NCBI RefSeq assembly: GCF_003610695.1
Contig: NZ_RAQH01000004.1
Location: forward strand, 186,001 to 250,000
Direction: 5' to 3'
DNA length: 64,000 nucleotides
Source of the DNA: Epilithonimonas arachidiradicis
GTDB taxonomy: Bacteria; Bacteroidota; Bacteroidia; Flavobacteriales; Weeksellaceae
Shown: positions 1 through 64,000 of the stretch, in pieces
Layout of the letters: each line of letters opens with the position of its first letter
Position numbering within the stretch: position 1 is the stretch's first letter
Translations under genes and position numbers: made by a program
Notes under the pieces: generated by a model
What the model saw: the letters and a program-made list of their open reading frames with translations, nothing else
What the model was told of the DNA's origin: nothing
Database searches by the model: none

Positions 1-43
1 ATAAATAATTTGAATATGTGCTGTTAATTTTTTCACATTATCT

Positions 44-51
44 TATTTTTG
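44..51 (+). promoter_or_regulatory. TAnnTTTG -7 box before valS
   Basis: TATTTTTG matches the Bacteroidota sigma-A -7 consensus and lies about 30 bases before the chosen valS start. I see no clear -33 TTG at the usual spacing. Confidence 0.5.
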
Positions 52-81
52 CAAATCATTAAGCCAAAAAATAAATTCAAA

Positions 82-2700
82 ATGCAGATTGCTGATAAAT
101 ACAATCCACAGGAAACTGAACAAAAATGGTACGACTTCTGGTTAGAAAACAAATTTTTTCACTCAGAGCCAGATGACAGACCGCCTTACACAATTGTAAT
201 TCCACCACCAAATGTGACGGGAATTCTTCATATGGGGCATATGTTGAACAACACCATTCAGGATGTATTGGTCAGAAGAGCAAGGATGCAGGGCTTCAAT
301 GCTTGTTGGGTTCCGGGAACGGATCACGCATCTATTGCCACAGAAGCAAAAGTGGTGGCAAAACTAAAAGCTGAAGGTATCAACAAAAAAGATATCACCA
401 GAGAAGAATTTCTTAAGCACGCCTGGGAATGGAAAGAGAAATACGGGGGAACTATCCTGGAACAATTGAAAAAACTAGGCTGCTCGTGTGACTGGGACAG
501 AACAAGATTTACAATGGAAGATAATCTCTCCAAATCCGTAATTAAGGTTTTTGTTGATCTTTATAATAAAGGATTGATTTATCGTGGCTACAAAGTTGTG
601 AATTGGGATCCGGAAGCGCAAACGAATATTTCTGATGAAGAGGTAATTTTCAAAGAACAGAATGGGAAATTATTCTATTTAAAATATAAAATCGAAGGCA
701 CGGAGGATTTCTTAACCGTTGCAACTACACGTCCGGAAACTATTTTTGGCGATGTTGCAGTTTGTGTAAATCCGAATGACGAAAGATATCAAAACCTAAA
801 AGGTAAAAACGTAATCGTTCCGATTGTAAATAGAGTGATTCCAATTATCGAGGATGATTATGTTGATATCGAATTTGGAACCGGAGCGTTGAAAATTACA
901 CCAGCTCACGATATCAATGATTACGAAATCGGGCAAAGACATAATTTACCGATTATCGATTCTATGGATAATGACGCAGTTCTTAACGAACACGGAATGC
1001 ATTATCAGGGAATGGGAAGATTCACTGTAAGAAAAGAAATAGCTAAAGAATTAGAAAAAAATGACCTTCTTCTGAAAGCAGAAGATTATGTGAATAAGGT
1101 TGGAACTTCTGAAAGAACAGGCGCTGTTATCGAACCGAAAATCTCTGTCCAATGGTTTTTGAAAATGTCGGAAATGTCAAAACCGGCTTTGGATGTTGTG
1201 ATGGATGATACAATCAAATTCCATCCTGAGAAATTCAAAAATACTTACCGTCATTGGATGGAGAACGTTCACGATTGGAACATTTCCCGTCAGCTTTGGT
1301 GGGGACAACAGATTCCGGCCTTCTACTATGGAACCGGCGAAAATGATTTTGTTGTAGCCGAAAATATTGACGACGCTGTAAAATTAGCACAAGAAAAAAC
1401 TTCCAACTTCCAACTTCAGGCTTCTGATTTGAAACAGGACGAGGATGCATTGGACACTTGGTTCTCATCTTGGTTGTGGCCAATTTCGGTTTTCGAAGGA
1501 ATTTTGGATCCAGAAAATAAAGATATCAATTATTATTACCCAACTTCAGATTTGGTAACAGGTCCGGATATTATTTTCTTCTGGGTTGCCAGAATGATTA
1601 TGGCCGGCTTGGAGTACAGAAAAGACGTTCCTTTCAAAAATGTTTATTTCACAGGAATCGTGAGAGATAAGCAAAGACGAAAAATGTCTAAGCAGTTAGG
1701 TAATTCACCCGATCCAATCGATTTGATTGAAAAGTATGGAGCAGATGGCGTTCGTGTAGGAAGTTTGTTGAGCTCTGCTGCAGGAAACGATCTGTTGTTT
1801 GATGAAGATCTGATGTTGCAAGGAAGAAATTTCGCAACAAAAATCTGGAATGCTTACAAATTGATTCAAGGTTGGAAACGTGACGAAAATATCAAAGCTA
1901 AAGAATTTGATACACAGACAATCAATTGGTTTGGAGAACAACTGAACAAAACCATTGGCGAAATAGAAGATCAGTTCTCAAAGTTCAGAATTTCTGATGC
2001 TTTGCATTTGGTTTACAAACTGATTTGGGACGATTTCTGTGCTTGGTATTTGGAAGCTATCAAACCAAATTTCGGAGAAGCAATCAGCGAAGAAGTTTAT
2101 CAAAAAACAATTGCTTATTTTGAGGAATTGATGAAATTACTTCATCCATTCATGCCTTTCTTATCAGAAGAACTTTGGCAGAATATCTCTGAAAGAAGTA
2201 TTTCTGAAGCTTTGGTAGTTGCGCAACAGAAAAAATCGGAACCTTATTATGAAGATAAAATTAAGGATTTCGATTTTGCTAAGGAAGTGATTTCCGGTGT
2301 TAGAAACTACCGTCAATCCAAAGGAATTTCGCCAAGAGAAACTGTTGAAGTTTTCACGAATGTTTCTGAATTGGCAAATGCTGAGGTGATTCAGAAATTG
2401 GCCAATATTTCAGAAATCAATTTCAATCAAAAAACGGATAAGCCAAGTTTTACATTCTTAGTTGGAGCAAATGAATTTTCAATCCCATTAAGTGAAAATC
2501 TTGATCTGGGCGAAGAAAAAGAAAAAACCGAAGAAGAAATCAAATATCTGAAAGGTTTCTTGATTTCTGTTGATAAGAAATTATCGAATGAGAAATTTGT
2601 TGCGAACGCAAAACCAGAAGTGGTAGAAATCGAGCGTAAAAAACAAAAAGATGCTCAGGATAAAATTGCACTTCTTGAAGAAAAACTAAAGACATTGTAA
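82..2700 (+). CDS. valS: Valyl-tRNA synthetase
   Basis: This class I synthetase charges tRNA-Val in the cytoplasm and edits mischarged threonine. The HIGH motif reads HMGH at residues 50-53 after PPPNVTG. The CP1 editing domain has TTRPETIFGD from residue 215, and the KMSKS loop reads KMSKQ at 534-538. The last 60 or so residues form the charged coiled-coil arm of ValRS. Length (872 residues) is normal. I chose ATG 82, which gives MQIADKYNPQ as in relatives; an in-frame TTG at 49 would lie inside the -7 box. The gene is followed by an unrelated DUF4241 gene after 78 bases. Confidence 0.97.
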   Translation: MQIADKYNPQETEQKWYDFWLENKFFHSEPDDRPPYTIVIPPPNVTGILHMGHMLNNTIQDVLVRRARMQGFNACWVPGTDHASIATEAKVVAKLKAEGINKKDITREEFLKHAWEWKEKYGGTILEQLKKLGCSCDWDRTRFTMEDNLSKSVIKVFVDLYNKGLIYRGYKVVNWDPEAQTNISDEEVIFKEQNGKLFYLKYKIEGTEDFLTVATTRPETIFGDVAVCVNPNDERYQNLKGKNVIVPIVNRVIPIIEDDYVDIEFGTGALKITPAHDINDYEIGQRHNLPIIDSMDNDAVLNEHGMHYQGMGRFTVRKEIAKELEKNDLLLKAEDYVNKVGTSERTGAVIEPKISVQWFLKMSEMSKPALDVVMDDTIKFHPEKFKNTYRHWMENVHDWNISRQLWWGQQIPAFYYGTGENDFVVAENIDDAVKLAQEKTSNFQLQASDLKQDEDALDTWFSSWLWPISVFEGILDPENKDINYYYPTSDLVTGPDIIFFWVARMIMAGLEYRKDVPFKNVYFTGIVRDKQRRKMSKQLGNSPDPIDLIEKYGADGVRVGSLLSSAAGNDLLFDEDLMLQGRNFATKIWNAYKLIQGWKRDENIKAKEFDTQTINWFGEQLNKTIGEIEDQFSKFRISDALHLVYKLIWDDFCAWYLEAIKPNFGEAISEEVYQKTIAYFEELMKLLHPFMPFLSEELWQNISERSISEALVVAQQKKSEPYYEDKIKDFDFAKEVISGVRNYRQSKGISPRETVEVFTNVSELANAEVIQKLANISEINFNQKTDKPSFTFLVGANEFSIPLSENLDLGEEKEKTEEEIKYLKGFLISVDKKLSNEKFVANAKPEVVEIERKKQKDAQDKIALLEEKLKTL

Positions 2701-2778
2701 AGTGCTGAAAGCTAGGAGGAGAGTGTTTTTAGATTTGCTGGAAACATCTGTCTTCCATCATCAAACATCCATCAATAG

Positions 2779-3423
2779 ATGACTCACATAGAAAATATTA
2801 AAAAATTATTCTCCCGCGACTTCGTAGAAAATCCATTGTTGGAAACCTACGAAGTTGGGAAAATTCACATTTCATCAGGAAAAATTGTAGCCAGTGATGC
2901 TTTGATTTCGCCCGATCATTCAGCTTTTAATCAAGAATTTCCGAAAGGTGATTTTCAGGTTTTGGTTCATAAAGAAAGAGAATCCAACTGTATTGCTTAT
3001 GCAGAAATCGTTTTTGATAAAAATCAATTGGCTGAAAATTGGTCTTTGGCTCTTTGTGATAATCAAAATATTAATGATCTGAAAGAAGAAGAAATCTACG
3101 GTTATCTTGTAGAGTCCGGAATGGGGACTTTTATGGATAAGGAAGCTCAAATTTCTCTGAATACTTTAGAGCAAAACCTTTTCCACAAAAAAGGAGCTGA
3201 CTTTATGGGGATCTATGAAGAGTTTTTCCATTCTCATTTCTTTGATGAAAACGGAGCAATCGACCAGTTCGCAGTTCTCAAACCTTATGATAACAAACCG
3301 GAAAATATTGTTGCATTCGAAACGGGTTATGGTGAAGGATTTTATGCAACGTATATAGGTTATTCTAAAGATAATCAGCCAGTTAAATTAATTTCCGAAT
3401 TTATAGAAATAGGAAACGATTAA
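2779..3423 (+). CDS. DUF4241 domain protein
   Basis: A 214-residue soluble protein with the conserved blocks I associate with DUF4241: SGKIVASDALISP (residues 33-45), SGMGTFMDKE (113-122) and ETGYGEGFYATYIGY (181-195). There is no signal peptide or membrane segment. The molecular function of this family is not established to my knowledge; members are common near immunity-type genes, but nothing here shows that role. It lies 78 bases after valS on the same strand with no visible terminator between, so it may be co-transcribed. Confidence 0.8.
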   Translation: MTHIENIKKLFSRDFVENPLLETYEVGKIHISSGKIVASDALISPDHSAFNQEFPKGDFQVLVHKERESNCIAYAEIVFDKNQLAENWSLALCDNQNINDLKEEEIYGYLVESGMGTFMDKEAQISLNTLEQNLFHKKGADFMGIYEEFFHSHFFDENGAIDQFAVLKPYDNKPENIVAFETGYGEGFYATYIGYSKDNQPVKLISEFIEIGND

Positions 3424-3448
3424 TTGATTACATTAGCTTCCGATGAAA

Positions 3449-3478
3449 TTGTAACTATACGATTTCGTTACATCTTTG
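3449..3478 (+). promoter_or_regulatory. Probable promoter of the sugar kinase gene
   Basis: TTG at 3449-3451 and CATCTTTG at 3471-3478 are separated by 19 bases. This matches the Bacteroidota TTG-N19-TAnnTTTG layout with one mismatch in the -7 box. Confidence 0.5.
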
Positions 3479-3498
3479 AAAACAATGAATGTTAGCAA

Positions 3499-4389
3499 AT
3501 GAAACTTAGAAATACAAAACCTCAAATAGTCGTTGTAGGCAGTTCTTCTATAGATATTGTTCTGAAAACTTCTAAAATTCCTACGGCAAATAACACGGTT
3601 CTGGCTCAGAATCTGAGAAGTTTTTTGGGAGGAAAAGGTGCCAATCAGGCGATTGCCACATCGCGTTTGGGTGCTCAGACTTCTTTGGTTAGCCGGATTG
3701 GGATGGATCCTTATGGACAGCAGGTTTTGAGAAATTTGAATGATGAAGATGTGAACGTAGCTTTTGTTTTTGAAGACGAAGAGGAGGAAACTGGCACAGC
3801 TTATGTGAATGCTTCTGACGAAGGAAATGCAATCACAGTTGTTCCGGCTGCCAATTACAATCTTTCTCCATCGGATATAGATGAAGCAGAAAAATTTTTG
3901 CTGACTGCAGATTTGATTTTAACTCAACTGGAAATTCCGTCAAAAACTGTAGAATATCTTTTTAAAAAAGCAAAAAGTCTTGGCAAGAAAATCGGAATTT
4001 ATGCTGCTCCGGCAAGCAGACTTTCAGATGATATTATAGATTACGCTTCTTTTATTGTGGCTAAAAGTACAGATTTGGAAACGATTTTCGGAGAAGGCAA
4101 TCACGAAGACATTATCAAACATTTGCCAAACAAATTATTTGTGAGAGACGGCGCCAACAGTACAAGTTTCTTCGATGGTTCTGAGATGAAATACTTCAGA
4201 AATAATCCTCAGACAGAAGCGCACAGTATGGGATTGGGTGATGCTTTCACTTCAGGCTTTTCTATTGCTTTACTTCACGGGAATACAGTTGAAGATTGCG
4301 TGATTTTTGGAAATCAAGTGGCTTTGAAAGCGGCCGACTATAGAGGTTCTCAAAAAGGTTTGCCATATTTGGACGACCTTCAAAATTAA
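3499..4389 (+). CDS. PfkB-family carbohydrate kinase (ribokinase-like)
   Basis: A cytoplasmic sugar or nucleoside kinase of 296 residues, a normal ribokinase-family length. The N-terminal PfkB signature is GGKGANQA (residues 44-51). The C-terminal signature is GLGDAF, with the catalytic base at Asp248; the usual GAGD reads GLGD here. The RDGANST segment near residue 215 fits the nucleotide-binding region. No ribose transporter or ribosidase lies nearby, so ribose as substrate is only a guess. It has its own promoter-like sequence and is followed by an independent hydrolase gene. Confidence 0.88.
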   Translation: MKLRNTKPQIVVVGSSSIDIVLKTSKIPTANNTVLAQNLRSFLGGKGANQAIATSRLGAQTSLVSRIGMDPYGQQVLRNLNDEDVNVAFVFEDEEEETGTAYVNASDEGNAITVVPAANYNLSPSDIDEAEKFLLTADLILTQLEIPSKTVEYLFKKAKSLGKKIGIYAAPASRLSDDIIDYASFIVAKSTDLETIFGEGNHEDIIKHLPNKLFVRDGANSTSFFDGSEMKYFRNNPQTEAHSMGLGDAFTSGFSIALLHGNTVEDCVIFGNQVALKAADYRGSQKGLPYLDDLQN

Positions 4390-4470
4390 TATTTTCAGCA
4401 TATCGAAAAATAATTTTCCAGGGACTGAATTTTTTTACTTTTATAAAGTGATTCTCTTAAATCATTTTCA

Positions 4471-5310
4471 ATGCAAAGTATTAATATTTTAACCGAGGAT
4501 AATTACAGTTTATCTACACATCTTTTTGAACCCGAAAACTCCAATGGAAAATTATTGTTGATTAATTCTGCAACAGGTGTTAAGCAGCAGATTTATTTTT
4601 CTTTTGCTCAATTTTTTTCGGAGCAAGGTTTTACAGTTATGACTTATGATTACAGGGGGATTGGACAATCGAAGCCTGATAAAATGAAAGGTTTTGAAGC
4701 TTCGATGAGGATTTGGGGAACCAAGGATTACAAAGCTGTTACTAGTTATATTAAAATCAATTTTCCAGACTATCAAAAATTTTGTCTCGGTCATTCAGTT
4801 GGTGCATTGATTTTAGGAATGAATGGAGACTCGGAATTGTTTAATGAGTTTATTTTTGTGGGGACTCAGAATGCTTTTGTCGGAAATCTGAAATTCAAAA
4901 CAAAAATTGAAGCTTATCTCGGATTCGGAATTGCTCAGCCGTTATCAACACGATTATTAGGCTATTTTCCAGCTAATTGGTTTGGACTGGGAGAAAGTCT
5001 ACCTTTAGGAACTGCTTTCGATTGGCGAACTTTGATTTTAAATAAAAAATCTACCAACAAATTATTAGAGAAAGTCGATGATTTTTCCCGAAATTTGACA
5101 CAGAAAGTTTTCGTTATTCGAGCAGAAGATGACGTTTGGCTTACGGAAAAAGGTGTAAAATCTTTATTAGAAAATACTTATCCCAACCTTAAACCAACCT
5201 ATCGAATCATCAAAACTTCGGAATCGGAAAAGGGAGAAATTGGACATATTAATTTTTTCAGAAGCTATAACAAAAAGCTCTGGAATATTATTTTAAAAGA
5301 ACTGAATTAA
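4471..5310 (+). CDS. Alpha/beta hydrolase
   Basis: A 279-residue cytoplasmic alpha/beta hydrolase fold protein. The nucleophile elbow is GHSVG with Ser109, and the oxyanion-side segment YDYRGIGQS (near residues 67-75) is typical. A late acidic residue (AEDDVW) and His in GHINFF complete a plausible Ser-Asp-His triad. It resembles the predicted hydrolases of COG4757, whose substrates are unknown. Its TAA stop overlaps the next ATG by one base (TAATG), so it is translationally coupled to the HD-domain gene. Confidence 0.85.
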   Translation: MQSINILTEDNYSLSTHLFEPENSNGKLLLINSATGVKQQIYFSFAQFFSEQGFTVMTYDYRGIGQSKPDKMKGFEASMRIWGTKDYKAVTSYIKINFPDYQKFCLGHSVGALILGMNGDSELFNEFIFVGTQNAFVGNLKFKTKIEAYLGFGIAQPLSTRLLGYFPANWFGLGESLPLGTAFDWRTLILNKKSTNKLLEKVDDFSRNLTQKVFVIRAEDDVWLTEKGVKSLLENTYPNLKPTYRIIKTSESEKGEIGHINFFRSYNKKLWNIILKELN

Positions 5311-5954
5311 TGGAATTGATTAACAGAACAATAGAACTCGTTAAAGAAAAATTAGAAGGGACAGAATCCGGTCACGACTGGTTTCACATAGAACGTGTTT
5401 GGAAACTGAGTTTGAAGATACAAGAAAAAGAAGGAGGTGATAAATTGATTATAGAATTAGCGGCATTATTACACGATATCGCTGACCCAAAATTCCATAA
5501 CGGAGACGAAACGATTGCCTCAAGAATTGTCAACGAATTTCTAACAGAACAAAAAGTAGATTCCGAAACGATTGAAAAAGTCATTTTCATTATCGAAAAT
5601 ATGTCGTTTAAAAACCGAAACGAAGCGCCTCAAAATTTACCTTTGGAGCTGAAAATAGTTCAGGATGCAGATAGGCTGGACGCAATCGGAGCAATTGGAA
5701 TTGCGCGAACTTTCAACTTTGGCGGTTACAAAAACAATCTGATGTATCATCCGGATATCGAACCAAAACTCAATCAATCCAAAGAAGAATATAAGAAGTC
5801 CAATGGAACTACAATCAATCATTTTTATGAAAAATTGTTGCTTCTGAAAGATTTACTCAATACAGAAACAGCTAAAGAAATTGCTGAACACAGGCATCAA
5901 TTTATGCTTCAGTTCCTTGACGAGTTCTACAAAGAATGGAATGTCACTTTTTAA
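5310..5954 (+). CDS. HD-domain phosphohydrolase (YedJ-like)
   Basis: A 214-residue metal-dependent phosphohydrolase of the HD superfamily. The expected ligands are His22 (GHDWFH), His55-Asp56 (LLHDIAD) and Asp119 (VQDADRLDAIG), in the right order and spacing. The conserved RLDAIGAIGIARTF segment matches the YedJ-like subfamily. The substrate is unknown, probably a nucleotide or sugar phosphate. The start codon overlaps the stop of the preceding hydrolase, which argues for joint expression. No membrane or sensor domain is present. Confidence 0.88.
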   Translation: MELINRTIELVKEKLEGTESGHDWFHIERVWKLSLKIQEKEGGDKLIIELAALLHDIADPKFHNGDETIASRIVNEFLTEQKVDSETIEKVIFIIENMSFKNRNEAPQNLPLELKIVQDADRLDAIGAIGIARTFNFGGYKNNLMYHPDIEPKLNQSKEEYKKSNGTTINHFYEKLLLLKDLLNTETAKEIAEHRHQFMLQFLDEFYKEWNVTF

Positions 5955-5969
5955 TTAAAGAGAAACCAT

Positions 5970-5977
5970 TATCTTTG
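5970..5977 (+). promoter_or_regulatory. TATCTTTG -7 box, leaderless layout
   Basis: A perfect TAnnTTTG box ends only five bases before the ATG at 5983. Because transcription normally starts a few bases after this box, the message would have almost no 5' leader. Confidence 0.6.
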
Positions 5978-5982
5978 TTTTA

Positions 5983-6576
5983 ATGATAATCATTTTAATT
6001 CTCATTTTTCTGATAATTGCTCTGTTTTTGTCCGGCATCCGGTCAGAAAAGTGGAATCTTTGGAGCAGGATTGTCAGAGCTGTGATTACGATTTCTGCGG
6101 CCACTTATTTTACATTTTGGTTTGTAGAGAGAAGCTTATCGCAGTTTCTGGAAAATTCTTTGGCTGTTCAGGTGGTTAATTATTTGCCGCAGCCTGTAGA
6201 TTTCTACATTATCAGGATTCAGGAAGGCAGTGAGGTTCAAAAATTTAGCTCCAAACACGTTGGCCAGATTCGGCCCGAGCATTTCCGAATCGAATATCTT
6301 AATATGCAGAAATCCAATGAGTTTTGGGTCGTTGGATATATCGGGAAAGACAAACTCGTCTATTTTTCTCAGGTCGCTGTTCCCAACAAAAACGAAGATC
6401 AAATTGTAGAGGTCAGAAACTACATCAATCACAGTCTCAAATTATCCGCTGTAGCAACAGAAAAAGTTGCTGAACTCAAGTACGACAATATCAAGCTCAG
6501 CATTTGGGTGACATTGGATTTACTATTAATTTTCCTCAATTCAGTTTTGCTTTTCAGAAGCAGCAAAAAACATTAA
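5983..6576 (+). CDS. Small membrane protein of unknown function
   Basis: I do not recognise this 197-residue protein. It has a hydrophobic N-terminal helix (residues 2-19), a second helix (about 28-50), a soluble middle of about 110 residues, and a third helix near the C-terminus (about 168-190). The soluble part would face the periplasm if the first two helices form a hairpin. It starts 28 bases after the HD gene but has its own promoter box immediately upstream. No enzymatic motif is visible. Confidence 0.75.
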   Translation: MIIILILIFLIIALFLSGIRSEKWNLWSRIVRAVITISAATYFTFWFVERSLSQFLENSLAVQVVNYLPQPVDFYIIRIQEGSEVQKFSSKHVGQIRPEHFRIEYLNMQKSNEFWVVGYIGKDKLVYFSQVAVPNKNEDQIVEVRNYINHSLKLSAVATEKVAELKYDNIKLSIWVTLDLLLIFLNSVLLFRSSKKH

Positions 6577-6584
6577 AATAATAA

Positions 6585-6665
6585 TTTGGGCGCCTTTATC
6601 CGCCCTCCGTTCCCGCTTTTTTCTTTTTTTGAAAAAAAGAAAAAGAGCTCCACTCAGGTCGGGGC
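6585..6665 (-). repeat. Dispersed intergenic element, copy C
   Basis: Read on the minus strand it begins GCCCCGACCTGAGTGG and ends GGCGGATAAAGGCGCCC. The middle is a long hairpin of T/C against A/G runs (6616-6645). Its 3' end aligns with that of the element at 37791-37899 (23 of 30 bases by eye) and its 5' end over 13 of 19 bases. It lies in the 258-base gap before the aldehyde dehydrogenase gene. Confidence 0.6.
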
Positions 6666-6834
6666 GTGTGCAATTCTTTGTTTTAAAATTACTTCTAAAA
6701 TTGCATTGCATTATTCATAAAAATTAATGACAAAATTTAAATAAAATATCAAAATAGATTTTGAGATTCTAATCAACTTTGTACATTTAGCCACGCAAAA
6801 ATTGGTACAATTACTGCAACCCTAATCAATTAAA

Positions 6835-8136
6835 ATGAAAGTAAAAATGGATTTATCAAAACATATAGATTCTGCGCACCAAGCATTCTCGGATTGGAAA
6901 AAAGTTCCATTTCAGGATCGTCAAAAGTTACTTTTGAAGCTCGCAGAAGTTCTTGAAAAGAATAAAGAAAAATACGCCAAAATCATTACCACAGAAATGC
7001 ACAAGCCGATTTCACAATCCACAGCAGAAATCGAAAAAAGTGCGGGAATGATAAAATTTTATGCACAAGCAGAAAATGTTCTGGAACCTGAACACATCAA
7101 AACCGAATTCAATGTAAGCGAAGTACATTATGATGCTTTGGGAATTATTCTTGGTGTAATGCCTTGGAATTTTCCTTTCTGGCAGGTTTTGAGATTTGCT
7201 GTTCCTGCGATTTTGGCGGGAAATGTTGTAGTTTTAAAGCACGCATCCATTTGTTTCGGAAGTGGTGATGAAATCGAATCAGCTTTTGCAGAAGCTGGTT
7301 TTCCAAAATTTATTTTCCAAAATCTTAGAATCGGACATAACGAAATCAAAGAAATTCTGGAAAATCCTTTGGTAAGAGGAGTAAGTCTTACAGGAAGCGA
7401 AAAAGCAGGAAGCGAAGTGGCTTCTCTTGCCGGAAAAAATATTAAAAAATCAATTTTGGAACTGGGCGGAAGCGATGCTTATATTGTTCTAGAAGATTCG
7501 GATTATGAAAAAGCGGCGAAACACGGACCATTGGCTAAACTTTCCAACACCGGACAAATCTGTAATGCTGCCAAAAGATTTATCATCCACGAAAAAATTG
7601 AGAAAGACTTTTTACCTTTATTCATTGAGGAGTACAAATCGTTTCAGCCGGCTGATCCTTTCAAAAGGGAAACGAAGTTGAGTAAAATGGCAAGACCAGA
7701 TTTGGCCGATGAATTGGAAAATCAATATAAAAAAGCGTTGGAAAATGGAGCAGAAATAATTTTGGCTTTAGAACGAATTTCGGAAAGTGAGTTTCGACCA
7801 GGCATTCTCTCTGTCAAAGAAGGAAACCCAATTTTGCAGGAAGAATTATTCGGACCTTTAGCAATTCTGATGATTGGAAAAGATGATGATGAAATTCTAA
7901 AATTAGCGAATGATATTCCGTTTGGATTAGGAAATTCGGTTTGGACAAAAGATAAAAAACGTGCGCAATTTTTCATCGATAATCTGGAATCCGGAACAGT
8001 TTCTATCAATAAAACTACAAGCTCTGATACACGATTGCCTTTTGGTGGTGCAAAATCTTCTGGTTATGGTGTAGAGTTGTCTCTACACGCTATTAAAGAA
8101 TTTACTCAAGTAAAAACTGTGGTTGGAAATATTTAA
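6835..8136 (+). CDS. Aldehyde dehydrogenase, succinate-semialdehyde type
   Basis: An NAD(P)-dependent aldehyde dehydrogenase that oxidises an aldehyde to the acid in the cytoplasm. Catalytic Cys243 lies in NTGQICNAAKR and the general base Glu209 in LELGGSD. The cofactor-side segment VLKHAS and the C-terminal PFGGAKSSGYG are present. The 433-residue length is slightly short for the superfamily because the N-terminus is trimmed. The subfamily looks like succinate-semialdehyde dehydrogenase, but there is no GABA transaminase nearby, so the substrate is inferred. A second ATG at 6847 is an alternative start. A terminator follows. Confidence 0.9.
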   Translation: MKVKMDLSKHIDSAHQAFSDWKKVPFQDRQKLLLKLAEVLEKNKEKYAKIITTEMHKPISQSTAEIEKSAGMIKFYAQAENVLEPEHIKTEFNVSEVHYDALGIILGVMPWNFPFWQVLRFAVPAILAGNVVVLKHASICFGSGDEIESAFAEAGFPKFIFQNLRIGHNEIKEILENPLVRGVSLTGSEKAGSEVASLAGKNIKKSILELGGSDAYIVLEDSDYEKAAKHGPLAKLSNTGQICNAAKRFIIHEKIEKDFLPLFIEEYKSFQPADPFKRETKLSKMARPDLADELENQYKKALENGAEIILALERISESEFRPGILSVKEGNPILQEELFGPLAILMIGKDDDEILKLANDIPFGLGNSVWTKDKKRAQFFIDNLESGTVSINKTTSSDTRLPFGGAKSSGYGVELSLHAIKEFTQVKTVVGNI

Positions 8137-8160
8137 AATATTGACTTAGCTGATAAAAAT

Positions 8161-8191
8161 AAAACCCGCTCAAATTATTTTGAACGGGTTT
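8161..8191 (+). terminator. Terminator of the aldehyde dehydrogenase gene
   Basis: AAACCCG and CGGGTTT arms with further pairing (CTCAA / TTGA) enclose a short AT loop. The hairpin begins 24 bases after the stop. Confidence 0.7.
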
Positions 8192-8228
8192 CTATTTGTT
8201 GACAAATCTTTTTTTTATGTCGAATCCC

Positions 8229-8340
8229 ATAGCCCCGATAGTAGCGGTTACCCCGCAGTAGAGTGGGAGAGTTGGAGGGTTTGGTGTTGCCAAGCGTTGG
8301 AACGAGGAGTATGAGTGGATAGCGGGATTAAGCTCCTGAA
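8229..8340 (+). repeat. Dispersed intergenic element, copy A1
   Basis: It starts ATAGCCCCGATAGTAGCGG and ends AGCGGGATTAAGCTCC. Its first 25 bases match the inverted copy at 11762-11899 at 19 positions; the middle differs completely. It sits after the aldehyde dehydrogenase terminator, in the same orientation as that gene, and touches the 3' end of the convergent transpeptidase gene. Confidence 0.6.
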
Positions 8341-8341
8341 A

Positions 8342-9376
8342 TTAATTCGCATTGCTAGAAGCCAGCGTCTTAGCTGCCCACAAAGAATCTGCTTTGGCTT
8401 TTTTCTCCTGTTCTATCTGTTGCATCACAATCTCGCGATTTTCCTGTTCTTTCATAATTTCCGGAATGTGTGGTTCGATAATCTTATTCATTTCGTCCTC
8501 AGAAATATTGTTCGCATCCGGCGAATCCAGTAATTTTTTCCACGGTCTGCGTTTGCCCCAAGGATAATCTCCGTACACAATCAGCGGTGTTCCTTTAGCT
8601 CTCGTAGTCGCGCCGCCCTTGTTCAAAACCCAGATGTCAACCCATTTGTACATCCATTGTGCGTCCTCTTCCAGCATTCTAAGGCAAGAGTGCGAAGCCG
8701 GATAACCTGGCATTGCGTACTGATGCCAGCCGATGCCGTCGAAGTTTGCTACATTCACATTCCAGCGGAGTTTCCATTCGTCACTTACGGTGGAAATGGC
8801 GACTTCTTTTTTCCAGTTCGCAAACATCAGCCCACGTTTGGTTTGAGTCGCTTTTTTGCCCATACTGGTTGGTCCCCATTTGACAAGATTTCCGTATTCA
8901 TAAACACCAAACGCCTGAATCGGATAGGAGAAAAATACAAATTTCTTAACATTTTCCAAACTGGTAACGTGACCGGGAAATGGCGAATAAATCAGAAAAT
9001 TATCTTCAATTTTTGCCGGAACAACCAATGTGTCTGCCGCACCAATGTTGGCTCTATCTAATCGGTTAAGCGCTAAAATGGTGTAGAGCTTTTTTCCAGT
9101 GAATTCCTTTTTATTTTGCAGCGAAACCGAATCGGTGTTTTTATAAACCCAAGGGTAGAAACCAAAATCTTTTCTCGGAATCACGACATCCGGAACTTTT
9201 GGTTTTTCTTCTTCTACTTTTTCTTCGTAATCTTTTTTGTCATCAGCTTTGGTCACTTCCGAAGCTGAAGTGCTTTTTTTGTCCGGCGAAATATTTTCAT
9301 CCTTTTTACATTGAATCAGAAATAACGAAAAGAGCAGTGCTAAAGCGAATTTTTTTTGTGTTAATCGAATGTTCAT
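8342..9376 (-). CDS. L,D-transpeptidase family lipoprotein
   Basis: A cell-envelope enzyme of the YkuD fold, expected to form or edit 3-3 peptidoglycan cross-links or to attach proteins to the wall. The signal peptide ends in a lipobox with lipidated Cys23 (LFLIQC). A charged linker (residues 30-65) follows. The catalytic block is ASHSCLRML with Cys231 and His229, preceded by His218 in WHQY; the usual SHGC reads SHSC. The C-terminal 60 residues are a charged, probably helical extension. It converges on the aldehyde dehydrogenase gene. Confidence 0.85.
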   Translation of the reverse strand: MNIRLTQKKFALALLFSLFLIQCKKDENISPDKKSTSASEVTKADDKKDYEEKVEEEKPKVPDVVIPRKDFGFYPWVYKNTDSVSLQNKKEFTGKKLYTILALNRLDRANIGAADTLVVPAKIEDNFLIYSPFPGHVTSLENVKKFVFFSYPIQAFGVYEYGNLVKWGPTSMGKKATQTKRGLMFANWKKEVAISTVSDEWKLRWNVNVANFDGIGWHQYAMPGYPASHSCLRMLEEDAQWMYKWVDIWVLNKGGATTRAKGTPLIVYGDYPWGKRRPWKKLLDSPDANNISEDEMNKIIEPHIPEIMKEQENREIVMQQIEQEKKAKADSLWAAKTLASSNAN

Positions 9377-9461
9377 AGTTTTTATTTCTCTCGCATTAAG
9401 TTACAAAAAGAATACCATTTGATATAGAAAAACAAGAACAATAAATTATTTAAAAGAAAAT

Positions 9462-10424
9462 TTAATTTTTAGAAATGATATCTTTAATAATCTGCTTAGC
9501 ATGGATTCTGGAATTTTCTATGAACCAGAGATGCGTATCCCTTCCGCCACAAACCACACCGGCAAGGTATATTCCGTCAACGTTGGTTTCCATATTTTCA
9601 GGATTATAATGCGGATTCTGACAGTCGCCTTGTAGATTAATACCGATATTTTTAAGAAATTCAAAATCGGGAAGATAACCCGTCATTGCTAAAACGAAAT
9701 CATTCTCGATTTCCTGAGTTTTGCCTTTGTTGTTTTTAAAAATAACAGAATGCGGTTTCACTTCTAAAAGTTCGGCTTCGAAAAAAGCTTTAATCGTTCC
9801 TTCTTTAATTCGGTTTTCTATGTCGGGTTTTACCCAATATTTGACGCTTTTGGAAATTTCGGTGTGACGGATTATCATCGTAACATTACCACCTTTCCGA
9901 TAGATTTCCAAAGCCGCATCCACGGCTGAGTTGCTGGAACCAATAACCACAACATCCTGAAATGCGTAAGGATAAGGTTCAGTGTAATAATGCTTTACTT
10001 TTGGTAAATCTTCGCCGGGAATATCCATCATATTCGGAAGATCATAGAAACCTGTAGCGACAATTATATTTTTAGCAAAATAAATCTGCTTGCTCGTTTC
10101 TACCTGAAAAAAGGTGGATTTCTGAACATTGATGACCCTTTCGTAAGTTTTGATATTGATGTCTCTAGCTCTTGCAATCCCTTGATAATATTCCAAAGCG
10201 TCCTGTCTCCCAGGCTTTGGTTTTGTAGTAATGAACGGAATGTCGTCGATTTCCAGTCGGTCGGCCGTAGAAAAAAATGTCATATACAAAGGGTAATTGT
10301 AAAGACTGTTGGCTATAGTTCCCTTTTCGAGAACAATATATTTCAGATTGTTTTTTTTGGCTTCCAGAGCACAGGCCAAGCCAATTGGTCCGCCGCCAAT
10401 AATTAAGACGTCATATAATTCCAT
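9462..10424 (-). CDS. ypdA: YpdA-family bacillithiol disulfide reductase
   Basis: A 320-residue FAD/NADPH oxidoreductase. The N-terminal FAD motif is GGGPIGLACALEA (residues 10-22) and the NADPH motif is VIGSSNSAVDAALE. There is no CxxC redox pair, as expected for YpdA, which reduces bacillithiol disulfide. NCYPLYMTFF-like residues near 44-52 (YNYPLYMTFFST) are a subfamily mark. It is the third gene of a minus-strand dnaJ-cbpM-ypdA run, 25 bases after cbpM. Bacillithiol biosynthesis genes are not in this window, so use of that thiol is inferred. Confidence 0.87.
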   Translation of the reverse strand: MELYDVLIIGGGPIGLACALEAKKNNLKYIVLEKGTIANSLYNYPLYMTFFSTADRLEIDDIPFITTKPKPGRQDALEYYQGIARARDINIKTYERVINVQKSTFFQVETSKQIYFAKNIIVATGFYDLPNMMDIPGEDLPKVKHYYTEPYPYAFQDVVVIGSSNSAVDAALEIYRKGGNVTMIIRHTEISKSVKYWVKPDIENRIKEGTIKAFFEAELLEVKPHSVIFKNNKGKTQEIENDFVLAMTGYLPDFEFLKNIGINLQGDCQNPHYNPENMETNVDGIYLAGVVCGGRDTHLWFIENSRIHAKQIIKDIISKN

Positions 10425-10449
10425 CTCACAAATTTACAAAGAAAATCGG

Positions 10450-10755
10450 CTAAAGGTCTGCTTCTTCCCAGGTTTCAAATCTTGTCACATTTTGAAGGAG
10501 CTTTCGGTTTTCATTTCTCAGCTCTTCCATTTGATTCAGGAGTTTATGAATGATTTCGATGCCGGGCAAATTCACCTCAAGATCATAATGCCAGTTGGCA
10601 AATCGTTCCAGATGCGGTAATTCCTCGTAAATAATATATCGAACACTATTCTCTGTTTCAGGATGCAATAATTCCGAATCGATGAGCTGGTCCAGAAAAC
10701 TGTAATCGATTTTATACAATCGGATGATTTCTTCTATAGAGATTCTTTCGTTCAT
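10450..10755 (-). CDS. cbpM: Chaperone modulator CbpM
   Basis: A 101-residue MerR-like helical protein that binds the J domain of CbpA and restrains its co-chaperone activity. The segment ISIEEIIRLYKIDYSFLDQL (residues 5-24) is the divergent HTH-like fold, and the C-terminal half (about 60-95) is a predicted coiled coil. The start is two bases after the dnaJ stop, so the two genes are coupled, exactly the arrangement expected for a CbpA-CbpM pair. Confidence 0.85.
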   Translation of the reverse strand: MNERISIEEIIRLYKIDYSFLDQLIDSELLHPETENSVRYIIYEELPHLERFANWHYDLEVNLPGIEIIHKLLNQMEELRNENRKLLQNVTRFETWEEADL

Positions 10756-10757
10756 TG

Positions 10758-11678
10758 CTAAGCATTTTTAAGTTGTTGAAACAGTTCTTTTTGTCTGTCG
10801 GTTAGATTAGTTGGGATTTTCACATTATAGGTTACATAAAGATCTCCAAATTGTCCTTCCTGTTTGTAAACCGGGAAACCTTTGCCTTTCAGTCTTACGG
10901 TTGTACCGTTCTGCGTTTCAGGTTTTACTTTGAGATTGACAGAACCGTCCAAAGTTTGAATGGTGATGTCGTCGCCCAAGATAGCTGTATAGAGGTCGAT
11001 GTCCAGAGAAGTTCTGAGGTTATCGCCTTCTCGTTTAAAATCTTTGTCTTCCGTGATATTGAATGTGATATAAAGGTCGCCATTCGGGCCACCATTGATA
11101 CCGGGATTGCCGTGACCTTTTAGCTTGATTTGCTGCCCGTCATAGACACCTGCCGGAATCGTGATGCGCACTTTCTTGCCGTTGATGTCAAAAGTCTGCT
11201 GATGGGTTTTGGCTGCATCTCTCAAACCAAGTGTCAACTCTGCCGAAACATCCTGACCCTTGAACTTGCCGCTGGCACTGCCTCTCGAGCTTCGCCCAAA
11301 ACCGCCGCCAGCACCGCCAAACATCGATTGGAAAAAGTCGGAAAAATCCTCACCTTCGCCAAAATCCGCTCCGGAAAATCCGCCACCACCAAAGTTTCCG
11401 GAATATTGCTGTTGTTGTCTCTGCTGTTGTTGAGCACGTTCATATTCTTCACCGTGTTTCCAGTGTTCGCCGTATTTGTCATACTTAGCGCGGTTTTCCG
11501 GATTGCTCAGTACCTCATTCGCCTCATTGATTTCCTTGAATTTTTTTTCTGCTTCCTTGTCATTCGGGTTCATGTCCGGATGATATTTCCGCGCCAGCTT
11601 TCTGTAGGCTTTTTTGATGTCGTCCGCAGACGCTTTTTTTTCAAGCCCCAGAATTTTATAATAGTCTATAAATGCCAT
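10758..11678 (-). CDS. cbpA: DnaJ/CbpA-type co-chaperone
   Basis: A type II J-domain protein (306 residues) that stimulates DnaK. The J domain covers residues 4-70 with HPD at 33-35. A Gln- and Gly/Phe-rich linker (about 82-135) follows, then the two beta-barrel substrate domains (about 140-300) with [19 protein letters not shown]. The zinc-finger CxxCxGxG repeats of true DnaJ are absent, so CbpA is the better name. It leads the operon with cbpM and ypdA. A repeat element fills the 286 bases upstream. Confidence 0.9.
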
Positions 11679-11761
11679 TGTAACAGTTGGTTTTTATCAA
11701 AATTTGCTTTTCCAAGTTAGCAATTATCTGAACAAAATAAAAGCGTGATTCGGAGATTTTT

Positions 11762-11899
11762 TTTAGGAGCATTCGGTTGCAGCTTCTGTTCATCTTTTCC
11801 ACCCGTTTTTCGCTGTATCTTTTGGTCGGCGCTCGGTCGGCTCCGCTTCGCTCCGCCGCCTCTCCCTAGCCAAAGGATGCCGCTGCAACCGGGGCTATG
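11762..11899 (-). repeat. Dispersed intergenic element, copy A2
   Basis: Read on the minus strand it starts CATAGCCCCGGTTGCAGCGG and ends GAATGCTCC followed by an A run. The middle is unusually GC-rich for this genome and holds nested inverted repeats around GGCTCCGCTTCGC. It lies downstream of the lipocalin gene in that gene's orientation, as copy A1 does after the aldehyde dehydrogenase. Confidence 0.6.
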
Positions 11900-11964
11900 T
11901 TGATGTTCGGTTTTCCTGACAGCATAGTAATCTTGTATCCTGCGCCTTGCACCTTCAACCGTAT

Positions 11965-12507
11965 CTACTTCTGTTCCACCCAAATCAGTTCTGAAGTATT
12001 ATAACCGATTTCCTTAGCTTTTTCCAAAAATCTGTTTTTTACATCTTCCGGAATTGTTTTTTCACGGGATAATATCCACAGATAATCCAGATTTTTTCCT
12101 GCGACCAAAGCATATTTGTAATTACTATCCAAATCAATCACATTATAGCCGGCCCAGAATGGTTTGAAGAAAGAAACTTTCAATCTCGCTTCGTTTTCAG
12201 AGTTTACAAATTTCGCTTCACCAGTACTTTGCTTCCATTCTTTTTTGACATAATCATAACCTTTATTTTCTACCTTGATTGTTCCGTCTGCATTTTTGGA
12301 ATAGGTCGCCGTTACCTGATTCATATTTTTCTCAAAACGATAATCAAATCTTGCAATCTCATACCATTTTCCAAGATACTTATCAGCATCAAAATTTTGG
12401 ACAGCCGTCGCTTTATCCGGAATCCCGACAGAGCAGGAGCTAAGCACCAAAAGTCCGATGATGCCAATAGAAACAGGAACTAAAGTCTTTGTGAATGTCT
12501 TTTTCAT
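11965..12507 (-). CDS. blc: Blc-type lipocalin lipoprotein
   Basis: A 180-residue outer-membrane lipocalin thought to bind fatty acids or lysophospholipids during envelope stress. The lipobox is LSSC with lipidated Cys25. The first lipocalin motif is YLGKWYEIARFD (about residues 44-55), followed by the strand pattern of the barrel and the late block YLWILSREKTI. Length matches Blc. A TATTTTTG promoter box lies 26 bases upstream. It is transcribed toward dnaJ, with repeat A2 between. Confidence 0.9.
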   Translation of the reverse strand: MKKTFTKTLVPVSIGIIGLLVLSSCSVGIPDKATAVQNFDADKYLGKWYEIARFDYRFEKNMNQVTATYSKNADGTIKVENKGYDYVKKEWKQSTGEAKFVNSENEARLKVSFFKPFWAGYNVIDLDSNYKYALVAGKNLDYLWILSREKTIPEDVKNRFLEKAKEIGYNTSELIWVEQK

Positions 12508-12533
12508 AATAGAGTTTATTTGCCTGATTGATT

Positions 12534-12541
12534 CAAAAATA
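12534..12541 (-). promoter_or_regulatory. TATTTTTG -7 box of the lipocalin gene
   Basis: A perfect TAnnTTTG box on the minus strand, 26 bases before the start codon. Confidence 0.5.
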
Positions 12542-12641
12542 ATTCCAACGAGACGATTTTAAATTAAAATTTTATGCACATAATATCGAATCGATAATTT
12601 GATTATTTTTACAGAAATAAAAGTTAAATAATTAATAATCA

Positions 12642-14075
12642 ATGAAACTAAAATTACTTTCTATATTTTCTCTTGTTTTGTTCAATCAAGCTTTTGCACA
12701 GTTGGGTAAATTCTATGCAACAACAGACTCAGAAAATGCAAAAGAGTTAAAAGAAAAATTTCCGGAAGAAATTGAAATTGTTGGTGCTGCAGGCAATCAA
12801 TCTGCTGTTTTCCTAACTAAAAAAGCTGCAGAATTTCTTCATCACAATGTGATCACACACGGACCTGGTTATGTTTACAAGTCGTCCCGGGAGCAGGCTT
12901 TATCAGCAATTAATAAAGTAAAAAAAACGAATAGAGTTTTATCTTTTACAATTGATCAGGATGCGGTTGTAACGTCTGCTATTGCAAAAGTCAATGCCGA
13001 TAATATCAAAAATCATATCCAGACCTTGGAAAATTACGGAACGCGTCATCATACTACGGTAAAAGCTCAGACGGCGATTCAGGATTTGAAAACGAAATGG
13101 CAAGCTCTCATCACTGCTTCCGGAAGAACAGATGTTTCCGTAAGAATTGTGAATCATAGCGGAACGCCTATGCCCTCTTTGGTTTTAACAATCAACGGTG
13201 CAAGCTCTCCCAATGACTACGTTATCGTAGGCGGGCATATGGATTCTATTACCAATAATGTGAACAATGCGCCTGGTGCGGACGATGATGCGTCCGGAAT
13301 TGCCACGATTTCCGAAATGATTCGAGTGTTGTTGGATATCAATTACAGACCTTCAAAAACAGTAGAATTTATGGCTTATGCAGCCGAGGAAATCGGATTG
13401 GTAGGCTCGTCGGAAATTGCTCAGGATTATGCACTTAATAATAAGAATGTAATTTCTTTTGTTCAGTTCGATATGACAAATTACAAAGGTTCTACAAAAG
13501 ATGTTTACCTGACGACAGATTCTTACAATAGTAATGACCTGAATCTGTTTTTGATTGAATTAATGGAACATTATAACAAAACCGGAACGCACGCTTTTAC
13601 CTATGGCAATACGATCTGTAATTATGGTTGTTCCGACCATTTCAGCTGGGCAGATAATGGTTATGATGCGGCATTTCCTTTCGAAGCTTCGTTTTCACAA
13701 TACAATCCTAATATTCATACTGTAAATGATAAATTATCGAATATGGGAAACAGCGCAACACATGCCGCTAAGTTTGCAAAACTCGGTCTGGAATTCATTA
13801 TAGAAGCTGCGAAAGGTTCTGTGTTAAATGTTTCTGATATTACTAATCAATCGGTTAATATTTTTGTGAAGGACAAATTTCTTAATTATCAATTAGAAAA
13901 AGAAACCGTAGAATCCGTAGTCATTGTTGATACAAGCGGAAGACAATTATTGGAATCTAAAAATCTTCTCTCTTTTGGGAAAATCGATTTGAATAAAATC
14001 AATAATGGTTTTTATTTAGCGGTTTTCAAAACTAAATCAGGTAAAATAGTTACTAAGAAATTTATTTTGGAATAA
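12642..14075 (+). CDS. Secreted M28 aminopeptidase with T9SS sorting domain
   Basis: A zinc aminopeptidase (477 residues) of the M28 leucyl-aminopeptidase type. The signal peptide is residues 1-19 (ending AFAQ). Metal and catalytic residues fall where expected: His199 (GGHMDS), Asp214 (GADDDASG), Glu249/Glu250 (AAEEIG), Asp277 (QFDMT) and His359 (NIHTVND). The last 75 residues (from about 400) resemble a type A T9SS C-terminal domain ending in KKFILE, so the enzyme should be exported by the type IX system. A TATTTTTA box lies at 12604. A terminator follows. Confidence 0.92.
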   Translation: MKLKLLSIFSLVLFNQAFAQLGKFYATTDSENAKELKEKFPEEIEIVGAAGNQSAVFLTKKAAEFLHHNVITHGPGYVYKSSREQALSAINKVKKTNRVLSFTIDQDAVVTSAIAKVNADNIKNHIQTLENYGTRHHTTVKAQTAIQDLKTKWQALITASGRTDVSVRIVNHSGTPMPSLVLTINGASSPNDYVIVGGHMDSITNNVNNAPGADDDASGIATISEMIRVLLDINYRPSKTVEFMAYAAEEIGLVGSSEIAQDYALNNKNVISFVQFDMTNYKGSTKDVYLTTDSYNSNDLNLFLIELMEHYNKTGTHAFTYGNTICNYGCSDHFSWADNGYDAAFPFEASFSQYNPNIHTVNDKLSNMGNSATHAAKFAKLGLEFIIEAAKGSVLNVSDITNQSVNIFVKDKFLNYQLEKETVESVVIVDTSGRQLLESKNLLSFGKIDLNKINNGFYLAVFKTKSGKIVTKKFILE

Positions 14076-14091
14076 TCATCAAAACAATAAT

Positions 14092-14130
14092 AAAAAGCGA
14101 AAATAGAATGTTCTACTTTCGCTTTTTTTA
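14092..14130 (+). terminator. Terminator after the M28 peptidase
   Basis: Seventeen-base arms (14092-14108 and 14111-14127) with one mismatch, closed by a two-base loop and running into T residues. It may serve both the M28 gene and the convergent ferredoxin gene. Confidence 0.8.
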
Positions 14131-14149
14131 TTTTGTTAATTTTTAAACT

Positions 14150-14482
14150 CTAATATTCCGGAGCAAGTTCAATTACAAGACCTTCCAATTCTGGAGTTAC
14201 CGGAATTTGGCAACCTAATCTACTGTTAGGTTTGACATTGAAAGCTTCGGCAAGCATGGCGTCTTCATCTGGCAACATTTCCGGTAGCGGAATATCCTCG
14301 CTCAAAATATAACATTGGCAAGAGGCGCACATCGCCATCCCACCGCAGATTCCGATAGTTCCCTCTTCGGCTAATTCGTAAGCACGAACAACTTCCATCA
14401 GGCTCATCGCCATATCTGTTGGTGCAGGAATTGTGTGGGAAACGCCGTTTCTGTCTATGATTGTAATATTAACGTCTGACAT
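14150..14482 (-). CDS. [2Fe-2S] ferredoxin, adrenodoxin type
   Basis: A 110-residue electron carrier. Cluster ligands are Cys46, Cys52 and Cys55 (CGGMAMCASC) plus Cys91 (RLGCQIP), giving the C-x5-C-x2-C-xn-C spacing of adrenodoxin-type proteins. It is encoded 167 bases after a TrxB-like ferredoxin reductase on the same strand, a natural partner. A perfect TATCTTTG box ends four bases before the ATG, so its own transcript is probably leaderless. Confidence 0.92.
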   Translation of the reverse strand: MSDVNITIIDRNGVSHTIPAPTDMAMSLMEVVRAYELAEEGTIGICGGMAMCASCQCYILSEDIPLPEMLPDEDAMLAEAFNVKPNSRLGCQIPVTPELEGLVIELAPEY

Positions 14483-14486
14483 TTTG

Positions 14487-14494
14487 CAAAGATA
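14487..14494 (-). promoter_or_regulatory. TATCTTTG -7 box of the ferredoxin gene
   Basis: A perfect TAnnTTTG on the minus strand separated from the ATG by only CAAA. The expected transcription start coincides with the start codon. Confidence 0.6.
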
Positions 14495-14605
14495 AGAGAT
14501 AGATTTTAGACAAAAGATGTCAGATGTTAGATTTTTCGATTTTATGCAAAAAAAGAGAATTGTAAAAAACTCTCTTTTTATTTAATAATGAAATTAAATT
14601 TTATT

Positions 14606-14625
14606 CTAATCTAATCTAATCTAAT
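14606..14625. repeat. Four CTAAT tandem units
   Basis: Four perfect 5-bp units lie between the reductase and ferredoxin genes. A related TCTAATCTC segment occurs near 28995. Confidence 0.7.
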
Positions 14626-14648
14626 CTCTAACGTCTAAATATCTTTTT

Positions 14649-15701
14649 TTAATCAATAGATTTTACGACTGCTTTTTCAGCTTCTTTTCTGGTTCCGTCG
14701 AAACCGTCAACGCCACTTACCGTTGTATATTTTAAGACGAATTTTTTTCCTGGATTCAATCTGTTGTAAACACTTTGAACCATCAGGGTTGCTTCGTGGA
14801 AGCCACAAAGAATTAACTTCAATTTGCCCGGATATGTATTGATGTCACCAATAGCGTAGATTCCTTCAACATTAGTTTGGTAATCTAAAGCGTTGTTTAC
14901 TTTGATCGCATTTTTCTCGATTTCCAATCCCCAGTCTGACAAAGGTCCCAATTTAGGTGTCAAACCAAATAATGGGATCAAATAATCGGTTTCGATAATT
15001 GATTTCTCTCCAGCTTTTTCGATTTCGATTGCAGACAAGGTTTCGTCACCAATCAAACCTGTAACTTCCGCAGGTGTAATTAGGTTTATTTTCCCCTGAT
15101 GTTTCAGCTCTGTTACTTTCTCTACAGAATCCAAAGCGCCACGGAACTCATTTCTTCTGTGAATCAAAGTGACGGAAGAAGCTACGTCTGCCAAGAAAAC
15201 TGACCAGTCCAAAGCAGAATCTCCACCTCCGGCAATCACGATTTTTTTGTTGCGGAACATTTCCGGTTCTCTTACGAAATACTCAACACCTTTTTCTTCA
15301 AATTTATCGATGTTTTCTAATTCCGGTTTTCTTGGGTCAAAACTTCCCAAACCTCCGGCAATTGCAATTGCTTTACCTTTTACTTTTACGCCTCTGCTGG
15401 TTGTTACGATAAAATCACCTTCCTCGGTTTTTTCATAACTCACCGCTTTTTGCGCTAAAGAAAATTGGGGCTCAAATTGTTTGATTTGCTCCATTAGATT
15501 ATCAACTAAAACTCCAGCATCTACACTTGGAAACCCGGGAATGTCAAAAATTGGCTTTTTAGGATAAAGTTCTGTCAGTTGTCCGCCGGGTTGAGGAAGC
15601 GCATCAATCAGATGGCATCTTAATTTCAATAATCCCGCTTCGAAAACAGCGAAAAGTCCTGTTGGACCTGCGCCTATTATAATAATATCTGTTTCAAACA
15701 T
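14649..15701 (-). CDS. Ferredoxin-NADP reductase, TrxB-like (YumC type)
   Basis: A 350-residue FAD/NADPH oxidoreductase. The FAD motif GAGPTGLFAVFEAG starts at residue 10, the NADPH motif is AGGGDSALDW, and the C-terminal FAD segment is YAIGDINTYPG. The CxxC of thioredoxin reductase is missing, which fits the YumC-type ferredoxin-NADP reductases. I place the start at 15701 (MFETDIIIIG); an in-frame ATG at 15734 would add an unlikely 11 residues. With the ferredoxin gene downstream it probably forms an NADPH-to-ferredoxin electron chain. Confidence 0.88.
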   Translation of the reverse strand: MFETDIIIIGAGPTGLFAVFEAGLLKLRCHLIDALPQPGGQLTELYPKKPIFDIPGFPSVDAGVLVDNLMEQIKQFEPQFSLAQKAVSYEKTEEGDFIVTTSRGVKVKGKAIAIAGGLGSFDPRKPELENIDKFEEKGVEYFVREPEMFRNKKIVIAGGGDSALDWSVFLADVASSVTLIHRRNEFRGALDSVEKVTELKHQGKINLITPAEVTGLIGDETLSAIEIEKAGEKSIIETDYLIPLFGLTPKLGPLSDWGLEIEKNAIKVNNALDYQTNVEGIYAIGDINTYPGKLKLILCGFHEATLMVQSVYNRLNPGKKFVLKYTTVSGVDGFDGTRKEAEKAVVKSID

Positions 15702-16006
15702 TGATATAAATTTTGGAAATGCAAATTTAATCATTAAATCTGACTTTAGAATGATTCTAAAATATGAGATTAGTTAGATTTGATGTTAATCTAAACAGGT
15801 TTCATAAAGAAGCATTGGTAAATAGACGATAATTAAACTTAAATAAAAAGTAAATCAATATGACTTACTTTTTAATATCATAAAATTTAAAATATTCTAT
15901 TTTCTTACCAAATGATAAGATTTTTTAAAAATATAAACCGTAATTTTGTCCTTTCATCATTTGTGTTTTTAATTCCTGCGAATATTTATTTATTCCAGGA
16001 ATTTTT
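15702..16006. other. Intergenic region with small-RNA-like signals
   Basis: These 305 bases separate the starts and stops of two minus-strand genes. I see no credible reading frame. The right end holds a plus-strand TAATTTTG box (15941-15948) and a hairpin with a T run (15971-16008), listed separately. The rest is plain AT-rich sequence. Confidence 0.6.
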
Positions 16007-16008
16007 TT
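15941..16008 (+). ncRNA. Candidate short RNA (promoter box plus terminator)
   Basis: TAATTTTG at 15941-15948 is followed 22 bases later by AATTCCTG / CAGGAATT arms (15971-15978, 15996-16003) and a T run. On the minus strand the hairpin lacks a T run, so it is not an obvious terminator for the flanking genes. A transcript of about 50-60 bases would overlap the 3' end of the rRNA methyltransferase gene in antisense. This is speculative. Confidence 0.3.
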
Positions 16009-17212
16009 ATGCATTACGTTTGATTAATGCCATATAAAATCCATCATAACCCTCGCTAGGCATTATTTTTTCATCCTTAATCAGAGAAAAGTCCGGATTA
16101 TTTTGCAAGAAAGTTTTTACCTGTTCGTTATTTTCCGAAGGCAGGATAGAGCAAGTGGCATAAATCATCTGACCTCCTTTTTTCAAAATTTTAGAATAAT
16201 CCTGAAGGATCTGCTGCTGTTCACCTTTGATTCTGTCAATAAAATTTTGATCGATTTTCCATTTAGAGTCAGGATTTCTTTTCAAAACACCAAGACCGGA
16301 ACAAGGAGCATCAATCAGCAACCGATCTGCTTTTTCATGAAGTCTTTTGATAACTTTGTTATCAGAAATTAATCTTGTCTCTATATTGTGAGCACCAGCC
16401 CTTTTGGCACGTCTTTTTAACTCGGCTAGTTTCCATTCATAGATATCAAGGGCGATAATCTGCCCCTTGTTTTTCATCAAAGCGGCCAAGTGCAAAGTTT
16501 TTCCGCCGGCTCCGGCACATGCATCTACAACACGCATCCCTTCTTTTACATCCAGTAATTCTCCGATTTTTTGGGAACTGGCATCCTGAACTTCAAACAA
16601 ACCATCTTTGAAAGCAGACGTCAGAAAAACATTTTTCTTTTCTTCCAGCTGAACGGCATCAGGATAATTTTTGATGGTAAAAGATTCTACATTTTCGTCT
16701 TTCAGATCAGCGATCAGTTCTCTTGGTGTGGTTTTAAGTGTGTTAGTACGCAAAACTGTAGGTGCCTGTTCGTTAAGAGCCAGCATTTCCCTTTCCCAGT
16801 TCTTTCCTAGCTCTTTTTCAAGTGTTTCTGCCAGCCAATCCGGAATCGAGTATTCTATGGCTTTTGTAGGAACAGTTCCTTTTTTCAGTTTGGTAAGAAT
16901 ATCTGCGATTTTGATTCCATCAAATTCTTCAAATTTTTTGTAATGGCTTTTGCTCCATAGCAGATAAGCGATAATCAGTTTGTAGACATTATCAGGTTTT
17001 ACACCTTCCCCCATATAATATTCCAGACGTTTTTTCCATCGGATAATGTTGTAAAATATCTCGGAAACAGTTTGTCTGTCTTGGCTTCCCCATTTTTTAT
17101 GAGCTTTCAAAAGACGTTCTATGACTTTGTCAGCATATTTTTTATCCTGAAAAAATGTCTCCTGAAGTGCGTCGTGAATCCCGATTAGTAGATTCCGGTG
17201 TATTAATTCCAT
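16007..17212 (-). CDS. RsmB/NOP-family rRNA (cytosine-C5) methyltransferase
   Basis: A 401-residue SAM-dependent RNA methyltransferase. The N-terminal 140 residues are a helical NusB-like region. The SAM motif is DACAGAGGKTLHLA. The two catalytic cysteines are in motif IV (DAPCSGLG) and motif VI (YATCSILPSENN), as in m5C enzymes. Its exact target in 16S or 23S rRNA cannot be told from sequence. It has its own TACCTTTG promoter box and is divergent from tetR. Confidence 0.92.
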   Translation of the reverse strand: MELIHRNLLIGIHDALQETFFQDKKYADKVIERLLKAHKKWGSQDRQTVSEIFYNIIRWKKRLEYYMGEGVKPDNVYKLIIAYLLWSKSHYKKFEEFDGIKIADILTKLKKGTVPTKAIEYSIPDWLAETLEKELGKNWEREMLALNEQAPTVLRTNTLKTTPRELIADLKDENVESFTIKNYPDAVQLEEKKNVFLTSAFKDGLFEVQDASSQKIGELLDVKEGMRVVDACAGAGGKTLHLAALMKNKGQIIALDIYEWKLAELKRRAKRAGAHNIETRLISDNKVIKRLHEKADRLLIDAPCSGLGVLKRNPDSKWKIDQNFIDRIKGEQQQILQDYSKILKKGGQMIYATCSILPSENNEQVKTFLQNNPDFSLIKDEKIMPSEGYDGFYMALIKRNA

Positions 17213-17297
17213 TGATTATAAATAAGAGTTATGAATTGATCAAGATCTCCAATATTTAGGATTTAGTATTAATTGGAAACCTATTTTATCGATTTTG

Positions 17298-17305
17298 CAA
17301 AGGTA
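17298..17305 (-). promoter_or_regulatory. TACCTTTG -7 box of the rRNA methyltransferase gene
   Basis: A perfect TAnnTTTG on the minus strand about 85 bases before the start codon. Confidence 0.5.
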
Positions 17306-17410
17306 CTGTTTTTAAGTTTATAAGCGAACAGTAATTCTTGCCATAAGAAAAGTGCCGTAGTTAGAAGCTATGTTAATTTTGTATTAAATTTTCAAAATTG
17401 TTTAATTTTT

Positions 17411-17431
17411 TTGTTTAACAATTTTGTCAAA
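17411..17431 (+). promoter_or_regulatory. Operator-like repeat 1 before tetR
   Basis: Begins TTGTTTAACAA and ends TGTCAAA. The same 21-base pattern recurs exactly 50 bases downstream with three differences. It covers the -33 TTG of the tetR promoter, where a repressor would block RNA polymerase. A third partial copy (AATTGTTTAAT) lies at about 17396. Confidence 0.6.
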
Positions 17432-17453
17432 TATTAAAATTGATATATTTTTG
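17424..17453 (+). promoter_or_regulatory. Promoter of the tetR-efflux operon
   Basis: TTG at 17424-17426 and TATTTTTG at 17446-17453 are separated by 19 bases, a full match to the Bacteroidota consensus. It lies between the two operator-like repeats. Confidence 0.7.
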
Positions 17454-17460
17454 CACAAAA

Positions 17461-17481
17461 TTGTTTAACAAAAATGTCAAA
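17461..17481 (+). promoter_or_regulatory. Operator-like repeat 2 over the tetR start
   Basis: Second copy of the TTGTTTAACAA...TGTCAAA pattern. It spans the expected transcription start and the ATG at 17474. Confidence 0.6.
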
Positions 17482-18067
17482 ACAAGAAAAAAAAGACCAA
17501 ACACAGGAGTTAATCAAAGAAACTACAAAGAATCTGTTCTTTGTTCAGGGAAAATTCGATGCGACAACTCAAGAGATTGCGGATGAAGCAGGCGTTAACA
17601 GAACGCTGATTAACTATTATTTCCGCTCAAGAGATAATCTGGTTCAGATTGTTTTTGATGAAGCACATAAAGTAGAAAAGGAGAAGTCTGAGATCATTAT
17701 GAGATCCGATTTACCTTTCAAAGAGAAGATTTCTCAGTTTATTGATGGGAGTTTACAGACCAGCTTACAATATCCTTATTTGGAAACTTACATCGTGTCA
17801 CAAATCAATAAAGGGAATTGCCATAAAAGAGATGTGGAAGAAGATGATCTTAATAAATTCTATAGTGATATAGAAAAAGAAATGAAATTGGGCAACATTG
17901 AGAAAATGGAACCGATGCAGTTTATCCTGAATATGATTTCTCTGTTGGTGTTTCCAAGCGCTGTAAGACCTCTTATCATGGAAAATATGATGATTGATGA
18001 TAAAGAATTTGACCGGTTAATTGCCGATCGAAAAGAGATTATCCTTAATATGCTTTTTAAGAATTAA
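17474..18067 (+). CDS. TetR/AcrR-family repressor of the efflux operon
   Basis: A 197-residue one-component regulator. The N-terminal helix-turn-helix reads ATTQEIADEAGVNRTLINYY (residues 30-49), the standard TetR pattern; the rest is a helical ligand-binding and dimerisation domain. It heads a same-strand run with tolC, adaptor and RND genes. Paired repeats around its promoter suggest that it represses its own operon. The inducer is unknown. Confidence 0.9.
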   Translation: MSKQEKKDQTQELIKETTKNLFFVQGKFDATTQEIADEAGVNRTLINYYFRSRDNLVQIVFDEAHKVEKEKSEIIMRSDLPFKEKISQFIDGSLQTSLQYPYLETYIVSQINKGNCHKRDVEEDDLNKFYSDIEKEMKLGNIEKMEPMQFILNMISLLVFPSAVRPLIMENMMIDDKEFDRLIADRKEIILNMLFKN

Positions 18068-18171
18068 TTAAATAATTGAAAATTGTTAAAGTATTTATAA
18101 AATCCGATCGTCGTCTATGACTAGAGATTGGAACTAAAAAAAAATTGAAAAATAAAAGAATTATTTAAACT

Positions 18172-19527
18172 ATGATTAATAACAAAATGATAAAGTGGAG
18201 AAAATTGGCTTTAGGCATTTTGACTGTTACAGGATCATTGCTGTATTCTCAACAGTCTATTACGCTGAAGCAAGCCATAGAATACGCTTTGCAGAACAAG
18301 TCGGATGCGTTGAAAGCAAAGTTAGACATCAATGATGCAGATGCAAAAATCTTAGAGGCAAAAGCGGGAGCGCTTCCAAAAATCACTGGAACTGCTAACC
18401 TTACATACAATCCTATTTTACAACAGAGTGCTTTACCAGGCGAATTTTTCGGAGCTCCGGGAACGGTAGTTATGGTGCCTTTTGGTCAGAAATGGATTGC
18501 TGGTGCGGGTGTCCAGCTACAACAAGCATTATTTAATCAGCAGGTTTTTGTTGGATTAAAAGCTGCAAAATCAACTAAAGAATTCTATCAATTGAATGCA
18601 GAACTTACTGATGAGCAAATAATTGAAAGGGTTTCTAATGCCTATTTCCAGGTTTTTACGGCTCAGGAAAAGAAAAGTACTTTAGAAAGCAGCTATGCCA
18701 GCACAGAAAAAGTAAGAAATATAATCAAAAGCTTATTTGATAACGGATTATCAAAAAAAATCGATTTGGATAGAACCAACGTTAATTTGACTAATATAGA
18801 AACTAACATCAAACAAAGTAATAACGGTATAGCACAGGCAGAAAATGCACTTAAGTTCTATATGGGAATGCCAATCCAAACTGAGATTCAATTGGTGCAA
18901 CAGGATATGGAAGTAACGCCACATCTTTTGGAAAATATGGTAAATAATGATAACAGAACAGAAGTGAAAGTTCTATTAAAGAATAAAGAACTTCTTGAAT
19001 ATCAGAAGAAAGCTACTGAAGCTGGTTATTATCCTACAGTTAATTTAACAGCTAATTACAACTGGCAAGCTTTAGGTCCAAAGTTTCCTTTAACGAATGG
19101 AAAATCGAATGGAGTTTATTGGTCAGATTATTCTGCGATAGGATTAGGTGTTAATATTCCAATTTTTAATGGATTTGCTACAAAAGCGAAGGTTCAGCAA
19201 AATCAAATCGAGATCGATAAGTTAGAAGCTGATTTAAAAGATACGAAACTAGGATTAGACCAAGCCTATCAAAATGCTAAATCTCAAATCGAAAATAGCT
19301 TAATATCTATCGAGAATCAAAAAGCCAATGTAGAATTAGCAGAAAGTGTTTTAGCAGATACAAAAAGCAATTATCAATATGGTTTAGCAACATTGACAGA
19401 TTTGTTAGACGCAGAAAATTCTTTGGTCCAGGCTAAAAATAATTATACGACTGCAGTTCTTGATTACAAAATCGCTGAAGTACAATACTATAAATCAAAA
19501 GGAGAACTTAAAACTTATTTAAAATAA
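18172..19527 (+). CDS. TolC-family outer membrane efflux protein
   Basis: A 451-residue outer-membrane channel of the tripartite efflux pump. A signal peptide ends near residue 26 (LLYSQQ). Two OEP repeats follow, with long amphipathic helices and the typical late segment ANVELAESVLADTKSNYQYG. It lacks a lipobox, so it is not acylated. It is 104 bases after tetR and 25 bases before the adaptor gene, consistent with one operon. Confidence 0.92.
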   Translation: MINNKMIKWRKLALGILTVTGSLLYSQQSITLKQAIEYALQNKSDALKAKLDINDADAKILEAKAGALPKITGTANLTYNPILQQSALPGEFFGAPGTVVMVPFGQKWIAGAGVQLQQALFNQQVFVGLKAAKSTKEFYQLNAELTDEQIIERVSNAYFQVFTAQEKKSTLESSYASTEKVRNIIKSLFDNGLSKKIDLDRTNVNLTNIETNIKQSNNGIAQAENALKFYMGMPIQTEIQLVQQDMEVTPHLLENMVNNDNRTEVKVLLKNKELLEYQKKATEAGYYPTVNLTANYNWQALGPKFPLTNGKSNGVYWSDYSAIGLGVNIPIFNGFATKAKVQQNQIEIDKLEADLKDTKLGLDQAYQNAKSQIENSLISIENQKANVELAESVLADTKSNYQYGLATLTDLLDAENSLVQAKNNYTTAVLDYKIAEVQYYKSKGELKTYLK

Positions 19528-19552
19528 ACTATCAAAAATAACGGTTATAACA

Positions 19553-20614
19553 ATGAAAAAAACTTTAATATATATCATCGTAGCAGCTGTCCTAATTGGT
19601 TTAGCAGCTTGGAAAATTGCCGACAACAAAAAGAAGCAGGAAACTGAAGTAAGAGAAGTCGCAAAACAGGTTGATAAAATCAATGTAAATGTCGTAACAG
19701 TTGCAAGAGAGAATATCAATACAGATTATTCAGCGAACGGAACTTTCATTCCTAAACAAGAAACCAATCAGTCTGCCGATATTTCGGGTAGAGTTGTCAA
19801 CGTTTTTGTTAAAGAAGGTTCCAGAGTAGGAGCTGGCCAGGTGTTGGCAACGATCAAGAAGGATGCAATCGAAGTTGATGTGACTCAGGCTCAGAATAAT
19901 CTACAAAACGCCATCATAGATAACCAGCGTTATGAGAATGCCTTCAAAACAGGAGGTGTTACAAAACAGCAGCTTGATAACTCTAGATTACAACTTAAAA
20001 ATGCTCAGGCAGCTGTAAGAGCGCAGGGTGTTAAAATCAATGATACAAGCGTAAGAGCAGGAATCAGTGGAACGATTAATAAGAAAATGGTTGAGCCGGG
20101 AGCTGTAGTTTCTCCGGGAACTGCTTTATTCGAAATTGTCAATATCAATTCATTGAAGCTATCTGTTTTGGTTGACGAAAGCCAGGTGGGCAGAATCCAA
20201 TTAGGACAAGAAGTGAAAATCAATGTTAATGTGTTGCCGGAAGATTCTTTCACAGGTAGAATTACTTTCATTGCGCCGAAAAGTGATGCTTCTTTGAACT
20301 TCCCGGTTGAAGTAGAAGTTTCCAATAATGGTAAACTGAAAGCTGGTATGTACGCCACTGCAGTTTTCAAAACCAATCACGGTGCAGAAACTCAGAATAT
20401 GTTAACTGTTCCGGCAGAAGCATTCGTAAATGGAGTAAGTTCAGGACAATTATTTGTTGTGAATAATGGCACTGCAAAATTAATTAAAGTTCAAACCGGA
20501 AAGGTTTACGGTGATAAAGTTCAGATCCTAAGCGGATTAAATGGCGGTGAGCAAGTCATTACCAGTGGGCAAATCAACCTTGATAACGGTTCAAAAATCA
20601 ATATCGTAAAGTAA
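19553..20614 (+). CDS. RND efflux periplasmic adaptor (MFP)
   Basis: A 353-residue membrane-fusion protein linking the RND pump to TolC. The N-terminal helix (residues 3-20) anchors it. A lipoyl/barrel-sandwich half (VFVKEGSRVGAGQVLATI, from about 84) is followed by a short hairpin with TGGVTKQQLDN, then the beta-barrel and membrane-proximal domains. The second lipoyl half carries GTINKKMVEPGAVVSPG. The short hairpin is like MexA/AcrA relatives with compact coiled coils. The next gene begins six bases later. Confidence 0.92.
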   Translation: MKKTLIYIIVAAVLIGLAAWKIADNKKKQETEVREVAKQVDKINVNVVTVARENINTDYSANGTFIPKQETNQSADISGRVVNVFVKEGSRVGAGQVLATIKKDAIEVDVTQAQNNLQNAIIDNQRYENAFKTGGVTKQQLDNSRLQLKNAQAAVRAQGVKINDTSVRAGISGTINKKMVEPGAVVSPGTALFEIVNINSLKLSVLVDESQVGRIQLGQEVKINVNVLPEDSFTGRITFIAPKSDASLNFPVEVEVSNNGKLKAGMYATAVFKTNHGAETQNMLTVPAEAFVNGVSSGQLFVVNNGTAKLIKVQTGKVYGDKVQILSGLNGGEQVITSGQINLDNGSKINIVK

Positions 20615-20620
20615 GAGAAG

Positions 20621-23600
20621 ATGAAGTTAGCAGAAATATCCATTAAAAGGCCTTCGCTGGTAATCGTACTATTTACGATTCTGACGCTGGGAGGTTTGTT
20701 GAGTTACTCTATGATGGGGTACGAATTGATTCCGAAGTTTGAAACCAATATGGTAACCATTTCTACGGTTTATCCCGGAGCTTCGCCTGCAGAGGTGGAA
20801 ACTTCGGTAACCAGAAAGATTGAAGATGCGGTTGGATCTTTGGAAAACGTAAAAAAAGTAGAATCGTCTTCTTACGAAAGTTTATCGGTAATTATGGTTC
20901 AGCTGAACACTGGTGCCGATGTCAATTACGCTTTGAATGATGCACAGAGAAAGGTAAATGCAATTTTAGCAGACCTTCCGGAAGATGCAGATCCGCCTTC
21001 ACTACAAAAATTCTCACTGGATGATCTACCGATTATGACTTTGAGTATTTCCAGTAGTAAGATGAATAACAAAGACCTTTACGATCTTTTAGATAAAAAA
21101 ATTGAACCGATTTTCTCCCGTGTCAACGGTGTTGCTCAGGTTGATCTTGTTGGTGGACAGGAGAGAGAAATTCAGGTAAGCTTGGATGAAAAGAAACTGC
21201 AGGGTTATGGTCTTTCAATAGGCGATGTACAGCAAGCGATTCTTTCGTCAAACTTAGATTTCCCAACAGGAGCTTTGAAGACGAGAACTTCACGATCTAC
21301 TATCAGACTATCTGGAAAATACAGAGATGTACAGGAAATGAACAATCTTGTGGTTTCCAACAAAGACGGTGCGCAGGTTCGTTTGTCTGATATCGCAACA
21401 GTTTTCGATACTCAGAAAGACGTTGAGAAAGTGGCTAGATACAATCAGAATTCTACCATTTTGATGCAGATCAAAAAGCAATCTGATGCCAATGCCGTGT
21501 CGGTTTCAGAATTGGTTAAGAAAACCATTGCTCAGGTTGAAGGTAATTATAAAGTTCAGGATATCAAAGTCAATATCGTAGATGATACAACAGACTTTAC
21601 CCTTGCGGCAGCAGATCACGTAATTTTCGATTTATTCTTAGCGATTATTCTCGTGGCTGTGGTAATGTTATTGTTCCTTCACAACATCAGAAATGCCTTC
21701 ATCGTAATGGTTTCGATTCCGGTGTCGTTGATCGCAACTGTGATCGGAATGTACCTGATGGGATACACCTTGAACTTGATGAGTTTATTGGGACTTTCAC
21801 TCGTTGTAGGTATTCTTGTGGATGATGCGATTGTGGTTTTGGAGAACGTTTACCGTCATATGGAGATGGGGAAAAGCAGAATCCGTGCAGCGTATGATGG
21901 CGCTTCGGAGATTGGATTTACTGTAACGGCAATTACTTTGGTAATCGTGGTGGTATTCTTACCGATTGCGATGAGTTCAGGTTTGGTGTCCGATATCTTG
22001 GCACAGTTCTGTGTGACCGTGGTTATTGCAACAATGTTATCGTTATTGGCTTCATTTACCATTATTCCTTGGTTATCTTCAAGATTTGGTAAGTTGGTAC
22101 ATTTGACAGGAAAAAATCCTTTTGAAAAATTCATCCTTTGGTTTGAGAAACAATTGGAGAAATTTACACATTGGATCAGTGGAATCTTAGAATGGTGTTT
22201 GAAATCGACATTAAGAAGAGTAATGACTGTTATTGTAACATTCCTTATATTGATTTCTTCCTTTATGTTGGTGGCATTCGGATTTATCGGGGGTGAATTC
22301 TTCCCGAAAATGGACAGAGGACAGTTCCTTGTTCAGATGGAATTACCAAAAGATGCTTCTGTAGAAAAAACAAACCAGGTAACATTGGCGGTTGAAAAAT
22401 ATCTGAGAGAAGACAAAGATGTGGTTGATATGATTACGACAGTTGGTCAGCAATCATCAGGTTTTGGTGGAGCTCAGGCAACTTTATATCAATCAGAAAT
22501 TCAGGTGATCTTAGTTGACAAAGCGGAACGTAACGAAAGTACAGATATCAAGTCGGCTAAAATCAAGAGAGCTTTAGAAGAAAAATTCACCGGAGTTGAG
22601 TTTAAAACAGCACCAATCGGATTAATGGGAGCAGATAATGCACCGATTGAAATGGTGGTAACGGCTCAGGATAACGAAACGGCAAACAAAGAAGCAAACA
22701 GAATCTTAGAATTGCTTAAAAAAGTTCCAGGTTCCGTAGATGCTGAATTGTCAACTGATTCTGGAAATCCGGAAGTTCAGGTGAATATCGACAGAGATAA
22801 AATGGCTTCTCTAGGCTTAAATCTTTCAAGTGTAGGACAAACGATGCAGACGGCGTTCAGTGGAAATACAGACGGAAAATTCAGAGCGGGAGAATATGAA
22901 TATGATATTAATATTAGATTTGGTGATGCCAACAGACAGTCTATTGATGATGTAAGAAACTTAATGTTCACCAATCCTCAGGGAGAACAAATAAGATTGA
23001 GTCAATTTGCTGAGGTAAAAATGGGTTCAGGACCAAGTTTGCTGGAACGTAGAGATAAAGCGCCTTCTGTAAAGGTAAAATCTAAAGTTGTTGGTCGTCC
23101 TGTAGGAGATGTTGCCAACGAGTGGGCAGCGCAGTTTATGGATAACGAAAAAACAAAACCTGCAGGTGTAACTTATATCTGGAGTGGTGATATGGAAAAC
23201 CAGACGGAAGGTTTCGGTACTTTGGGAATTGCATTAATAGCAGCTATTGTATTAGTTTACTTGGTAATGGTATCCTTGTATGATTCGTTTGTATATCCGT
23301 TTGTAGTATTGTTCTCCATTCCGTTGGCATTGATTGGAGTAATGGTAATTCTGGCAATCACCGGAAACTCACTGAATATCTTTACAATGCTCGGTATGAT
23401 TATGTTGATTGGTTTGGTAGCGAAGAACGCGATTATGATTGTCGACTTTGCCAATATGAGAAAAGCAGCTGGAGCTAACACGCACGATGCTTTGATTCAG
23501 GCCAACCACGCTCGTCTTCGTCCGATCCTAATGACAACGATTGCGATGATCTTCGGTATGATTCCGATTGCGATTGCCAAAGGTGCAGGAGCGGAGATGA

Positions 23601-23839
23601 ACAATGGTTTGGCTTGGGTAATCATCGGTGGTTTGACATCGTCATTATTCCTGACTTTGATTATCGTACCAGTTGTTTATTCACTTATGGAATCTGCCAT
23701 TAGATTCTTTAGTAGATTATTCAATAAATGGTTCGGATGGAGTCTAGGAAAAACAGTGGATTATGACGCTGAAATGAAAGCTGAATATGAACACAGAGAA
23801 CTAAGTGAGGACGGTTACACACCGAAGCACGTAGATTAA
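20621..23839 (+). CDS. RND multidrug efflux permease (HAE1 type)
   Basis: The inner-membrane pump, 1072 residues with twelve predicted helices and two large periplasmic loops. The proton-relay acids Asp401-Asp402 (GILVDDAIVVLEN) and Lys935 (LVAKNAIMIVDF) are conserved, so it should be active. The sequence starts KLAEISIKRPSLVIVLF as in AcrB relatives. It is the last gene of the tetR operon and ends just before a strong terminator. Substrates cannot be predicted from this sequence. Confidence 0.95.
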   Translation: MKLAEISIKRPSLVIVLFTILTLGGLLSYSMMGYELIPKFETNMVTISTVYPGASPAEVETSVTRKIEDAVGSLENVKKVESSSYESLSVIMVQLNTGADVNYALNDAQRKVNAILADLPEDADPPSLQKFSLDDLPIMTLSISSSKMNNKDLYDLLDKKIEPIFSRVNGVAQVDLVGGQEREIQVSLDEKKLQGYGLSIGDVQQAILSSNLDFPTGALKTRTSRSTIRLSGKYRDVQEMNNLVVSNKDGAQVRLSDIATVFDTQKDVEKVARYNQNSTILMQIKKQSDANAVSVSELVKKTIAQVEGNYKVQDIKVNIVDDTTDFTLAAADHVIFDLFLAIILVAVVMLLFLHNIRNAFIVMVSIPVSLIATVIGMYLMGYTLNLMSLLGLSLVVGILVDDAIVVLENVYRHMEMGKSRIRAAYDGASEIGFTVTAITLVIVVVFLPIAMSSGLVSDILAQFCVTVVIATMLSLLASFTIIPWLSSRFGKLVHLTGKNPFEKFILWFEKQLEKFTHWISGILEWCLKSTLRRVMTVIVTFLILISSFMLVAFGFIGGEFFPKMDRGQFLVQMELPKDASVEKTNQVTLAVEKYLREDKDVVDMITTVGQQSSGFGGAQATLYQSEIQVILVDKAERNESTDIKSAKIKRALEEKFTGVEFKTAPIGLMGADNAPIEMVVTAQDNETANKEANRILELLKKVPGSVDAELSTDSGNPEVQVNIDRDKMASLGLNLSSVGQTMQTAFSGNTDGKFRAGEYEYDINIRFGDANRQSIDDVRNLMFTNPQGEQIRLSQFAEVKMGSGPSLLERRDKAPSVKVKSKVVGRPVGDVANEWAAQFMDNEKTKPAGVTYIWSGDMENQTEGFGTLGIALIAAIVLVYLVMVSLYDSFVYPFVVLFSIPLALIGVMVILAITGNSLNIFTMLGMIMLIGLVAKNAIMIVDFANMRKAAGANTHDALIQANHARLRPILMTTIAMIFGMIPIAIAKGAGAEMNNGLAWVIIGGLTSSLFLTLIIVPVVYSLMESAIRFFSRLFNKWFGWSLGKTVDYDAEMKAEYEHRELSEDGYTPKHVD

Positions 23840-23863
23840 TATATATTAATTTAGTTAACCGAG

Positions 23864-23895
23864 AAGCGCATCAAGTAATTGATGCGCTTTTTTTG
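23864..23895 (+). terminator. Terminator of the efflux operon
   Basis: Perfect 11-base arms AAGCGCATCAA / TTGATGCGCTT with a GTAA loop and a T run. Confidence 0.9.
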
Positions 23896-23897
23896 TT

Positions 23898-24557
23898 TTA
23901 AAGTTTGTTAAGTTTTTCGTTTATAATCTTAATGATTTTTCCAATTCCAATTAATTGTAAACCTTCATACAATTTGAAGCTCATTCCAATTTTTAATTTT
24001 CCTTGGAAATAATCTTGAGATAGTAAGTCAATCTCTGCATTTACTAAATCTCCTGGAAATGCAAACTCGCTTCCAATATAAATTTGACGTGCAGAAGTTT
24101 GGTAATCATCAAAATTGAAAACAAGCTGTGACCTGTAATCACTTTTTACATAATTTTTACGACCTCCTTCATTTTCTCTTTTGAAATTTATTTGAGCTAT
24201 AAAATCACATTTTGAATTTTCGGTTTCTAATTTGTTTTCGTGAAAATATTCATATGCTAAACGTTCCAAATCCCCGCAATCTGAAATTAAATTATTTTCC
24301 TCATCATAGATTTTAAAAGTCTCTTGTGAATTACCAATAGTTGCTGAACCATCTAAACCAAGTAGAATTGTATATAAAGTATCATCTAAAATATTGGAAA
24401 TAATCTTTTTAAATTTTTCAGTTTCAATTTCATCCAGATTTAATTCTTCAATTTTTGTTGAAACAAGACTTCTGAATTCAGACTGAGTATCAAAACTGGA
24501 ATTAAGAATATTCTGTTTTTCTAAATAAAAATTTTTTACGAATTCTTCGGCAGTCAT
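23898..24557 (-). CDS. Protein with EF-Tu domain III-like C-terminus
   Basis: A 219-residue soluble protein without a GTPase domain. Residues about 118-213 follow elongation factor Tu domain III: EGGR (130-133) then YRSQLVF (141-147) for the EF-Tu YRPQFYF, AFPGD (166-170) for VMPGD, and a late GMSFKLYEG...GIGKIIKI for the FAIREGG...GAGVVAKV stretch. The N-terminal 110 residues are acidic, with LLGLDGSATIG (65-75), and I do not recognise them. A decoy, immunity or EF-Tu-partner role is possible but unproven. A terminator separates it from the upstream J-domain gene. Confidence 0.7.
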   Translation of the reverse strand: MTAEEFVKNFYLEKQNILNSSFDTQSEFRSLVSTKIEELNLDEIETEKFKKIISNILDDTLYTILLGLDGSATIGNSQETFKIYDEENNLISDCGDLERLAYEYFHENKLETENSKCDFIAQINFKRENEGGRKNYVKSDYRSQLVFNFDDYQTSARQIYIGSEFAFPGDLVNAEIDLLSQDYFQGKLKIGMSFKLYEGLQLIGIGKIIKIINEKLNKL

Positions 24558-24596
24558 ATTTTATTATTAGATTTAAATTTAATCATTAAATATAAA

Positions 24597-24626
24597 AAAA
24601 GACTCCCAGAAAAATCTGAAAGTCTC
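24597..24626 (-). terminator. Terminator after the J-domain/KTSC gene
   Basis: On the minus strand, nested arms AGACT...CAGA / TCTG...AGTCT are followed by seven T residues. Confidence 0.7.
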
Positions 24627-24648
24627 AATATATTTTAAAATAGAAACA

Positions 24649-25095
24649 TTAATCTGCCATGGCTTCGCCAGACTTTCTATAGATAAAATTGCCATAGATA
24701 TGTCTTCTTGCAAAACGGCTTGGTGAGTCAGAATTCACCATTTTGATGTAAGTATTTCTTGGAACGCCCAGGTATTCGAATGATTTTCCGTTCAAATGCT
24801 GCACTGTCAAAATCGATTTTTCCAGATAAAAATCCTGAATAATGGAGTTGGTAATGGTTTCCGTGTATTCTTCCTTATATTTTTCTTGAGTTTCTTCGTT
24901 GATGCTCACCAGGAAATGATACGCTTCGATCACAGATTTACTTTTCTCTTCCGCTTCCAGTTTTCCGGCTTCGTCATTGATAAATTTGTCAGGATGCGTA
25001 TCCTTCATCGTATTTCTGTAGATATTTTTAAGATCTTTCAAAGTCGCCGATTTATCAACGCCAAGAAGTTTTCTGTATTCGCCTAATTTTTTCAT
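24649..25095 (-). CDS. J-domain protein with KTSC domain
   Basis: A 148-residue two-domain protein. The N-terminal half is a J domain with the HPD tripeptide in DTHPDKF (about residues 33-39), which would recruit DnaK. The C-terminal part (about 96-143) fits the KTSC pattern: SILTVQHLNGKSFEYLGVP, then YIKMVNSDSPSRFARRHIYG. KTSC domains are named for fusion to lysyl-tRNA synthetase and are thought to bind nucleic acid. There is no substrate-binding barrel of CbpA type. A TAATTTTG box lies 25 bases upstream. Confidence 0.8.
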   Translation of the reverse strand: MKKLGEYRKLLGVDKSATLKDLKNIYRNTMKDTHPDKFINDEAGKLEAEEKSKSVIEAYHFLVSINEETQEKYKEEYTETITNSIIQDFYLEKSILTVQHLNGKSFEYLGVPRNTYIKMVNSDSPSRFARRHIYGNFIYRKSGEAMAD

Positions 25096-25120
25096 ATCGG
25101 ATGATCCCTATTTCAGCGTG

Positions 25121-25128
25121 CAAAATTA
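25121..25128 (-). promoter_or_regulatory. TAATTTTG -7 box of the J/KTSC gene
   Basis: A perfect TAnnTTTG on the minus strand, 25 bases before the start codon. Confidence 0.5.
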
Positions 25129-25287
25129 AGTTTTAATTTTTATAAATCGTAACTAATTCATTATTAAATTATTTTGAGTTTTTTATTTTATATTAATTTA
25201 ATATTATTGAGATCATATATTAGAATAGACATCACTTTGTTTTGTCTTTTCCTCAACTGAAATTAATTATGTTAAAAAAGAAAATCC

Positions 25288-25295
25288 TATCTTTG
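25288..25295 (+). promoter_or_regulatory. TATCTTTG -7 box of the META lipoprotein gene
   Basis: A perfect TAnnTTTG about 20 bases before the start codon. Confidence 0.55.
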
Positions 25296-25314
25296 AAAGG
25301 TAATTTTTAAAAAA

Positions 25315-25716
25315 ATGAAAAAACTTTTTTTTACATCTATATTAGCTTTGACGGTTGTCTCTTGTACCAGTAGAGTAGGGAATGCTTCAAAAGTTGGGAG
25401 AAATCAGGCTCCGATTACAGGAACGCAATGGGTGTTGGCAGACGATGTTACTAATAAACCTACATTGCTGATAGAGCAGAACAGGATCTCCGGGAATGCA
25501 GGCTGTAACAATTATTTTTCTGATGCAACTATTGATACTTCTGCGGGCAATTTCTCAGCCAAGAATATTGGTTCCACCAGAAAAATGTGCAACAATATGA
25601 CGACAGAAAACAGCTATCTTGGCGTTTTGAAAGAAGTGAACAAATATGTGGTGACAGAAACAACACTGGAACTTTACAAAGACAATCTTTTGCTGCTAAA
25701 GTTCAATAAGCAGTAA
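25315..25716 (+). CDS. META-domain lipoprotein (HslJ-like)
   Basis: A 133-residue lipoprotein with a signal peptide and lipobox VVSC (Cys17). The mature part is a single META domain: GTQWVLADD, then ISGNAGCNNYFSDATID and the TRKMCNN segment, as in HslJ-type heat-shock and motility-linked proteins. It probably sits on the periplasmic face of a membrane. The precise role of META proteins is unclear. It is a single-gene unit with its own promoter and terminator. Confidence 0.88.
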   Translation: MKKLFFTSILALTVVSCTSRVGNASKVGRNQAPITGTQWVLADDVTNKPTLLIEQNRISGNAGCNNYFSDATIDTSAGNFSAKNIGSTRKMCNNMTTENSYLGVLKEVNKYVVTETTLELYKDNLLLLKFNKQ

Positions 25717-25736
25717 TTTGTAAAGGTTATAAACAT

Positions 25737-25769
25737 AAAAAAAGGAACTCAAATTTGAGTTCCTTTTTT
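25737..25769. terminator. Bidirectional terminator
   Basis: Perfect palindrome GGAACTCAAATTTGAGTTCC flanked by an A run and a T run. It serves the META gene and the convergent acidic-protein gene. Confidence 0.9.
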
Positions 25770-25770
25770 A

Positions 25771-26010
25771 TTATTCTTCGTCTTCGTCGTCATATTTTGC
25801 AAGTTCTTCATCACACCATTTGAAGGCTTCTTCCACCACTTTAGTAGCCTCGTTAGCTACAGTTTCCTCATCGTCTCCTTCCAAGTCATCCAACCACTCA
25901 ACATCCTCTTCTTCTACGTTAAGGATAAAACGCGGATACTCTGTGTGTACTACAAAAAGATCTTCTGGAAATTCAGAATTGTCGGCTAATAAAAACTTAG
26001 GTAATTTCAT
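25771..26010 (-). CDS. Small acidic protein
   Basis: A 79-residue, strongly acidic soluble protein: nearly a third of its residues are Asp or Glu, and it ends YDDEDEE. The N-terminus KLPKFLLADNSEFPEDLFVV looks structured. I believe similar proteins occur across flavobacteria, but no function is known to me. A perfect TATCTTTG box lies about 53 bases upstream and a bidirectional terminator follows, which supports a real gene. Confidence 0.75.
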   Translation of the reverse strand: MKLPKFLLADNSEFPEDLFVVHTEYPRFILNVEEEDVEWLDDLEGDDEETVANEATKVVEEAFKWCDEELAKYDDEDEE

Positions 26011-26062
26011 AATATAAAATTTTAAAATAAATCAGAGTACTTGTGACTATCACTCTATGGTC

Positions 26063-26070
26063 CAAAGATA
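26063..26070 (-). promoter_or_regulatory. TATCTTTG -7 box of the acidic-protein gene
   Basis: A perfect TAnnTTTG on the minus strand, about 53 bases before the start codon. Confidence 0.5.
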
Positions 26071-26088
26071 GAAAAATTCCCGAAACAA

Positions 26089-27420
26089 TTATTGATAATT
26101 ATTTTTTTTGATTCTGATTTTCTTTTCTACTTTATACCTCGTCAAAACATCTTTTTTAAGCGTATCAGAAGGCTTGAAAGTGATATAGATATGCGGATTA
26201 ACGGTACTGATGAGCTCTGCTGTTTGCCCGTCATTATCCATCTGATCTTTCATAAAAAACAGCAGTTTCTTATCCATCATTTTTTCCTCTTTCAAAAAGC
26301 GGGTAATGGCTTTTCTGTTCTCGATATAATCACCTTTGGACAGCCAGCTGAAAACAAATCCTGTTGCCAAACTCATAAACGCAACGGCATAAGTTGTGTC
26401 ATCAAAAATTTGAAATATTTTTCTGAAGAAAACCATCCAGATTCCAATAGAAAATGGCGCCAGCAAACGGTAATCAATAGCATTGACAGAATAAACATAC
26501 TGGATAAAATAGGATAAAATAATGGTGACCAGCGAGCTAAGTAAAATAAATCTTTCTGTTTCTGATAATCTGTTTCTGATAAATAGAAAGATCATCACAA
26601 GGATTGTTAATAGACCGATGCCATAGATTCCGTAATTAATGGCTCCGCCGTTGGGATCTGCAATATGAATGAAGGGATTAAACGTAGTCGTCAATCCCTG
26701 GAACAATTCAACCAACAATTGTGAAGTCGGCTTCAGTCCGATTTCCAAAAACATATTGATGTAATTTTCATTAAAATAATCAATGAAAGTTACTTTGTAA
26801 AGGCCATAGAATCCAATACCTAAAACTCCGGAGATGGCAAAAGACTTCCAGTAATGTTTACCGATTTTCAATAAGCCAAAACCAATGCTTCCGGCACAAA
26901 GGAATAATGCACTGTAACGGATATTAAGTAACAAAATCAACAAAAGTGTCAGGAAGAAAATCCCCTGGGCCTGACTAATTCGGTTTTTGATGATTTGACG
27001 TGCTGTGAAGAAAAATAAGATGACGAAAGGTAAGGTCAAAGCCTCAGACATCGTAAAAGAAAAAATACTGACAAAACTGAACAGAGCAGAAGTTACCAGT
27101 AATTCTTTGAAATAAAATTTTCTTCGATACGCAAAAATCAGAATGAAAGTATAAGCCAGAACACCAACCAATTTGCTGCTCCAGAATTCATCCAGCCCAA
27201 AAAAAGTAAAGAATTTGATAAAAAGAGGATATCCCAACGGCGCAGTGGTGTTATCAATGACCGGAAAAACGTCGGCTTGGCGCATATATCTTATAGAATC
27301 GGGGCTTACGCGACCTTTTTCATTAGACAAAAACCGAAAGATAATCATCACATAAGTAATAATAATCAATAAAGTTTGAAGAATTTTCTCGTATTTTGAA
27401 TTGAGTTTTACGGAAATCAT
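26089..27420 (-). CDS. Polytopic membrane protein, GT-C-like
   Basis: A 443-residue inner-membrane protein with roughly ten hydrophobic helices and a short cytoplasmic or periplasmic tail. The first loop has SPDSIRYMRQ and then APLGYPLFIKF, a layout like the acidic-residue first loop of GT-C glycosyltransferases and mannosyltransferases that use lipid-linked sugars. That similarity is weak, so glycosyl transfer is an inference. Neighbours give no pathway context. Confidence 0.7.
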   Translation of the reverse strand: MISVKLNSKYEKILQTLLIIITYVMIIFRFLSNEKGRVSPDSIRYMRQADVFPVIDNTTAPLGYPLFIKFFTFFGLDEFWSSKLVGVLAYTFILIFAYRRKFYFKELLVTSALFSFVSIFSFTMSEALTLPFVILFFFTARQIIKNRISQAQGIFFLTLLLILLLNIRYSALFLCAGSIGFGLLKIGKHYWKSFAISGVLGIGFYGLYKVTFIDYFNENYINMFLEIGLKPTSQLLVELFQGLTTTFNPFIHIADPNGGAINYGIYGIGLLTILVMIFLFIRNRLSETERFILLSSLVTIILSYFIQYVYSVNAIDYRLLAPFSIGIWMVFFRKIFQIFDDTTYAVAFMSLATGFVFSWLSKGDYIENRKAITRFLKEEKMMDKKLLFFMKDQMDNDGQTAELISTVNPHIYITFKPSDTLKKDVLTRYKVEKKIRIKKNNYQ

Positions 27421-27433
27421 AGTTTAAAAATAA

Positions 27434-27467
27434 AAAACTTTGTCAAATCAATAATGACAAAGTTATA
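27434..27467 (-). terminator. Terminator after the FG-GAP-like gene
   Basis: Perfect arms AACTTTGTCA / TGACAAAGTT enclose nine bases. On the minus strand they are followed by a T-rich stretch. Confidence 0.8.
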
Positions 27468-27493
27468 AATCGTAATTTAAATTAACAGTATTT

Positions 27494-28066
27494 TTATTGT
27501 TTATAAAGCCTTTTCTTCTCTGCCAGATAATACTGAACATCCTTGTCGATGTAGGTTGACAATACATTACCGAGATTATCAAAATACGTTTTCGGGAAAA
27601 TCATTTTCTTTTTAATTGTTGGCATTTTGACAAGTTTTATTTTATTATTGTCAAAATAATTCCATTCTCCGATATAGGTATTCGTCAGAAGATTAACGCT
27701 GGATTCTCCGCTTCCATCATTGTTGGCGGGACCGAATTCATAACGTTCCATGCCTATCAAACGCATTTTTCCGGTTTCTTTTTCATACCGAAACTGATAA
27801 GCATAGCCCGCTCGCATTTGATTCAGCTTAACCTTAAAACCATTTTTAGTCTTATCAAAAAATATTTCTCCAGAATCTTCGAATTGATTAGAAGATACTT
27901 TCTTGAATTTCTGAGAAGAAAGCTGATACACAACCGCTCCGTTATCAGGATCCAAATAAACTTTGTCTCTAATATTATCGCCATCAAAATCAGCAGAAAG
28001 CATTTTTTCCTGAGCAAAGATTAATGTTGGAAACGTTAGAAGTAAAAGAAATTTTTTTGAAAACAT
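27494..28066 (-). CDS. Secreted protein with FG-GAP-like start
   Basis: A 190-residue exported protein of unknown role. The signal peptide is residues 1-18 (LIFAQ). The mature N-terminus ADFDGDNIRDKVYLDPDNG is a calcium-binding FG-GAP/VCBS-like loop. The rest has alternating strands and no catalytic motif I can identify. There is no lipobox. It begins six bases after the stop of the upstream dehydrogenase gene on the same strand, so the two may share a transcript. Confidence 0.75.
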   Translation of the reverse strand: MFSKKFLLLLTFPTLIFAQEKMLSADFDGDNIRDKVYLDPDNGAVVYQLSSQKFKKVSSNQFEDSGEIFFDKTKNGFKVKLNQMRAGYAYQFRYEKETGKMRLIGMERYEFGPANNDGSGESSVNLLTNTYIGEWNYFDNNKIKLVKMPTIKKKMIFPKTYFDNLGNVLSTYIDKDVQYYLAEKKRLYKQ

Positions 28067-28072
28067 CTCCGT

Positions 28073-28963
28073 TTATTTTAAAAACATTTTCGAAACTTTT
28101 TCAGCTTTTTTACTTTCAGAATAATCATAGAAACCTTCACCGGATTTTACTCCTTTTTTGCCCGCCATTACCATATTGACTAATAATGGATTGGGTGCAT
28201 ATTTAGGGTTTTTGAAACCGTCGTACATTACATTTAAGATAGCTAGACAAACATCCAGTCCGATGAAATCTGCCAACTGCAAAGGTCCCATTGGATGGGC
28301 CATTCCGAGTTTCATCACGGTGTCAATTTCTTCCACGCCAGCAACACCGTTGTACAGTGTTTCGATGGCTTCGTTAATCATTGGCATCAGGATTCTGTTG
28401 GCTACAAATCCTGGATAATCATTCACTTCAGTAGGAACTTTCCCCAATTGTTTAGACATCTCAAAAATCATGTCAAAAGTATCTTTGGAAGTCGAGTAAC
28501 CCTTGATGATTTCTACCAGTTTCATAATTGGAACAGGATTCATAAAGTGCATTCCGATGACTTTCTCAGGACGTTTTGTTGCTGCAGCAATCTGAGTAAT
28601 AGAGATAGAAGAAGTGTTGGTCGCAAGAATACAGTTTTGCGGTGCCAGCTCATCAATTTGTTTAAATATCTTCAGTTTCAAATCCAGGTTTTCCGTCGCA
28701 GCCTCTACTATCAAATCAGCATTTGGAGCAGCCTCTTTCAAATCTGTGAATGTTGTAATGTTGCCAAGCGTTTTAGCTTTTTCTTCTTCTGTTAGATTTC
28801 CTTTAGCAATAATTCTGTCAAGATTGGTGGTGATGGTTTTCAGAGCTTTGTCCAGATTGTCTTGTTTTACATCTACCAGACTCACTTGGAAACCGCTTTG
28901 AGCAAAGGTATGAGCAATCCCATTTCCCATAGTTCCAGCACCTATTACAACAATGTTTTTCAT
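28073..28963 (-). CDS. 3-hydroxybutyryl-CoA dehydrogenase
   Basis: A 296-residue NAD-dependent 3-hydroxyacyl-CoA dehydrogenase of fatty-acid or butanoate metabolism. The Rossmann motif is GAGTMGNGIAHTF (residues 8-20). The catalytic histidine and its partner lie in GMHFMNPVPIMKLVEII, and the C-terminal dimer domain includes HPMGPLQLADFIGLD. Length equals single-domain Hbd/PaaH enzymes rather than the large FadB. It is the first gene of a two-gene run with the FG-GAP-like protein. Confidence 0.93.
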   Translation of the reverse strand: MKNIVVIGAGTMGNGIAHTFAQSGFQVSLVDVKQDNLDKALKTITTNLDRIIAKGNLTEEEKAKTLGNITTFTDLKEAAPNADLIVEAATENLDLKLKIFKQIDELAPQNCILATNTSSISITQIAAATKRPEKVIGMHFMNPVPIMKLVEIIKGYSTSKDTFDMIFEMSKQLGKVPTEVNDYPGFVANRILMPMINEAIETLYNGVAGVEEIDTVMKLGMAHPMGPLQLADFIGLDVCLAILNVMYDGFKNPKYAPNPLLVNMVMAGKKGVKSGEGFYDYSESKKAEKVSKMFLK

Positions 28964-29012
28964 ATTTATTTTTTATTTTAATTTCAAATGTCAGTCTAAT
29001 CTCTAACTTCTA

Positions 29013-30011
29013 TTAATTTTTCTCAAGATAATAAAGATACTCTGTCGTTCCCGAAGCTTTATGATTTCTGTTTTCTTCCTTGTCTGCACGGAAACGCTGA
29101 TACTCGGTTGTAAATATATCATATTTCCCGAATTTGGAAAGTATATTCCTAATTTCACTTTCTGGCATCAATCCTTCGTTGTTATAGCTTAGAAAAATAT
29201 GTTGAAAATGAGCGTTTTGGATGAGGTCTTCGAAGCTTTTTGAAACTTCAATTTTGCTACAGTATTTTGATTTTTGATAATTTCTCAGTCCCGTTTTTCC
29301 TTTTGGAGAGAAATTGTCATATTTCGCAATCGTGTTCAGAAGATGATAGTTGGCGCCGTATTGCCGTGCGTTGTAAGGTGGGTCGAGATACAAAATATCG
29401 CCTTCGATTTTTTTGATTAATTCGTTGGCATCTTCATTATAAACCTCGTGATTGTTTTCAGTCAGTTCAAAATTAGCAGGCTGAAGTTCCAGTTTTTTGT
29501 GAGCCGATTTTTTGATTTGTTTCAAAAACGCACCATAAACCGAAGCCGTGTTGGCGATTTTATCAGCCGCTTCCAAAAGTGAACAAAGCAGGAAATAATA
29601 TTGATCTTCGCTGATTTTCTGGGATGATTTCCAGTTTTCAATTTTTTGTCGAACCGAATCTATTTTTTTTCCATTCTCTTCTGAAAAATAAAGCCGTTCA
29701 GATGTCCCATTTTCCGAATATTCATTAAAAATAAAACCAGATTTTCCATCAAGAAGATTCAGCTCTTGAATCAGGTTTTTAAATTCAAATGTTTGATGAT
29801 TTCCGATGTAATTGCGGTTCAGAATATAACTGTAAAATTCGAAATCGTTACTGATGTTTTTTTTGGTTTCTGCTTTGAAATTTCTGCCGACAATTCCGGT
29901 TCCAGCGAATAGATCACAAAATGTTTTTTCGCTTAGATCTCTACCAACAATTTGATAAACGTTTTGTTTGATAAAATCTGAAAGTTTGTTTTTGGAACCG
30001 ATGTAATTCAT
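29013..30011 (-). CDS. D12-class DNA adenine-N6 methyltransferase
   Basis: A 332-residue DNA methyltransferase. Motif X is MNYIGSKNKLSDFI, the SAM motif is CDLFAGTGIVGRNF (residues 32-45), and the catalytic motif IV is DPPY at 210-213 (GDILYLDPPYNARQYG). The 160-residue insert between them is the target recognition region. It lies downstream of a candidate PD-(D/E)XK nuclease on the same strand, so it probably protects the host DNA from that enzyme. The recognition sequence cannot be read from the protein. Confidence 0.9.
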   Translation of the reverse strand: MNYIGSKNKLSDFIKQNVYQIVGRDLSEKTFCDLFAGTGIVGRNFKAETKKNISNDFEFYSYILNRNYIGNHQTFEFKNLIQELNLLDGKSGFIFNEYSENGTSERLYFSEENGKKIDSVRQKIENWKSSQKISEDQYYFLLCSLLEAADKIANTASVYGAFLKQIKKSAHKKLELQPANFELTENNHEVYNEDANELIKKIEGDILYLDPPYNARQYGANYHLLNTIAKYDNFSPKGKTGLRNYQKSKYCSKIEVSKSFEDLIQNAHFQHIFLSYNNEGLMPESEIRNILSKFGKYDIFTTEYQRFRADKEENRNHKASGTTEYLYYLEKN

Positions 30012-30031
30012 TAATAATTGATCATAAAGGC

Positions 30032-30089
30032 TTCGAGAGCCTCAGCCTGACAAGGGTAAATTAGATTTGTCACACTGAGCGGAGTCGAA
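30032..30089. repeat. Dispersed inverted repeat, TTCGA...TGACAA type
   Basis: Arms TTCGAGAGCCTCAGCCTGAC (from 30032) and the complement of 30067-30089 (TTCGACTCCGCTCAGTGTGA on the other strand) form an imperfect hairpin. It lies between the nuclease and methyltransferase genes. I recall the TTCGACTCCGCTCAGTGTGAC sequence as a frequent intergenic repeat in Bacteroidota. Confidence 0.65.
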
Positions 30090-30102
30090 ATGTTTTTTAA
30101 TT

Positions 30103-30717
30103 TTAGGCTTTAATCCAAATAACATCAGACAAAATTTCCCTCGAATCCAAATTTAAGGAAACTAAATTGTCCTTGGAAAAATTACGCAGATAATCTTCAA
30201 TCTTTTCTTGGATCAGAGTCAATTCTGTTTTCAGCTTCCAATGTTCGTTGCTTTTCTCATTGAAGAAAATAATAAACAAACGGTTTTCAAAATGTTTTCT
30301 TCCTTGCTGACTTTGATTTTGATAAAGCCATTCAATCAATTCTTTTTTGTGATCAATCGCATAATCAAAACTTTTCCCCAATTGTTTTGGAAACACGCTG
30401 CTTTTATGATCAAATGGAATCTCCGAAATATAAAAGTCTACAGTTTTCGAAAACTGATTTTCTTCTTTTCTAACGTTTGGATGATTCGTAATTATTTGTT
30501 CAATCGCTTTTGCAGACCAGAAATTCAGCCAACGATTGAAAGCATAATTTCTCAATTCTGAATCAAAATCTTTACATTGATTGTTAAGGTTTTCAAAATC
30601 CTGAGTCTGGTAAATGAATTTCGTTTTTCTATCCCACTCATCCGACTGCTTTCTTCCCCAATTGTAAGGAAAATCAAGACGCTTCTTAAGCTCGGATTCT
30701 AAGGATTGGAGATTCAT
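30103..30717 (-). CDS. Candidate type II restriction endonuclease (PD-(D/E)XK-like)
   Basis: I do not recognise a named family. This 204-residue protein has a pattern that fits a PD-(D/E)XK nuclease. A helix (about 66-80) precedes a strand with Asp94 (KTVDFYI), then a second strand PFDHKSS with Asp103-x-Lys105. A helix (114-133) and a hydrophobic strand NRLFIIFFN (145-153) follow. Its gene sits just upstream of a D12 adenine methyltransferase, the expected restriction-modification partner. The ATG directly abuts the stop of the M23 peptidase gene (TAAATG). Confidence 0.55.
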   Translation of the reverse strand: MNLQSLESELKKRLDFPYNWGRKQSDEWDRKTKFIYQTQDFENLNNQCKDFDSELRNYAFNRWLNFWSAKAIEQIITNHPNVRKEENQFSKTVDFYISEIPFDHKSSVFPKQLGKSFDYAIDHKKELIEWLYQNQSQQGRKHFENRLFIIFFNEKSNEHWKLKTELTLIQEKIEDYLRNFSKDNLVSLNLDSREILSDVIWIKA

Positions 30718-31539
30718 TTAATAATTTCTGGTGTAATTTTTTTTCTCTTGCAGATAAATTGGATTTGGACTTCCTTTTACTCGGAATTTGGTTTTGTAAT
30801 ATGTTCTTTCTCCATCAATTTTATTCGTAAAAACTGAAAAGTGAAGATGTGGACCTTTGCTCCAACCAGTATTCCCACTATATCCAATTAATTCTCCCTG
30901 TTTGACGTCGTCACCTTTTTTAACCGTTATGCCATCTTTCTTAAGATGTACATATTCCCCGAAGGTTCCATCATCGTGGAGAATGATAATTTTATTATTA
31001 AATTTTGCACAATCTTTTGTAAGACAAGATTGATTAGAATCTGATTTTGTAATGACTACTTTTCCACTTCTTGCAGCAAAAACTTGAGTGCCAAGTTTAT
31101 GACTGAAATCTAAAGAATAAGCATTTTGATGAGAAAAAGCACCATTATATCCTTGATAAATCGTTTGTGAAGTATTAGTCGGGTAGGGCAGCCAATAGAC
31201 TTCTTCTGTATCAGCAGGCTTTGAATTCACATCACCAAAAACATAATAAACATTATAATTGAATTTGTAAGATTTAAATTGATCTTGTGCGTCAATTTTT
31301 GAAATAATGAATTTTTTAGTATTTGCAGGGATTACAATAATACTTTTATTAGCTAAACTGGATTTTACATTTTCTCCAGAATATTCATACTCAATACTTA
31401 CAGGGCAAAATTCATTATTGTCAACAGTAATTACGTTGGTTTTGTTTTCTAAATATTTGTCAAACTTTATGTCAGGAGATTCCTGAGAAAAAATAAGTAG
31501 AGGAAGAAATAATAAAAGATAAAAAACTTTATAATTCAT
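30718..31539 (-). CDS. Secreted M23 (LytM-type) metallopeptidase
   Basis: A 273-residue exported zinc endopeptidase of the peptidoglycan hydrolase family. The signal peptide is residues 1-18 (LIFSQ). The M23 domain (about 130-250) has His137 and Asp144 (HQNAYSLDF) and the HLH pair at 231-233 (GPHLHF), the expected ligands. The N-terminal 120 residues form an unassigned beta-rich domain. It is translated directly before the candidate nuclease gene, an odd coupling for a wall enzyme. Confidence 0.88.
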   Translation of the reverse strand: MNYKVFYLLLFLPLLIFSQESPDIKFDKYLENKTNVITVDNNEFCPVSIEYEYSGENVKSSLANKSIIVIPANTKKFIISKIDAQDQFKSYKFNYNVYYVFGDVNSKPADTEEVYWLPYPTNTSQTIYQGYNGAFSHQNAYSLDFSHKLGTQVFAARSGKVVITKSDSNQSCLTKDCAKFNNKIIILHDDGTFGEYVHLKKDGITVKKGDDVKQGELIGYSGNTGWSKGPHLHFSVFTNKIDGERTYYKTKFRVKGSPNPIYLQEKKNYTRNY

Positions 31540-31546
31540 AAATCCA

Positions 31547-32512
31547 CTATTTCTGTATCAACCTCATAATTTCCAACGCCACCTTCAACGCTTCTGTTCC
31601 ATCTTCCAAAGAAACCTGAACTGGCAAATCGTTGTCAATGGCGTTCGCAAAGCTTTCCAATTCGTCAAGAATTGCATTGTTCGGTTGGATATTCGGATAT
31701 TCGAAAAGGATTTGGTTTTTCTCGCCTTCCGCATTTTCGATAATCATATCAAAGTCAGACGGATTTTCTGGTGCTGGTTTCATTCGGATAACTTCCGCTT
31801 TTTTCTCCAAAAAATCTACAGAAACATAAGCATCTTGCTGGAAAAATCGCGATTTACGCATTGCTTTCATCGATATTCTGGAAGTTGTGAGATTCGCCAC
31901 ACAACCATTTTCAAACTCTATTCTTGCATTGCAAATGTCCGGTGTTTTGCTCACAACGGAAACACCACTCGCGTGGATTTGCTTCACTTTAGATTTTACC
32001 AAACTCAACAAAATATCCAAATCGTGAATCATCAAATCCAAAACTACAGAAACATCTGTTCCTCTCGGATTGAATTCTGCCAACCTGTGAATCTCGATAA
32101 ACATTGGATTCTGAATATAATCTTTCGCACCAATGAAAGCCGGATTGTATCTTTCAACGTGACCAACTTGTGCTTTGATACCGAATTCTCTGCATTTGTA
32201 AAGAATTTCTTCCGCTTGTTCAAGGGTTTGAGTTACAGGCTTTTCGATAAAAAAATGGATGCCTGTTTCAATCGCTTTTACAGCATAATCGTAGTGATAG
32301 ACAGTGGGTGTTACAATATCCAGCATTTCTATTTCGTCCAGCAAAGCTTCGAAGCTTTCAAAATATTTATAACCCAATTCCGCTTCCAGTTTTCTGCTGT
32401 TCTCTGCATCTTTATCGTGGAAACCAACAAGTTCGTACTTCTCAGATTGATTCAGTAATCTCAAATGGATTTTCCCCAAATGTCCAGCGCCTACAAGTCC
32501 TGCTTTTATCAT
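31547..32512 (-). CDS. Gfo/Idh/MocA-family oxidoreductase (first)
   Basis: A 321-residue NAD(P)-dependent sugar-type oxidoreductase. The Rossmann motif is VGAGHLGKIHLR (residues 7-18), the EKP motif is in FIEKPVTQTLEQA, and the C-terminal domain carries the catalytic-region HDLDILLSL histidine. The substrate is unknown; flavobacterial relatives are often near cell-surface sugar genes. It ends seven bases before the M23 gene, so it may lead that transcript. Confidence 0.87.
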   Translation of the reverse strand: MIKAGLVGAGHLGKIHLRLLNQSEKYELVGFHDKDAENSRKLEAELGYKYFESFEALLDEIEMLDIVTPTVYHYDYAVKAIETGIHFFIEKPVTQTLEQAEEILYKCREFGIKAQVGHVERYNPAFIGAKDYIQNPMFIEIHRLAEFNPRGTDVSVVLDLMIHDLDILLSLVKSKVKQIHASGVSVVSKTPDICNARIEFENGCVANLTTSRISMKAMRKSRFFQQDAYVSVDFLEKKAEVIRMKPAPENPSDFDMIIENAEGEKNQILFEYPNIQPNNAILDELESFANAIDNDLPVQVSLEDGTEALKVALEIMRLIQK

Positions 32513-32562
32513 AGCTTATTTTTCTTAAGGAGGTAAATTTAAGAATTATCACAAATCCAAAT

Positions 32563-32600
32563 AAAAAAAGACTCAGAATTTTTGAAGTTTCTGAGTCTTG
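32563..32600 (-). terminator. Terminator after the toxin gene
   Basis: Perfect arms AGACTCAGAA / TTCTGAGTCT. On the minus strand they run into seven T residues. Confidence 0.85.
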
Positions 32601-32614
32601 TCACTTTTATTTTA

Positions 32615-32920
32615 TCACGAGTAGTGAAAATCTGTTTGATTTTCATCTCGCCTGGCATCCCAAATTGATAATATGATTATCTCATTCACATTAATTTCAT
32701 AGAAAATTAAGTAATTGCGGACAATACTTATTCTAGCATTTTGATCATTTGTTGTCCTTCCGATTTTTGGATGTTGTGACAATAGATCAATGGCTTCAGT
32801 AAATAATTTGTTGAGTTTTTTGCTGTAAGTTTTGGATTTGGTTTTATTGGTCCAATAGATTAATATTTCTTTAAGCTCAGATTTTGCAGAATTAGTCCAG
32901 ACTATTTTTCGTTTAGCCAT
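32615..32920 (-). CDS. ParE/RelE-family toxin
   Basis: A 101-residue toxin-like protein of the ParE branch: KIVWTNSAKSELKEILIYW at the start, SQHPKIGR in the middle, and the strand pair IVRNYLIFYEI / IIILSIWDARRD near the end. ParE relatives act on DNA gyrase, RelE relatives on ribosome-bound mRNA; sequence alone does not settle which. It overlaps its antitoxin gene by 19 bases, so translation is coupled. Confidence 0.88.
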   Translation of the reverse strand: MAKRKIVWTNSAKSELKEILIYWTNKTKSKTYSKKLNKLFTEAIDLLSQHPKIGRTTNDQNARISIVRNYLIFYEINVNEIIILSIWDARRDENQTDFHYS

Positions 32921-33144
32921 TTTTCGATTTCTTTTTTCACTTCTTCATCACTGGAAACTTCTCCATTTGTATATTCTTTTCTTGCTTCTGCAATTCTGTC
33001 TTGTTGTTGTTTTGATAATTCAAAAATTTCTTCATCAAGTTCAAAATCCAAAAGTTTTTTGATTTCTTTTATCACTCGAATTTCCTTTAATTCGGTTATT
33101 CTATTAATGATATCTAATTTTAATTGTAATTCAGCGGAACTCAT
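32902..33144 (-). CDS. Antitoxin of the ParE-type pair
   Basis: An 80-residue charged helical protein upstream of, and overlapping, the toxin gene. The C-terminal half (SKQQQDRIAEARKEYTNGEV...EIEKWLNEK) is the toxin-wrapping segment typical of this group of small antitoxins. I see no ribbon-helix-helix or HTH motif, so DNA binding is uncertain. A TAAATTTG promoter box lies 19 bases upstream. Confidence 0.8.
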   Translation of the reverse strand: MSSAELQLKLDIINRITELKEIRVIKEIKKLLDFELDEEIFELSKQQQDRIAEARKEYTNGEVSSDEEVKKEIEKWLNEK

Positions 33145-33162
33145 TTTGGAATTATTTTATAT

Positions 33163-33170
33163 CAAATTTA
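33163..33170 (-). promoter_or_regulatory. TAAATTTG -7 box of the toxin-antitoxin pair
   Basis: A perfect TAnnTTTG on the minus strand, 18 bases before the antitoxin start. Confidence 0.5.
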
Positions 33171-33197
33171 CAGAAAAAATTAAAAACGTAAATGTTT

Positions 33198-34229
33198 TCA
33201 TTCTAAAGATATGACTTCTCCTTTCTCAGAGCTTTCTTTCGCCGCTTCAATCACTTTCATCGTATGGAAAGCTTGTTTTGCAGTCACAGGAACTTTTTTA
33301 TCATTGGCAATGGCGTTGTAAAGATCATCGTAAAAATCCAGATAATTCCCTTGGAAAGTTGGGAAATTCACAATTCTGTCATTGTAAACCAAAAGTCCTG
33401 TTTTTTCTTCGGGTTCAGTTCCCCAATTCTCACGATTCGGAACTTTTCCGAGTTTCAATTCATCTTCCTGAATGTCGGCTCTGTGTTTCAAGAAACTTCC
33501 TTTCTTACCGTGGAAAACATAAGAAGGCGTCATTTCTTTCACAAAGAAACTCGATTTCAATCTTACTCTTTTGTCCGGATAATAAAGAAGAATGTCAAAA
33601 TAATCATCGATCTGAGTATTGTCTCGAGTTCTTCTGATATCAGCAAAAACTTTCTCCGGATTTCCAAATAAGGTCAAAGCTTGGTCAATCACGTGCGAAC
33701 CCAAATCCATCAGTATACTTGCACCAGGATTTCCGTTTTCTTTCCAGGCTTTCGGACTCAATTCAGGATTATACCTTTCAAATCGGATTTCTGCTTCCAC
33801 AATATCGCCTAGATAATTTTCTTCCAAAACCTTTTTCACAGTTCGGAAATCGCTGTCATATCTTCGGTTTTGATACACGCAAAGTTTCAGATTTTTCTCT
33901 TTAGCCAATTTGTGCAATTCTTCAGCTTCCTCGGAAGTCGTCGTAAAAGCCTTTTCCACCAAAGCGTGTTTTCCGGCTTCCAAGACTTTCTTTGTGAATT
34001 CGAAATGCGTGTCAATTGGTGTATTCACAACAACTAATTCCGCATCACTTTCCAGAACTTCTTCCAGAGAATTAAAGCTTTTAACTTCCGGATAATCTGT
34101 TTGTATATTTTTTTTGCTTCGTTCGTAGGCTCCAATAAGTTCGAAACCATCATTGACCTCAAGAAAAGGCGCATGGAATAATTTCCCGGAACCTCCATAA
34201 GCCAACAAAGCTGTCTTTATCTGTCTCAT
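33198..34229 (-). CDS. Gfo/Idh/MocA-family oxidoreductase (second)
   Basis: A 343-residue NAD(P)-dependent oxidoreductase distinct from the one at 31547. The Rossmann motif reads AYGGSGKLFHAPFL (residues 9-22), the EKA variant replaces EKP (LVEKAFTTTSEEA), and the C-terminal domain has GSHVIDQALTLFG. The FHAPFL segment and length resemble YhhX-type proteins. The substrate is unknown. It stands alone between the toxin-antitoxin pair and an inverted-repeat region. Confidence 0.87.
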   Translation of the reverse strand: MRQIKTALLAYGGSGKLFHAPFLEVNDGFELIGAYERSKKNIQTDYPEVKSFNSLEEVLESDAELVVVNTPIDTHFEFTKKVLEAGKHALVEKAFTTTSEEAEELHKLAKEKNLKLCVYQNRRYDSDFRTVKKVLEENYLGDIVEAEIRFERYNPELSPKAWKENGNPGASILMDLGSHVIDQALTLFGNPEKVFADIRRTRDNTQIDDYFDILLYYPDKRVRLKSSFFVKEMTPSYVFHGKKGSFLKHRADIQEDELKLGKVPNRENWGTEPEEKTGLLVYNDRIVNFPTFQGNYLDFYDDLYNAIANDKKVPVTAKQAFHTMKVIEAAKESSEKGEVISLE

Positions 34230-34314
34230 AAATTTTAAAATAATTTTGATGATGCAATTTAACTAAATAAAAATTCAAGCCACAAAGACTTGCAACTTGA
34301 ATCTTATTTAAGTT

Positions 34315-34385
34315 TCTAGCAGATTCTGCAAATAGTGCCGATTTTTAAAAAAAAAATATTCTGCCGAATCAGCGTAATTTGCGAG
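34315..34385. repeat. Dispersed inverted repeat of AGCnGATT units, copy 1
   Basis: CTAGCAGATTCTGCAAAT pairs imperfectly with ATTCTGCCGAATCAGCGT...GCGAG around an A run. A related element is at 49366-49430. It lies in the 247-base gap between the FabI-like and second oxidoreductase genes. Confidence 0.5.
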
Positions 34386-34476
34386 ATGTTCTATTCCAGG
34401 CTTCGAGACTCATTCTCAGATTTCCGAAAGCTCTCATATTCTCAAACTCTCCGACTCTCCAATTCGTCAACCCAAA

Positions 34477-35301
34477 TCATCCCATAATATGAAAACCTCC
34501 ATCAACGTGACGAATTTCTCCGGTAATTCTGGTTTCTTTTCGGAAAAGATGAACAATCTCGTGCGCTAAGTCTTCTGGCAAAGCGTTCCCCAACGGACTA
34601 ATTCTGTTTGCTCTTTCTACATCTTCTACTTTCAAAGTTGCATTTCCTGCTTTACTTCCCATATAAGGCGAAAATCTAATCGCATTGGCACGGATTCCGT
34701 ATTTTTTTCCGAGTTCATAAGCCATTTCAATCGTTAATCTTTCGAGCGCTGCTTTTGCAATACTCATATTGATGTAAGGGAAAAACGAAACTTTTTCCGC
34801 GGCAATATAACTTAACGAAACAATCGAAGCACCATTTTGCAAAACACCATTGGACAACAAAGAATGACAAAGCGTTACCAATGAAAATGCAGAAACATTC
34901 ATCGTATCATTGAATTCCTCTGCAGTCACTTCCAGCATTGGTTTTACAGATTTATTTCTAATGGTTTTATCCATTGCGATGGCGTGAAGAAAGCCATTCA
35001 GTTTAATATTTTTTGTTTTCAAATCATCAGCAAAATGACTTAAACTTTCCGGTAAAGTCACATCCAAAGGCGCTGTATAAACATCATTTCCCAACACTTT
35101 TTTACAGGCATTTTCGAAGTCTTCATAATTTTTATTGAGAAAAGATTCAGCTTTTTCGGAAAGATTTTTGTGAAATGGCGTTACGCCTAATCCTGTACAA
35201 ACAACTTTGCCGTTGTTCGCAAGAATTTTTTCAGCGGTTTTCATTGCGAGAGAATTTTCATCTGCAATTCCGGTAATTAGAAAAGTTTGATTATCTAACA
35301 T
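34477..35301 (-). CDS. Atypical enoyl-ACP reductase-like SDR (FabI-like)
   Basis: A 274-residue short-chain dehydrogenase resembling FabI. The N-terminus TGIADENSLAMKTAE stands where FabI has GVANxxSIA. The catalytic region is LSYIAAEK...PYINMSIAKAALE with Tyr165, Tyr176 and Lys183; the gap between the tyrosines is one residue longer than in E. coli FabI. I chose ATG 35301 (MLDNQTFLIT), because the longer frame to 35364 runs into an inverted repeat. It follows a FabH-like gene, so both may act in a specialised fatty-acid or polyketide step. Confidence 0.78.
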   Translation of the reverse strand: MLDNQTFLITGIADENSLAMKTAEKILANNGKVVCTGLGVTPFHKNLSEKAESFLNKNYEDFENACKKVLGNDVYTAPLDVTLPESLSHFADDLKTKNIKLNGFLHAIAMDKTIRNKSVKPMLEVTAEEFNDTMNVSAFSLVTLCHSLLSNGVLQNGASIVSLSYIAAEKVSFFPYINMSIAKAALERLTIEMAYELGKKYGIRANAIRFSPYMGSKAGNATLKVEDVERANRISPLGNALPEDLAHEIVHLFRKETRITGEIRHVDGGFHIMG

Positions 35302-35312
35302 AATTTCTTTTT

Positions 35313-35390
35313 TTAGTTGATGGTTGATAGTTTTTAGTTGATTGTAAGAAATATAATCCAACAACTATCAACAAAAAACCAACAACCTAT
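35313..35390. repeat. GTTGATAGTT-rich inverted repeat
   Basis: Units such as GTTGATGGTTGATAG on the left face CAACTATCAACA and CCAACAACC on the right, giving an imperfect hairpin that fills the gap between the FabH-like stop and the FabI-like start. Confidence 0.55.
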
Positions 35391-35391
35391 T

Positions 35392-36390
35392 TTACGCTTT
35401 ATAAAGTGCAGTTCCCCAAGTCCAGCCGGAACCAACCGCGGCAAACAATAAAAGATTTCCGGATTGTACACGTCCGCTTTTGAAGGTTTCATCTAAAACA
35501 ATCGGAATGGTTCCACCGGAAGTGTTGGCGTATTTGTCCATATTCGTCATTACTTTTTCGAATGGGATATTGGTTTTTCTCGCTGTTTCCTGTAAGATTC
35601 GGATACTTGGTTGGTGTGGAATTACCCAATCTACATTGTCAGAAGTCAGTTGGTTGGCTTCTAAAATTTCATTTATTGTTTCGGGTAAAACTCTGGTTGC
35701 CGTTTCAAAAACTTCTTTGCCATTCATTTGGAAATAATGAAGTCTCTGTTTCAAAGTTTCTTCCGAAGCCGGGATTTCTGAACCACCTGCCGGGATATTG
35801 AAATGATATTTTCCGGTTCCGTCTGCGTGTAGTTTGAAGTCAAAAAATCCTTTATCTTCGGTCGTAGCGGATAATAAAATAGCACCAGCTCCATCTCCAA
35901 AGAAAACAGAATCTTTTCTTTCCCAATCTGTAATCGTCGAAAAAGTATCAGCGCCGATCACCAATACATTTTTATACATTCCGGTTTCGATGAACTGGCA
36001 ACCAATCGCAATGCCGTAGAGTCCACCTGAACAAACTGCGGAAATATCGAAAGCAACCGCTTGGGGCGCTTCCATTTTTTCCTGAACGAAACACGCTGTT
36101 GATGGCGCTTGTCTGTCCGGAGTCGAGGTTGCGACAATTATTAGGTCGATGTCTTTTGGAGTAACGTCTGTGTTTTCCAAAGCTTTCAATCCGGCTTTGT
36201 AAGCCAAATCGCTGGTCACTTCGCCTTCTGCAATTCTACGTTCTCTGATTCCCAGATTCTTAAAAATCCATTCGTCAGACGAACCTACTTTCTCGAAAAA
36301 ATCATTCTTTAAAATTTTTGGCGGAACATACGAACCGGTTCCTTTGATGTAAGCTCTTAATTTCTGCATAACATTCATTCTATCATTCAA
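35392..36390 (-). CDS. Beta-ketoacyl-ACP synthase III family protein (FabH-like)
   Basis: A thiolase-fold condensing enzyme. Counting from the internal ATG at 36369 (MQKLRAYIKG), the catalytic triad is Cys113 (ISAVCSGG), His252 (IPHQPS) and Asn282 (YANTSGG), matching FabH. That ATG gives a typical N-terminus; the start at 36390 adds seven residues, and an ATG at 36378 is a third option. The adjacent FabI-like gene on the same strand suggests a dedicated acyl pathway rather than housekeeping synthesis. No acyl carrier protein is seen nearby. Confidence 0.87.
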   Translation of the reverse strand: MNDRMNVMQKLRAYIKGTGSYVPPKILKNDFFEKVGSSDEWIFKNLGIRERRIAEGEVTSDLAYKAGLKALENTDVTPKDIDLIIVATSTPDRQAPSTACFVQEKMEAPQAVAFDISAVCSGGLYGIAIGCQFIETGMYKNVLVIGADTFSTITDWERKDSVFFGDGAGAILLSATTEDKGFFDFKLHADGTGKYHFNIPAGGSEIPASEETLKQRLHYFQMNGKEVFETATRVLPETINEILEANQLTSDNVDWVIPHQPSIRILQETARKTNIPFEKVMTNMDKYANTSGGTIPIVLDETFKSGRVQSGNLLLFAAVGSGWTWGTALYKA

Positions 36391-36430
36391 TTAATTGAAA
36401 ATATATTTAAGTTTTTAATAAAAAAACAAT

Positions 36431-36438
36431 CAAAGCTA
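36431..36438 (-). promoter_or_regulatory. TAGCTTTG -7 box of the FabH-like gene
   Basis: TAGCTTTG on the minus strand fits TAnnTTTG, about 40-60 bases before the possible starts. Confidence 0.4.
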
Positions 36439-36538
36439 TAAACTTTATTTTAGATATGGGTTAAATTTTTGATAATTTTTAAATTTTATGACTCCTGTTT
36501 GGAATTTCAAATTTTACTTCGGAAATTGCAGTCTAATT

Positions 36539-36661
36539 AACCACAAAAGCCACAAAAGTCTTAACTGCTTTTTTATAAGTTAATTAGATATTTGATTTTA
36601 AAAGTTTTCAGTAATAAATTTTTTGATTCAGAATTTATTTTATTTTGTGACTTTTGTGGTT
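36539..36661. repeat. MITE-like element with 19-bp inverted ends
   Basis: Terminal arms 36539-36557 (AACCACAAAAGCCACAAAA) and 36643-36661 are complementary at 18 of 19 positions. They enclose about 85 AT-rich bases without a reading frame. No target-site duplication is evident. It lies directly upstream of pcm and supplies the false N-terminus of the longer pcm frame. Confidence 0.6.
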
Positions 36662-36680
36662 CAAAAAATTAAAGCTAATA

Positions 36681-37331
36681 ATGAGAGATACTTACGTTCA
36701 CAAAGGCAAAAGGAAACAATTAATCGATTATCTTCATCAGAAAATCGGGATTACGGATTCTTTTGTTCTTGATGCGATGAACGAAGTGCCGAGACATCTT
36801 TTCATAGAAAGCGTTTTCGAAGATTATGCTTACGAAGACCGCGCATTTCCAATTGCTGCGAAACAAACCATTTCTCATCCCTCAACTGTTGCCGAACAAA
36901 CTGAACTTCTTGAAGTCAATGAAGGGGAAAAAATATTGGAAATCGGGACAGGATGTGGTTATCAGACTGCAGTTTTGATTCAGATGAAAGCTCTGGTTTA
37001 CACGGTTGAACGTCAAAAAGATCTGTATAATTTTTCTACAAAGATTCTTAGAGAATTGAATTTGAGACCAAAGTTTCAAAGTTTCGGTGATGGTTTTGCA
37101 GGCTTACCAACGTTTGCACCTTTTGATAAAGTATTGGTAACGTGTGGTGCAGAGATTCTTCCTACCGAATTATTGAAACAATTGAAAGTTGGTGGTAAAA
37201 TGGTAATTCCATTGGGCAAAACCGACGAGCAGATTCTTTACAGATTTACGAAAATTTCAGAGACCCAGTTTGAAAAAGAGGAATTCGGGGTTTATAAATT
37301 TGTACCGATGCTTCAAAATAAATCACATTAA
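36681..37331 (+). CDS. pcm: Protein-L-isoaspartate O-methyltransferase
   Basis: A 216-residue SAM-dependent enzyme that starts repair of isoaspartyl residues in aged proteins. The SAM motif is LEIGTGCGYQTAVL, preceded by the family block TISHPSTVAEQTELL, with VTCGAEILPTELLKQL later. I chose ATG 36681 (MRDTYVHKGK); a longer frame to 36654 would read through a repeat arm. Its TAA stop overlaps the next ATG by one base, so it is coupled to the following membrane-protein gene. Confidence 0.93.
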   Translation: MRDTYVHKGKRKQLIDYLHQKIGITDSFVLDAMNEVPRHLFIESVFEDYAYEDRAFPIAAKQTISHPSTVAEQTELLEVNEGEKILEIGTGCGYQTAVLIQMKALVYTVERQKDLYNFSTKILRELNLRPKFQSFGDGFAGLPTFAPFDKVLVTCGAEILPTELLKQLKVGGKMVIPLGKTDEQILYRFTKISETQFEKEEFGVYKFVPMLQNKSH

Positions 37332-37780
37332 TGAAAATGTACACAAGCAAAAGAGATTGGATTTATGGTTCTTTATTTTTAGGAATCAGCCTGCTTTTTG
37401 TTTGCATTGTTATTGCATCTTATTTTGATACGCCATTTTCAGGATGGCTGGTATTGTCATTGATTTTGTTAGTTGTAAATTCGGTTTTACTAATTAGTTT
37501 TTTCTTTATTAAAATCAGGATTGACGGCGAAGAACTGGTTGTAAATGTCATCTTTGATATTTTTAGAGTCAATATATTTAAAATTACAAAAATCCGAATC
37601 GGGGAAACAATGTGGAGTGGATTCAACAAATGTGGAACTTCGGTCGGCGGTTTAATTATCTTTTCGAAATATAAAAACGATCTTTACATCACACCCAAAA
37701 ATCTGGATGAATTTCTAAAAGAATTACTGGAAATCAATAGTCACATTGTGATAGATGATGTAAGGAAAGACAAAGGTTGA
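37331..37780 (+). CDS. Membrane protein with bacterial PH-like domain
   Basis: A 149-residue protein with two adjacent hydrophobic helices (about residues 11-32 and 41-61) followed by a soluble beta-rich part: KIRIDGEELVVNVIF, then FKITKIRIGET and LIIFSKYKNDLYITPKN. This fits the two-helix plus PH-like layout of YcxB/DUF-type proteins of unknown function. Start codon overlap (TAATG) couples it to pcm. A dispersed repeat follows immediately. Confidence 0.72.
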   Translation: MKMYTSKRDWIYGSLFLGISLLFVCIVIASYFDTPFSGWLVLSLILLVVNSVLLISFFFIKIRIDGEELVVNVIFDIFRVNIFKITKIRIGETMWSGFNKCGTSVGGLIIFSKYKNDLYITPKNLDEFLKELLEINSHIVIDDVRKDKG

Positions 37781-37790
37781 ACTTTGCGAA

Positions 37791-37899
37791 GCTGCAGTCC
37801 GACTTGAACGGAAATCCTTTTTTGCTTGTTCTCAAGTTCTATTGAATTTGAAAAATTTCTGCAAAAAAGATTGGGAGTGGAAGGCGGAAATAGCTGCCC
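37791..37899 (+). repeat. Dispersed intergenic element, copy B
   Basis: It starts GCTGCAGTCCGACTTGAACG and ends GGCGGAAATAGCTGCCC. Near the middle, AATCCTTTTTTGC pairs with GCAAAAAAGATT. Both ends align with the inverted element at 6585-6665. It fills the gap before mazG. Confidence 0.6.
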
Positions 37900-37914
37900 A
37901 AAAAAATTATAAAA

Positions 37915-38685
37915 ATGAATACAAGACAGGAAAAAATGGAGGCTTTTGGAAGGCTTCTCGATATAATGGATGACTTGCGGGAAAAATGTCCTTGGGATCA
38001 GAAACAGACTTTTGAAACGTTGCGCCATCTGACTTTGGAGGAAACTTACGAATTGTCTGATGCGCTTCTGAATGAGGATTTGCAGGAAATCAAAAAGGAA
38101 CTAGGCGATGTTTTGTTGCATTTGGTTTTTTATGCGAAAATCGGTTCGGAAAAGGAGAGTTTTGATATTGCTGATGTCATCAATTCTCTTAATGAAAAAC
38201 TGATTTTCCGCCATCCACACATCTATGGCGACACGGTTGCAGAAGATGAAGAAGCCGTAAAACAAAACTGGGAAAAACTGAAATTGAAAGAAGGAAATAA
38301 GTCAATTTTATCAGGTGTTCCGAAAGGTTTGCCGCCGATTATTAAAGCTTACAGAATCCAGGATAAAGTGAAAGGAATCGGTTTTGAATTTGATTCTGCG
38401 GACGATGCTTGGGCAAAAGTGCGAGAGGAATTACAGGAGTTTCATCAGGAAACTGACAAGGATAGAAAAGAAATGGAGTTGGGTGACGTGTTTTTCTCAT
38501 TGATTAATTACGCTAGAATCTCCGGATTAAACGCTGATACGGCTTTGGAAAAGACCAATTCAAAATTCATTTCGAGATTCCAGAAAATGGAAGAGTTGGC
38601 TTTGTCCAAGAACCTTAACCTTGCTGACCTGAATCTAATGGAAATGGACCAGCTTTGGGAAGAATCCAAGCTTTCTGAAAAATAA
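37915..38685 (+). CDS. mazG: Nucleoside triphosphate pyrophosphohydrolase MazG
   Basis: A 256-residue cytoplasmic house-cleaning enzyme that splits (d)NTPs to monophosphates. Both MazG repeats are present. The first has CPWDQKQTFETLRHLTLEET (from residue 22) with LGDVLLHLVFYA. The second, from about residue 160, has AWAKVREELQEF and ELGDVFFSLINYAR. The EExxD-type metal ligands are kept. A repeat element separates it from the pcm pair, and a LemA operon follows. Confidence 0.93.
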   Translation: MNTRQEKMEAFGRLLDIMDDLREKCPWDQKQTFETLRHLTLEETYELSDALLNEDLQEIKKELGDVLLHLVFYAKIGSEKESFDIADVINSLNEKLIFRHPHIYGDTVAEDEEAVKQNWEKLKLKEGNKSILSGVPKGLPPIIKAYRIQDKVKGIGFEFDSADDAWAKVREELQEFHQETDKDRKEMELGDVFFSLINYARISGLNADTALEKTNSKFISRFQKMEELALSKNLNLADLNLMEMDQLWEESKLSEK

Positions 38686-38708
38686 ATATCTTGGATATAT
38701 TTAATTTG

Positions 38709-38716
38709 TATATTTG
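38709..38716 (+). promoter_or_regulatory. TATATTTG -7 box of the LemA operon
   Basis: A perfect TAnnTTTG about 30 bases before the lemA start codon. Confidence 0.5.
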
Positions 38717-38746
38717 ATTTAATTAAAATTTTAAACACATCAAACT

Positions 38747-39343
38747 ATGAAAGGTAAAGGTTGTATTGTATTAATCGTTATTGTAGCGTTAATCGCAATT
38801 GTAGGATTTTGGGCGGTTGGAATTAGAAATGGATTTGTAGGTCAGGAACAAACTGTGAATGCCAAATGGTCAAACGTGGAAACCGTTTATCAGAAAAGAG
38901 CGAACCTGATTCCGAATTTGGAAAGAACGGTAAAATCTTATGCTAAATTCGAATCTGAGACTTTAACAAAAGTAGTAGAAGCAAGGTCAAAAGCAACTTC
39001 TGTCAACATCGACCCAACTAATATGACCGAAGCTGATATGGCAAAATTCCAAGCGGCACAAGGCGAATTGAGTGGTTCATTGAGCAGACTATTGGCTGTT
39101 GTGGAAAGCTATCCAAACTTGAAAGCTGACCAGCAATACATCAACTTCCAAAGAGAATATACAGCAATTGAGAACAGCATCCGTTCAGAAACAGTTTACT
39201 ACAACGATGCTGCGAAAGAATACAACACGAATATCAAAACGTTCCCGAATAACATAATTGCCAACTTCTCCAACTTCAAAGAAAAACCATATTTCAAAGC
39301 TGAAGCTGGTGCAGAAAAAGCACCTCCTGCATTTACAGAATAA
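38747..39343 (+). CDS. LemA family protein
   Basis: A 198-residue protein with one N-terminal membrane helix (residues 4-22) and a long helical bundle outside. The family core QTVNAKWSNVETVYQKRANL and the later RRYTA-like FQREYTAIENSI segment are present. LemA proteins are often linked to TPM proteins and to membrane stress, but their molecular role is unclear. The stop overlaps the next start (TAATG); two TPM-domain genes follow in one operon. Confidence 0.9.
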   Translation: MKGKGCIVLIVIVALIAIVGFWAVGIRNGFVGQEQTVNAKWSNVETVYQKRANLIPNLERTVKSYAKFESETLTKVVEARSKATSVNIDPTNMTEADMAKFQAAQGELSGSLSRLLAVVESYPNLKADQQYINFQREYTAIENSIRSETVYYNDAAKEYNTNIKTFPNNIIANFSNFKEKPYFKAEAGAEKAPPAFTE

Positions 39344-39771
39344 TGACAGATTTTCTTACCAATACAGAGATGGCTTCCCTTGTGGAGGCCATCAAAATAG
39401 CTGAAGACCATTCTTCGGGTGAGATTCGTGTGCATATCGATTCGACGAGCGAAGATGATTTTGCCAAAAAAGCTTTCGAGATATTTCGTTCCTTGGGAAT
39501 GCATTTGACTAAGGAAAGAAATGGTGTTCTGTTCTATGTGAATTTTGAACAGCATTATCTTACGATTATCGGCGACGAAGGGATTCACAAAAAAGTACAA
39601 CAACAGTTTTGGGATAATCTTCACGACGAGATTACATCAGAATTTGCCAAAGGAAATTATTATAAAGGTCTGAAAGAAGCCATTCTGAAAACCGGACTCG
39701 AACTGAAAAAATATTTCCCAATCTCTGGGGAAAATATCAATGAATTACCCAATGATATCAGCTTCTCTTAA
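39343..39771 (+). CDS. TPM-domain protein, soluble
   Basis: A 142-residue protein made of one TPM (Psb32/MOLO-1) domain: IKIAEDHSSGEIRVHI (residues 17-32), then RNGVLFYVNFEQHYLTIIGDEG and the helical end. There is no signal peptide, so it probably stays in the cytoplasm or reaches the membrane through LemA. It overlaps lemA by one base and the next TPM gene by 32 bases. Confidence 0.87.
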   Translation: MTDFLTNTEMASLVEAIKIAEDHSSGEIRVHIDSTSEDDFAKKAFEIFRSLGMHLTKERNGVLFYVNFEQHYLTIIGDEGIHKKVQQQFWDNLHDEITSEFAKGNYYKGLKEAILKTGLELKKYFPISGENINELPNDISFS

Positions 39772-40552
39772 ACGATATATTTTCGCATTATTCCTGGTTT
39801 TTGGATTGTTTTCCAAAGCTCAGTTGGTGCCGGAAAAACCAGCGATTCTTTATCCGGTTTATGATAAAGCAGGATTGTTGACGGAATCTGAAAAAGCAAC
39901 ACTGAATCAAAAATTGATTAAGTTTTCCGACTCTACATCTACGGAAATCGAGGTCATTATTCTTCCCACTACAAGCGGCGAAGACGTGAATTATCTCGCA
40001 ACGATGTACGGCGAAAAGTGGGGAATCGGGCAAAAAGGTGTTGATAACGGTGTGGTCTTCTTGATTGCGACGGAAGACAGAACGATGTCTATCCAGCAGG
40101 GTCGCGCGGTGGAGCAATATTTAACGGCTTCGGTTGCGGGGCAGATTCTCGATTATCTTGTAACGCCAGCTTTCAAAAAAGGCGAGTTTTATGATGGGAT
40201 TGACCGTGGAACTTCAGCCATTATGGAAGCGGTTCAGGGGAAATTCAAACCGATTGTCAAAAAACAAAAACAAGAAGGCGGGATCAGTATTGGAGCTATT
40301 ATTCTGATCATTATCATCATCATTATTTTGATAAGTATAATAAATGGCAATAATGGTGGTAATTATGACGATGATGATTATACACTTTCCAGAAAAGGAA
40401 GACGAAGATACAGAGGAGGATTTTTTCCATTCCCGTTCCCAGGCAGTTTCGGTGGTGGAGGATTTGGTGGCGGAAGCAGCGGCGGCGGAGGATTTGGAGG
40501 CTTCGGCGGCGGCGGAAGTTTCGGCGGTGGTGGTGCTTCTGGCGGATGGTAG
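39740..40552 (+). CDS. TPM-domain membrane protein, YgcG-like
   Basis: A 270-residue exported protein. The signal peptide is residues 1-27 (LFSKAQ), the TPM domain spans about 35-165 (YDKAGLLTESEKATL, then IQQGRAVEQYL), one membrane helix made almost wholly of Ile lies near 178-200, and the tail is a Gly/Ser-rich run ending GGGGASGGW. The 32-base overlap with the previous gene is unusual, but both domains are complete, so I see no frameshift. It belongs to the LemA operon. Confidence 0.88.
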   Translation: MNYPMISASLKRYIFALFLVFGLFSKAQLVPEKPAILYPVYDKAGLLTESEKATLNQKLIKFSDSTSTEIEVIILPTTSGEDVNYLATMYGEKWGIGQKGVDNGVVFLIATEDRTMSIQQGRAVEQYLTASVAGQILDYLVTPAFKKGEFYDGIDRGTSAIMEAVQGKFKPIVKKQKQEGGISIGAIILIIIIIIILISIINGNNGGNYDDDDYTLSRKGRRRYRGGFFPFPFPGSFGGGGFGGGSSGGGGFGGFGGGGSFGGGGASGGW

Positions 40553-40572
40553 ATTAAAGAATTAATATAATG

Positions 40573-40602
40573 AAACCCAGATTTTTGTCTGGGTTTTATT
40601 GT
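40573..40602 (+). terminator. Terminator of the LemA operon
   Basis: Arms AAACCCAGA / TCTGGGTTT with a six-base loop and a short T run. Confidence 0.8.
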
Positions 40603-40605
40603 GTT

Positions 40606-41232
40606 TTACAGATTATCTAGATAACATTCAAAAAATGGTTTTTCTCGATAGGTTACATCAAGTAAATCTTTCATTTCATTATAATTTTGAATTGATTTAT
40701 GAAATATAATTTCTCCGTTTTTATCTAAATAGGCGCCACTTATAATTTCTTCGATATCGTCAAAATCAAATCCATCTGGTTTTGAGAAAAATTCCCAATT
40801 CCAAGATGTTCCAAAGCTAGCTTTTTGTCCATTTTTAAACTTTATAACAAAAGCTGTCCAGCTCATAGCTGTTTCTCCATCAATCTTTCTTACTATGGAT
40901 AAAGGAATTGCAAAACTGCTTTTTTCAATATTTGCAATATGATGGAAATTTAGATTGTTTCCACTTATTATAAAATTTTTTACAATTTCTCGATATCCAG
41001 ATCCTTTACTTTTATTTTTAAAAATTGAATTTCCTCCTTGCTCATCTTTAAATCTTTTTATTGCTAAATCAATTTTTGGTTTAGAATTTCTAAAAATAAC
41101 GCAAGGTAAATAAGTTTCATCAGTTAAAGTTACAGATGCACGATAGGTCTTTCCATAAATTTGGTCATCATAAGGTTCGATATTGTTTTTCAAAAATTTT
41201 ATTAAATCTTCTTCTAATATTGAATTTAACAT
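40606..41232 (-). CDS. Hypothetical protein
   Basis: I do not recognise this 208-residue soluble protein. Notable segments are TYRASVTLTDETYLPCVIF near the N-terminus, MSWTAFVIKFKNGQKASFG in the middle, and an acidic stretch FDFDDIEEII. There is no signal peptide, membrane helix or enzyme motif. The gene looks more AT-rich than its neighbours by eye, which could mean recent acquisition. It converges on the LemA operon and is divergent from kefF. Confidence 0.6.
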   Translation of the reverse strand: MLNSILEEDLIKFLKNNIEPYDDQIYGKTYRASVTLTDETYLPCVIFRNSKPKIDLAIKRFKDEQGGNSIFKNKSKGSGYREIVKNFIISGNNLNFHHIANIEKSSFAIPLSIVRKIDGETAMSWTAFVIKFKNGQKASFGTSWNWEFFSKPDGFDFDDIEEIISGAYLDKNGEIIFHKSIQNYNEMKDLLDVTYREKPFFECYLDNL

Positions 41233-41311
41233 AGTTATTTATTAATTTCTCAAATATCCCAAAATAATTCTCATCTACAAAACAATTCTCAATTTCATAA
41301 CAATCAAAATC

Positions 41312-41342
41312 TTGACATAAAACCAAAAAATCACTATATTTA
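41312..41342 (+). promoter_or_regulatory. Probable promoter of the kefF-kefC pair
   Basis: TTG at 41312-41314 and TATATTTA at 41335-41342, 20 bases apart, fit the Bacteroidota layout with one mismatch. The TTG start codon of kefF lies 17 bases further on. Confidence 0.45.
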
Positions 41343-41359
41343 CGAAAATCGAGATTTCT

Positions 41360-41884
41360 TTGAAAAAAACATTGGTTCTATTTGCGCATCCTTACTTCGA
41401 GCATTCTACTACAAATGTTAGATTGTTAGAATGTTATAATGATTTGGACAATGTCACGTTTCGGGATTTGTATGAGGATTATCCCGATTTTCATATTCAG
41501 CCTTTTCGGGAACGAAAGAGAATTGTAGAATATGAACGCATTATTTTCCATTTTCCGATTATTTGGTTCGGATTGCCGCCATTGCTCAAGCTTTGGATTG
41601 ATGAAGTTTTTGATATGCGCTGGATTTCCGAAAGCGGACTGAATATCTTGTCAGGAAAAGATGCGATCATCATTACCACTGTTGGAGGAAGAGAGAATAA
41701 CTACACATTAGAAGGGAAGTATAAAACCGGAGTGGAAGAGCTACTTACGGGGCTCAAAGTTTCTTTGGATGTTAACAATATCGAACTTAAAAAATTACAT
41801 ATTATATATAATGCCGACAATTTGGAAGACCAAGAACTGGATCTTCTTTGTAACGAATTATACAATATACTCAAAATAAAATAG
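41360..41884 (+). CDS. kefF: KefF-like NAD(P)H oxidoreductase
   Basis: A 174-residue flavodoxin-fold quinone reductase that also serves as activating subunit of Kef channels. The N-terminal TLVLFAHPYFEHSTTN and the FHFPIIWFGLPPLLKLWID block are the family hallmarks. The start codon is TTG (41360): no ATG lies nearby in frame and MKKTLVLFAHP is the expected N-terminus. Its TAG stop directly abuts the kefC ATG, so the two subunits are made together. Confidence 0.87.
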   Translation: MKKTLVLFAHPYFEHSTTNVRLLECYNDLDNVTFRDLYEDYPDFHIQPFRERKRIVEYERIIFHFPIIWFGLPPLLKLWIDEVFDMRWISESGLNILSGKDAIIITTVGGRENNYTLEGKYKTGVEELLTGLKVSLDVNNIELKKLHIIYNADNLEDQELDLLCNELYNILKIK

Positions 41885-43738
41885 ATGCAAGGTTCCATTG
41901 CGATGACAATTCTGATTTTTCTTGGTGCGGCCATTATTATGGTTCCGTTAGGAAAGAAACTTGGATTGAGTTCCGTCATTGGATATATTCTTGGCGGGAT
42001 TTTGATTGGTCCGTTTTGTTTACAATTGACAGGGCGAGATGCGGAAGATATTATGCACGCATCGGAATTAGGCGTGATTATGCTTTTGTTCTTAGTCGGT
42101 TTGGAACTGGAACCTCAGAAACTTTGGCAAATCAGAAAACGGATTCTAGGACTTGGTTTGAGTCAAATGCTACTCAGTATCGTCGGGATTTTTATGGTAT
42201 TTTACATTGCAGGATTTGGATTGAAAACATCATTTATTATTTCACTCTGTTTTGCAATGTCGTCCACAGCAATTGTGTTGCAGACTTTGAAGGAAAAAAA
42301 CCTTTTCCGAACCGTCAGTGGCGAATCTTCCTTTTCAATTCTTTTATTTCAGGATATTGCCGTCATTCCGATTTTGGCACTATTACCATTTTTATCAAAA
42401 TCCAAAAGAGCTTTGGAACAAGCCGACCACGAGAAAATATTATTACAATATCTTCCAGAATGGTTACAGCCGTTCACCGTGATTTTCGCCGTTTTAGCAT
42501 TGATATTATTAGGTAGATATATTTTCACGCCGTTTCTAAGATTTGTATCAAGATCTGGATTGAATGAGTTATTGACGGCAGCTTCATTATTCCTTGTAAT
42601 TGGTGTTTCTGAGTTGATGATTTCGGTTGATTTAAGTCCGGCGCTAGGTGCTTTTATCGCTGGTGTAATGTTAGCCAACAGTGAATTCCGACACGAATTG
42701 GAAAGCGCAATCGACCCATTCAAAGGATTGTTGCTGGCTGTGTTTTTCGTAAGTGTTGGCGCAACGATAAACTTTGATATTATTGTTTCCAAGCCTTTCT
42801 TTATATTTTCTGCTGCGTTTATCGTTTTGGCAGTTAAAGCGGTCGTTCTTTTTGGAATCGGGAAATATTACAAAATGAATAATGAGCAGAGTTTTTTCCT
42901 GGCTTTTGCATTGTCTCAGGTTGGAGAATTTGCATTCGTTTTGGTCAATTTTGCCGCGAGTTTATATTTGATAGATTATCAGGCTAACTCAGAATTAATG
43001 GCGATTGTTGCAATTACGATGTGTATTTCGCCATTACTTTTAATATTCAAAGAAAAAGTTCTCGATAAGAGATTCATCAAACAAAAAAATGAAGAAAATA
43101 TAGAACTGGGAATTATCAAACAACGTAAGGTTATCATTGTTGGATTCGGATTTTTCGGAAGTACAGTTGGTCGACTTTTGAAAGCCAACGGAATCCGCTC
43201 TACGGTTTTGGACAATGACCCCGATAGGGTGGCACTATTAAGATCAAATGGCTTTAATGTTTATTACGGCGATGCTACAAAACCAGCATTGTTGCGTTCT
43301 GCGGGAATCGAGGAAGCTGAGCTTCTTGTGCTTTGTCTGGATGACCCGGAGAAGAATAAATTTCTGGTAGATTATGTCAAAGAAAATTATCCTGATGTCA
43401 AAATTTTTGTAAGAGCTAAAAACCGTTTGGACGCTTATGATTTCCTCAATAAAAATGTCAATCATATCTATCGTGAAACTTTGGGAACAGCGGTTGATAT
43501 GGCAGTCGATATTCTTCAGGAAAACGGGATGCGAAAATATACCGCCAGAAGAATGGGCAAACGTTTTATGTTAATTGACAAAGCTATGACCAGACGTTTG
43601 GCTAAAGAAAAAGATAAAGACATGATTACCTTCACCCTTCGCGAATCCCTTGAACGTGAAGCCGAATTATTAGCTCTGGACAGTATTTCTTTCGAAGAAA
43701 ATCATTGGAGTGGTGATGAAGATGATGACGATAAATAA
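41885..43738 (+). CDS. kefC: KefB/KefC-type monovalent cation:proton antiporter
   Basis: A 617-residue CPA2-family K+/H+ antiporter. Residues 1-390 hold about twelve membrane helices, with GYILGGILIGP and SSTAIVLQTLKEKNLF as core motifs. The cytosolic RCK-N domain starts near residue 415 with VGFGFFGSTVGRLL and DNDPDRVALL. Kef systems protect against electrophiles and are gated by glutathione adducts in E. coli. This organism may use bacillithiol, so the ligand could differ. The gene directly follows kefF. Confidence 0.92.
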   Translation: MQGSIAMTILIFLGAAIIMVPLGKKLGLSSVIGYILGGILIGPFCLQLTGRDAEDIMHASELGVIMLLFLVGLELEPQKLWQIRKRILGLGLSQMLLSIVGIFMVFYIAGFGLKTSFIISLCFAMSSTAIVLQTLKEKNLFRTVSGESSFSILLFQDIAVIPILALLPFLSKSKRALEQADHEKILLQYLPEWLQPFTVIFAVLALILLGRYIFTPFLRFVSRSGLNELLTAASLFLVIGVSELMISVDLSPALGAFIAGVMLANSEFRHELESAIDPFKGLLLAVFFVSVGATINFDIIVSKPFFIFSAAFIVLAVKAVVLFGIGKYYKMNNEQSFFLAFALSQVGEFAFVLVNFAASLYLIDYQANSELMAIVAITMCISPLLLIFKEKVLDKRFIKQKNEENIELGIIKQRKVIIVGFGFFGSTVGRLLKANGIRSTVLDNDPDRVALLRSNGFNVYYGDATKPALLRSAGIEEAELLVLCLDDPEKNKFLVDYVKENYPDVKIFVRAKNRLDAYDFLNKNVNHIYRETLGTAVDMAVDILQENGMRKYTARRMGKRFMLIDKAMTRRLAKEKDKDMITFTLRESLEREAELLALDSISFEENHWSGDEDDDDK

Positions 43739-43783
43739 GTCCTCTTATTAAATTTATTATTAAATTTGATAAAAAAAGAACCA

Positions 43784-44719
43784 ATGATCTCACTCATCAA
43801 AAACAGCAAATTAAGTTACGCTTTTTTTAATGTTTTCAATAAAAAAAAATTAGAACATAATATTCCGCTTTACAAGAAATATAAAATCAATAAAGCCTAT
43901 TTTGCACCCATCTCCAGCAAAGATTTTAAAGGTATTGAAGATCATTTCATTCGTAAAGAAAATCCGCAGGCTATACCAGAAACCACTTTTTATAAAAATC
44001 AAACCCCGGAAAATCAGCAAAGTCTGATTCATTTTTTTGATAAAGGTTATAGTGTTATCAGAAATTTTATTACCGAAGAACAGGCGGATCAAGTTAATGC
44101 AGAGATTCAGTCTTTGTTAGATAACAAGCAAATTGAGTTCAAATATGGTAACAAACTGATGTTCGCATTGCATAAGTCAAAGATTATTAAAGATATCGGT
44201 TTGGAAAAATCGTTATTAGAGTTGTTGGATGTATTGCTAGACGGTAAAACCAAGTTATTTCAGAGTATCAATTTCATTAATGGCAGTCAGCAAAAAACAC
44301 ATTCCGACAGCATCCATATGACCACTTTCCCTTTAGGCGGATTGATTGGCGTTTGGGTCGCATTGGAAGATGTGAGTGCAGATCAGGGTGCACTTCATTA
44401 TTATCCAGGTAGTCATAAACTACCTTATTATATGAATTCTGATTATGATAATGAAGGAAACTTTTTTATGCTTGGAAAAAAAGGCTACAAAGGTTATGAA
44501 GTCATGTTGGAAGAAAAAGTTAAAGAACTCAATTTACAAAAAGAAATTTTTGACTGTAAAAAAGGCGATATGCTGATCTGGCACGCTAATATTCTGCACG
44601 GCGGAGAACCTCATACCAATAAAGATAAAACAAGAAAAAGTATGGTTTTTCATTTTTTCGATGAAAACTCAGTATGCTACCACGAGATTACACAAAGACC
44701 TGCACTTTTCGAAAATTAA
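43784..44719 (+). CDS. Phytanoyl-CoA dioxygenase family protein
   Basis: A 311-residue Fe(II)/2-oxoglutarate-dependent oxygenase. The iron ligands are His173 and Asp175 (THSDSIHM) and a distal histidine in ILHGGEPHTN (His272 or His277), followed by the Arg of KTRKS for 2-oxoglutarate. The true substrate of bacterial members is rarely known. I chose ATG 43784, which gives MISLIKNSKL; a TTG at 43766 is in frame but unlikely. The next gene starts five bases after its stop. Confidence 0.88.
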   Translation: MISLIKNSKLSYAFFNVFNKKKLEHNIPLYKKYKINKAYFAPISSKDFKGIEDHFIRKENPQAIPETTFYKNQTPENQQSLIHFFDKGYSVIRNFITEEQADQVNAEIQSLLDNKQIEFKYGNKLMFALHKSKIIKDIGLEKSLLELLDVLLDGKTKLFQSINFINGSQQKTHSDSIHMTTFPLGGLIGVWVALEDVSADQGALHYYPGSHKLPYYMNSDYDNEGNFFMLGKKGYKGYEVMLEEKVKELNLQKEIFDCKKGDMLIWHANILHGGEPHTNKDKTRKSMVFHFFDENSVCYHEITQRPALFEN

Positions 44720-44723
44720 TTAT

Positions 44724-46862
44724 ATGAAGAAAATAAGAACGACTTTATTAATCACTTTTCTAGCACTCAATGCGGGAAATATGACGATAAATGCTCAGCA
44801 GAAAAAAGTTTCTGCAACCACAAAAAAATCTATGAACAACAATCCTTTTCTTAAAAAAAGTCCGTTGCAGTACCAAGCTCCGGAATTCGATAAAATAAAA
44901 GACGAACACTTCAAGCCAGCTTTCGAACAGGGTTTGAAAGAGCAATTGGCAAACATCGATAAAATCGTTAATAACAAAGCGGTTCCAACTTTTGAGAATA
45001 CGGTTCTGGCTTTGGAAAACAGTGGCGAAACGCTTGGTCGGGCGACGATTCTTTTTTATAATTTGACAAGTTCCAACACCAATGACCAGCTTCAGAAATT
45101 AGAAGAGGAATATGCTGCGATTTTCGCTTCCCATTCGGATAAAATTAATTTGAATGAGAAACTTTACAAAAGATTAAAAGCCGTTAAAACGGATAAACTG
45201 GATGCAGAAAGCAAAAGATTGACCGAGTTTTATTTGACTAATTTCGAAATTGCAGGCGCAAATCTTTCTGCTGAAAATAAAGAAAAACTCAAAGAAATCA
45301 ACCAGCAATTAGCAACTTTAGCGACTCAATTCAGTAACAAATTATTGGAAGCGAGAAAAAAAGGCGCTGTTTTGATTTCTGATGTCAAAGAATTAGACGG
45401 CCTTTCTGCTGACGAAATTGCGGCTGCGGCAACCGATGCGGAACAAGCCGGACAAAAAGGAAAATATCTTCTGGCTTTACAAAATACAACACAACAACCA
45501 CTTTTGCAGAATCTGAAAAACAGAGCCACGAGAGAAAAGCTCTTCAAAGCATCCTGGACCAGAGCTGAAAAAGGCGACGAAAATGATACGAGAGAAACGG
45601 TTGAGAAATTAGCAAAATTAAGATTACAGAAAGCTCAACTCTTCGGGAAGAAGAACTTCGCTGAATGGAGTTTGCAAGACCAAATGGCAAAAACGCCGGA
45701 AGCAGCAATGGGATTGTTGGCGCAATTAGCAAAACCTGCTGTGGAAACGGCTAATCGTGAAGCTAAAGAAATTCAGGAAGTGATTGATGCACAAAAAGGC
45801 GGTTTCAAAGTTGAACCTTGGGACTGGAATTTCTATTCTGAGCAAGTTAGAAAAGCGAAATATGACCTTGATGAGAACGAAATCAAACCTTATTTTGAAG
45901 TAACAACGGTTTTGGAAAAAGGTGTTTTCTACGCGGCTGAGCAATTCTACGGCATCACTTTTAAAGAAAGAAAAGACCTGCCAGTTTATCATCCGGATGT
46001 GGTGGCTTACGAGGTTTTCGACAGAGACGGGAAATCTTTGGCGCTTTATTATTTGGATTTCTATACAAGAAGCAACAAAAGTGGTGGCGCTTGGATGAAC
46101 AATTTCGTTCCTCAATCTCATCTTTTAGGTCAGAAACCAGTGATTGTAAATGTTTTCAATTATCAAAAACCAGCGCCGGGAAAACCTTCTTTGATTTCTT
46201 ATGACGATGTAGAAACAATGTTCCACGAGTTCGGTCATACGTTGCATGGTTTATTTGCGGACCAAAAATATGCATCCATTTCTGGAGCGAATACGCCAAG
46301 AGATTTCGTGGAATTCCCATCTCAAATCAATGAGCATTTTGCTTTGGAGCCGGAGATTTTGAAAAATTATGCTTTGCATTATCAGACCAAACAGCCGATG
46401 CCACAGACTTTGATTGATAAGATTAAAAAAGCATCTAACTTCAATCAGGGTTATGCAACGACTGAGTTAGTGGCTGCTGCGACATTGGATATGAATTGGC
46501 ACACTGTGACTTCCGACAGCCAGTTGATTCCGGTTTTGGATTTTGAAAAACAAGCGTTGTCTAAATATGGATTATTAGTTCCACAAGTTCCGCCAAGATA
46601 CCATACGCCTTACTTTGCACACATCTGGGGCGGCGGATATTCGGCGGGTTATTACGCTTACCTTTGGTCAGAGACTTTGGATTCTGATGCTTGGGAATGG
46701 ATAAAAGCCAATGGCGGGATCAAGAGAGAGAACGGCGACAGATTCAGAAAATATATTCTTTCCGTCGGCAACAGTGTAGATCTGAACAAAGCTTTTGAAG
46801 AATTTACAGGTCATAAAGCGGATATCAAACCTTTGTTGAGAAGTAGAGGTTTTATCAAATAA
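44724..46862 (+). CDS. dcp: Periplasmic M3 peptidyl-dipeptidase (Dcp-like)
   Basis: A 712-residue zinc oligopeptidase that removes C-terminal dipeptides. The HEFGH zinc motif is at residues 501-505 (ETMFHEFGHTLHGLF), with the third-ligand region FVEFPSQINEHF after it. A signal peptide is present (residues 1-23, ending TINAQ), so it acts in the periplasm. I chose ATG 44724; the frame continues upstream to 44661 inside the previous gene without signal-peptide character. A terminator follows. Confidence 0.93.
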   Translation: MKKIRTTLLITFLALNAGNMTINAQQKKVSATTKKSMNNNPFLKKSPLQYQAPEFDKIKDEHFKPAFEQGLKEQLANIDKIVNNKAVPTFENTVLALENSGETLGRATILFYNLTSSNTNDQLQKLEEEYAAIFASHSDKINLNEKLYKRLKAVKTDKLDAESKRLTEFYLTNFEIAGANLSAENKEKLKEINQQLATLATQFSNKLLEARKKGAVLISDVKELDGLSADEIAAAATDAEQAGQKGKYLLALQNTTQQPLLQNLKNRATREKLFKASWTRAEKGDENDTRETVEKLAKLRLQKAQLFGKKNFAEWSLQDQMAKTPEAAMGLLAQLAKPAVETANREAKEIQEVIDAQKGGFKVEPWDWNFYSEQVRKAKYDLDENEIKPYFEVTTVLEKGVFYAAEQFYGITFKERKDLPVYHPDVVAYEVFDRDGKSLALYYLDFYTRSNKSGGAWMNNFVPQSHLLGQKPVIVNVFNYQKPAPGKPSLISYDDVETMFHEFGHTLHGLFADQKYASISGANTPRDFVEFPSQINEHFALEPEILKNYALHYQTKQPMPQTLIDKIKKASNFNQGYATTELVAAATLDMNWHTVTSDSQLIPVLDFEKQALSKYGLLVPQVPPRYHTPYFAHIWGGGYSAGYYAYLWSETLDSDAWEWIKANGGIKRENGDRFRKYILSVGNSVDLNKAFEEFTGHKADIKPLLRSRGFIK

Positions 46863-46882
46863 AGATTCTACAATCAGATATA

Positions 46883-46910
46883 AAACGTTTCCAGTTCGGA
46901 AGCGTTTTTT
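46883..46910 (+). terminator. Terminator after the M3 peptidase gene
   Basis: Arms AAACGTTTCC / GGAAGCGTTT with one G-T pair, then a T run. Confidence 0.8.
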
Positions 46911-46947
46911 GTTTATAATACTCTGTTTTTTTAGTAATTTTAAGATT

Positions 46948-47481
46948 ATGAAAATAAAATGTAAAATCCCGCCCATTGTTTTGGGACTTCTATTGATTTT
47001 AAGTTGTAATGAGAAAAAATACGACGAATTTGAGTTTTCATATGGTAATACTTTTGAAACGGATTTTTCTATCAAATTTACTCAAAATGATTCCGTTTAT
47101 CTTCGTGAGAATTGGTCTCCAAATGATAGTAATGATGATATTCCTTATCCTAAAAGTAATACTAACTACACTGCGATTCTAACAAAAAAAGAAAAGGAAA
47201 AGCTAAATACATTTTTAAATAAGATTGATTTTAAAAAATTTGATACAGCTTATATCGAAAATTATCAGGACGGAGAACAGTTTAATCTTTATTTTAAAAA
47301 AAATTATTTTGAAAAAACTATTTTTGTTCGCAGTCATCATTCACCACAAGAATTGGATTCTCTAAAAAATTGGATTGTGGGTGTAAAAAGAAATTTAAAA
47401 CTTACAAAAACTAAGAAAGTTCTAGCATTTAAAAGTAAGTTTAATCCAATTCCGCCACCGCCGCCACCATTATCAAATTAA
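46948..47481 (+). CDS. Lipoprotein of unknown function, Pro-rich tail
   Basis: A 177-residue lipoprotein. The signal peptide ends with the lipobox LILSC near residue 20, followed by the acidic spacer NEKKYDEF. The mature part is unassigned and ends in a run of prolines (IPPPPPPPLSN-like). I chose ATG 46948, which places the lipobox correctly; the frame extends upstream to 46909 without support. A second lipoprotein gene follows 34 bases later. Confidence 0.75.
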   Translation: MKIKCKIPPIVLGLLLILSCNEKKYDEFEFSYGNTFETDFSIKFTQNDSVYLRENWSPNDSNDDIPYPKSNTNYTAILTKKEKEKLNTFLNKIDFKKFDTAYIENYQDGEQFNLYFKKNYFEKTIFVRSHHSPQELDSLKNWIVGVKRNLKLTKTKKVLAFKSKFNPIPPPPPPLSN

Positions 47482-47515
47482 ATATTAATTAACTTCGTTT
47501 CAAATTCATCATTTT

Positions 47516-48199
47516 GTGAGAAAACTATTACTTCCTTTTTGCCTTTTAATATTAATTTTTATCATTAGTTGTAATCCCAAAGAACAAAATCAAACTAATG
47601 AAATCGAAACTAAAGACATTGATAAGAAAGATTCTATAATCGCAGTTGAAGTCGATTCAGCGCAGATTCCAAAATCAATTCTTTATCATGGAAATTTGAA
47701 AAAAGCAATCCAATGGAAAGATGAAGTTGGAGAGAATCTGGTGATTCTTTCAGAGTCAGGTTATCACAGGAACGAAAAATTCAAACACGAATTTGATGAC
47801 AGCGCAGACTTCGAATTGTTTGCTTACCATTTCAGTTTAGATAAAAATAATTTGCAGATTTGGAAAATGTACGATTTTGTGGCCGATTGCCCTGTAGATA
47901 TCGAAGCCGAATTTTATTCTCAGTTTCCAATCATTACAGACTTAGACAAAAACGGCATCGCTGAGGTTTGGATAATGTACAAAGTTGGTTGTCACGGCGA
48001 TGTAAGTCCTGTCAATCTGAAATTAATCATGTACGAAGGCAACAAAAAATATGCGATGCGAGGGGAAAACCAAGTGAAAGTTGGCGCTAATGAATATATA
48101 GGCGGAGAATATAAATTGGATAAATCTTTCGATTCTGCACCAAATATCTTTAAGGATTATGCCATCCAATTGTGGAAAAAAAATGTCTACAAAAACTGA
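47516..48199 (+). CDS. Lipoprotein of unknown function
   Basis: A 227-residue lipoprotein with lipobox IISC (Cys19) and a hydrophilic acidic spacer (residues 20-50). The mature domain contains FPIITDLDKNGIAEVWIMYK, similar to Asp-rich FG-GAP-like loops, and VGCHGDVSPVNLKL. The likely start is GTG at 47516, since no in-frame ATG precedes the signal sequence. It is downstream of another lipoprotein gene; a hairpin follows directly. Confidence 0.75.
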   Translation: MRKLLLPFCLLILIFIISCNPKEQNQTNEIETKDIDKKDSIIAVEVDSAQIPKSILYHGNLKKAIQWKDEVGENLVILSESGYHRNEKFKHEFDDSADFELFAYHFSLDKNNLQIWKMYDFVADCPVDIEAEFYSQFPIITDLDKNGIAEVWIMYKVGCHGDVSPVNLKLIMYEGNKKYAMRGENQVKVGANEYIGGEYKLDKSFDSAPNIFKDYAIQLWKKNVYKN

Positions 48200-48228
48200 A
48201 ATCCTAATCAAAACTGATTGGGATTTTT
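48199..48228 (+). terminator. Terminator after the second lipoprotein
   Basis: Arms AAATCCTAATCA / TGATTGGGATTT with one G-T pair and a short T run; it starts on the last base of the stop codon. Confidence 0.75.
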
Positions 48229-48250
48229 AATTGATTTTGAACCAAAAAAT

Positions 48251-48287
48251 GCCCTTCTGCAAGTCCGACGGATAGGGCGTTTGCAGA
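48251..48287. repeat. Interleaved inverted repeats (possible pseudoknot)
   Basis: GCCCT (48251-48255) pairs with AGGGC (48274-48278), and TCTGCAA (48256-48262) pairs with TTGCAGA (48281-48287). The order A-B-A'-B' is that of an H-type pseudoknot or of two exclusive hairpins. The segment TGCAAGTCCGAC is also close to the start of repeat copy B. Confidence 0.4.
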
Positions 48288-48295
48288 GGTACCCA

Positions 48296-48383
48296 AAAAG
48301 GCACGTACCTTTTGATGAAAACGTACGTGCCTTTTGTTCAAAACGCACGTGTCTTTTTAGCAAAACATACGTGCGTTTTTAGA
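48296..48383. repeat. Four 22-bp tandem repeats
   Basis: Units at 48296-48317, 48318-48339, 48340-48361 and 48362-48383 each start AAAA and carry an ACGTAC/ACGTG core near the middle, followed by a T-rich end. Unit 1 is inverted relative to unit 2 over AAAAGGCACGTAC, giving a perfect 13-base stem. It lies between convergent genes. Confidence 0.75.
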
Positions 48384-48403
48384 GATTAGCTCTGAGTAAC
48401 TTA

Positions 48404-48847
48404 TTATTCTCCTATTTCTAATCTTGTACTCAAAGCGATTCTGTTCCAGGAATTGATGGTTACGATCGCCATAATTACCTCTGCAATTTGCTTTTCAGAA
48501 AAGACAGCTTTTGCTTTTTGATAAGTTTCCTCGCTAAGACCATTCTGGCTGATTAGTGTGATTTCTTCTGTCATTTTAAGTGCAACTTTCTCTTCTTCTG
48601 TGAAGAATTTTTCCGCTTCGTGCCAGGCGCTTATTAGGAAAATTCTTTCAGCTGTTTCTCCATATTTGATAGCATCTTTGGTATGCATATCCAAACAATA
48701 AGCACAGCCATTGATTTGTGAAGCTCTGATCTTGATAAGTTCTTTAATTGTTTTTGAGATTTCTGATTGTGCCAGATAACCTTCCAATCCCAACATTGCT
48801 TTATAAGCCTGAGAATCTGTTTTGCTGATGTTGATGCGTTTTTCCAT
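48404..48847 (-). CDS. Carboxymuconolactone decarboxylase family protein (AhpD-like)
   Basis: A 147-residue helical peroxidase-type protein. The redox motif is Cys48-x-x-Cys51 with His55 (INGCAYCLDMHTKDA), the AhpD pattern, so it probably reduces peroxides or alkylhydroperoxidase partners. It starts 11 bases after the DoxX-like gene, and a Crp/Fnr regulator gene lies upstream on the same strand, which suggests an inducible two-gene stress operon. Confidence 0.9.
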   Translation of the reverse strand: MEKRINISKTDSQAYKAMLGLEGYLAQSEISKTIKELIKIRASQINGCAYCLDMHTKDAIKYGETAERIFLISAWHEAEKFFTEEEKVALKMTEEITLISQNGLSEETYQKAKAVFSEKQIAEVIMAIVTINSWNRIALSTRLEIGE

Positions 48848-48858
48848 TGTTTTTGATT

Positions 48859-49293
48859 TTATTTATTATTGATTTTGTTATCGATACTGAAGTGAAATTG
48901 ATTCTGACCAGATAATAAGAATGCCGCAGCACTACCTATCCAAACCGAATAATCGAGTGGCACTTTGATTCCTAAAGTGATGCTCATAGATAGGGCAAAC
49001 ATCAATAAAAGAAAGCCTGTTCCAATGGCTGTCCATTTGGTTTTATAGCCCAGAAGTAAAAGCAAAGCGAAGACTGTTTCTAAAAATGTTGCAGCATAAG
49101 CTCCGAAAATGCTCATAGATTCCGGCAGAAAAGAAGTGATTTTTTTGGTGTAATTCTCAAAGTTCTGCCAATTGCCCCAAGCCGAACTTTTGCCCCAAAA
49201 CCCGAATCGGTCTGCAACGGCAGATAGAAGTGTTATAGCTAAAGCTACTCGTAAAAATAATTGTTGAAACCGATTGTTGATAGTTGTTTCCAT
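48859..49293 (-). CDS. DoxX-family membrane protein
   Basis: A 144-residue inner-membrane protein with four predicted helices. The sequence LFLRVALAITLLSAVADRFG at the N-terminus and LLLGYKTKWTAIGTGFLL later fit DoxX/DoxD. Family members support thiosulfate or quinone-linked redox functions, and in many bacteria they work with peroxide-detoxifying proteins. It is followed by the AhpD-like gene and preceded by a palindrome that could bind the upstream Crp/Fnr protein. Confidence 0.88.
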   Translation of the reverse strand: METTINNRFQQLFLRVALAITLLSAVADRFGFWGKSSAWGNWQNFENYTKKITSFLPESMSIFGAYAATFLETVFALLLLLGYKTKWTAIGTGFLLLMFALSMSITLGIKVPLDYSVWIGSAAAFLLSGQNQFHFSIDNKINNK

Positions 49294-49312
49294 TTCCTTC
49301 TTTTTGATAGTA

Positions 49313-49320
49313 CAAAGTTG
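49313..49320 (-). promoter_or_regulatory. CAACTTTG -7 box of the doxX-ahpD pair
   Basis: CAACTTTG on the minus strand differs from TAnnTTTG by one base and lies 19 bases before the DoxX start. Confidence 0.4.
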
Positions 49321-49341
49321 GGAAATCGAAATCGGGGAAAT

Positions 49342-49357
49342 CTTAAACTGGTTTAAG
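49342..49357. promoter_or_regulatory. Palindrome upstream of the DoxX gene
   Basis: CTTAAACTGGTTTAAG has perfect 7-base half-sites around a TG centre. Its centre is about 43 bases upstream of the inferred transcription start, the classical position of a Crp/Fnr activator site. The regulator gene lies immediately upstream. Confidence 0.5.
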
Positions 49358-49365
49358 AAATACTT

Positions 49366-49430
49366 TTCTTGCGAATTTTACAGATGGTGAGGATTTTATT
49401 AATCTGCAAAATTTGCTTGATCTGCGAGAA
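49366..49430. repeat. Dispersed inverted repeat of AGCnGATT units, copy 2
   Basis: TTCTTGCGAATTTTACAGAT pairs imperfectly with ATCTGCAAAATTTGCTTGAT and CTGCGAGAA. It is related to the element at 34315-34385 and follows the Crp/Fnr stop codon. Confidence 0.5.
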
Positions 49431-49437
49431 ATAAGTT

Positions 49438-50013
49438 TTATGAAACAGTCTTTTTTCGAATTTCACTCAGATATTCCGGTGTGAATCCGAGAAAAGAAGC
49501 GATGAGATACTGCGGGACACGTTGAACAAAGTCCGGATATTGTTTGACTAATGAAAAGTAGAAATCTTCTTTGGAATAGGTGAAGATATATTTGACCCGC
49601 CGTTGATTGGCAGCAAAAGCTCTCTGATAAACAATCCTGAAGTACTTTTCCATGATTGGAAAATCGTTGAGGAGTTTTTCCTGAGAATCGCTGCTAATGG
49701 TCAAAACTTCCGATTTTTCCACGGTCTCAATGCTGAAGTCTGCAGGTGTTTTGCGCTCGAATGAGAAATTATCGGTCATCCACCAGGTTTCCAAAGCAAA
49801 ATCTGTGGTCTGCTCAATGCCTTTTTCGTTGATGAAAAACTTTCTGAGCAAACCTTTCAGAACAAAATAATTCTGGCGGCAGATTTGTCCTTCTTCCAGA
49901 AGATTCTGTTTTTTGCCAAAGCTCCTGACCTCGAAATAATCTAATATCAAAGCAAAATCATCATCAGTAATTGTGATGAACTTATCCAGATGGGCTTTGA
50001 AAATTTGGGACAT
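49438..50013 (-). CDS. Crp/Fnr-family regulator (first)
   Basis: A 191-residue regulator with an N-terminal cyclic-nucleotide-binding fold (LLEEGQICRQNYFVLKGLLR, from residue 42) and a short C-terminal HTH (QRVPQYLIASFLGFTPEYLS). There are no Fnr-type cysteine clusters, so it is not an oxygen-sensing iron-sulphur protein. I chose ATG 50013 (MSQIFKAHLD); a frame to 50067 is longer but unsupported. It likely controls the DoxX-AhpD genes just downstream. Confidence 0.88.
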   Translation of the reverse strand: MSQIFKAHLDKFITITDDDFALILDYFEVRSFGKKQNLLEEGQICRQNYFVLKGLLRKFFINEKGIEQTTDFALETWWMTDNFSFERKTPADFSIETVEKSEVLTISSDSQEKLLNDFPIMEKYFRIVYQRAFAANQRRVKYIFTYSKEDFYFSLVKQYPDFVQRVPQYLIASFLGFTPEYLSEIRKKTVS

Positions 50014-50044
50014 AATTGTTTTGATTGATGTAAATTTAAAACAA

Positions 50045-50076
50045 AAAAGCAAAACGTTCAAGGACATTTGCTTTTC
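50045..50076 (-). terminator. Terminator after the PH/SHOCT gene
   Basis: Arms AAAAGCAAA / TTTGCTTTT; on the minus strand a T run follows. Confidence 0.7.
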
Positions 50077-50082
50077 GGGTTG

Positions 50083-50703
50083 TTACATTCTGCTGAGGAT
50101 CTCTTTCTTTTTGGTTTCGTAATCTTCGACGGATATCAAATCATTGTCCAGAAAAGCTTTTAGTTTCATCAAGGTTTCCATGGGGTCTTCGGCAGGCATT
50201 TCCGGTTGTGATTGCAGTTTTGGTTCTTCCGGTTTTTCGTTTTGTGTGTTGATGGTAAATCCACCTGCCGTTGCTCTTTTTTCTTCTAATTCCTTTTCGC
50301 GTCGGTATTCGATCATTTCTTCCTCCTTGCTTTGGGCGTATTGGTAGAGTTTTCTCGCCTGAGATTTAGGAATATAATCGATGGTTTCTATAAAACCGCT
50401 CACTGCGGTCATCGTGAAAGTGGAACCAAGAATCGCTTCACTGATGTGGCTCTCGGCAACGTCTTTCCAAAGATAATCCTTGAAATCCATCACCAATCCA
50501 AATGATTTTGAACGGAAAAATAGGATTCTTTTATTTGTAAGAACAATAGAATCCGGAGAAATGTTGATGGCAGGTTTGTTTTGGACTGCGATATATTCCA
50601 CAGTTTCTCCGTTAGTTAATAAATCGTTGACTTTTTCACTGATTTTCTCTACTGCTTTTGGGTCTTGGTCTTCGTTCAGGAATTTTTTTATATCGTTGAT
50701 CAT
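50083..50703 (-). CDS. PH-like and SHOCT domain protein
   Basis: A 206-residue soluble protein. The N-terminal part (about residues 30-115) fits the bacterial PH fold, with NISPDSIVLTNKRILFFRSK, then a polar linker with many Glu, Pro and Gln, and a C-terminal SHOCT motif (DPMETLMKLKAFLDNDLISV...EKK-type end, about 172-206). SHOCT is a short oligomerisation helix pair. The cellular role is unknown. It is an independent unit between terminators. Confidence 0.83.
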   Translation of the reverse strand: MINDIKKFLNEDQDPKAVEKISEKVNDLLTNGETVEYIAVQNKPAINISPDSIVLTNKRILFFRSKSFGLVMDFKDYLWKDVAESHISEAILGSTFTMTAVSGFIETIDYIPKSQARKLYQYAQSKEEEMIEYRREKELEEKRATAGGFTINTQNEKPEEPKLQSQPEMPAEDPMETLMKLKAFLDNDLISVEDYETKKKEILSRM

Positions 50704-50768
50704 TGTTTTAAAATTTGTCTAATGTGAAATTACGAAAACAAAATGAGAATAGGACTTGTTAATGTAAT

Positions 50769-50806
50769 GAAAACAAAAAAAGCAAAACCTCAATTGGTCT
50801 TGCTTT
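50769..50806 (-). terminator. Terminator after the DJ-1/PfpI gene
   Basis: Minus-strand arms AAAAGCAAGACC / GGTTTTGCTTTT with one G-T pair, then a T run. Confidence 0.8.
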
Positions 50807-50827
50807 TAAAATTTTGATTGTAGAAAT

Positions 50828-51598
50828 TTATTTCTGTTTCAATTGCTTTAGAATTTCTTCACCAACACTTTTTGCAGATTGTGGATTTTGTCCGGTGATT
50901 AATCTTCCGTCTGCAACTACGTGATTCTGCCAAAGTCCGGATTTTTCAAAGATTGCTCTGCGTTCTTTTAACTTATCTTCCAAAAGAAAAGGAACTACAT
51001 TTTCCAGTTTCACGGCAGTTTCCTCTTCATTGGTGAAAGCATTCACTTTTTTACCTTCAATCAGATATTTTCCATTTGATAATTTGAGGTTTACAAGAGC
51101 AGAAGGTCCGTGGCAAACAGCACTTACTATGCCATTGTTTTCATAGATCTTTCTTGCAATATTCTGTAATTCTGTATTGTCTGGAAAATCCCACATTGTT
51201 CCGTGTCCGCCGGCGTAGAAGATTGCAGCATATTTTGAAGGGTCAACTTCGGAAGGCTTCATTGTATTTTCGATTTTTGTACGGTATTCTTTGTTCTCCC
51301 AGAACTCTTTATTGACAGCATCTTCCAGATTAAGTCCGTCAACTGGTGCTTTTCCTCCCTTTGGACTTACAAAATCGATGTCATAACCAGCAGAATGAAG
51401 AACTTCCCAAGGATGGGAAACTTCACCAAGATAATATCCGGTTGGTTCATTTGTATTGCCTTTTTTGTCGTGACTTGTCACCACGAATAAGATTTTTTTG
51501 CTCATAACTTTGTTAGATTTTTTGTTCTGTGCATTCGCAATATTCAACGTTGAAATGAATGCAAATAGAACAGAAAAGATTAAAACTTTGGTTTTCAT
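50828..51598 (-). CDS. Exported DJ-1/PfpI family protein
   Basis: A 256-residue protein with a signal peptide (residues 1-23, ending NIANAQ) and a DJ-1/PfpI domain. The nucleophile elbow is AVCHGPSALV with Cys162, and the YAGGHGTMWDFPDN segment fits Hsp31-like glyoxalase or chaperone members. Export of this class is unusual and seems common in Bacteroidota. An ATG at 51604 is an alternative start. A Crp/Fnr gene lies upstream, with a CRP-like palindrome between. Confidence 0.88.
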   Translation of the reverse strand: MKTKVLIFSVLFAFISTLNIANAQNKKSNKVMSKKILFVVTSHDKKGNTNEPTGYYLGEVSHPWEVLHSAGYDIDFVSPKGGKAPVDGLNLEDAVNKEFWENKEYRTKIENTMKPSEVDPSKYAAIFYAGGHGTMWDFPDNTELQNIARKIYENNGIVSAVCHGPSALVNLKLSNGKYLIEGKKVNAFTNEEETAVKLENVVPFLLEDKLKERRAIFEKSGLWQNHVVADGRLITGQNPQSAKSVGEEILKQLKQK

Positions 51599-51676
51599 TA
51601 TCATAATTTTAAAATTTGATACTGCAAAATTCTATAAAATCGAGACCGAAAGAAAGGGTGTAAATCAAGGTTTTTC

Positions 51677-51692
51677 TGTGATGTATGTCACA
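51677..51692. promoter_or_regulatory. CRP-like palindrome upstream of the DJ-1/PfpI gene
   Basis: TGTGATGTATGTCACA matches the E. coli CRP consensus TGTGA-N6-TCACA exactly. It starts one base after the stop of the second Crp/Fnr gene and is centred about 66 bases upstream of the inferred start of the DJ-1/PfpI transcript. Confidence 0.5.
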
Positions 51693-51693
51693 T

Positions 51694-52260
51694 TTATTTT
51701 GACAATCTGCTGAGTGTTTCTCTGGAAACACCAAGGTAAGACGCGATAAGAGATTTGGGAACGCGTTGAAAAAGAGAAGGGTAGTTACTAAGCATCTGCT
51801 CATAACGTTCTTTTGCGCTATGAGTTAAGAGTGAAAGGATTCTTTGCTGAAGTGCAATGTAACCGAAGTTTGATTTTTTTCTAAAAAAATGTTCAATCTT
51901 ATGAAGCTCAGCACAGATTTTTTCACGGTTTTCCAACGAAATAGAAAGTACTTCAACATCTTCTATACAATCGATGTTCAATGTAGAATTGGTTTGATTG
52001 AAATAAGCCTGGAAATCTGTGATCCACCAGTTTTCCCAGGCAAACTGAAGAATGTGTTCTTTGCCATCATCAGGATTGGTGTGATAAGCTTTCAATAAAC
52101 CGGAAACTACAAAGTGGTCGTTTCTGACAAGGTCGCCTTGCTGAACCAGAAACTGATGTTTCTTAAGCTTTTTGACAGAAAAATGAGAAAGCAAATAATC
52201 GAATTCCTTATCCGTAATCGGTGTGATTTCTTCGATATGTTTTCTTAGTTTGTTGCTCAT
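51694..52260 (-). CDS. Crp/Fnr-family regulator (second)
   Basis: A 188-residue regulator of the same subfamily as the one at 49438: both share the C-terminal block FQRVPxxLIASxLGxxxExLS. The ligand domain has FLVQQGDLVRNDHFVVSGLL (from about residue 35) and no clustered cysteines. I chose ATG 52260 (MSNKLRKHIE); a frame to 52314 is unsupported. A CRP-like palindrome sits directly downstream, before the DJ-1/PfpI gene it may control. Confidence 0.88.
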   Translation of the reverse strand: MSNKLRKHIEEITPITDKEFDYLLSHFSVKKLKKHQFLVQQGDLVRNDHFVVSGLLKAYHTNPDDGKEHILQFAWENWWITDFQAYFNQTNSTLNIDCIEDVEVLSISLENREKICAELHKIEHFFRKKSNFGYIALQQRILSLLTHSAKERYEQMLSNYPSLFQRVPKSLIASYLGVSRETLSRLSK

Positions 52261-52276
52261 TTTTGAATTTCTTTGT

Positions 52277-52284
52277 CGAAGATA
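52277..52284 (-). promoter_or_regulatory. TATCTTCG -7 box of the second Crp/Fnr gene
   Basis: One mismatch to TAnnTTTG, 16 bases before the start codon on the minus strand. Confidence 0.35.
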
Positions 52285-52302
52285 AGAATTAAAGACTATT
52301 AT

Positions 52303-52330
52303 AAAAAAATCCATTCATTTCGAATGGATT
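52303..52330 (-). terminator. Terminator of the ABC-F gene
   Basis: Perfect arms AATCCATTC / GAATGGATT; on the minus strand a T run follows. Confidence 0.85.
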
Positions 52331-52343
52331 AAAATATTTTAAA

Positions 52344-54275
52344 TTAATTTTCTAATTGACTTCCAAGATATTCCCATTCCTGCAAAGTCAAATCCAGTTC
52401 TTCTTTCGTTTTGTTATAAGTTTCCAAAGCTTGTTCAGAAGGATTTTCTTTGGTAAAAGAATTTTCGAATTCTTCAATTTTCAGTTCCAGTTCAGAGATT
52501 TTTTCCTCAACTTTTTTGAGTTTATTCTGAATATTTTTTTGCTCCTTGCTAACAATCACATTCGATTCCGGGCTCTTGATGACTGTATCTTGTTTCCTTT
52601 CTTTTGGTTCTTCAGCTTCCTCTTTATGGAGTTTTGATCTTTCGGCGGAGATTTCCCGGATGCTTTCTTTTTGTCTGTATTCCAAGTATTCATCAATATT
52701 ACCCAAGAATTCTTTCATTTTTCCATCACGGAATTCGAAAATTTTGTCCGATAAACCTTGCAGGAATTCACGGTCGTGAGAAATCACGATCAGTGTGCCT
52801 TCATATTTCTGAAGCGCCAATTTGATAATCTCTTTAGACTGAATATCCAGGTGGTTCGTCGGCTCATCCATAATCAACGTGTTGAACGGACGGAGCAATA
52901 ATTTACAAAGTGCCAAACGGTTTCTCTCACCTCCGGAAAGTACTTTGGTCTTTTTTGTTACATCTTCGCCTTGGAACAGGAAAGAACCTAACAAATCACG
53001 CACGCGTGGTCTGGTTTCTTCCGTCGCCGAATCTTCTGCTTCCTGAAGAACCGTTTTCTCAGGCGTCAAAACTTCTTCCTGATTCTGAGCAAAATAACCG
53101 ATACTTACGTTGTGACCAAGATTCCATTCTCCTGTATAATCTTTGATGTCGCCGGCAAGAATTTTTGCCAAAGTGGTTTTTCCCTGTCCGTTTTGTCCTA
53201 ACAAAGAGATCCTGTCACCACGCTCCACAAAGAAATCTACGTTGTCAAAAATCTGCTTGTTGCCATAAGCTTTCCCCAGATTTTTAGCTTCGAAAATCAC
53301 TTTTCCGGGTGTAACAGACGGCTGGAAACGGATATTGAATTTGGAAACATCCTCATTATCAATTTCGATTCTCTCGATTTTTTCCAGTTTTTTGATTAAT
53401 GATTGGGCAAAAGAAGCTTTGGTCGCACTCGCACGAAACTTGTTGATGTTGTCTTCCATCTGCTTGATTTCCGCATCCTGGTTTTTCTTCGCCTGCGTCA
53501 GCTTTTCACGGCGTTCTTTTCTCAGTTCCAGATATTTGGAGTAGTTGGCTTTGTAATCCTCGATCTTCTTATTATTAACATCAAAAGTTCTGTTACAAAT
53601 GGATGTCATAAACTGTTTATCGTGACTTACCAAGACAATTGAACCAGGATAATCTTTCAGGAAATTTTCCAACCAAATGATAGATTCCATATCGAGGTGG
53701 TTGGTAGGCTCATCCAGAAGCATCAAATCATTTTTCTGAAGCAGCAGCTTTGCCAATTCGATTCTCATTCTCCAACCTCCGGAAAACTCATCGGTTATCT
53801 TTTGGAAATCATCCGCTTTGAAACCTAAACCAAACAATACTTTCTCAACATCGCCTTCCAGATTGTAGGCGTCGTGGTTCATTAAAAGATCATTTAGTTC
53901 CGTCATTCTGATAATTAAATCAGAGTAAGCATCACTCTCGTAATCAGTTCTGGTTGCCATCTGATGATTGACTTCCTCGAGCTCATTTTTCATCGCATTG
54001 ATTTGCTCATAAGCCTGCATCGTCTCGTCCCAAACGGTTCTTCCTTTTACAAAATCTAGGTCTTGTTTCAAAAAACCAATTGTGATATTTCCTTCCGGAA
54101 CAACATTACCTTCATAGAAATTGATCTCTCCGGAAAGGATTTTTAGAAGCGTAGATTTTCCAGCTCCATTCTTACCAACCAAACCAATTTTGTCATCTTT
54201 TTTAATCGTAAAATTAACGTCTCTGAAAAGATAATTTCCTGCGTGATGCAAACCTAATCCTTGTGCCGAAATCAT
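52344..54275 (-). CDS. ABC-F family ATPase
   Basis: A 643-residue soluble protein with two ABC ATPase domains and no membrane part. The first Walker A is GKNGAGKST (34-42) and the second GQNGQGKTT (360-368). The two signature regions read FSGGWRMRIELAK and LSGGERNRLALCK, each followed by DEPTNHLD. The charged linker between domains is the P-site interaction arm, and a C-terminal coiled coil follows. Such proteins bind the ribosome; many adjust translation, some confer antibiotic resistance. This copy looks like a housekeeping type. Confidence 0.92.
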   Translation of the reverse strand: MISAQGLGLHHAGNYLFRDVNFTIKKDDKIGLVGKNGAGKSTLLKILSGEINFYEGNVVPEGNITIGFLKQDLDFVKGRTVWDETMQAYEQINAMKNELEEVNHQMATRTDYESDAYSDLIIRMTELNDLLMNHDAYNLEGDVEKVLFGLGFKADDFQKITDEFSGGWRMRIELAKLLLQKNDLMLLDEPTNHLDMESIIWLENFLKDYPGSIVLVSHDKQFMTSICNRTFDVNNKKIEDYKANYSKYLELRKERREKLTQAKKNQDAEIKQMEDNINKFRASATKASFAQSLIKKLEKIERIEIDNEDVSKFNIRFQPSVTPGKVIFEAKNLGKAYGNKQIFDNVDFFVERGDRISLLGQNGQGKTTLAKILAGDIKDYTGEWNLGHNVSIGYFAQNQEEVLTPEKTVLQEAEDSATEETRPRVRDLLGSFLFQGEDVTKKTKVLSGGERNRLALCKLLLRPFNTLIMDEPTNHLDIQSKEIIKLALQKYEGTLIVISHDREFLQGLSDKIFEFRDGKMKEFLGNIDEYLEYRQKESIREISAERSKLHKEEAEEPKERKQDTVIKSPESNVIVSKEQKNIQNKLKKVEEKISELELKIEEFENSFTKENPSEQALETYNKTKEELDLTLQEWEYLGSQLEN

Positions 54276-54302
54276 TATTGTCTATGTTTAAATTTCAATT
54301 TG

Positions 54303-54310
54303 CAAAAGTA
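54303..54310 (-). promoter_or_regulatory. TACTTTTG -7 box of the ABC-F gene
   Basis: A perfect TAnnTTTG on the minus strand, 27 bases before the start codon. Confidence 0.5.
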
Positions 54311-54358
54311 GTGAAATATGTTGGATAATATCGGAAGGCATAATTCAATCAAAAAAAT

Positions 54359-54366
54359 TATCTTTG
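54359..54366 (+). promoter_or_regulatory. TATCTTTG -7 box of the outer-membrane protein gene
   Basis: A perfect TAnnTTTG about 32 bases before the start codon, divergent from the ABC-F promoter. Confidence 0.55.
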
Positions 54367-54398
54367 GCGGCAATAAAAAATATTAATCAACAATTATT

Positions 54399-55043
54399 AT
54401 GGTAAAAAAACTAATAACGACGGCAATACTTGCTGTCTCGACACTTTCCTTCGCACAAGAAAAAATTTCAATTATTCCTTCTGTTGGATTCGGATGGAGA
54501 ACTGCAGAAAATCCGGATGGGCTTTCCAGACAGGAAGAAGATTATATCAAAGGATTGAAGAGCGGTTTAAGTGTGGATGTTTCTGCTTACTATCATCTTA
54601 AAGGGAATCTTGGATTAGGTTTGAAGTTTTCAAATTTCAGTGCATCAAGTACAGGTACACTCAGCGCTATGGATTCTTCTGGTCAAATGGTTTCGGCAAG
54701 AGTTTCTACAGATGATAACATCACTTTCTTCGGTCCTGCTTTTATGTTTTCCAATTTTAATGAAGGTACGAAGCATAAACTTTTTGTAGATCTGGCATTA
54801 GGAGTGATCAGCTATACTACAAAAACAGGTAATATAAAAGGAAAAGGTTCAAATATTGGTGCTGAAATGAACATTGCTTATCAATACGCCATTACGAACA
54901 ATATTTATTTAGGACCCAAGTTGGGATTAACAGGGGGTACTTTGAGCAAGATGACTTATAATGGTCAGACAGTTAATTTTGGAGATAATAAAGAAGGTTT
55001 AAGCAGAGTTAATTTGGGTGCTGCTGCTACATTCCGTTTTTAA
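54399..55043 (+). CDS. Outer-membrane beta-barrel protein
   Basis: A 214-residue protein with a signal peptide (residues 1-19, ending SFAQ) and about eight amphipathic strands, finishing in the aromatic C-terminal residue expected for a barrel (VNLGAAATFRF). It matches the small OmpW/OmpX-like beta-barrel families of Bacteroidota. No ligand or catalytic site is visible. The deoxyhypusine synthase homologue follows 28 bases later but has its own promoter box. Confidence 0.83.
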   Translation: MVKKLITTAILAVSTLSFAQEKISIIPSVGFGWRTAENPDGLSRQEEDYIKGLKSGLSVDVSAYYHLKGNLGLGLKFSNFSASSTGTLSAMDSSGQMVSARVSTDDNITFFGPAFMFSNFNEGTKHKLFVDLALGVISYTTKTGNIKGKGSNIGAEMNIAYQYAITNNIYLGPKLGLTGGTLSKMTYNGQTVNFGDNKEGLSRVNLGAAATFRF

Positions 55044-55046
55044 TTT

Positions 55047-55054
55047 TATCTTTG
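55047..55054 (+). promoter_or_regulatory. TATCTTTG -7 box of the deoxyhypusine synthase homologue
   Basis: A perfect TAnnTTTG 17 bases before the start codon and just after the stop of the barrel-protein gene. Confidence 0.6.
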
Positions 55055-55071
55055 CAAAAATTCTTATAAAA

Positions 55072-56046
55072 ATGAGCAAGCCGATTTCGGAATTTATAGA
55101 AAAGTATTATTTGCACTTCAATGCAGCGGCATTAGTTGATGCTTCCAAAGGTTATGTTGCACACCTGAAAGATGGCGGCAAAATGATGGTAACATTGGCT
55201 GGAGCAATGTCAACGGCTGAGTTGGGGAAAATCTTTGCAGAGATGATTCGTCAGGATAAAGTAGATTTTATTTCTTGTACAGGAGCCAACCTTGAAGAAG
55301 ACCTTATGAATCTTGTTGCACACTCTCATTATGAAAGAGTTCCTCATTACAGAGATTTGACTCCGCAGGAAGAATGGGCGCTTTTGGAAAGAGGTCTGAA
55401 CAGAGTTACCGACACTTGTATCCCGGAAGAAGAGGCTTTCAGAAGATTGCAGAAACATATCTACGAACTTTGGAAAGATGCTGATGATAAAGGTGAAAGA
55501 TATTTCCCACACGAATATATGTACAAAATGATTCTTTCCGGTGTTCTGGAACAGTATTACGAAATCCCAAGAGAAAACTCATGGATGATTGCTGCAGCTG
55601 AAAAGAACCTGCCAATCGTGGTACCGGGATGGGAAGATTCTACAATGGGTAACATCTTTGCATCATATTGTATCAAAGGCGATTTAAAATTTTCTACAAT
55701 GAAATCCGGAATAGAGTATATGGCTTATTTGGCTGATTGGTACACGAAAAACTCAGGTGGAAAAGGTGTAGGGTTCTTTCAAATTGGAGGAGGAATTGCA
55801 GGAGATTTTCCAATTTGTGTGGTACCGATGCTTTACCAAGATATGGAAATGCACGACATTCCGTTTTGGTCTTATTTCTGCCAGATTTCTGATTCAACGA
55901 CATCTTATGGCTCCTATTCCGGCGCTGTTCCGAATGAGAAAATCACTTGGGGAAAACTGGATATTACAACACCAAAATATATTGTTGAAAGTGATGCGAC
56001 AATATGTGCACCACTGATGTTCAGTTATATCTTGGAGAATTCTTAA
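55072..56046 (+). CDS. Deoxyhypusine synthase family protein
   Basis: A 324-residue NAD-dependent enzyme. The family blocks MMVTLAGAMSTAELG (residues 38-52), ISCTGANLEEDL (67-78) and GSYSGAVPNEKITWGK (280-295) are present, and the catalytic lysine is kept as Lys295 in WGK. In eukaryotes it transfers aminobutyl from spermidine to eIF5A; bacteria lack eIF5A, and homologues are thought to act on polyamines. I chose ATG 55072, because the longer frame from 55018 lies in the previous gene. Confidence 0.9.
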   Translation: MSKPISEFIEKYYLHFNAAALVDASKGYVAHLKDGGKMMVTLAGAMSTAELGKIFAEMIRQDKVDFISCTGANLEEDLMNLVAHSHYERVPHYRDLTPQEEWALLERGLNRVTDTCIPEEEAFRRLQKHIYELWKDADDKGERYFPHEYMYKMILSGVLEQYYEIPRENSWMIAAAEKNLPIVVPGWEDSTMGNIFASYCIKGDLKFSTMKSGIEYMAYLADWYTKNSGGKGVGFFQIGGGIAGDFPICVVPMLYQDMEMHDIPFWSYFCQISDSTTSYGSYSGAVPNEKITWGKLDITTPKYIVESDATICAPLMFSYILENS

Positions 56047-56072
56047 TTGAATTTAATCAAATAAAAAATAAA

Positions 56073-56101
56073 AAAGCGTTCCAATTCAGAGCGCTTTCTT
56101 T
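56073..56101 (+). terminator. Terminator after the deoxyhypusine synthase homologue
   Basis: Arms AAAGCG / CGCTTT with partial extension, followed by a T-rich stretch. Confidence 0.6.
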
Positions 56102-56120
56102 ATTTTTAAACAAATGATAA

Positions 56121-56267
56121 CTAATCTAGGGAATTAATCAAGACAAAATATCTGTAACCGAAAATTGCTTTCTGTAATTTATTAAGCTTAGTGAAATCCC
56201 TCTTGCTGTATTTTGGTAAGACTTTAACATTAATTTTATTGAGAAATCTAAAAAATGCCTTTTTCAT
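56121..56267 (-). CDS. Conserved 48-residue basic protein
   Basis: A short reading frame on the minus strand encoding MKKAFFRFLNKINVKV...YSKRDFTKLNKLQKAIFGYR, ending VLINSLD and a TAG stop. It is basic and probably forms two helices. I recall similar tiny proteins (RFLNK...YSK...KLQKAI.GYRY) across flavobacteria, without known function. A TAATTTTG box lies 36 bases upstream on the minus strand, which supports expression. Confidence 0.65.
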   Translation of the reverse strand: MKKAFFRFLNKINVKVLPKYSKRDFTKLNKLQKAIFGYRYFVLINSLD

Positions 56268-56303
56268 AACATTACTTTTAATGATTATCTGCAAGGATTA
56301 AAC

Positions 56304-56311
56304 CAAAATTA
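56304..56311 (-). promoter_or_regulatory. TAATTTTG -7 box of the 48-residue protein gene
   Basis: A perfect TAnnTTTG on the minus strand, overlapping the stop codon of the DUF493 gene. Confidence 0.45.
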
Positions 56312-56614
56312 AAGCATCATCACCCCTTCGATTTCTGCCACTTTCTTGTAAATGGTTATCACCTGATCTGCATCCAGAACGAAACAATCGATTGATACTG
56401 ACGTGTATTTTCCTGCCGAACTTTCCTTATTGGATAAAGTGTATTTTAGATTATCAAATACTCTTAGAATCTCGGTTATTTTTTCAGAATCACTGGTGAC
56501 AATGAATTTAAAAAGATATTCTTCCGGGAAGTTATGCTGTTCCTCTAGTTTTTCTTTAAGCGACTTATAAAATTCTTCTGGATTAGCGTGATTGCTATCT
56601 ATAATATCTGTCAT
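56309..56614 (-). CDS. DUF493 (YbeD-like) protein
   Basis: A 101-residue ACT-like fold protein: EEYLFKFIVTSDSEKITEIL, then SSAGKYTSVSIDCFVLDADQVITIY and a final EGVMML, as in YbeD. E. coli YbeD is uncharacterised and linked to lipoate metabolism genes. The gene stands between the ferritin terminator and the 48-residue protein gene. Confidence 0.88.
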   Translation of the reverse strand: MTDIIDSNHANPEEFYKSLKEKLEEQHNFPEEYLFKFIVTSDSEKITEILRVFDNLKYTLSNKESSAGKYTSVSIDCFVLDADQVITIYKKVAEIEGVMML

Positions 56615-56635
56615 TTTATTTGAATATAATTAAAA

Positions 56636-56662
56636 AAATCTCCGAAAAAATTCGGAGATCAA
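56636..56662 (-). terminator. Terminator of the ferritin gene
   Basis: Perfect arms ATCTCCGAA / TTCGGAGAT; on the minus strand a T run follows. Confidence 0.88.
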
Positions 56663-56684
56663 AGGTAGTGATATTTTATTTGTC

Positions 56685-57239
56685 CTACGACGGATTTTCA
56701 GCTGTAGCCTCTTGAGGAAGGGAAACATCATCAGGCGCAGCTTCCAAAGCCTTGTCTAACGTAAATAGAGATTCGTCTGTGGCTTGATCACCACCTGCGA
56801 TTTTAAGCTTATCAATCAACTCAAGCGCTAATTTTTCTTCTTCGATTTGCTCTTTTACAAACCATTGCATAAAGTTCCAAGTTGCCCAGTCTTTTTCCTG
56901 AAAAGCCAGATCTACAATATGATAAATCGCTGTAGTATTATCCACCTCGTGCTGGAAAACTTTGTTAAAGCAGTCCGTCAGGTTTTGAGGATTTTCTGGC
57001 GGTGCAGGGATGGCCTCTACTCTTGCTTCTCCACCTCTGTCAATGATATACCGCATAAATTTGATCATATGATTTCTCTCTTCTTGAGAATGTCTGTATA
57101 AAAAATTGGCGATTCCTCCATAACCTTTTACATCCGCCCAACAGCCATAGGAAAGGAAAATCTGTGAAGCGTGCGCTTCTTTTGTCATTTGTTTAATCAA
57201 TGCATTCTGCATATTGTTTGACAATCTGTTTGTGTTCAT
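56685..57239 (-). CDS. ftnA: Ferritin
   Basis: A 184-residue non-haem iron-storage protein. The four-helix bundle carries the diiron ligands in KEAHASQIFLSYGCWAD, RHSQEERNHMIKFMRYI and KEQIEEEKLALELID. The C-terminal extension after residue 150 is longer than in E. coli FtnA and ends in an acidic, Ala-rich tail. No haem-binding methionine typical of bacterioferritin is seen. It is a one-gene unit with a terminator; the 260 bases upstream separate it divergently from the SusC gene. Confidence 0.92.
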   Translation of the reverse strand: MNTNRLSNNMQNALIKQMTKEAHASQIFLSYGCWADVKGYGGIANFLYRHSQEERNHMIKFMRYIIDRGGEARVEAIPAPPENPQNLTDCFNKVFQHEVDNTTAIYHIVDLAFQEKDWATWNFMQWFVKEQIEEEKLALELIDKLKIAGGDQATDESLFTLDKALEAAPDDVSLPQEATAENPS

Positions 57240-57442
57240 AATTTTATTATTTGGTGATTTAAATCGAAAAGAAGTTTTATTAACTCATTTTGAAGCAATA
57301 GAAACTTATAATTCTAAAAAAATCAAATATTGAGCCAAAAAAAGGGGATTTTTTTTCAAGTGTTTAAATTAATTTAGTTGCTGAAGTTGAATTTATTTTT
57401 CTGATTTACAGACGATTAAATTAATTTTAATAAATATTAACG

Positions 57443-57469
57443 TTGTGTTAATAAAAATATTTATATTCG
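57443..57469 (+). promoter_or_regulatory. Possible promoter of the SusC-led operon
   Basis: TTG at 57443-57445 and TATATTCG at 57462-57469 are 16 bases apart, with one mismatch in the -7 box. Spacing is shorter than usual. Confidence 0.3.
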
Positions 57470-57499
57470 GAGAATAAGAAAATAATACATAAGAATATT

Positions 57500-60373
57500 A
57501 TGAGAAAAAATTATGTTAAATTGCCATTGTTGATCGCTGCATTATACTTTGGCAGTGATTTGCATGCACAATCCACACAAGATACTGTTGCGAAAGAAAA
57601 CAAAATCGAGGAGGTCGTTGTGATTGGATATGGTACACAAAAGAAAGTTGACTTAACGAGTGCAATTACAACAGTAAAAGCCGCAGATATTGTCAAGACA
57701 CCTTCTGGACAAGCTACTCAAGCCTTACAAGGGAAAGTTGCCGGTGTCCAGATTATTGCAAATGGATCTCCTGGAGAAGCGCCAAAAATGAACATCAGGG
57801 GTGTACACTCTATTAATGGGGATAATCAGCCTTTGTATGTTGTTGATGGATTATTTGTTAATAATATTGAGTTTTTGAATCCTAATGATATTCAGGATTT
57901 TACAATTCTTAAAGATGCTTCTGCTTCTGCCATCTATGGAGTTTTAGCTGCTAATGGAGTGGTTGTAATTACAACTAAAGGCGGAAGTTTTAATAGAAAG
58001 CCAAAACTAACTTACGATTCTTATTACGGAGCACAGTATGCTAATAATGTTATCAAAATGGCCAATGCGGAGCAGTATACAAATTTTGCACTGGAATCAG
58101 GAAGTCAGTTTGAAATTGATGCCATTGCTAATGCAATACAGCGTTTCGGAAGAAGTAGAATCAATCCAAATCTTCCTAATGTAAATACTGACTGGTATAA
58201 AGAAGCATTAAGGATTGCACCAATTCAAAATCATAGCTTGGCAGTTGATGGTGGTTCTGACAAAGTAGCATATTCCTTAGGAGGACATTATTTTTCTCAG
58301 GATGGTATTCTAAATATGAAGAACAGCTATGAGAGATTTAATATCAGAGCAAAGGTAGATGTAAAAGCTACCGACTGGTTAAATGTTGGAGCCTCGATGA
58401 ATTATACGAGAGGAGAGAAATATGATGACGAAGGTTCTGCTTGGCAACAAGTTTATTATGCCGTGCCTATTATGCCTGTTTATGATCCTTTATTTACATC
58501 TGCAACTTATAAGCCATATGCAGATGCTCGAGTACTAGGTTACAGAAGTAGTGATAACCCATTTGCTTTGATGGATAATGTGGATAAATTAGGTATTCAA
58601 AAAAACCTGATTTTTAATGCTTACGCTGAAATTAGTTTACTTCCAAAAGAATTGACATTCAAATCTACTCTTTCTTATAACAGTAGAACTTTTAATGAGA
58701 GATTAATGGAGTTGCCTTATTTTGTAAATAATTTTGCAGGAGGTTTCCAAAGAACTATAGAAAACTCGTCAATAACTCGTAACAATGCAACTTATGAAGA
58801 TTATATTTGGGATAATGTCTTGACTTGGAACAAGACATTAGGAGATCATGATTTTACATTAATGGGAGGAACTTCTTTTGCTGATCAATTATACAGTTTT
58901 ATGAGTATCAAAGGGTTTTTCTATCAAGGAAGCCCATTTTCAAGATACAATGAGAGTACTTGGTATATAAACAATACAGCAGATACAGGAAGAATTACAA
59001 ATGATGGCAGAGATGATGTAAAGCCTTCCCGTTTTTACAGAACTTCTTATTTTGGAAGATTATCTTATAAATTTAAAGACCGATACATTCTTTACGCCAC
59101 ACTAAGAAACGAGGGGTCAAATAAGTATCCAAACCAAAAGACAATTAATTTACCAGCATTTGGTTTGGGGTGGGTAGCTTCCGAAGAATCTTTCTTGAAA
59201 GGAGTCAGTTGGATGAACTTGTTAAAATTCCGAGGAGGTTGGGGTAGATTAGCAAATGACAATGTGCCAAATAACAGACCTAGTACAGCTGAATCTGTTA
59301 ACAGCGTATTTGCTGATACTTATCTTCCAGCTTTCCAATTCACAACTTTTTTAGATGATGTAAGAAGAGAATATACTGAAGAGACTAACATTGGTATATC
59401 TGCAGAATTTTTGAATAGAAGATTGACTTTAGAAGGTGATTATTATGTAAAAGATACAAAAGAAATGGTTATTGGTGTTCCTCCAACAATTGGTACTGCA
59501 GTTAGCTATAGAAATGTTGGTACTATGAGAAATAAAGGATTTGAAATATCTTTAGGCTGGAGAGATAAGATTGGAGAAGATTGGGGATATAGTATCAATG
59601 CCAACTTTACCAATAATGATAATAATGTTACAAAATTAGTTGATAATGCATCATTTATTGCTAGAGGTTCTGGCGATTTCCCTCAGCGTTTGGTAGTTGG
59701 GCAACCTATGGATGTTTTTTATGGATATGATGTGATAGGAGTTTATCAAAATCAGGCTGAAATTAATGCAGATCCAACAGCAGTTGCTTACAATGCAACC
59801 AATTCAAGTAGTCCAATCAAACCAGGATATTTTAAATACAGAGATATGAACGGTGATGGTTTGATTGATGATAAAGACAGAATGTATCTTGGTTCTGGTA
59901 TTCCTACATATTATTTTGGAGGTTCATTAGCTGTAAATTATAAAACTTGGGATCTTTCAATAGCATTTTATGGACAAGGAGGAAATGTAATCCTGAACAG
60001 AAACCGTGCGGAAGTTATTAGAACAACCGGTAGAAATATTGATGCAGATTTTGCAATTAACCGTTGGCATGGGGAGGGTACTACCAATGAGTATGTATCA
60101 TCGGAAGGTTACAGAAACAGCTGGAATAACCAAAAATTATCAAAATTCTGGCTGCAAGATGGAGACTTTTTCAGAATACAAAACATCCAATTGGGTTACA
60201 CTCTGAAAGCAGATGGAATACCAGAAATGAGATTTTCTGTAACGGCAGATAGGCCTTTTATGTGGACAAAAGCAGAAAATCTAATGAATCCTGAGATTGG
60301 TATTAATGGTGTTAATCTGGATGTGTATCCAACACCTTCAGTTGTATCTTTTGGATACAGTATCAAATTCTAA
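57500..60373 (+). CDS. SusC-family TonB-linked outer-membrane receptor
   Basis: A 957-residue oligosaccharide importer of the outer membrane. The signal peptide is residues 1-23 (LHAQ). A TonB box (IEEVVVIGYGTQKK, 36-49) is followed by the plug (residues about 55-170 with NIRGVHSINGDNQPLYVVDG) and a 22-strand barrel ending SFGYSIKF. The N-terminal carboxypeptidase-like domain found in many SusC proteins is missing, so the plug starts early. It forms the transporter with the SusD lipoprotein encoded 17 bases later. Confidence 0.93.
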   Translation: MRKNYVKLPLLIAALYFGSDLHAQSTQDTVAKENKIEEVVVIGYGTQKKVDLTSAITTVKAADIVKTPSGQATQALQGKVAGVQIIANGSPGEAPKMNIRGVHSINGDNQPLYVVDGLFVNNIEFLNPNDIQDFTILKDASASAIYGVLAANGVVVITTKGGSFNRKPKLTYDSYYGAQYANNVIKMANAEQYTNFALESGSQFEIDAIANAIQRFGRSRINPNLPNVNTDWYKEALRIAPIQNHSLAVDGGSDKVAYSLGGHYFSQDGILNMKNSYERFNIRAKVDVKATDWLNVGASMNYTRGEKYDDEGSAWQQVYYAVPIMPVYDPLFTSATYKPYADARVLGYRSSDNPFALMDNVDKLGIQKNLIFNAYAEISLLPKELTFKSTLSYNSRTFNERLMELPYFVNNFAGGFQRTIENSSITRNNATYEDYIWDNVLTWNKTLGDHDFTLMGGTSFADQLYSFMSIKGFFYQGSPFSRYNESTWYINNTADTGRITNDGRDDVKPSRFYRTSYFGRLSYKFKDRYILYATLRNEGSNKYPNQKTINLPAFGLGWVASEESFLKGVSWMNLLKFRGGWGRLANDNVPNNRPSTAESVNSVFADTYLPAFQFTTFLDDVRREYTEETNIGISAEFLNRRLTLEGDYYVKDTKEMVIGVPPTIGTAVSYRNVGTMRNKGFEISLGWRDKIGEDWGYSINANFTNNDNNVTKLVDNASFIARGSGDFPQRLVVGQPMDVFYGYDVIGVYQNQAEINADPTAVAYNATNSSSPIKPGYFKYRDMNGDGLIDDKDRMYLGSGIPTYYFGGSLAVNYKTWDLSIAFYGQGGNVILNRNRAEVIRTTGRNIDADFAINRWHGEGTTNEYVSSEGYRNSWNNQKLSKFWLQDGDFFRIQNIQLGYTLKADGIPEMRFSVTADRPFMWTKAENLMNPEIGINGVNLDVYPTPSVVSFGYSIKF

Positions 60374-60390
60374 TTTTAAAAATTAACAAA

Positions 60391-61929
60391 ATGAAACAAT
60401 TAAAATATATAAAAATAATATTACTTGCCGGATTTGTTGGCTTTACTAGTTGCGATAGTAAATTAGATGAATCAATGGAGCTTGACTCAAGTCAAAGTTT
60501 TGATTACACCAGTGCTGAAGGAGCGAAAAGTGCCGTATTGGGAGCTTATGCGACTTTGTCTGGAAAGAAACCAGATAATGGAGACACAGGTTTCGGATGG
60601 GAGCAAATCCCGTTAATTTCTGTAAGAGGTGATGATGTTAACGCTGGCGGAAAGGGTGACCAAGCGCCCTTTACAGATACAGATAACTATTCATACGACC
60701 AGAGTTATTGGATGTACAATTCATTATGGGAAATTCTATACCAAAGAATTGTACAAGTAACAGCGCAGATGGCAGAATTAGAGAAGTTCAGAGCTGGAGG
60801 AGTTAATTCTCAGCTTATTGATCAGTATCTTGCGGAGTGTAAAACGCTTAGGGCTTTTTATACGCTTCAGATTTCCAGAGTTTGGGGAAAGGTGATAGTT
60901 ATGGAGGTTTTGGATCAGAGTCAATTGACATTGAAGTCTAAGGATGATGTAATGTCTTGGATTTCATCGCAAATGGATGAATCAATTTCTAATCTTCCAG
61001 ATATGAGACCAAATCAACGTACGGATATTAAAGGTGGAGTTACAAAATATACAGCTTTAGCTGTTAAAGCGATGGCAAATCTTGAATTGAAAAATTATCA
61101 AGCTGTTGCAGATGCTACTGGGGAGATAATAGGATCAGGAAAGTTCACCTTATTTGGTGATTATTATGAGTTATTCAAAACACCAGGAAAATTGGCCGAT
61201 GAAAACCTTTTAGAGATTCAATATACGGATTTTGGTGTAGGTACTGGAAATAATGTAAAACATCTTTGGGATTTTTACGGACCAACAAACTGGACACCTT
61301 CTGTAACAGGTGCTACCGCAGGATGGGGTTTTTACGAACCAAGTATGAAATACATCAAATTTATGTTAGCGAGAAATGAACAGAAAAGATTGGTAACCAA
61401 TGTTCTGTTTACACCAGATGGAATTAATAAAATTAAAGAAGATCCTAATTTTTCAACATTACCATCCTGGGTTTCTAATGTAACTCCAGATAATGACCAA
61501 ATTAATAATTCTGCAAGAGCATTATTCTTCAGTGGTAAACATTATCTACCATCTAATCAATTGATTCCAGGTAGACTTAGCTATGGAAGTAATAAAAACT
61601 ATATCATTACCAGATATGCTGAAGTATTATTAATGTATGCTGAAGCTGTTGCAAGAGGGGCTAGCCCAACTGCAGGTTCTGCAGTTGATGCTGTTAATAA
61701 AGTGAGAGAAAGAGCAAATTTAGGACTTTTAACTTCTGTTACAGCTGATCAGGTGATGGATGAGAAGTATGCAGAACTTGGTATGGAGTGGGGTATTCGT
61801 TATTTCGATATGGTTAGATTAGGTAATACCGCTGCTTTGAGTTATGATGGTAGAACCTTTACTATGGATAAACAATTCTTACCTTATCCTTTGGCACAGT
61901 TAGAAAGAATACAATCATTAGAAAAATAA
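60391..61929 (+). CDS. SusD-family surface glycan-binding lipoprotein
   Basis: A 512-residue lipoprotein forming the lid of the SusC transporter. The lipobox is GFTSC (Cys21). The N-terminal SusD-like region (SAEGAKSAVLGAYATLSG) and the C-terminal RagB block (RYAEVLLMYAEAVARGA, then EKYAELGMEWGIRYFDMVRL) are clear. Length is typical. The gene sits between SusC and a surface lipoprotein, the usual order of a polysaccharide-utilisation locus. Confidence 0.93.
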   Translation: MKQLKYIKIILLAGFVGFTSCDSKLDESMELDSSQSFDYTSAEGAKSAVLGAYATLSGKKPDNGDTGFGWEQIPLISVRGDDVNAGGKGDQAPFTDTDNYSYDQSYWMYNSLWEILYQRIVQVTAQMAELEKFRAGGVNSQLIDQYLAECKTLRAFYTLQISRVWGKVIVMEVLDQSQLTLKSKDDVMSWISSQMDESISNLPDMRPNQRTDIKGGVTKYTALAVKAMANLELKNYQAVADATGEIIGSGKFTLFGDYYELFKTPGKLADENLLEIQYTDFGVGTGNNVKHLWDFYGPTNWTPSVTGATAGWGFYEPSMKYIKFMLARNEQKRLVTNVLFTPDGINKIKEDPNFSTLPSWVSNVTPDNDQINNSARALFFSGKHYLPSNQLIPGRLSYGSNKNYIITRYAEVLLMYAEAVARGASPTAGSAVDAVNKVRERANLGLLTSVTADQVMDEKYAELGMEWGIRYFDMVRLGNTAALSYDGRTFTMDKQFLPYPLAQLERIQSLEK

Positions 61930-61948
61930 TAACTTTGAATCAATTAAG

Positions 61949-63022
61949 ATGAAAAACATAATAAAATTAACCTTCGCCTCTGTAGCTTGGTTAACCTTGT
62001 CAACCGCATGTTCAGAAGGATATATTGATGATATTAGTAGTATGTCTCAAGGTGAGGACAAAGCGGCTCCAGTAATTACGATAAATAGTCCGACAGCAGG
62101 AACAACAACTATTCCGTTTACTGATACTACTTCAGATTTTAAATTCGATTATAAAGTCTCTGATGATATAGAAATTGCAAGTATTGAGATTCTTGTAGAT
62201 GGAGCAGTTCAGAAATCATACAATAATTTTTTAGATTACAGAACTTTCTCTGAAATCTACACGAAAAATATTGGATTGGGTTCTCATACATTCACAGTTA
62301 ATGCTAAAGATCTTTCTGGTAAAACTTCCACAAAGTCAGTGACCTTTACTATAGATAATAAATATACTGCATTATATGGAGAAAAAGCCTATTTCCCATT
62401 TTTTGCAGGCAATATATTTACAGAGTTGTTATCAGGAACAAACCCAACTGTTATAGGATCTCCGACAACTGTCAGTGGCGGTAAATCTGGCGCCGCTTAC
62501 AAGGGAGCAATTGATTCTTATCTTCAAATTCCGTTTAATAACAATCTTTACAGCAATGAGAATGGAATTAGTTTTACATTCTGGTACAACGTAGATGCTA
62601 CACAGGATAGAGCCGGGATTATTACACTTGGAGACGAATCGATTACTAATAATGATGATAGCAGAAAGAAAGGGCTTAGACTTTTCAGAGAGGGAGCAAG
62701 CAAAACTGTTAAACTGAATCTTGGTATTGGTTCGGGAGAATCTTGGAATGATGGTTTCAATATTGGAAGTACAACAGGATGGATCCATATTGCTGTTACA
62801 ATTTCTAAATCTGAATCAAAAATCTATATGAATGGTGTTTTACAAAGAACAGCAACCTATTCAACACCATTTGATTTCTCAAATTGTTCTAAACTGTCAA
62901 TTGGCTCTGGAGCTCCAACATTTACATATTGGGATCATAAATATGACTTAAGTCAAATAGATGAACTTAGAATTTATGACAAAGCTTTAGACGAAACAGA
63001 AGTTAAAGCTACAATGCAATAA
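61949..63022 (+). CDS. LamG-domain surface glycan-binding lipoprotein
   Basis: A 357-residue lipoprotein with lipobox LSTAC (Cys21). Residues about 40-130 form an Ig-like fold (VITINSPTAG, then DLSGKTSTKSVTFTI) and the rest is a concanavalin-like LamG domain with YLQIPFNNNLY, ISFTFWYNV and SQIDELRIYDKALDETEV. This layout fits a surface glycan-binding protein that hands substrate to SusCD. It is 19 bases after susD. A palindrome follows before the glycosidase gene. Confidence 0.85.
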   Translation: MKNIIKLTFASVAWLTLSTACSEGYIDDISSMSQGEDKAAPVITINSPTAGTTTIPFTDTTSDFKFDYKVSDDIEIASIEILVDGAVQKSYNNFLDYRTFSEIYTKNIGLGSHTFTVNAKDLSGKTSTKSVTFTIDNKYTALYGEKAYFPFFAGNIFTELLSGTNPTVIGSPTTVSGGKSGAAYKGAIDSYLQIPFNNNLYSNENGISFTFWYNVDATQDRAGIITLGDESITNNDDSRKKGLRLFREGASKTVKLNLGIGSGESWNDGFNIGSTTGWIHIAVTISKSESKIYMNGVLQRTATYSTPFDFSNCSKLSIGSGAPTFTYWDHKYDLSQIDELRIYDKALDETEVKATMQ

Positions 63023-63054
63023 AAAATACTTACCTTAGTATTAGACTAACAATG

Positions 63055-63091
63055 AAAACACTTTATGAATATTCATAAAGTGTTTTTCATA
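63055..63091 (+). terminator. Perfect palindrome inside the utilisation locus
   Basis: Sixteen-base perfect arms (63055-63070 and 63071-63086) beginning AAAACACTTTATG, followed by a short T run. It lies between the binding-protein and glycosidase genes and could end or attenuate transcription there. Confidence 0.7.
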
Positions 63092-63103
63092 AAAAATAAA
63101 ACA

Positions 63104-64000
63104 ATGCTAAAACAGAATTTCTTTAATATATTTATTTGTTCGACTACAATTTTCTTAGGCAGTTGTTCCAACTCTAGTGATTGGGATCCAAATGATACAT
63201 TAGTAAATAATCCACAAGAACCGGCAACAGTTTACACAGATGCTCAGATTGTAGAAATGACGCAGAAAGACGCTCTAAAATATTTCTGGGATTTTGCTCA
63301 AACCAATTCCAAACTGGCTAGAGAAAGATATCATACAGATAATCCTGGTCAAGATGCTAATGTTGTAACCACAGGAGGTTCCGGTTTTGGATTGATGACG
63401 ATTTTGGTGGGAATCAAGAATGGTTATATATCACAGCCGGAAGCAGTTTCGAGATTAACAACTGCTCTTGATTTTCTCAAAACAGCCAATCGTTTTCACG
63501 GAGCTTGGCCACATTGGATCAATGGAACTTCTGGTAATGTAATTCCTTTTGGAGAAAAAGATAACGGTGGAGACTTGGTAGAAACGGCTTTTCTTGCACA
63601 AGGGTTGATTTGCGTAAGAGAATATTTTAAGAATTCAACTAACTCAACCGAATTGACATTAGCACAAAAAGCCGATGATCTTTGGAAAGGAATCGAATGG
63701 AACTGGTACACGAAGGGAGAAAATGCATTATACTGGCATTGGTCGCCGAATTATGATTTCCAGATGAATATGAAACTACAAGGCTTTGACGAAACGCTCA
63801 TCACTTACGTTTTAGCAGCGGCTTCCCCAACTTATTCAATAGATAAAGTTGTGTATCAAAATGGTTGGGCAAGAAATGGTGGCATCAAATCTTCGGGGTC
63901 ACAATTTGGGATTCCATTGGTGGTTAATCATAATGGAGCTACAGGAACAGTTGGTCCAATGTTTTGGTCACATTATTCTTTTTTAGGTTTAGATCCAAGA
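63104..64000 (+). CDS. GH144-like glycosidase lipoprotein (partial)
   Basis: The first 299 residues of a lipoprotein (lipobox FLGSC, Cys21) cut by the window end. The mature part resembles the glucoamylase-like family that includes GH144 endo-beta-1,2-glucanases: MTQKDALKYFWDFAQTNSKLARERY, then TTGGSGFGLMTILVGI and GPMFWSHYSFLGLDPR. The position next to SusC, SusD and a LamG lipoprotein fits a glucan-degrading surface enzyme. The missing C-terminus prevents a check of the full catalytic set. Confidence 0.8.
   Translation, partial: MLKQNFFNIFICSTTIFLGSCSNSSDWDPNDTLVNNPQEPATVYTDAQIVEMTQKDALKYFWDFAQTNSKLARERYHTDNPGQDANVVTTGGSGFGLMTILVGIKNGYISQPEAVSRLTTALDFLKTANRFHGAWPHWINGTSGNVIPFGEKDNGGDLVETAFLAQGLICVREYFKNSTNSTELTLAQKADDLWKGIEWNWYTKGENALYWHWSPNYDFQMNMKLQGFDETLITYVLAAASPTYSIDKVVYQNGWARNGGIKSSGSQFGIPLVVNHNGATGTVGPMFWSHYSFLGLDPR

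Follow-up and report, generated by a model that had tools for sequence, protein, structure and literature searches.

Dispersed Flavo-1 hairpins with exchangeable caps in Epilithonimonas arachidiradicis and their possible action as folded single-stranded DNA

The Flavo-1 RNA motif was catalogued in 2010 (Weinberg 2010, PMC2864571) and has been unexplained since. Rfam lists it as RF01705 under the type sRNA, and it has been grouped with the abundant sRNA families of bacteria (PMC9029176); should it prove to be a DNA element, the sRNA annotation of Bacteroidota would be inflated. Among DNA elements, REPs and REPINs with their IS200/IS605-related RAYT transposases share several features with Flavo-1, being high-copy, extragenic, imperfect, and non-autonomous hairpins that fit single-stranded DNA (ssDNA) processing. 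Flavo-1 differs from them in its size (about 65 to 140 nt), its exchangeable cap, and the foot of its hairpin, which reads TAGCCCCG, GCAGCCCG, GCGCCCCG, or GCGTAAGGG and lacks the GT[AG]G tetranucleotide, and also in that no Y1 transposase gene was found in the genome studied here. Integron attC sites resemble Flavo-1 in having a fold whose terminal part varies. The attC strands that recombine lie, in sedentary integrons, mainly on the leading-strand template, and excision is thereby limited (PMC5371416); the folding strand of Flavo-1 is likewise mostly on that template in one complete congener. Flavo-1 copies seem to form no cassette arrays, however, and are single, dispersed, and without a recurrent neighbor gene. 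In the literature searched, no description was found of either cap exchange or a replication-strand bias in Flavo-1.

Flavo-1 copies in the window, the genome, and the family

The original prediction placed two copies of a dispersed element, conserved at its ends and variable in between, at 8229 to 8340 (+) and 11762 to 11899 (−) of the window, the whole 64,000-nt stretch of DNA analyzed here, and knew no name for it. Both segments lie at these positions, the description of ends and middle was borne out, and both are copies of Flavo-1 (RF01705), a structured motif of unexplained function. Copy 1 matched the family at 8227 to 8333 (+) with 34.8 bits (E 5.8e-6 on 301 nt) and copy 2 at 11795 to 11900 (−) with 38.8 bits (E 4.6e-7 on 301 nt), each match covering positions 1 to 76 of the covariance model, that is, its full length. 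Because neither score reaches the gathering score of 42 bits, Rfam scanning of the window at default settings gives no match. This is a shortfall of subtype, because the fold is the same and intermediate subtypes exist, and the cut-off is an annotation threshold and not a defining trait. The window copies share with the Rfam family its consensus, paired positions, strand, and taxonomic range (Bacteroidetes) and differ from it in being sub-threshold subtypes. The shared start, first counted as 19 of 25 bases, is real, but with A8229 aligned to A11898 (minus strand) as the first position the agreement is 18 of 25, which becomes 19 of 26 once the preceding C is included. The pattern AGCCCCGNTNGNAGCGG occurs in the window without mismatch only at these two copies, and with up to three mismatches it was found 6 times versus 0.9 expected. 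The GCTCC end is present in one group of subtypes, but other subtypes end in GCTGCC or GGCGCC.

Copy 1 has an A-type stem and a TTACCCC cap module and lies between two convergent genes, an aldehyde dehydrogenase gene (PF00171; 6835 to 8136, +) and an L,D-transpeptidase gene (YkuD, PF03734; 8342 to 9376, −). It does follow the aldehyde dehydrogenase gene, as had been described, by about 90 nt past the stop, but the stop of the convergent gene is much nearer, at 8 nt from the Rfam match. A terminator-like hairpin, read from the sequence, is found between the two genes at 8162 to 8192, and between it and copy 1 is a left arm (8201 to 8228, +) with two GACNAATC-like words (GACAAATC and GTCGAATCC). 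GACNAAT was present within the left 60 nt of 20 of 90 copies and on the right side of 4 of 90. Copy 2 is also A-type and carries a GCATCC cap module and an extra 3′ insertion ending in ATGCTCC; it neighbors a lipocalin gene (PF08212; 11965 to 12507, −), with a DnaJ-family chaperone gene (10758 to 11678, −) downstream. Two D-type copies bring the number in the window to four: copy 3 at 6593 to 6670 (−), directly past the stop of a gene at 5983 to 6576, and copy 4 at 37786 to 37895 (+). Copy 4 occupies the entire gap between two co-directional genes, the upstream one ending at 37780, and about 19 nt separate its end from the start codon (37915) of a MazG-like gene.

In the genome (3.65 Mb in 15 contigs), 61 copies score above the Rfam cut-off and about 95 have an E value below 0.01. 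The true number is probably larger, because our own structural descriptor added three copies to Rfam's 13 on contig C4, so that the model missed 3 of 16 in 360 kb; the descriptor gave no match in shuffled C4 and three in a shuffled stretch of G006, the complete congener. The suggestion that similar sequences recur in Chryseobacterium-type genomes also held, with Flavo-1 present in 128 of the 149 genomes of the family.

Base pairing, caps, and the folding strand

Flavo-1 subtypes are distinguished by stem and cap. Inward from the outer helix, which takes the form AGC/GCT, GCAGC/GCTGC, or GCGCC/GGCGC, a helix of three pairs is separated by an A.G mismatch from one of two pairs, and a 3x3 GNA/GGA loop separates the latter from another two pairs; beyond a second G-rich loop, three more pairs and a C.A mismatch lead to the cap. 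Both the outer helix and the C.A mismatch were identified by eye and are uncounted below. In copy 1, for example, the core comprises C8235-G8325, C8236-G8324, G8237-C8323, the A8238.G8322 mismatch, T8239-A8321, A8240-T8320, a GTA/GGA loop, G8244.T8316, and C8245-G8315, and the cap extends from about 8248 to 8312. All seven core pairs are intact in both copy 1 and copy 2.

The structure is real. Among 84 segmented copies (five mis-segmented ones were omitted and one was unsegmentable), 577 of 588 core cells were Watson-Crick pairs, 8 were G-T, 1 was A-C, and 2 were mismatches, compared to at most 396 Watson-Crick cells when the right arms were shuffled among copies. The 84 copies represent 52 distinct cores, and the 588 cells are not independent events, because the copies are paralogues and were found with a model of the same fold. 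The compensatory changes proposed as a check on an RNA structure are strong and wholesale. Helix 1 occurs as CCG/CGG, GGG/CCC, CTG/CAG, GCG/CGC, CGG/CCG, or GTG/CAC, helix 2 as TT/AA, TA/TA, CT/AG, or TG/CA, and helix 3 as GC/GC, AC/GT, or GT/AC. The A.G mismatch was retained in 79 copies and swapped to G.A in 4.

The Rfam strand is the folding strand, because the conserved A.G mismatches are purine-purine on this strand and G-T cells exceed A-C cells 8 to 1 (p 0.04, a small count). With DNA parameters, the mean probability of the seven core pairs was 0.46 on the Rfam strand versus 0.18 on its complement (p 2e-15), but no difference between strands was seen with RNA parameters (0.50 and 0.52). 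Folding of the two window copies alone was uninformative. The predicted folds fit ssDNA, and they would fit RNA as well, because roughly half of the core pairs are likewise recovered under RNA energy rules.

A few further features of the hairpins were apparent. C-type copies (GCGTAAGGGAT...GCGAGGGATACGC; L041, L042, L046, L048, and others) and A-type copies ending in TTGTTGCTCC (L034, L044, and L045) seem to form another hairpin on their 3′ side, and the outer helix would then close a three-way junction; this hairpin is absent from the Rfam model. Many caps (L025, L027, L030, L032, and the copy at C4:44886) are a GTCATTGCGA...TCGCAATGAC palindrome that elsewhere is an independent repeat, and on C4, where TCATTGCGA occurs 12 times, 8 of these occurrences fall outside Flavo-1. 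The TTCCGTAGGAA palindrome has few occurrences on C4 and in G006, most of them near Flavo-1, and was considered as a fixed second module; this was dropped because only 3 of 90 copies of this genome have one within 250 nt. Two non-orthologous copies, L092 (G000:C6:5433-5516) and L123 (G119, at the aldehyde dehydrogenase/L,D-transpeptidase site), share a TTCGAC..GCTCAG repeat that is placed identically in the stem (GATATAG^CCCTTCGAC...ACTAGCGGG), which would stem either from the copying of a single composite or from two site-specific insertions.

Site histories and replication orientation

Empty sites at orthologous loci, which had been named as a sign of mobility, were found. At the copy 1 site, the element is present in 15 genomes of the genus and missing in six, and a further relative (L307, transpeptidase 94% identical) also has an empty site. 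At empty sites, the left arm and the hairpin of copy 1 are missing together. In L307, the terminator-like hairpin lies a few bases past the stop codon, and since the two nearly adjoin, the inserted block includes the left arm. Filled copies at this site carry three kinds of cap (TTACCCC, GCATCC, and AAATCC), and one has the further TTCGAC..GCTCAG repeat within its stem. This distribution suggests an old insertion followed by several losses and several cap changes, as judged from a tree of two genes only, which may contain recombination. In two genomes (G099 and G032), the interval between the aldehyde dehydrogenase and L,D-transpeptidase genes, which elsewhere holds Flavo-1 or nothing, contains a gene for a membrane-protein-like product of 624 residues. 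The 2-kb insert was considered as an autonomous Flavo-1 copy and rejected, as this is an ordinary gene. Unlike autonomous insertion sequences, the elements themselves, at about 65 to 140 nt, have no internal transposase gene, and copy 1 had no blastn match to indicate plasmid or phage carriage.

The same pattern of gain, loss, and change is found at other sites. The copy 2 site is filled with differing caps in many species and decayed in G006, G115, G103, and G049. Between contig C4 and G006, about a dozen sites are shared and about five are private. Six of the shared sites are unchanged, four differ in cap, subtype, or by disruption, and two are decayed in one partner. In eight aligned pairs, the core differs at 1 to 2 of 41 nt (8 in one pair, mostly via an indel), and the caps are either retained at 83 to 100% identity or, in two pairs, wholly replaced at 45 to 49%; another two sites hold copies of differing subtype or disrupted copies. 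Thus, at a site shared by congeners, the stem hardly changes, whereas replacement in place affects the cap or the entire subtype.

The strand of the copies also follows replication in G006. Its 110 copies switch strand at 0.784 and 2.756 Mb, positions that bound half of the chromosome, with 36 plus and 14 minus copies inside and 16 plus and 44 minus copies outside; none of 500 permutations was equally strong. Independent sampling of GC skew placed its flips at about 0.85 and 2.70 Mb, near the strand switches. When replichores were defined by skew, the folding strand was the lagging-strand sequence (leading-strand template) in 77 of 110 copies (p 3e-5). Among the 72 copies with gene context, the effect persisted after gene direction was taken into account (coefficient −0.97, interval −1.63 to −0.48), and all 12 copies in divergent gaps agreed with replication orientation. 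The bias is firm in one genome only, G006, because in a second congener (G122) the partition was significant (p 0.004) but agreement was weak (75 of 125, p 0.03) with a noisy sampled skew, and a genome of another genus (G106) showed no partition.

Competing explanations, gene context, and partner genes

The original prediction left the choice between a structured RNA and a small mobile element open; the mobile-like DNA element fits better, but the structure is real and an RNA role keeps some probability. We see an even chance that Flavo-1 is a non-autonomous, structure-constrained dispersed DNA repeat that acts as folded ssDNA. Each copy is an imperfect hairpin built of an outer helix, a rod in which 2- to 3-bp helices alternate with symmetric internal loops rich in G.A, and a replaceable cap. 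Constraint would act on the self-folded Rfam strand, most plausibly as ssDNA exposed in replication or recombination, and a putative structure-specific protein would recognize the rod. New insertions would be rare, and more commonly a copy would be overwritten by another, or its cap swapped, at an existing site, presumably through gene conversion or template switching between copies. Retention would be highest for copies whose folding strand does not serve as the lagging-strand template, as for the attC sites of sedentary integrons (PMC5371416). The long retention of sites across the genus could reflect a host function. It is a tentative possibility that Flavobacteriia have an undescribed system of recombination or repair for which Flavo-1 copies, as folded ssDNA, are the recognition sites, with caps exchanged in place, the rod recognized, and the family misfiled as RNA in Rfam. 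If this is true, the exchangeable caps and the replication-linked orientation would indicate an unrecognized ssDNA-hairpin process.

Alternatively, Flavo-1 may be an RNA element, i.e., a structured 3′ or 5′ untranslated region or a processed sRNA that acts in mRNA stability or termination and whose RNA fold is selected, which we consider unlikely. The strong covariation, the G-T tolerance on one strand, and the Rfam class agree with such a role, and so does the position of many copies in 3′ or 5′ untranslated regions, such as the one in the MazG leader. The 3′ end of the element commonly abuts the stop of a gene running toward it, 27 of 50 such right-hand convergent neighbors ending within 23 nt, and copy 1 is of this kind, sitting between the L,D-transpeptidase stop and the terminator-like hairpin. 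Past most of the closest stops, however, the transcribed strand would be the complement of the folding strand. The gene context of 90 copies, analyzed with 1.5-kb flanks and a simple ORF caller, is mixed, with 56 in co-directional gaps (34 opposed to the genes and 22 along them), 18 in divergent gaps, and 16 in convergent gaps. Because of this mixture, a position after a gene stop in the gene's orientation, as noted for the first two copies, holds for those two but is no rule. Furthermore, in G006 the strand is predicted by replication orientation independently of genes, and about 95 copies per genome with freely exchanged caps suit a repeat better. In the transcriptome of Flavobacterium psychrophilum, Flavo-1 matches are sense or antisense indistinctly and many are outside transcribed regions (PMC9723704). 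The form of an intrinsic terminator, a GC-rich hairpin directly followed by a T run, was not seen by eye; the sequence after the hairpin reads CTCCTAAAA or CTGCCCAAA on the forward strand and typically CTATGGGATT or similar on the reverse strand.

It is also conceivable, but improbable, that the copies are old immobile sites homogenized by homologous recombination and replication template switching, with no enzyme and no function. Sites shared genus-wide, in-place replacement, and decayed copies all agree with this, and no recurrent neighbor gene family was found beside the copies that could serve as a partner. Self-templating of the hairpin, however, would erase the A.G mismatch, yet nearly all copies keep it. 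Moreover, only 3 of the 588 core cells are broken (two mismatches and one A-C), fewer than expected without selection, although the model used to find the copies favors intact cores. Very doubtful as well is a tie between the repeat and a Y1/RAYT transposase of subclass 2.6. This subclass was a promising lead, since atypical structures are said to flank its genes. Its repeats are said to lack the GT[AG]G tag too (PMC6006769); hairpin DNA with a replication-strand bias would also suit ssDNA transposition. Y1 genes are found in 102 of the 149 genomes of the family, in 96 of the 128 with Flavo-1 versus 6 of the 21 without, a comparison that ignores phylogeny, kinship, and genome size. The partnership was rejected since none of 47 Y1 loci of relatives, including those for YIHQNP (subclass 2.6-like) proteins, has a Flavo-1 copy within 1.5 kb, and Y1 genes are lacking not only here but also in G115, which has many copies.

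A different family was seen near these transposase genes. Weak, below-cut-off matches to Acido-Lenti-1 (RF01687) lie beside three of 20 Y1 loci (L101 at 1965 to 2010, L110 at 3134 to 3178, and L118 at 1938 to 1982), and this "RNA" family may be a RAYT-associated REP.
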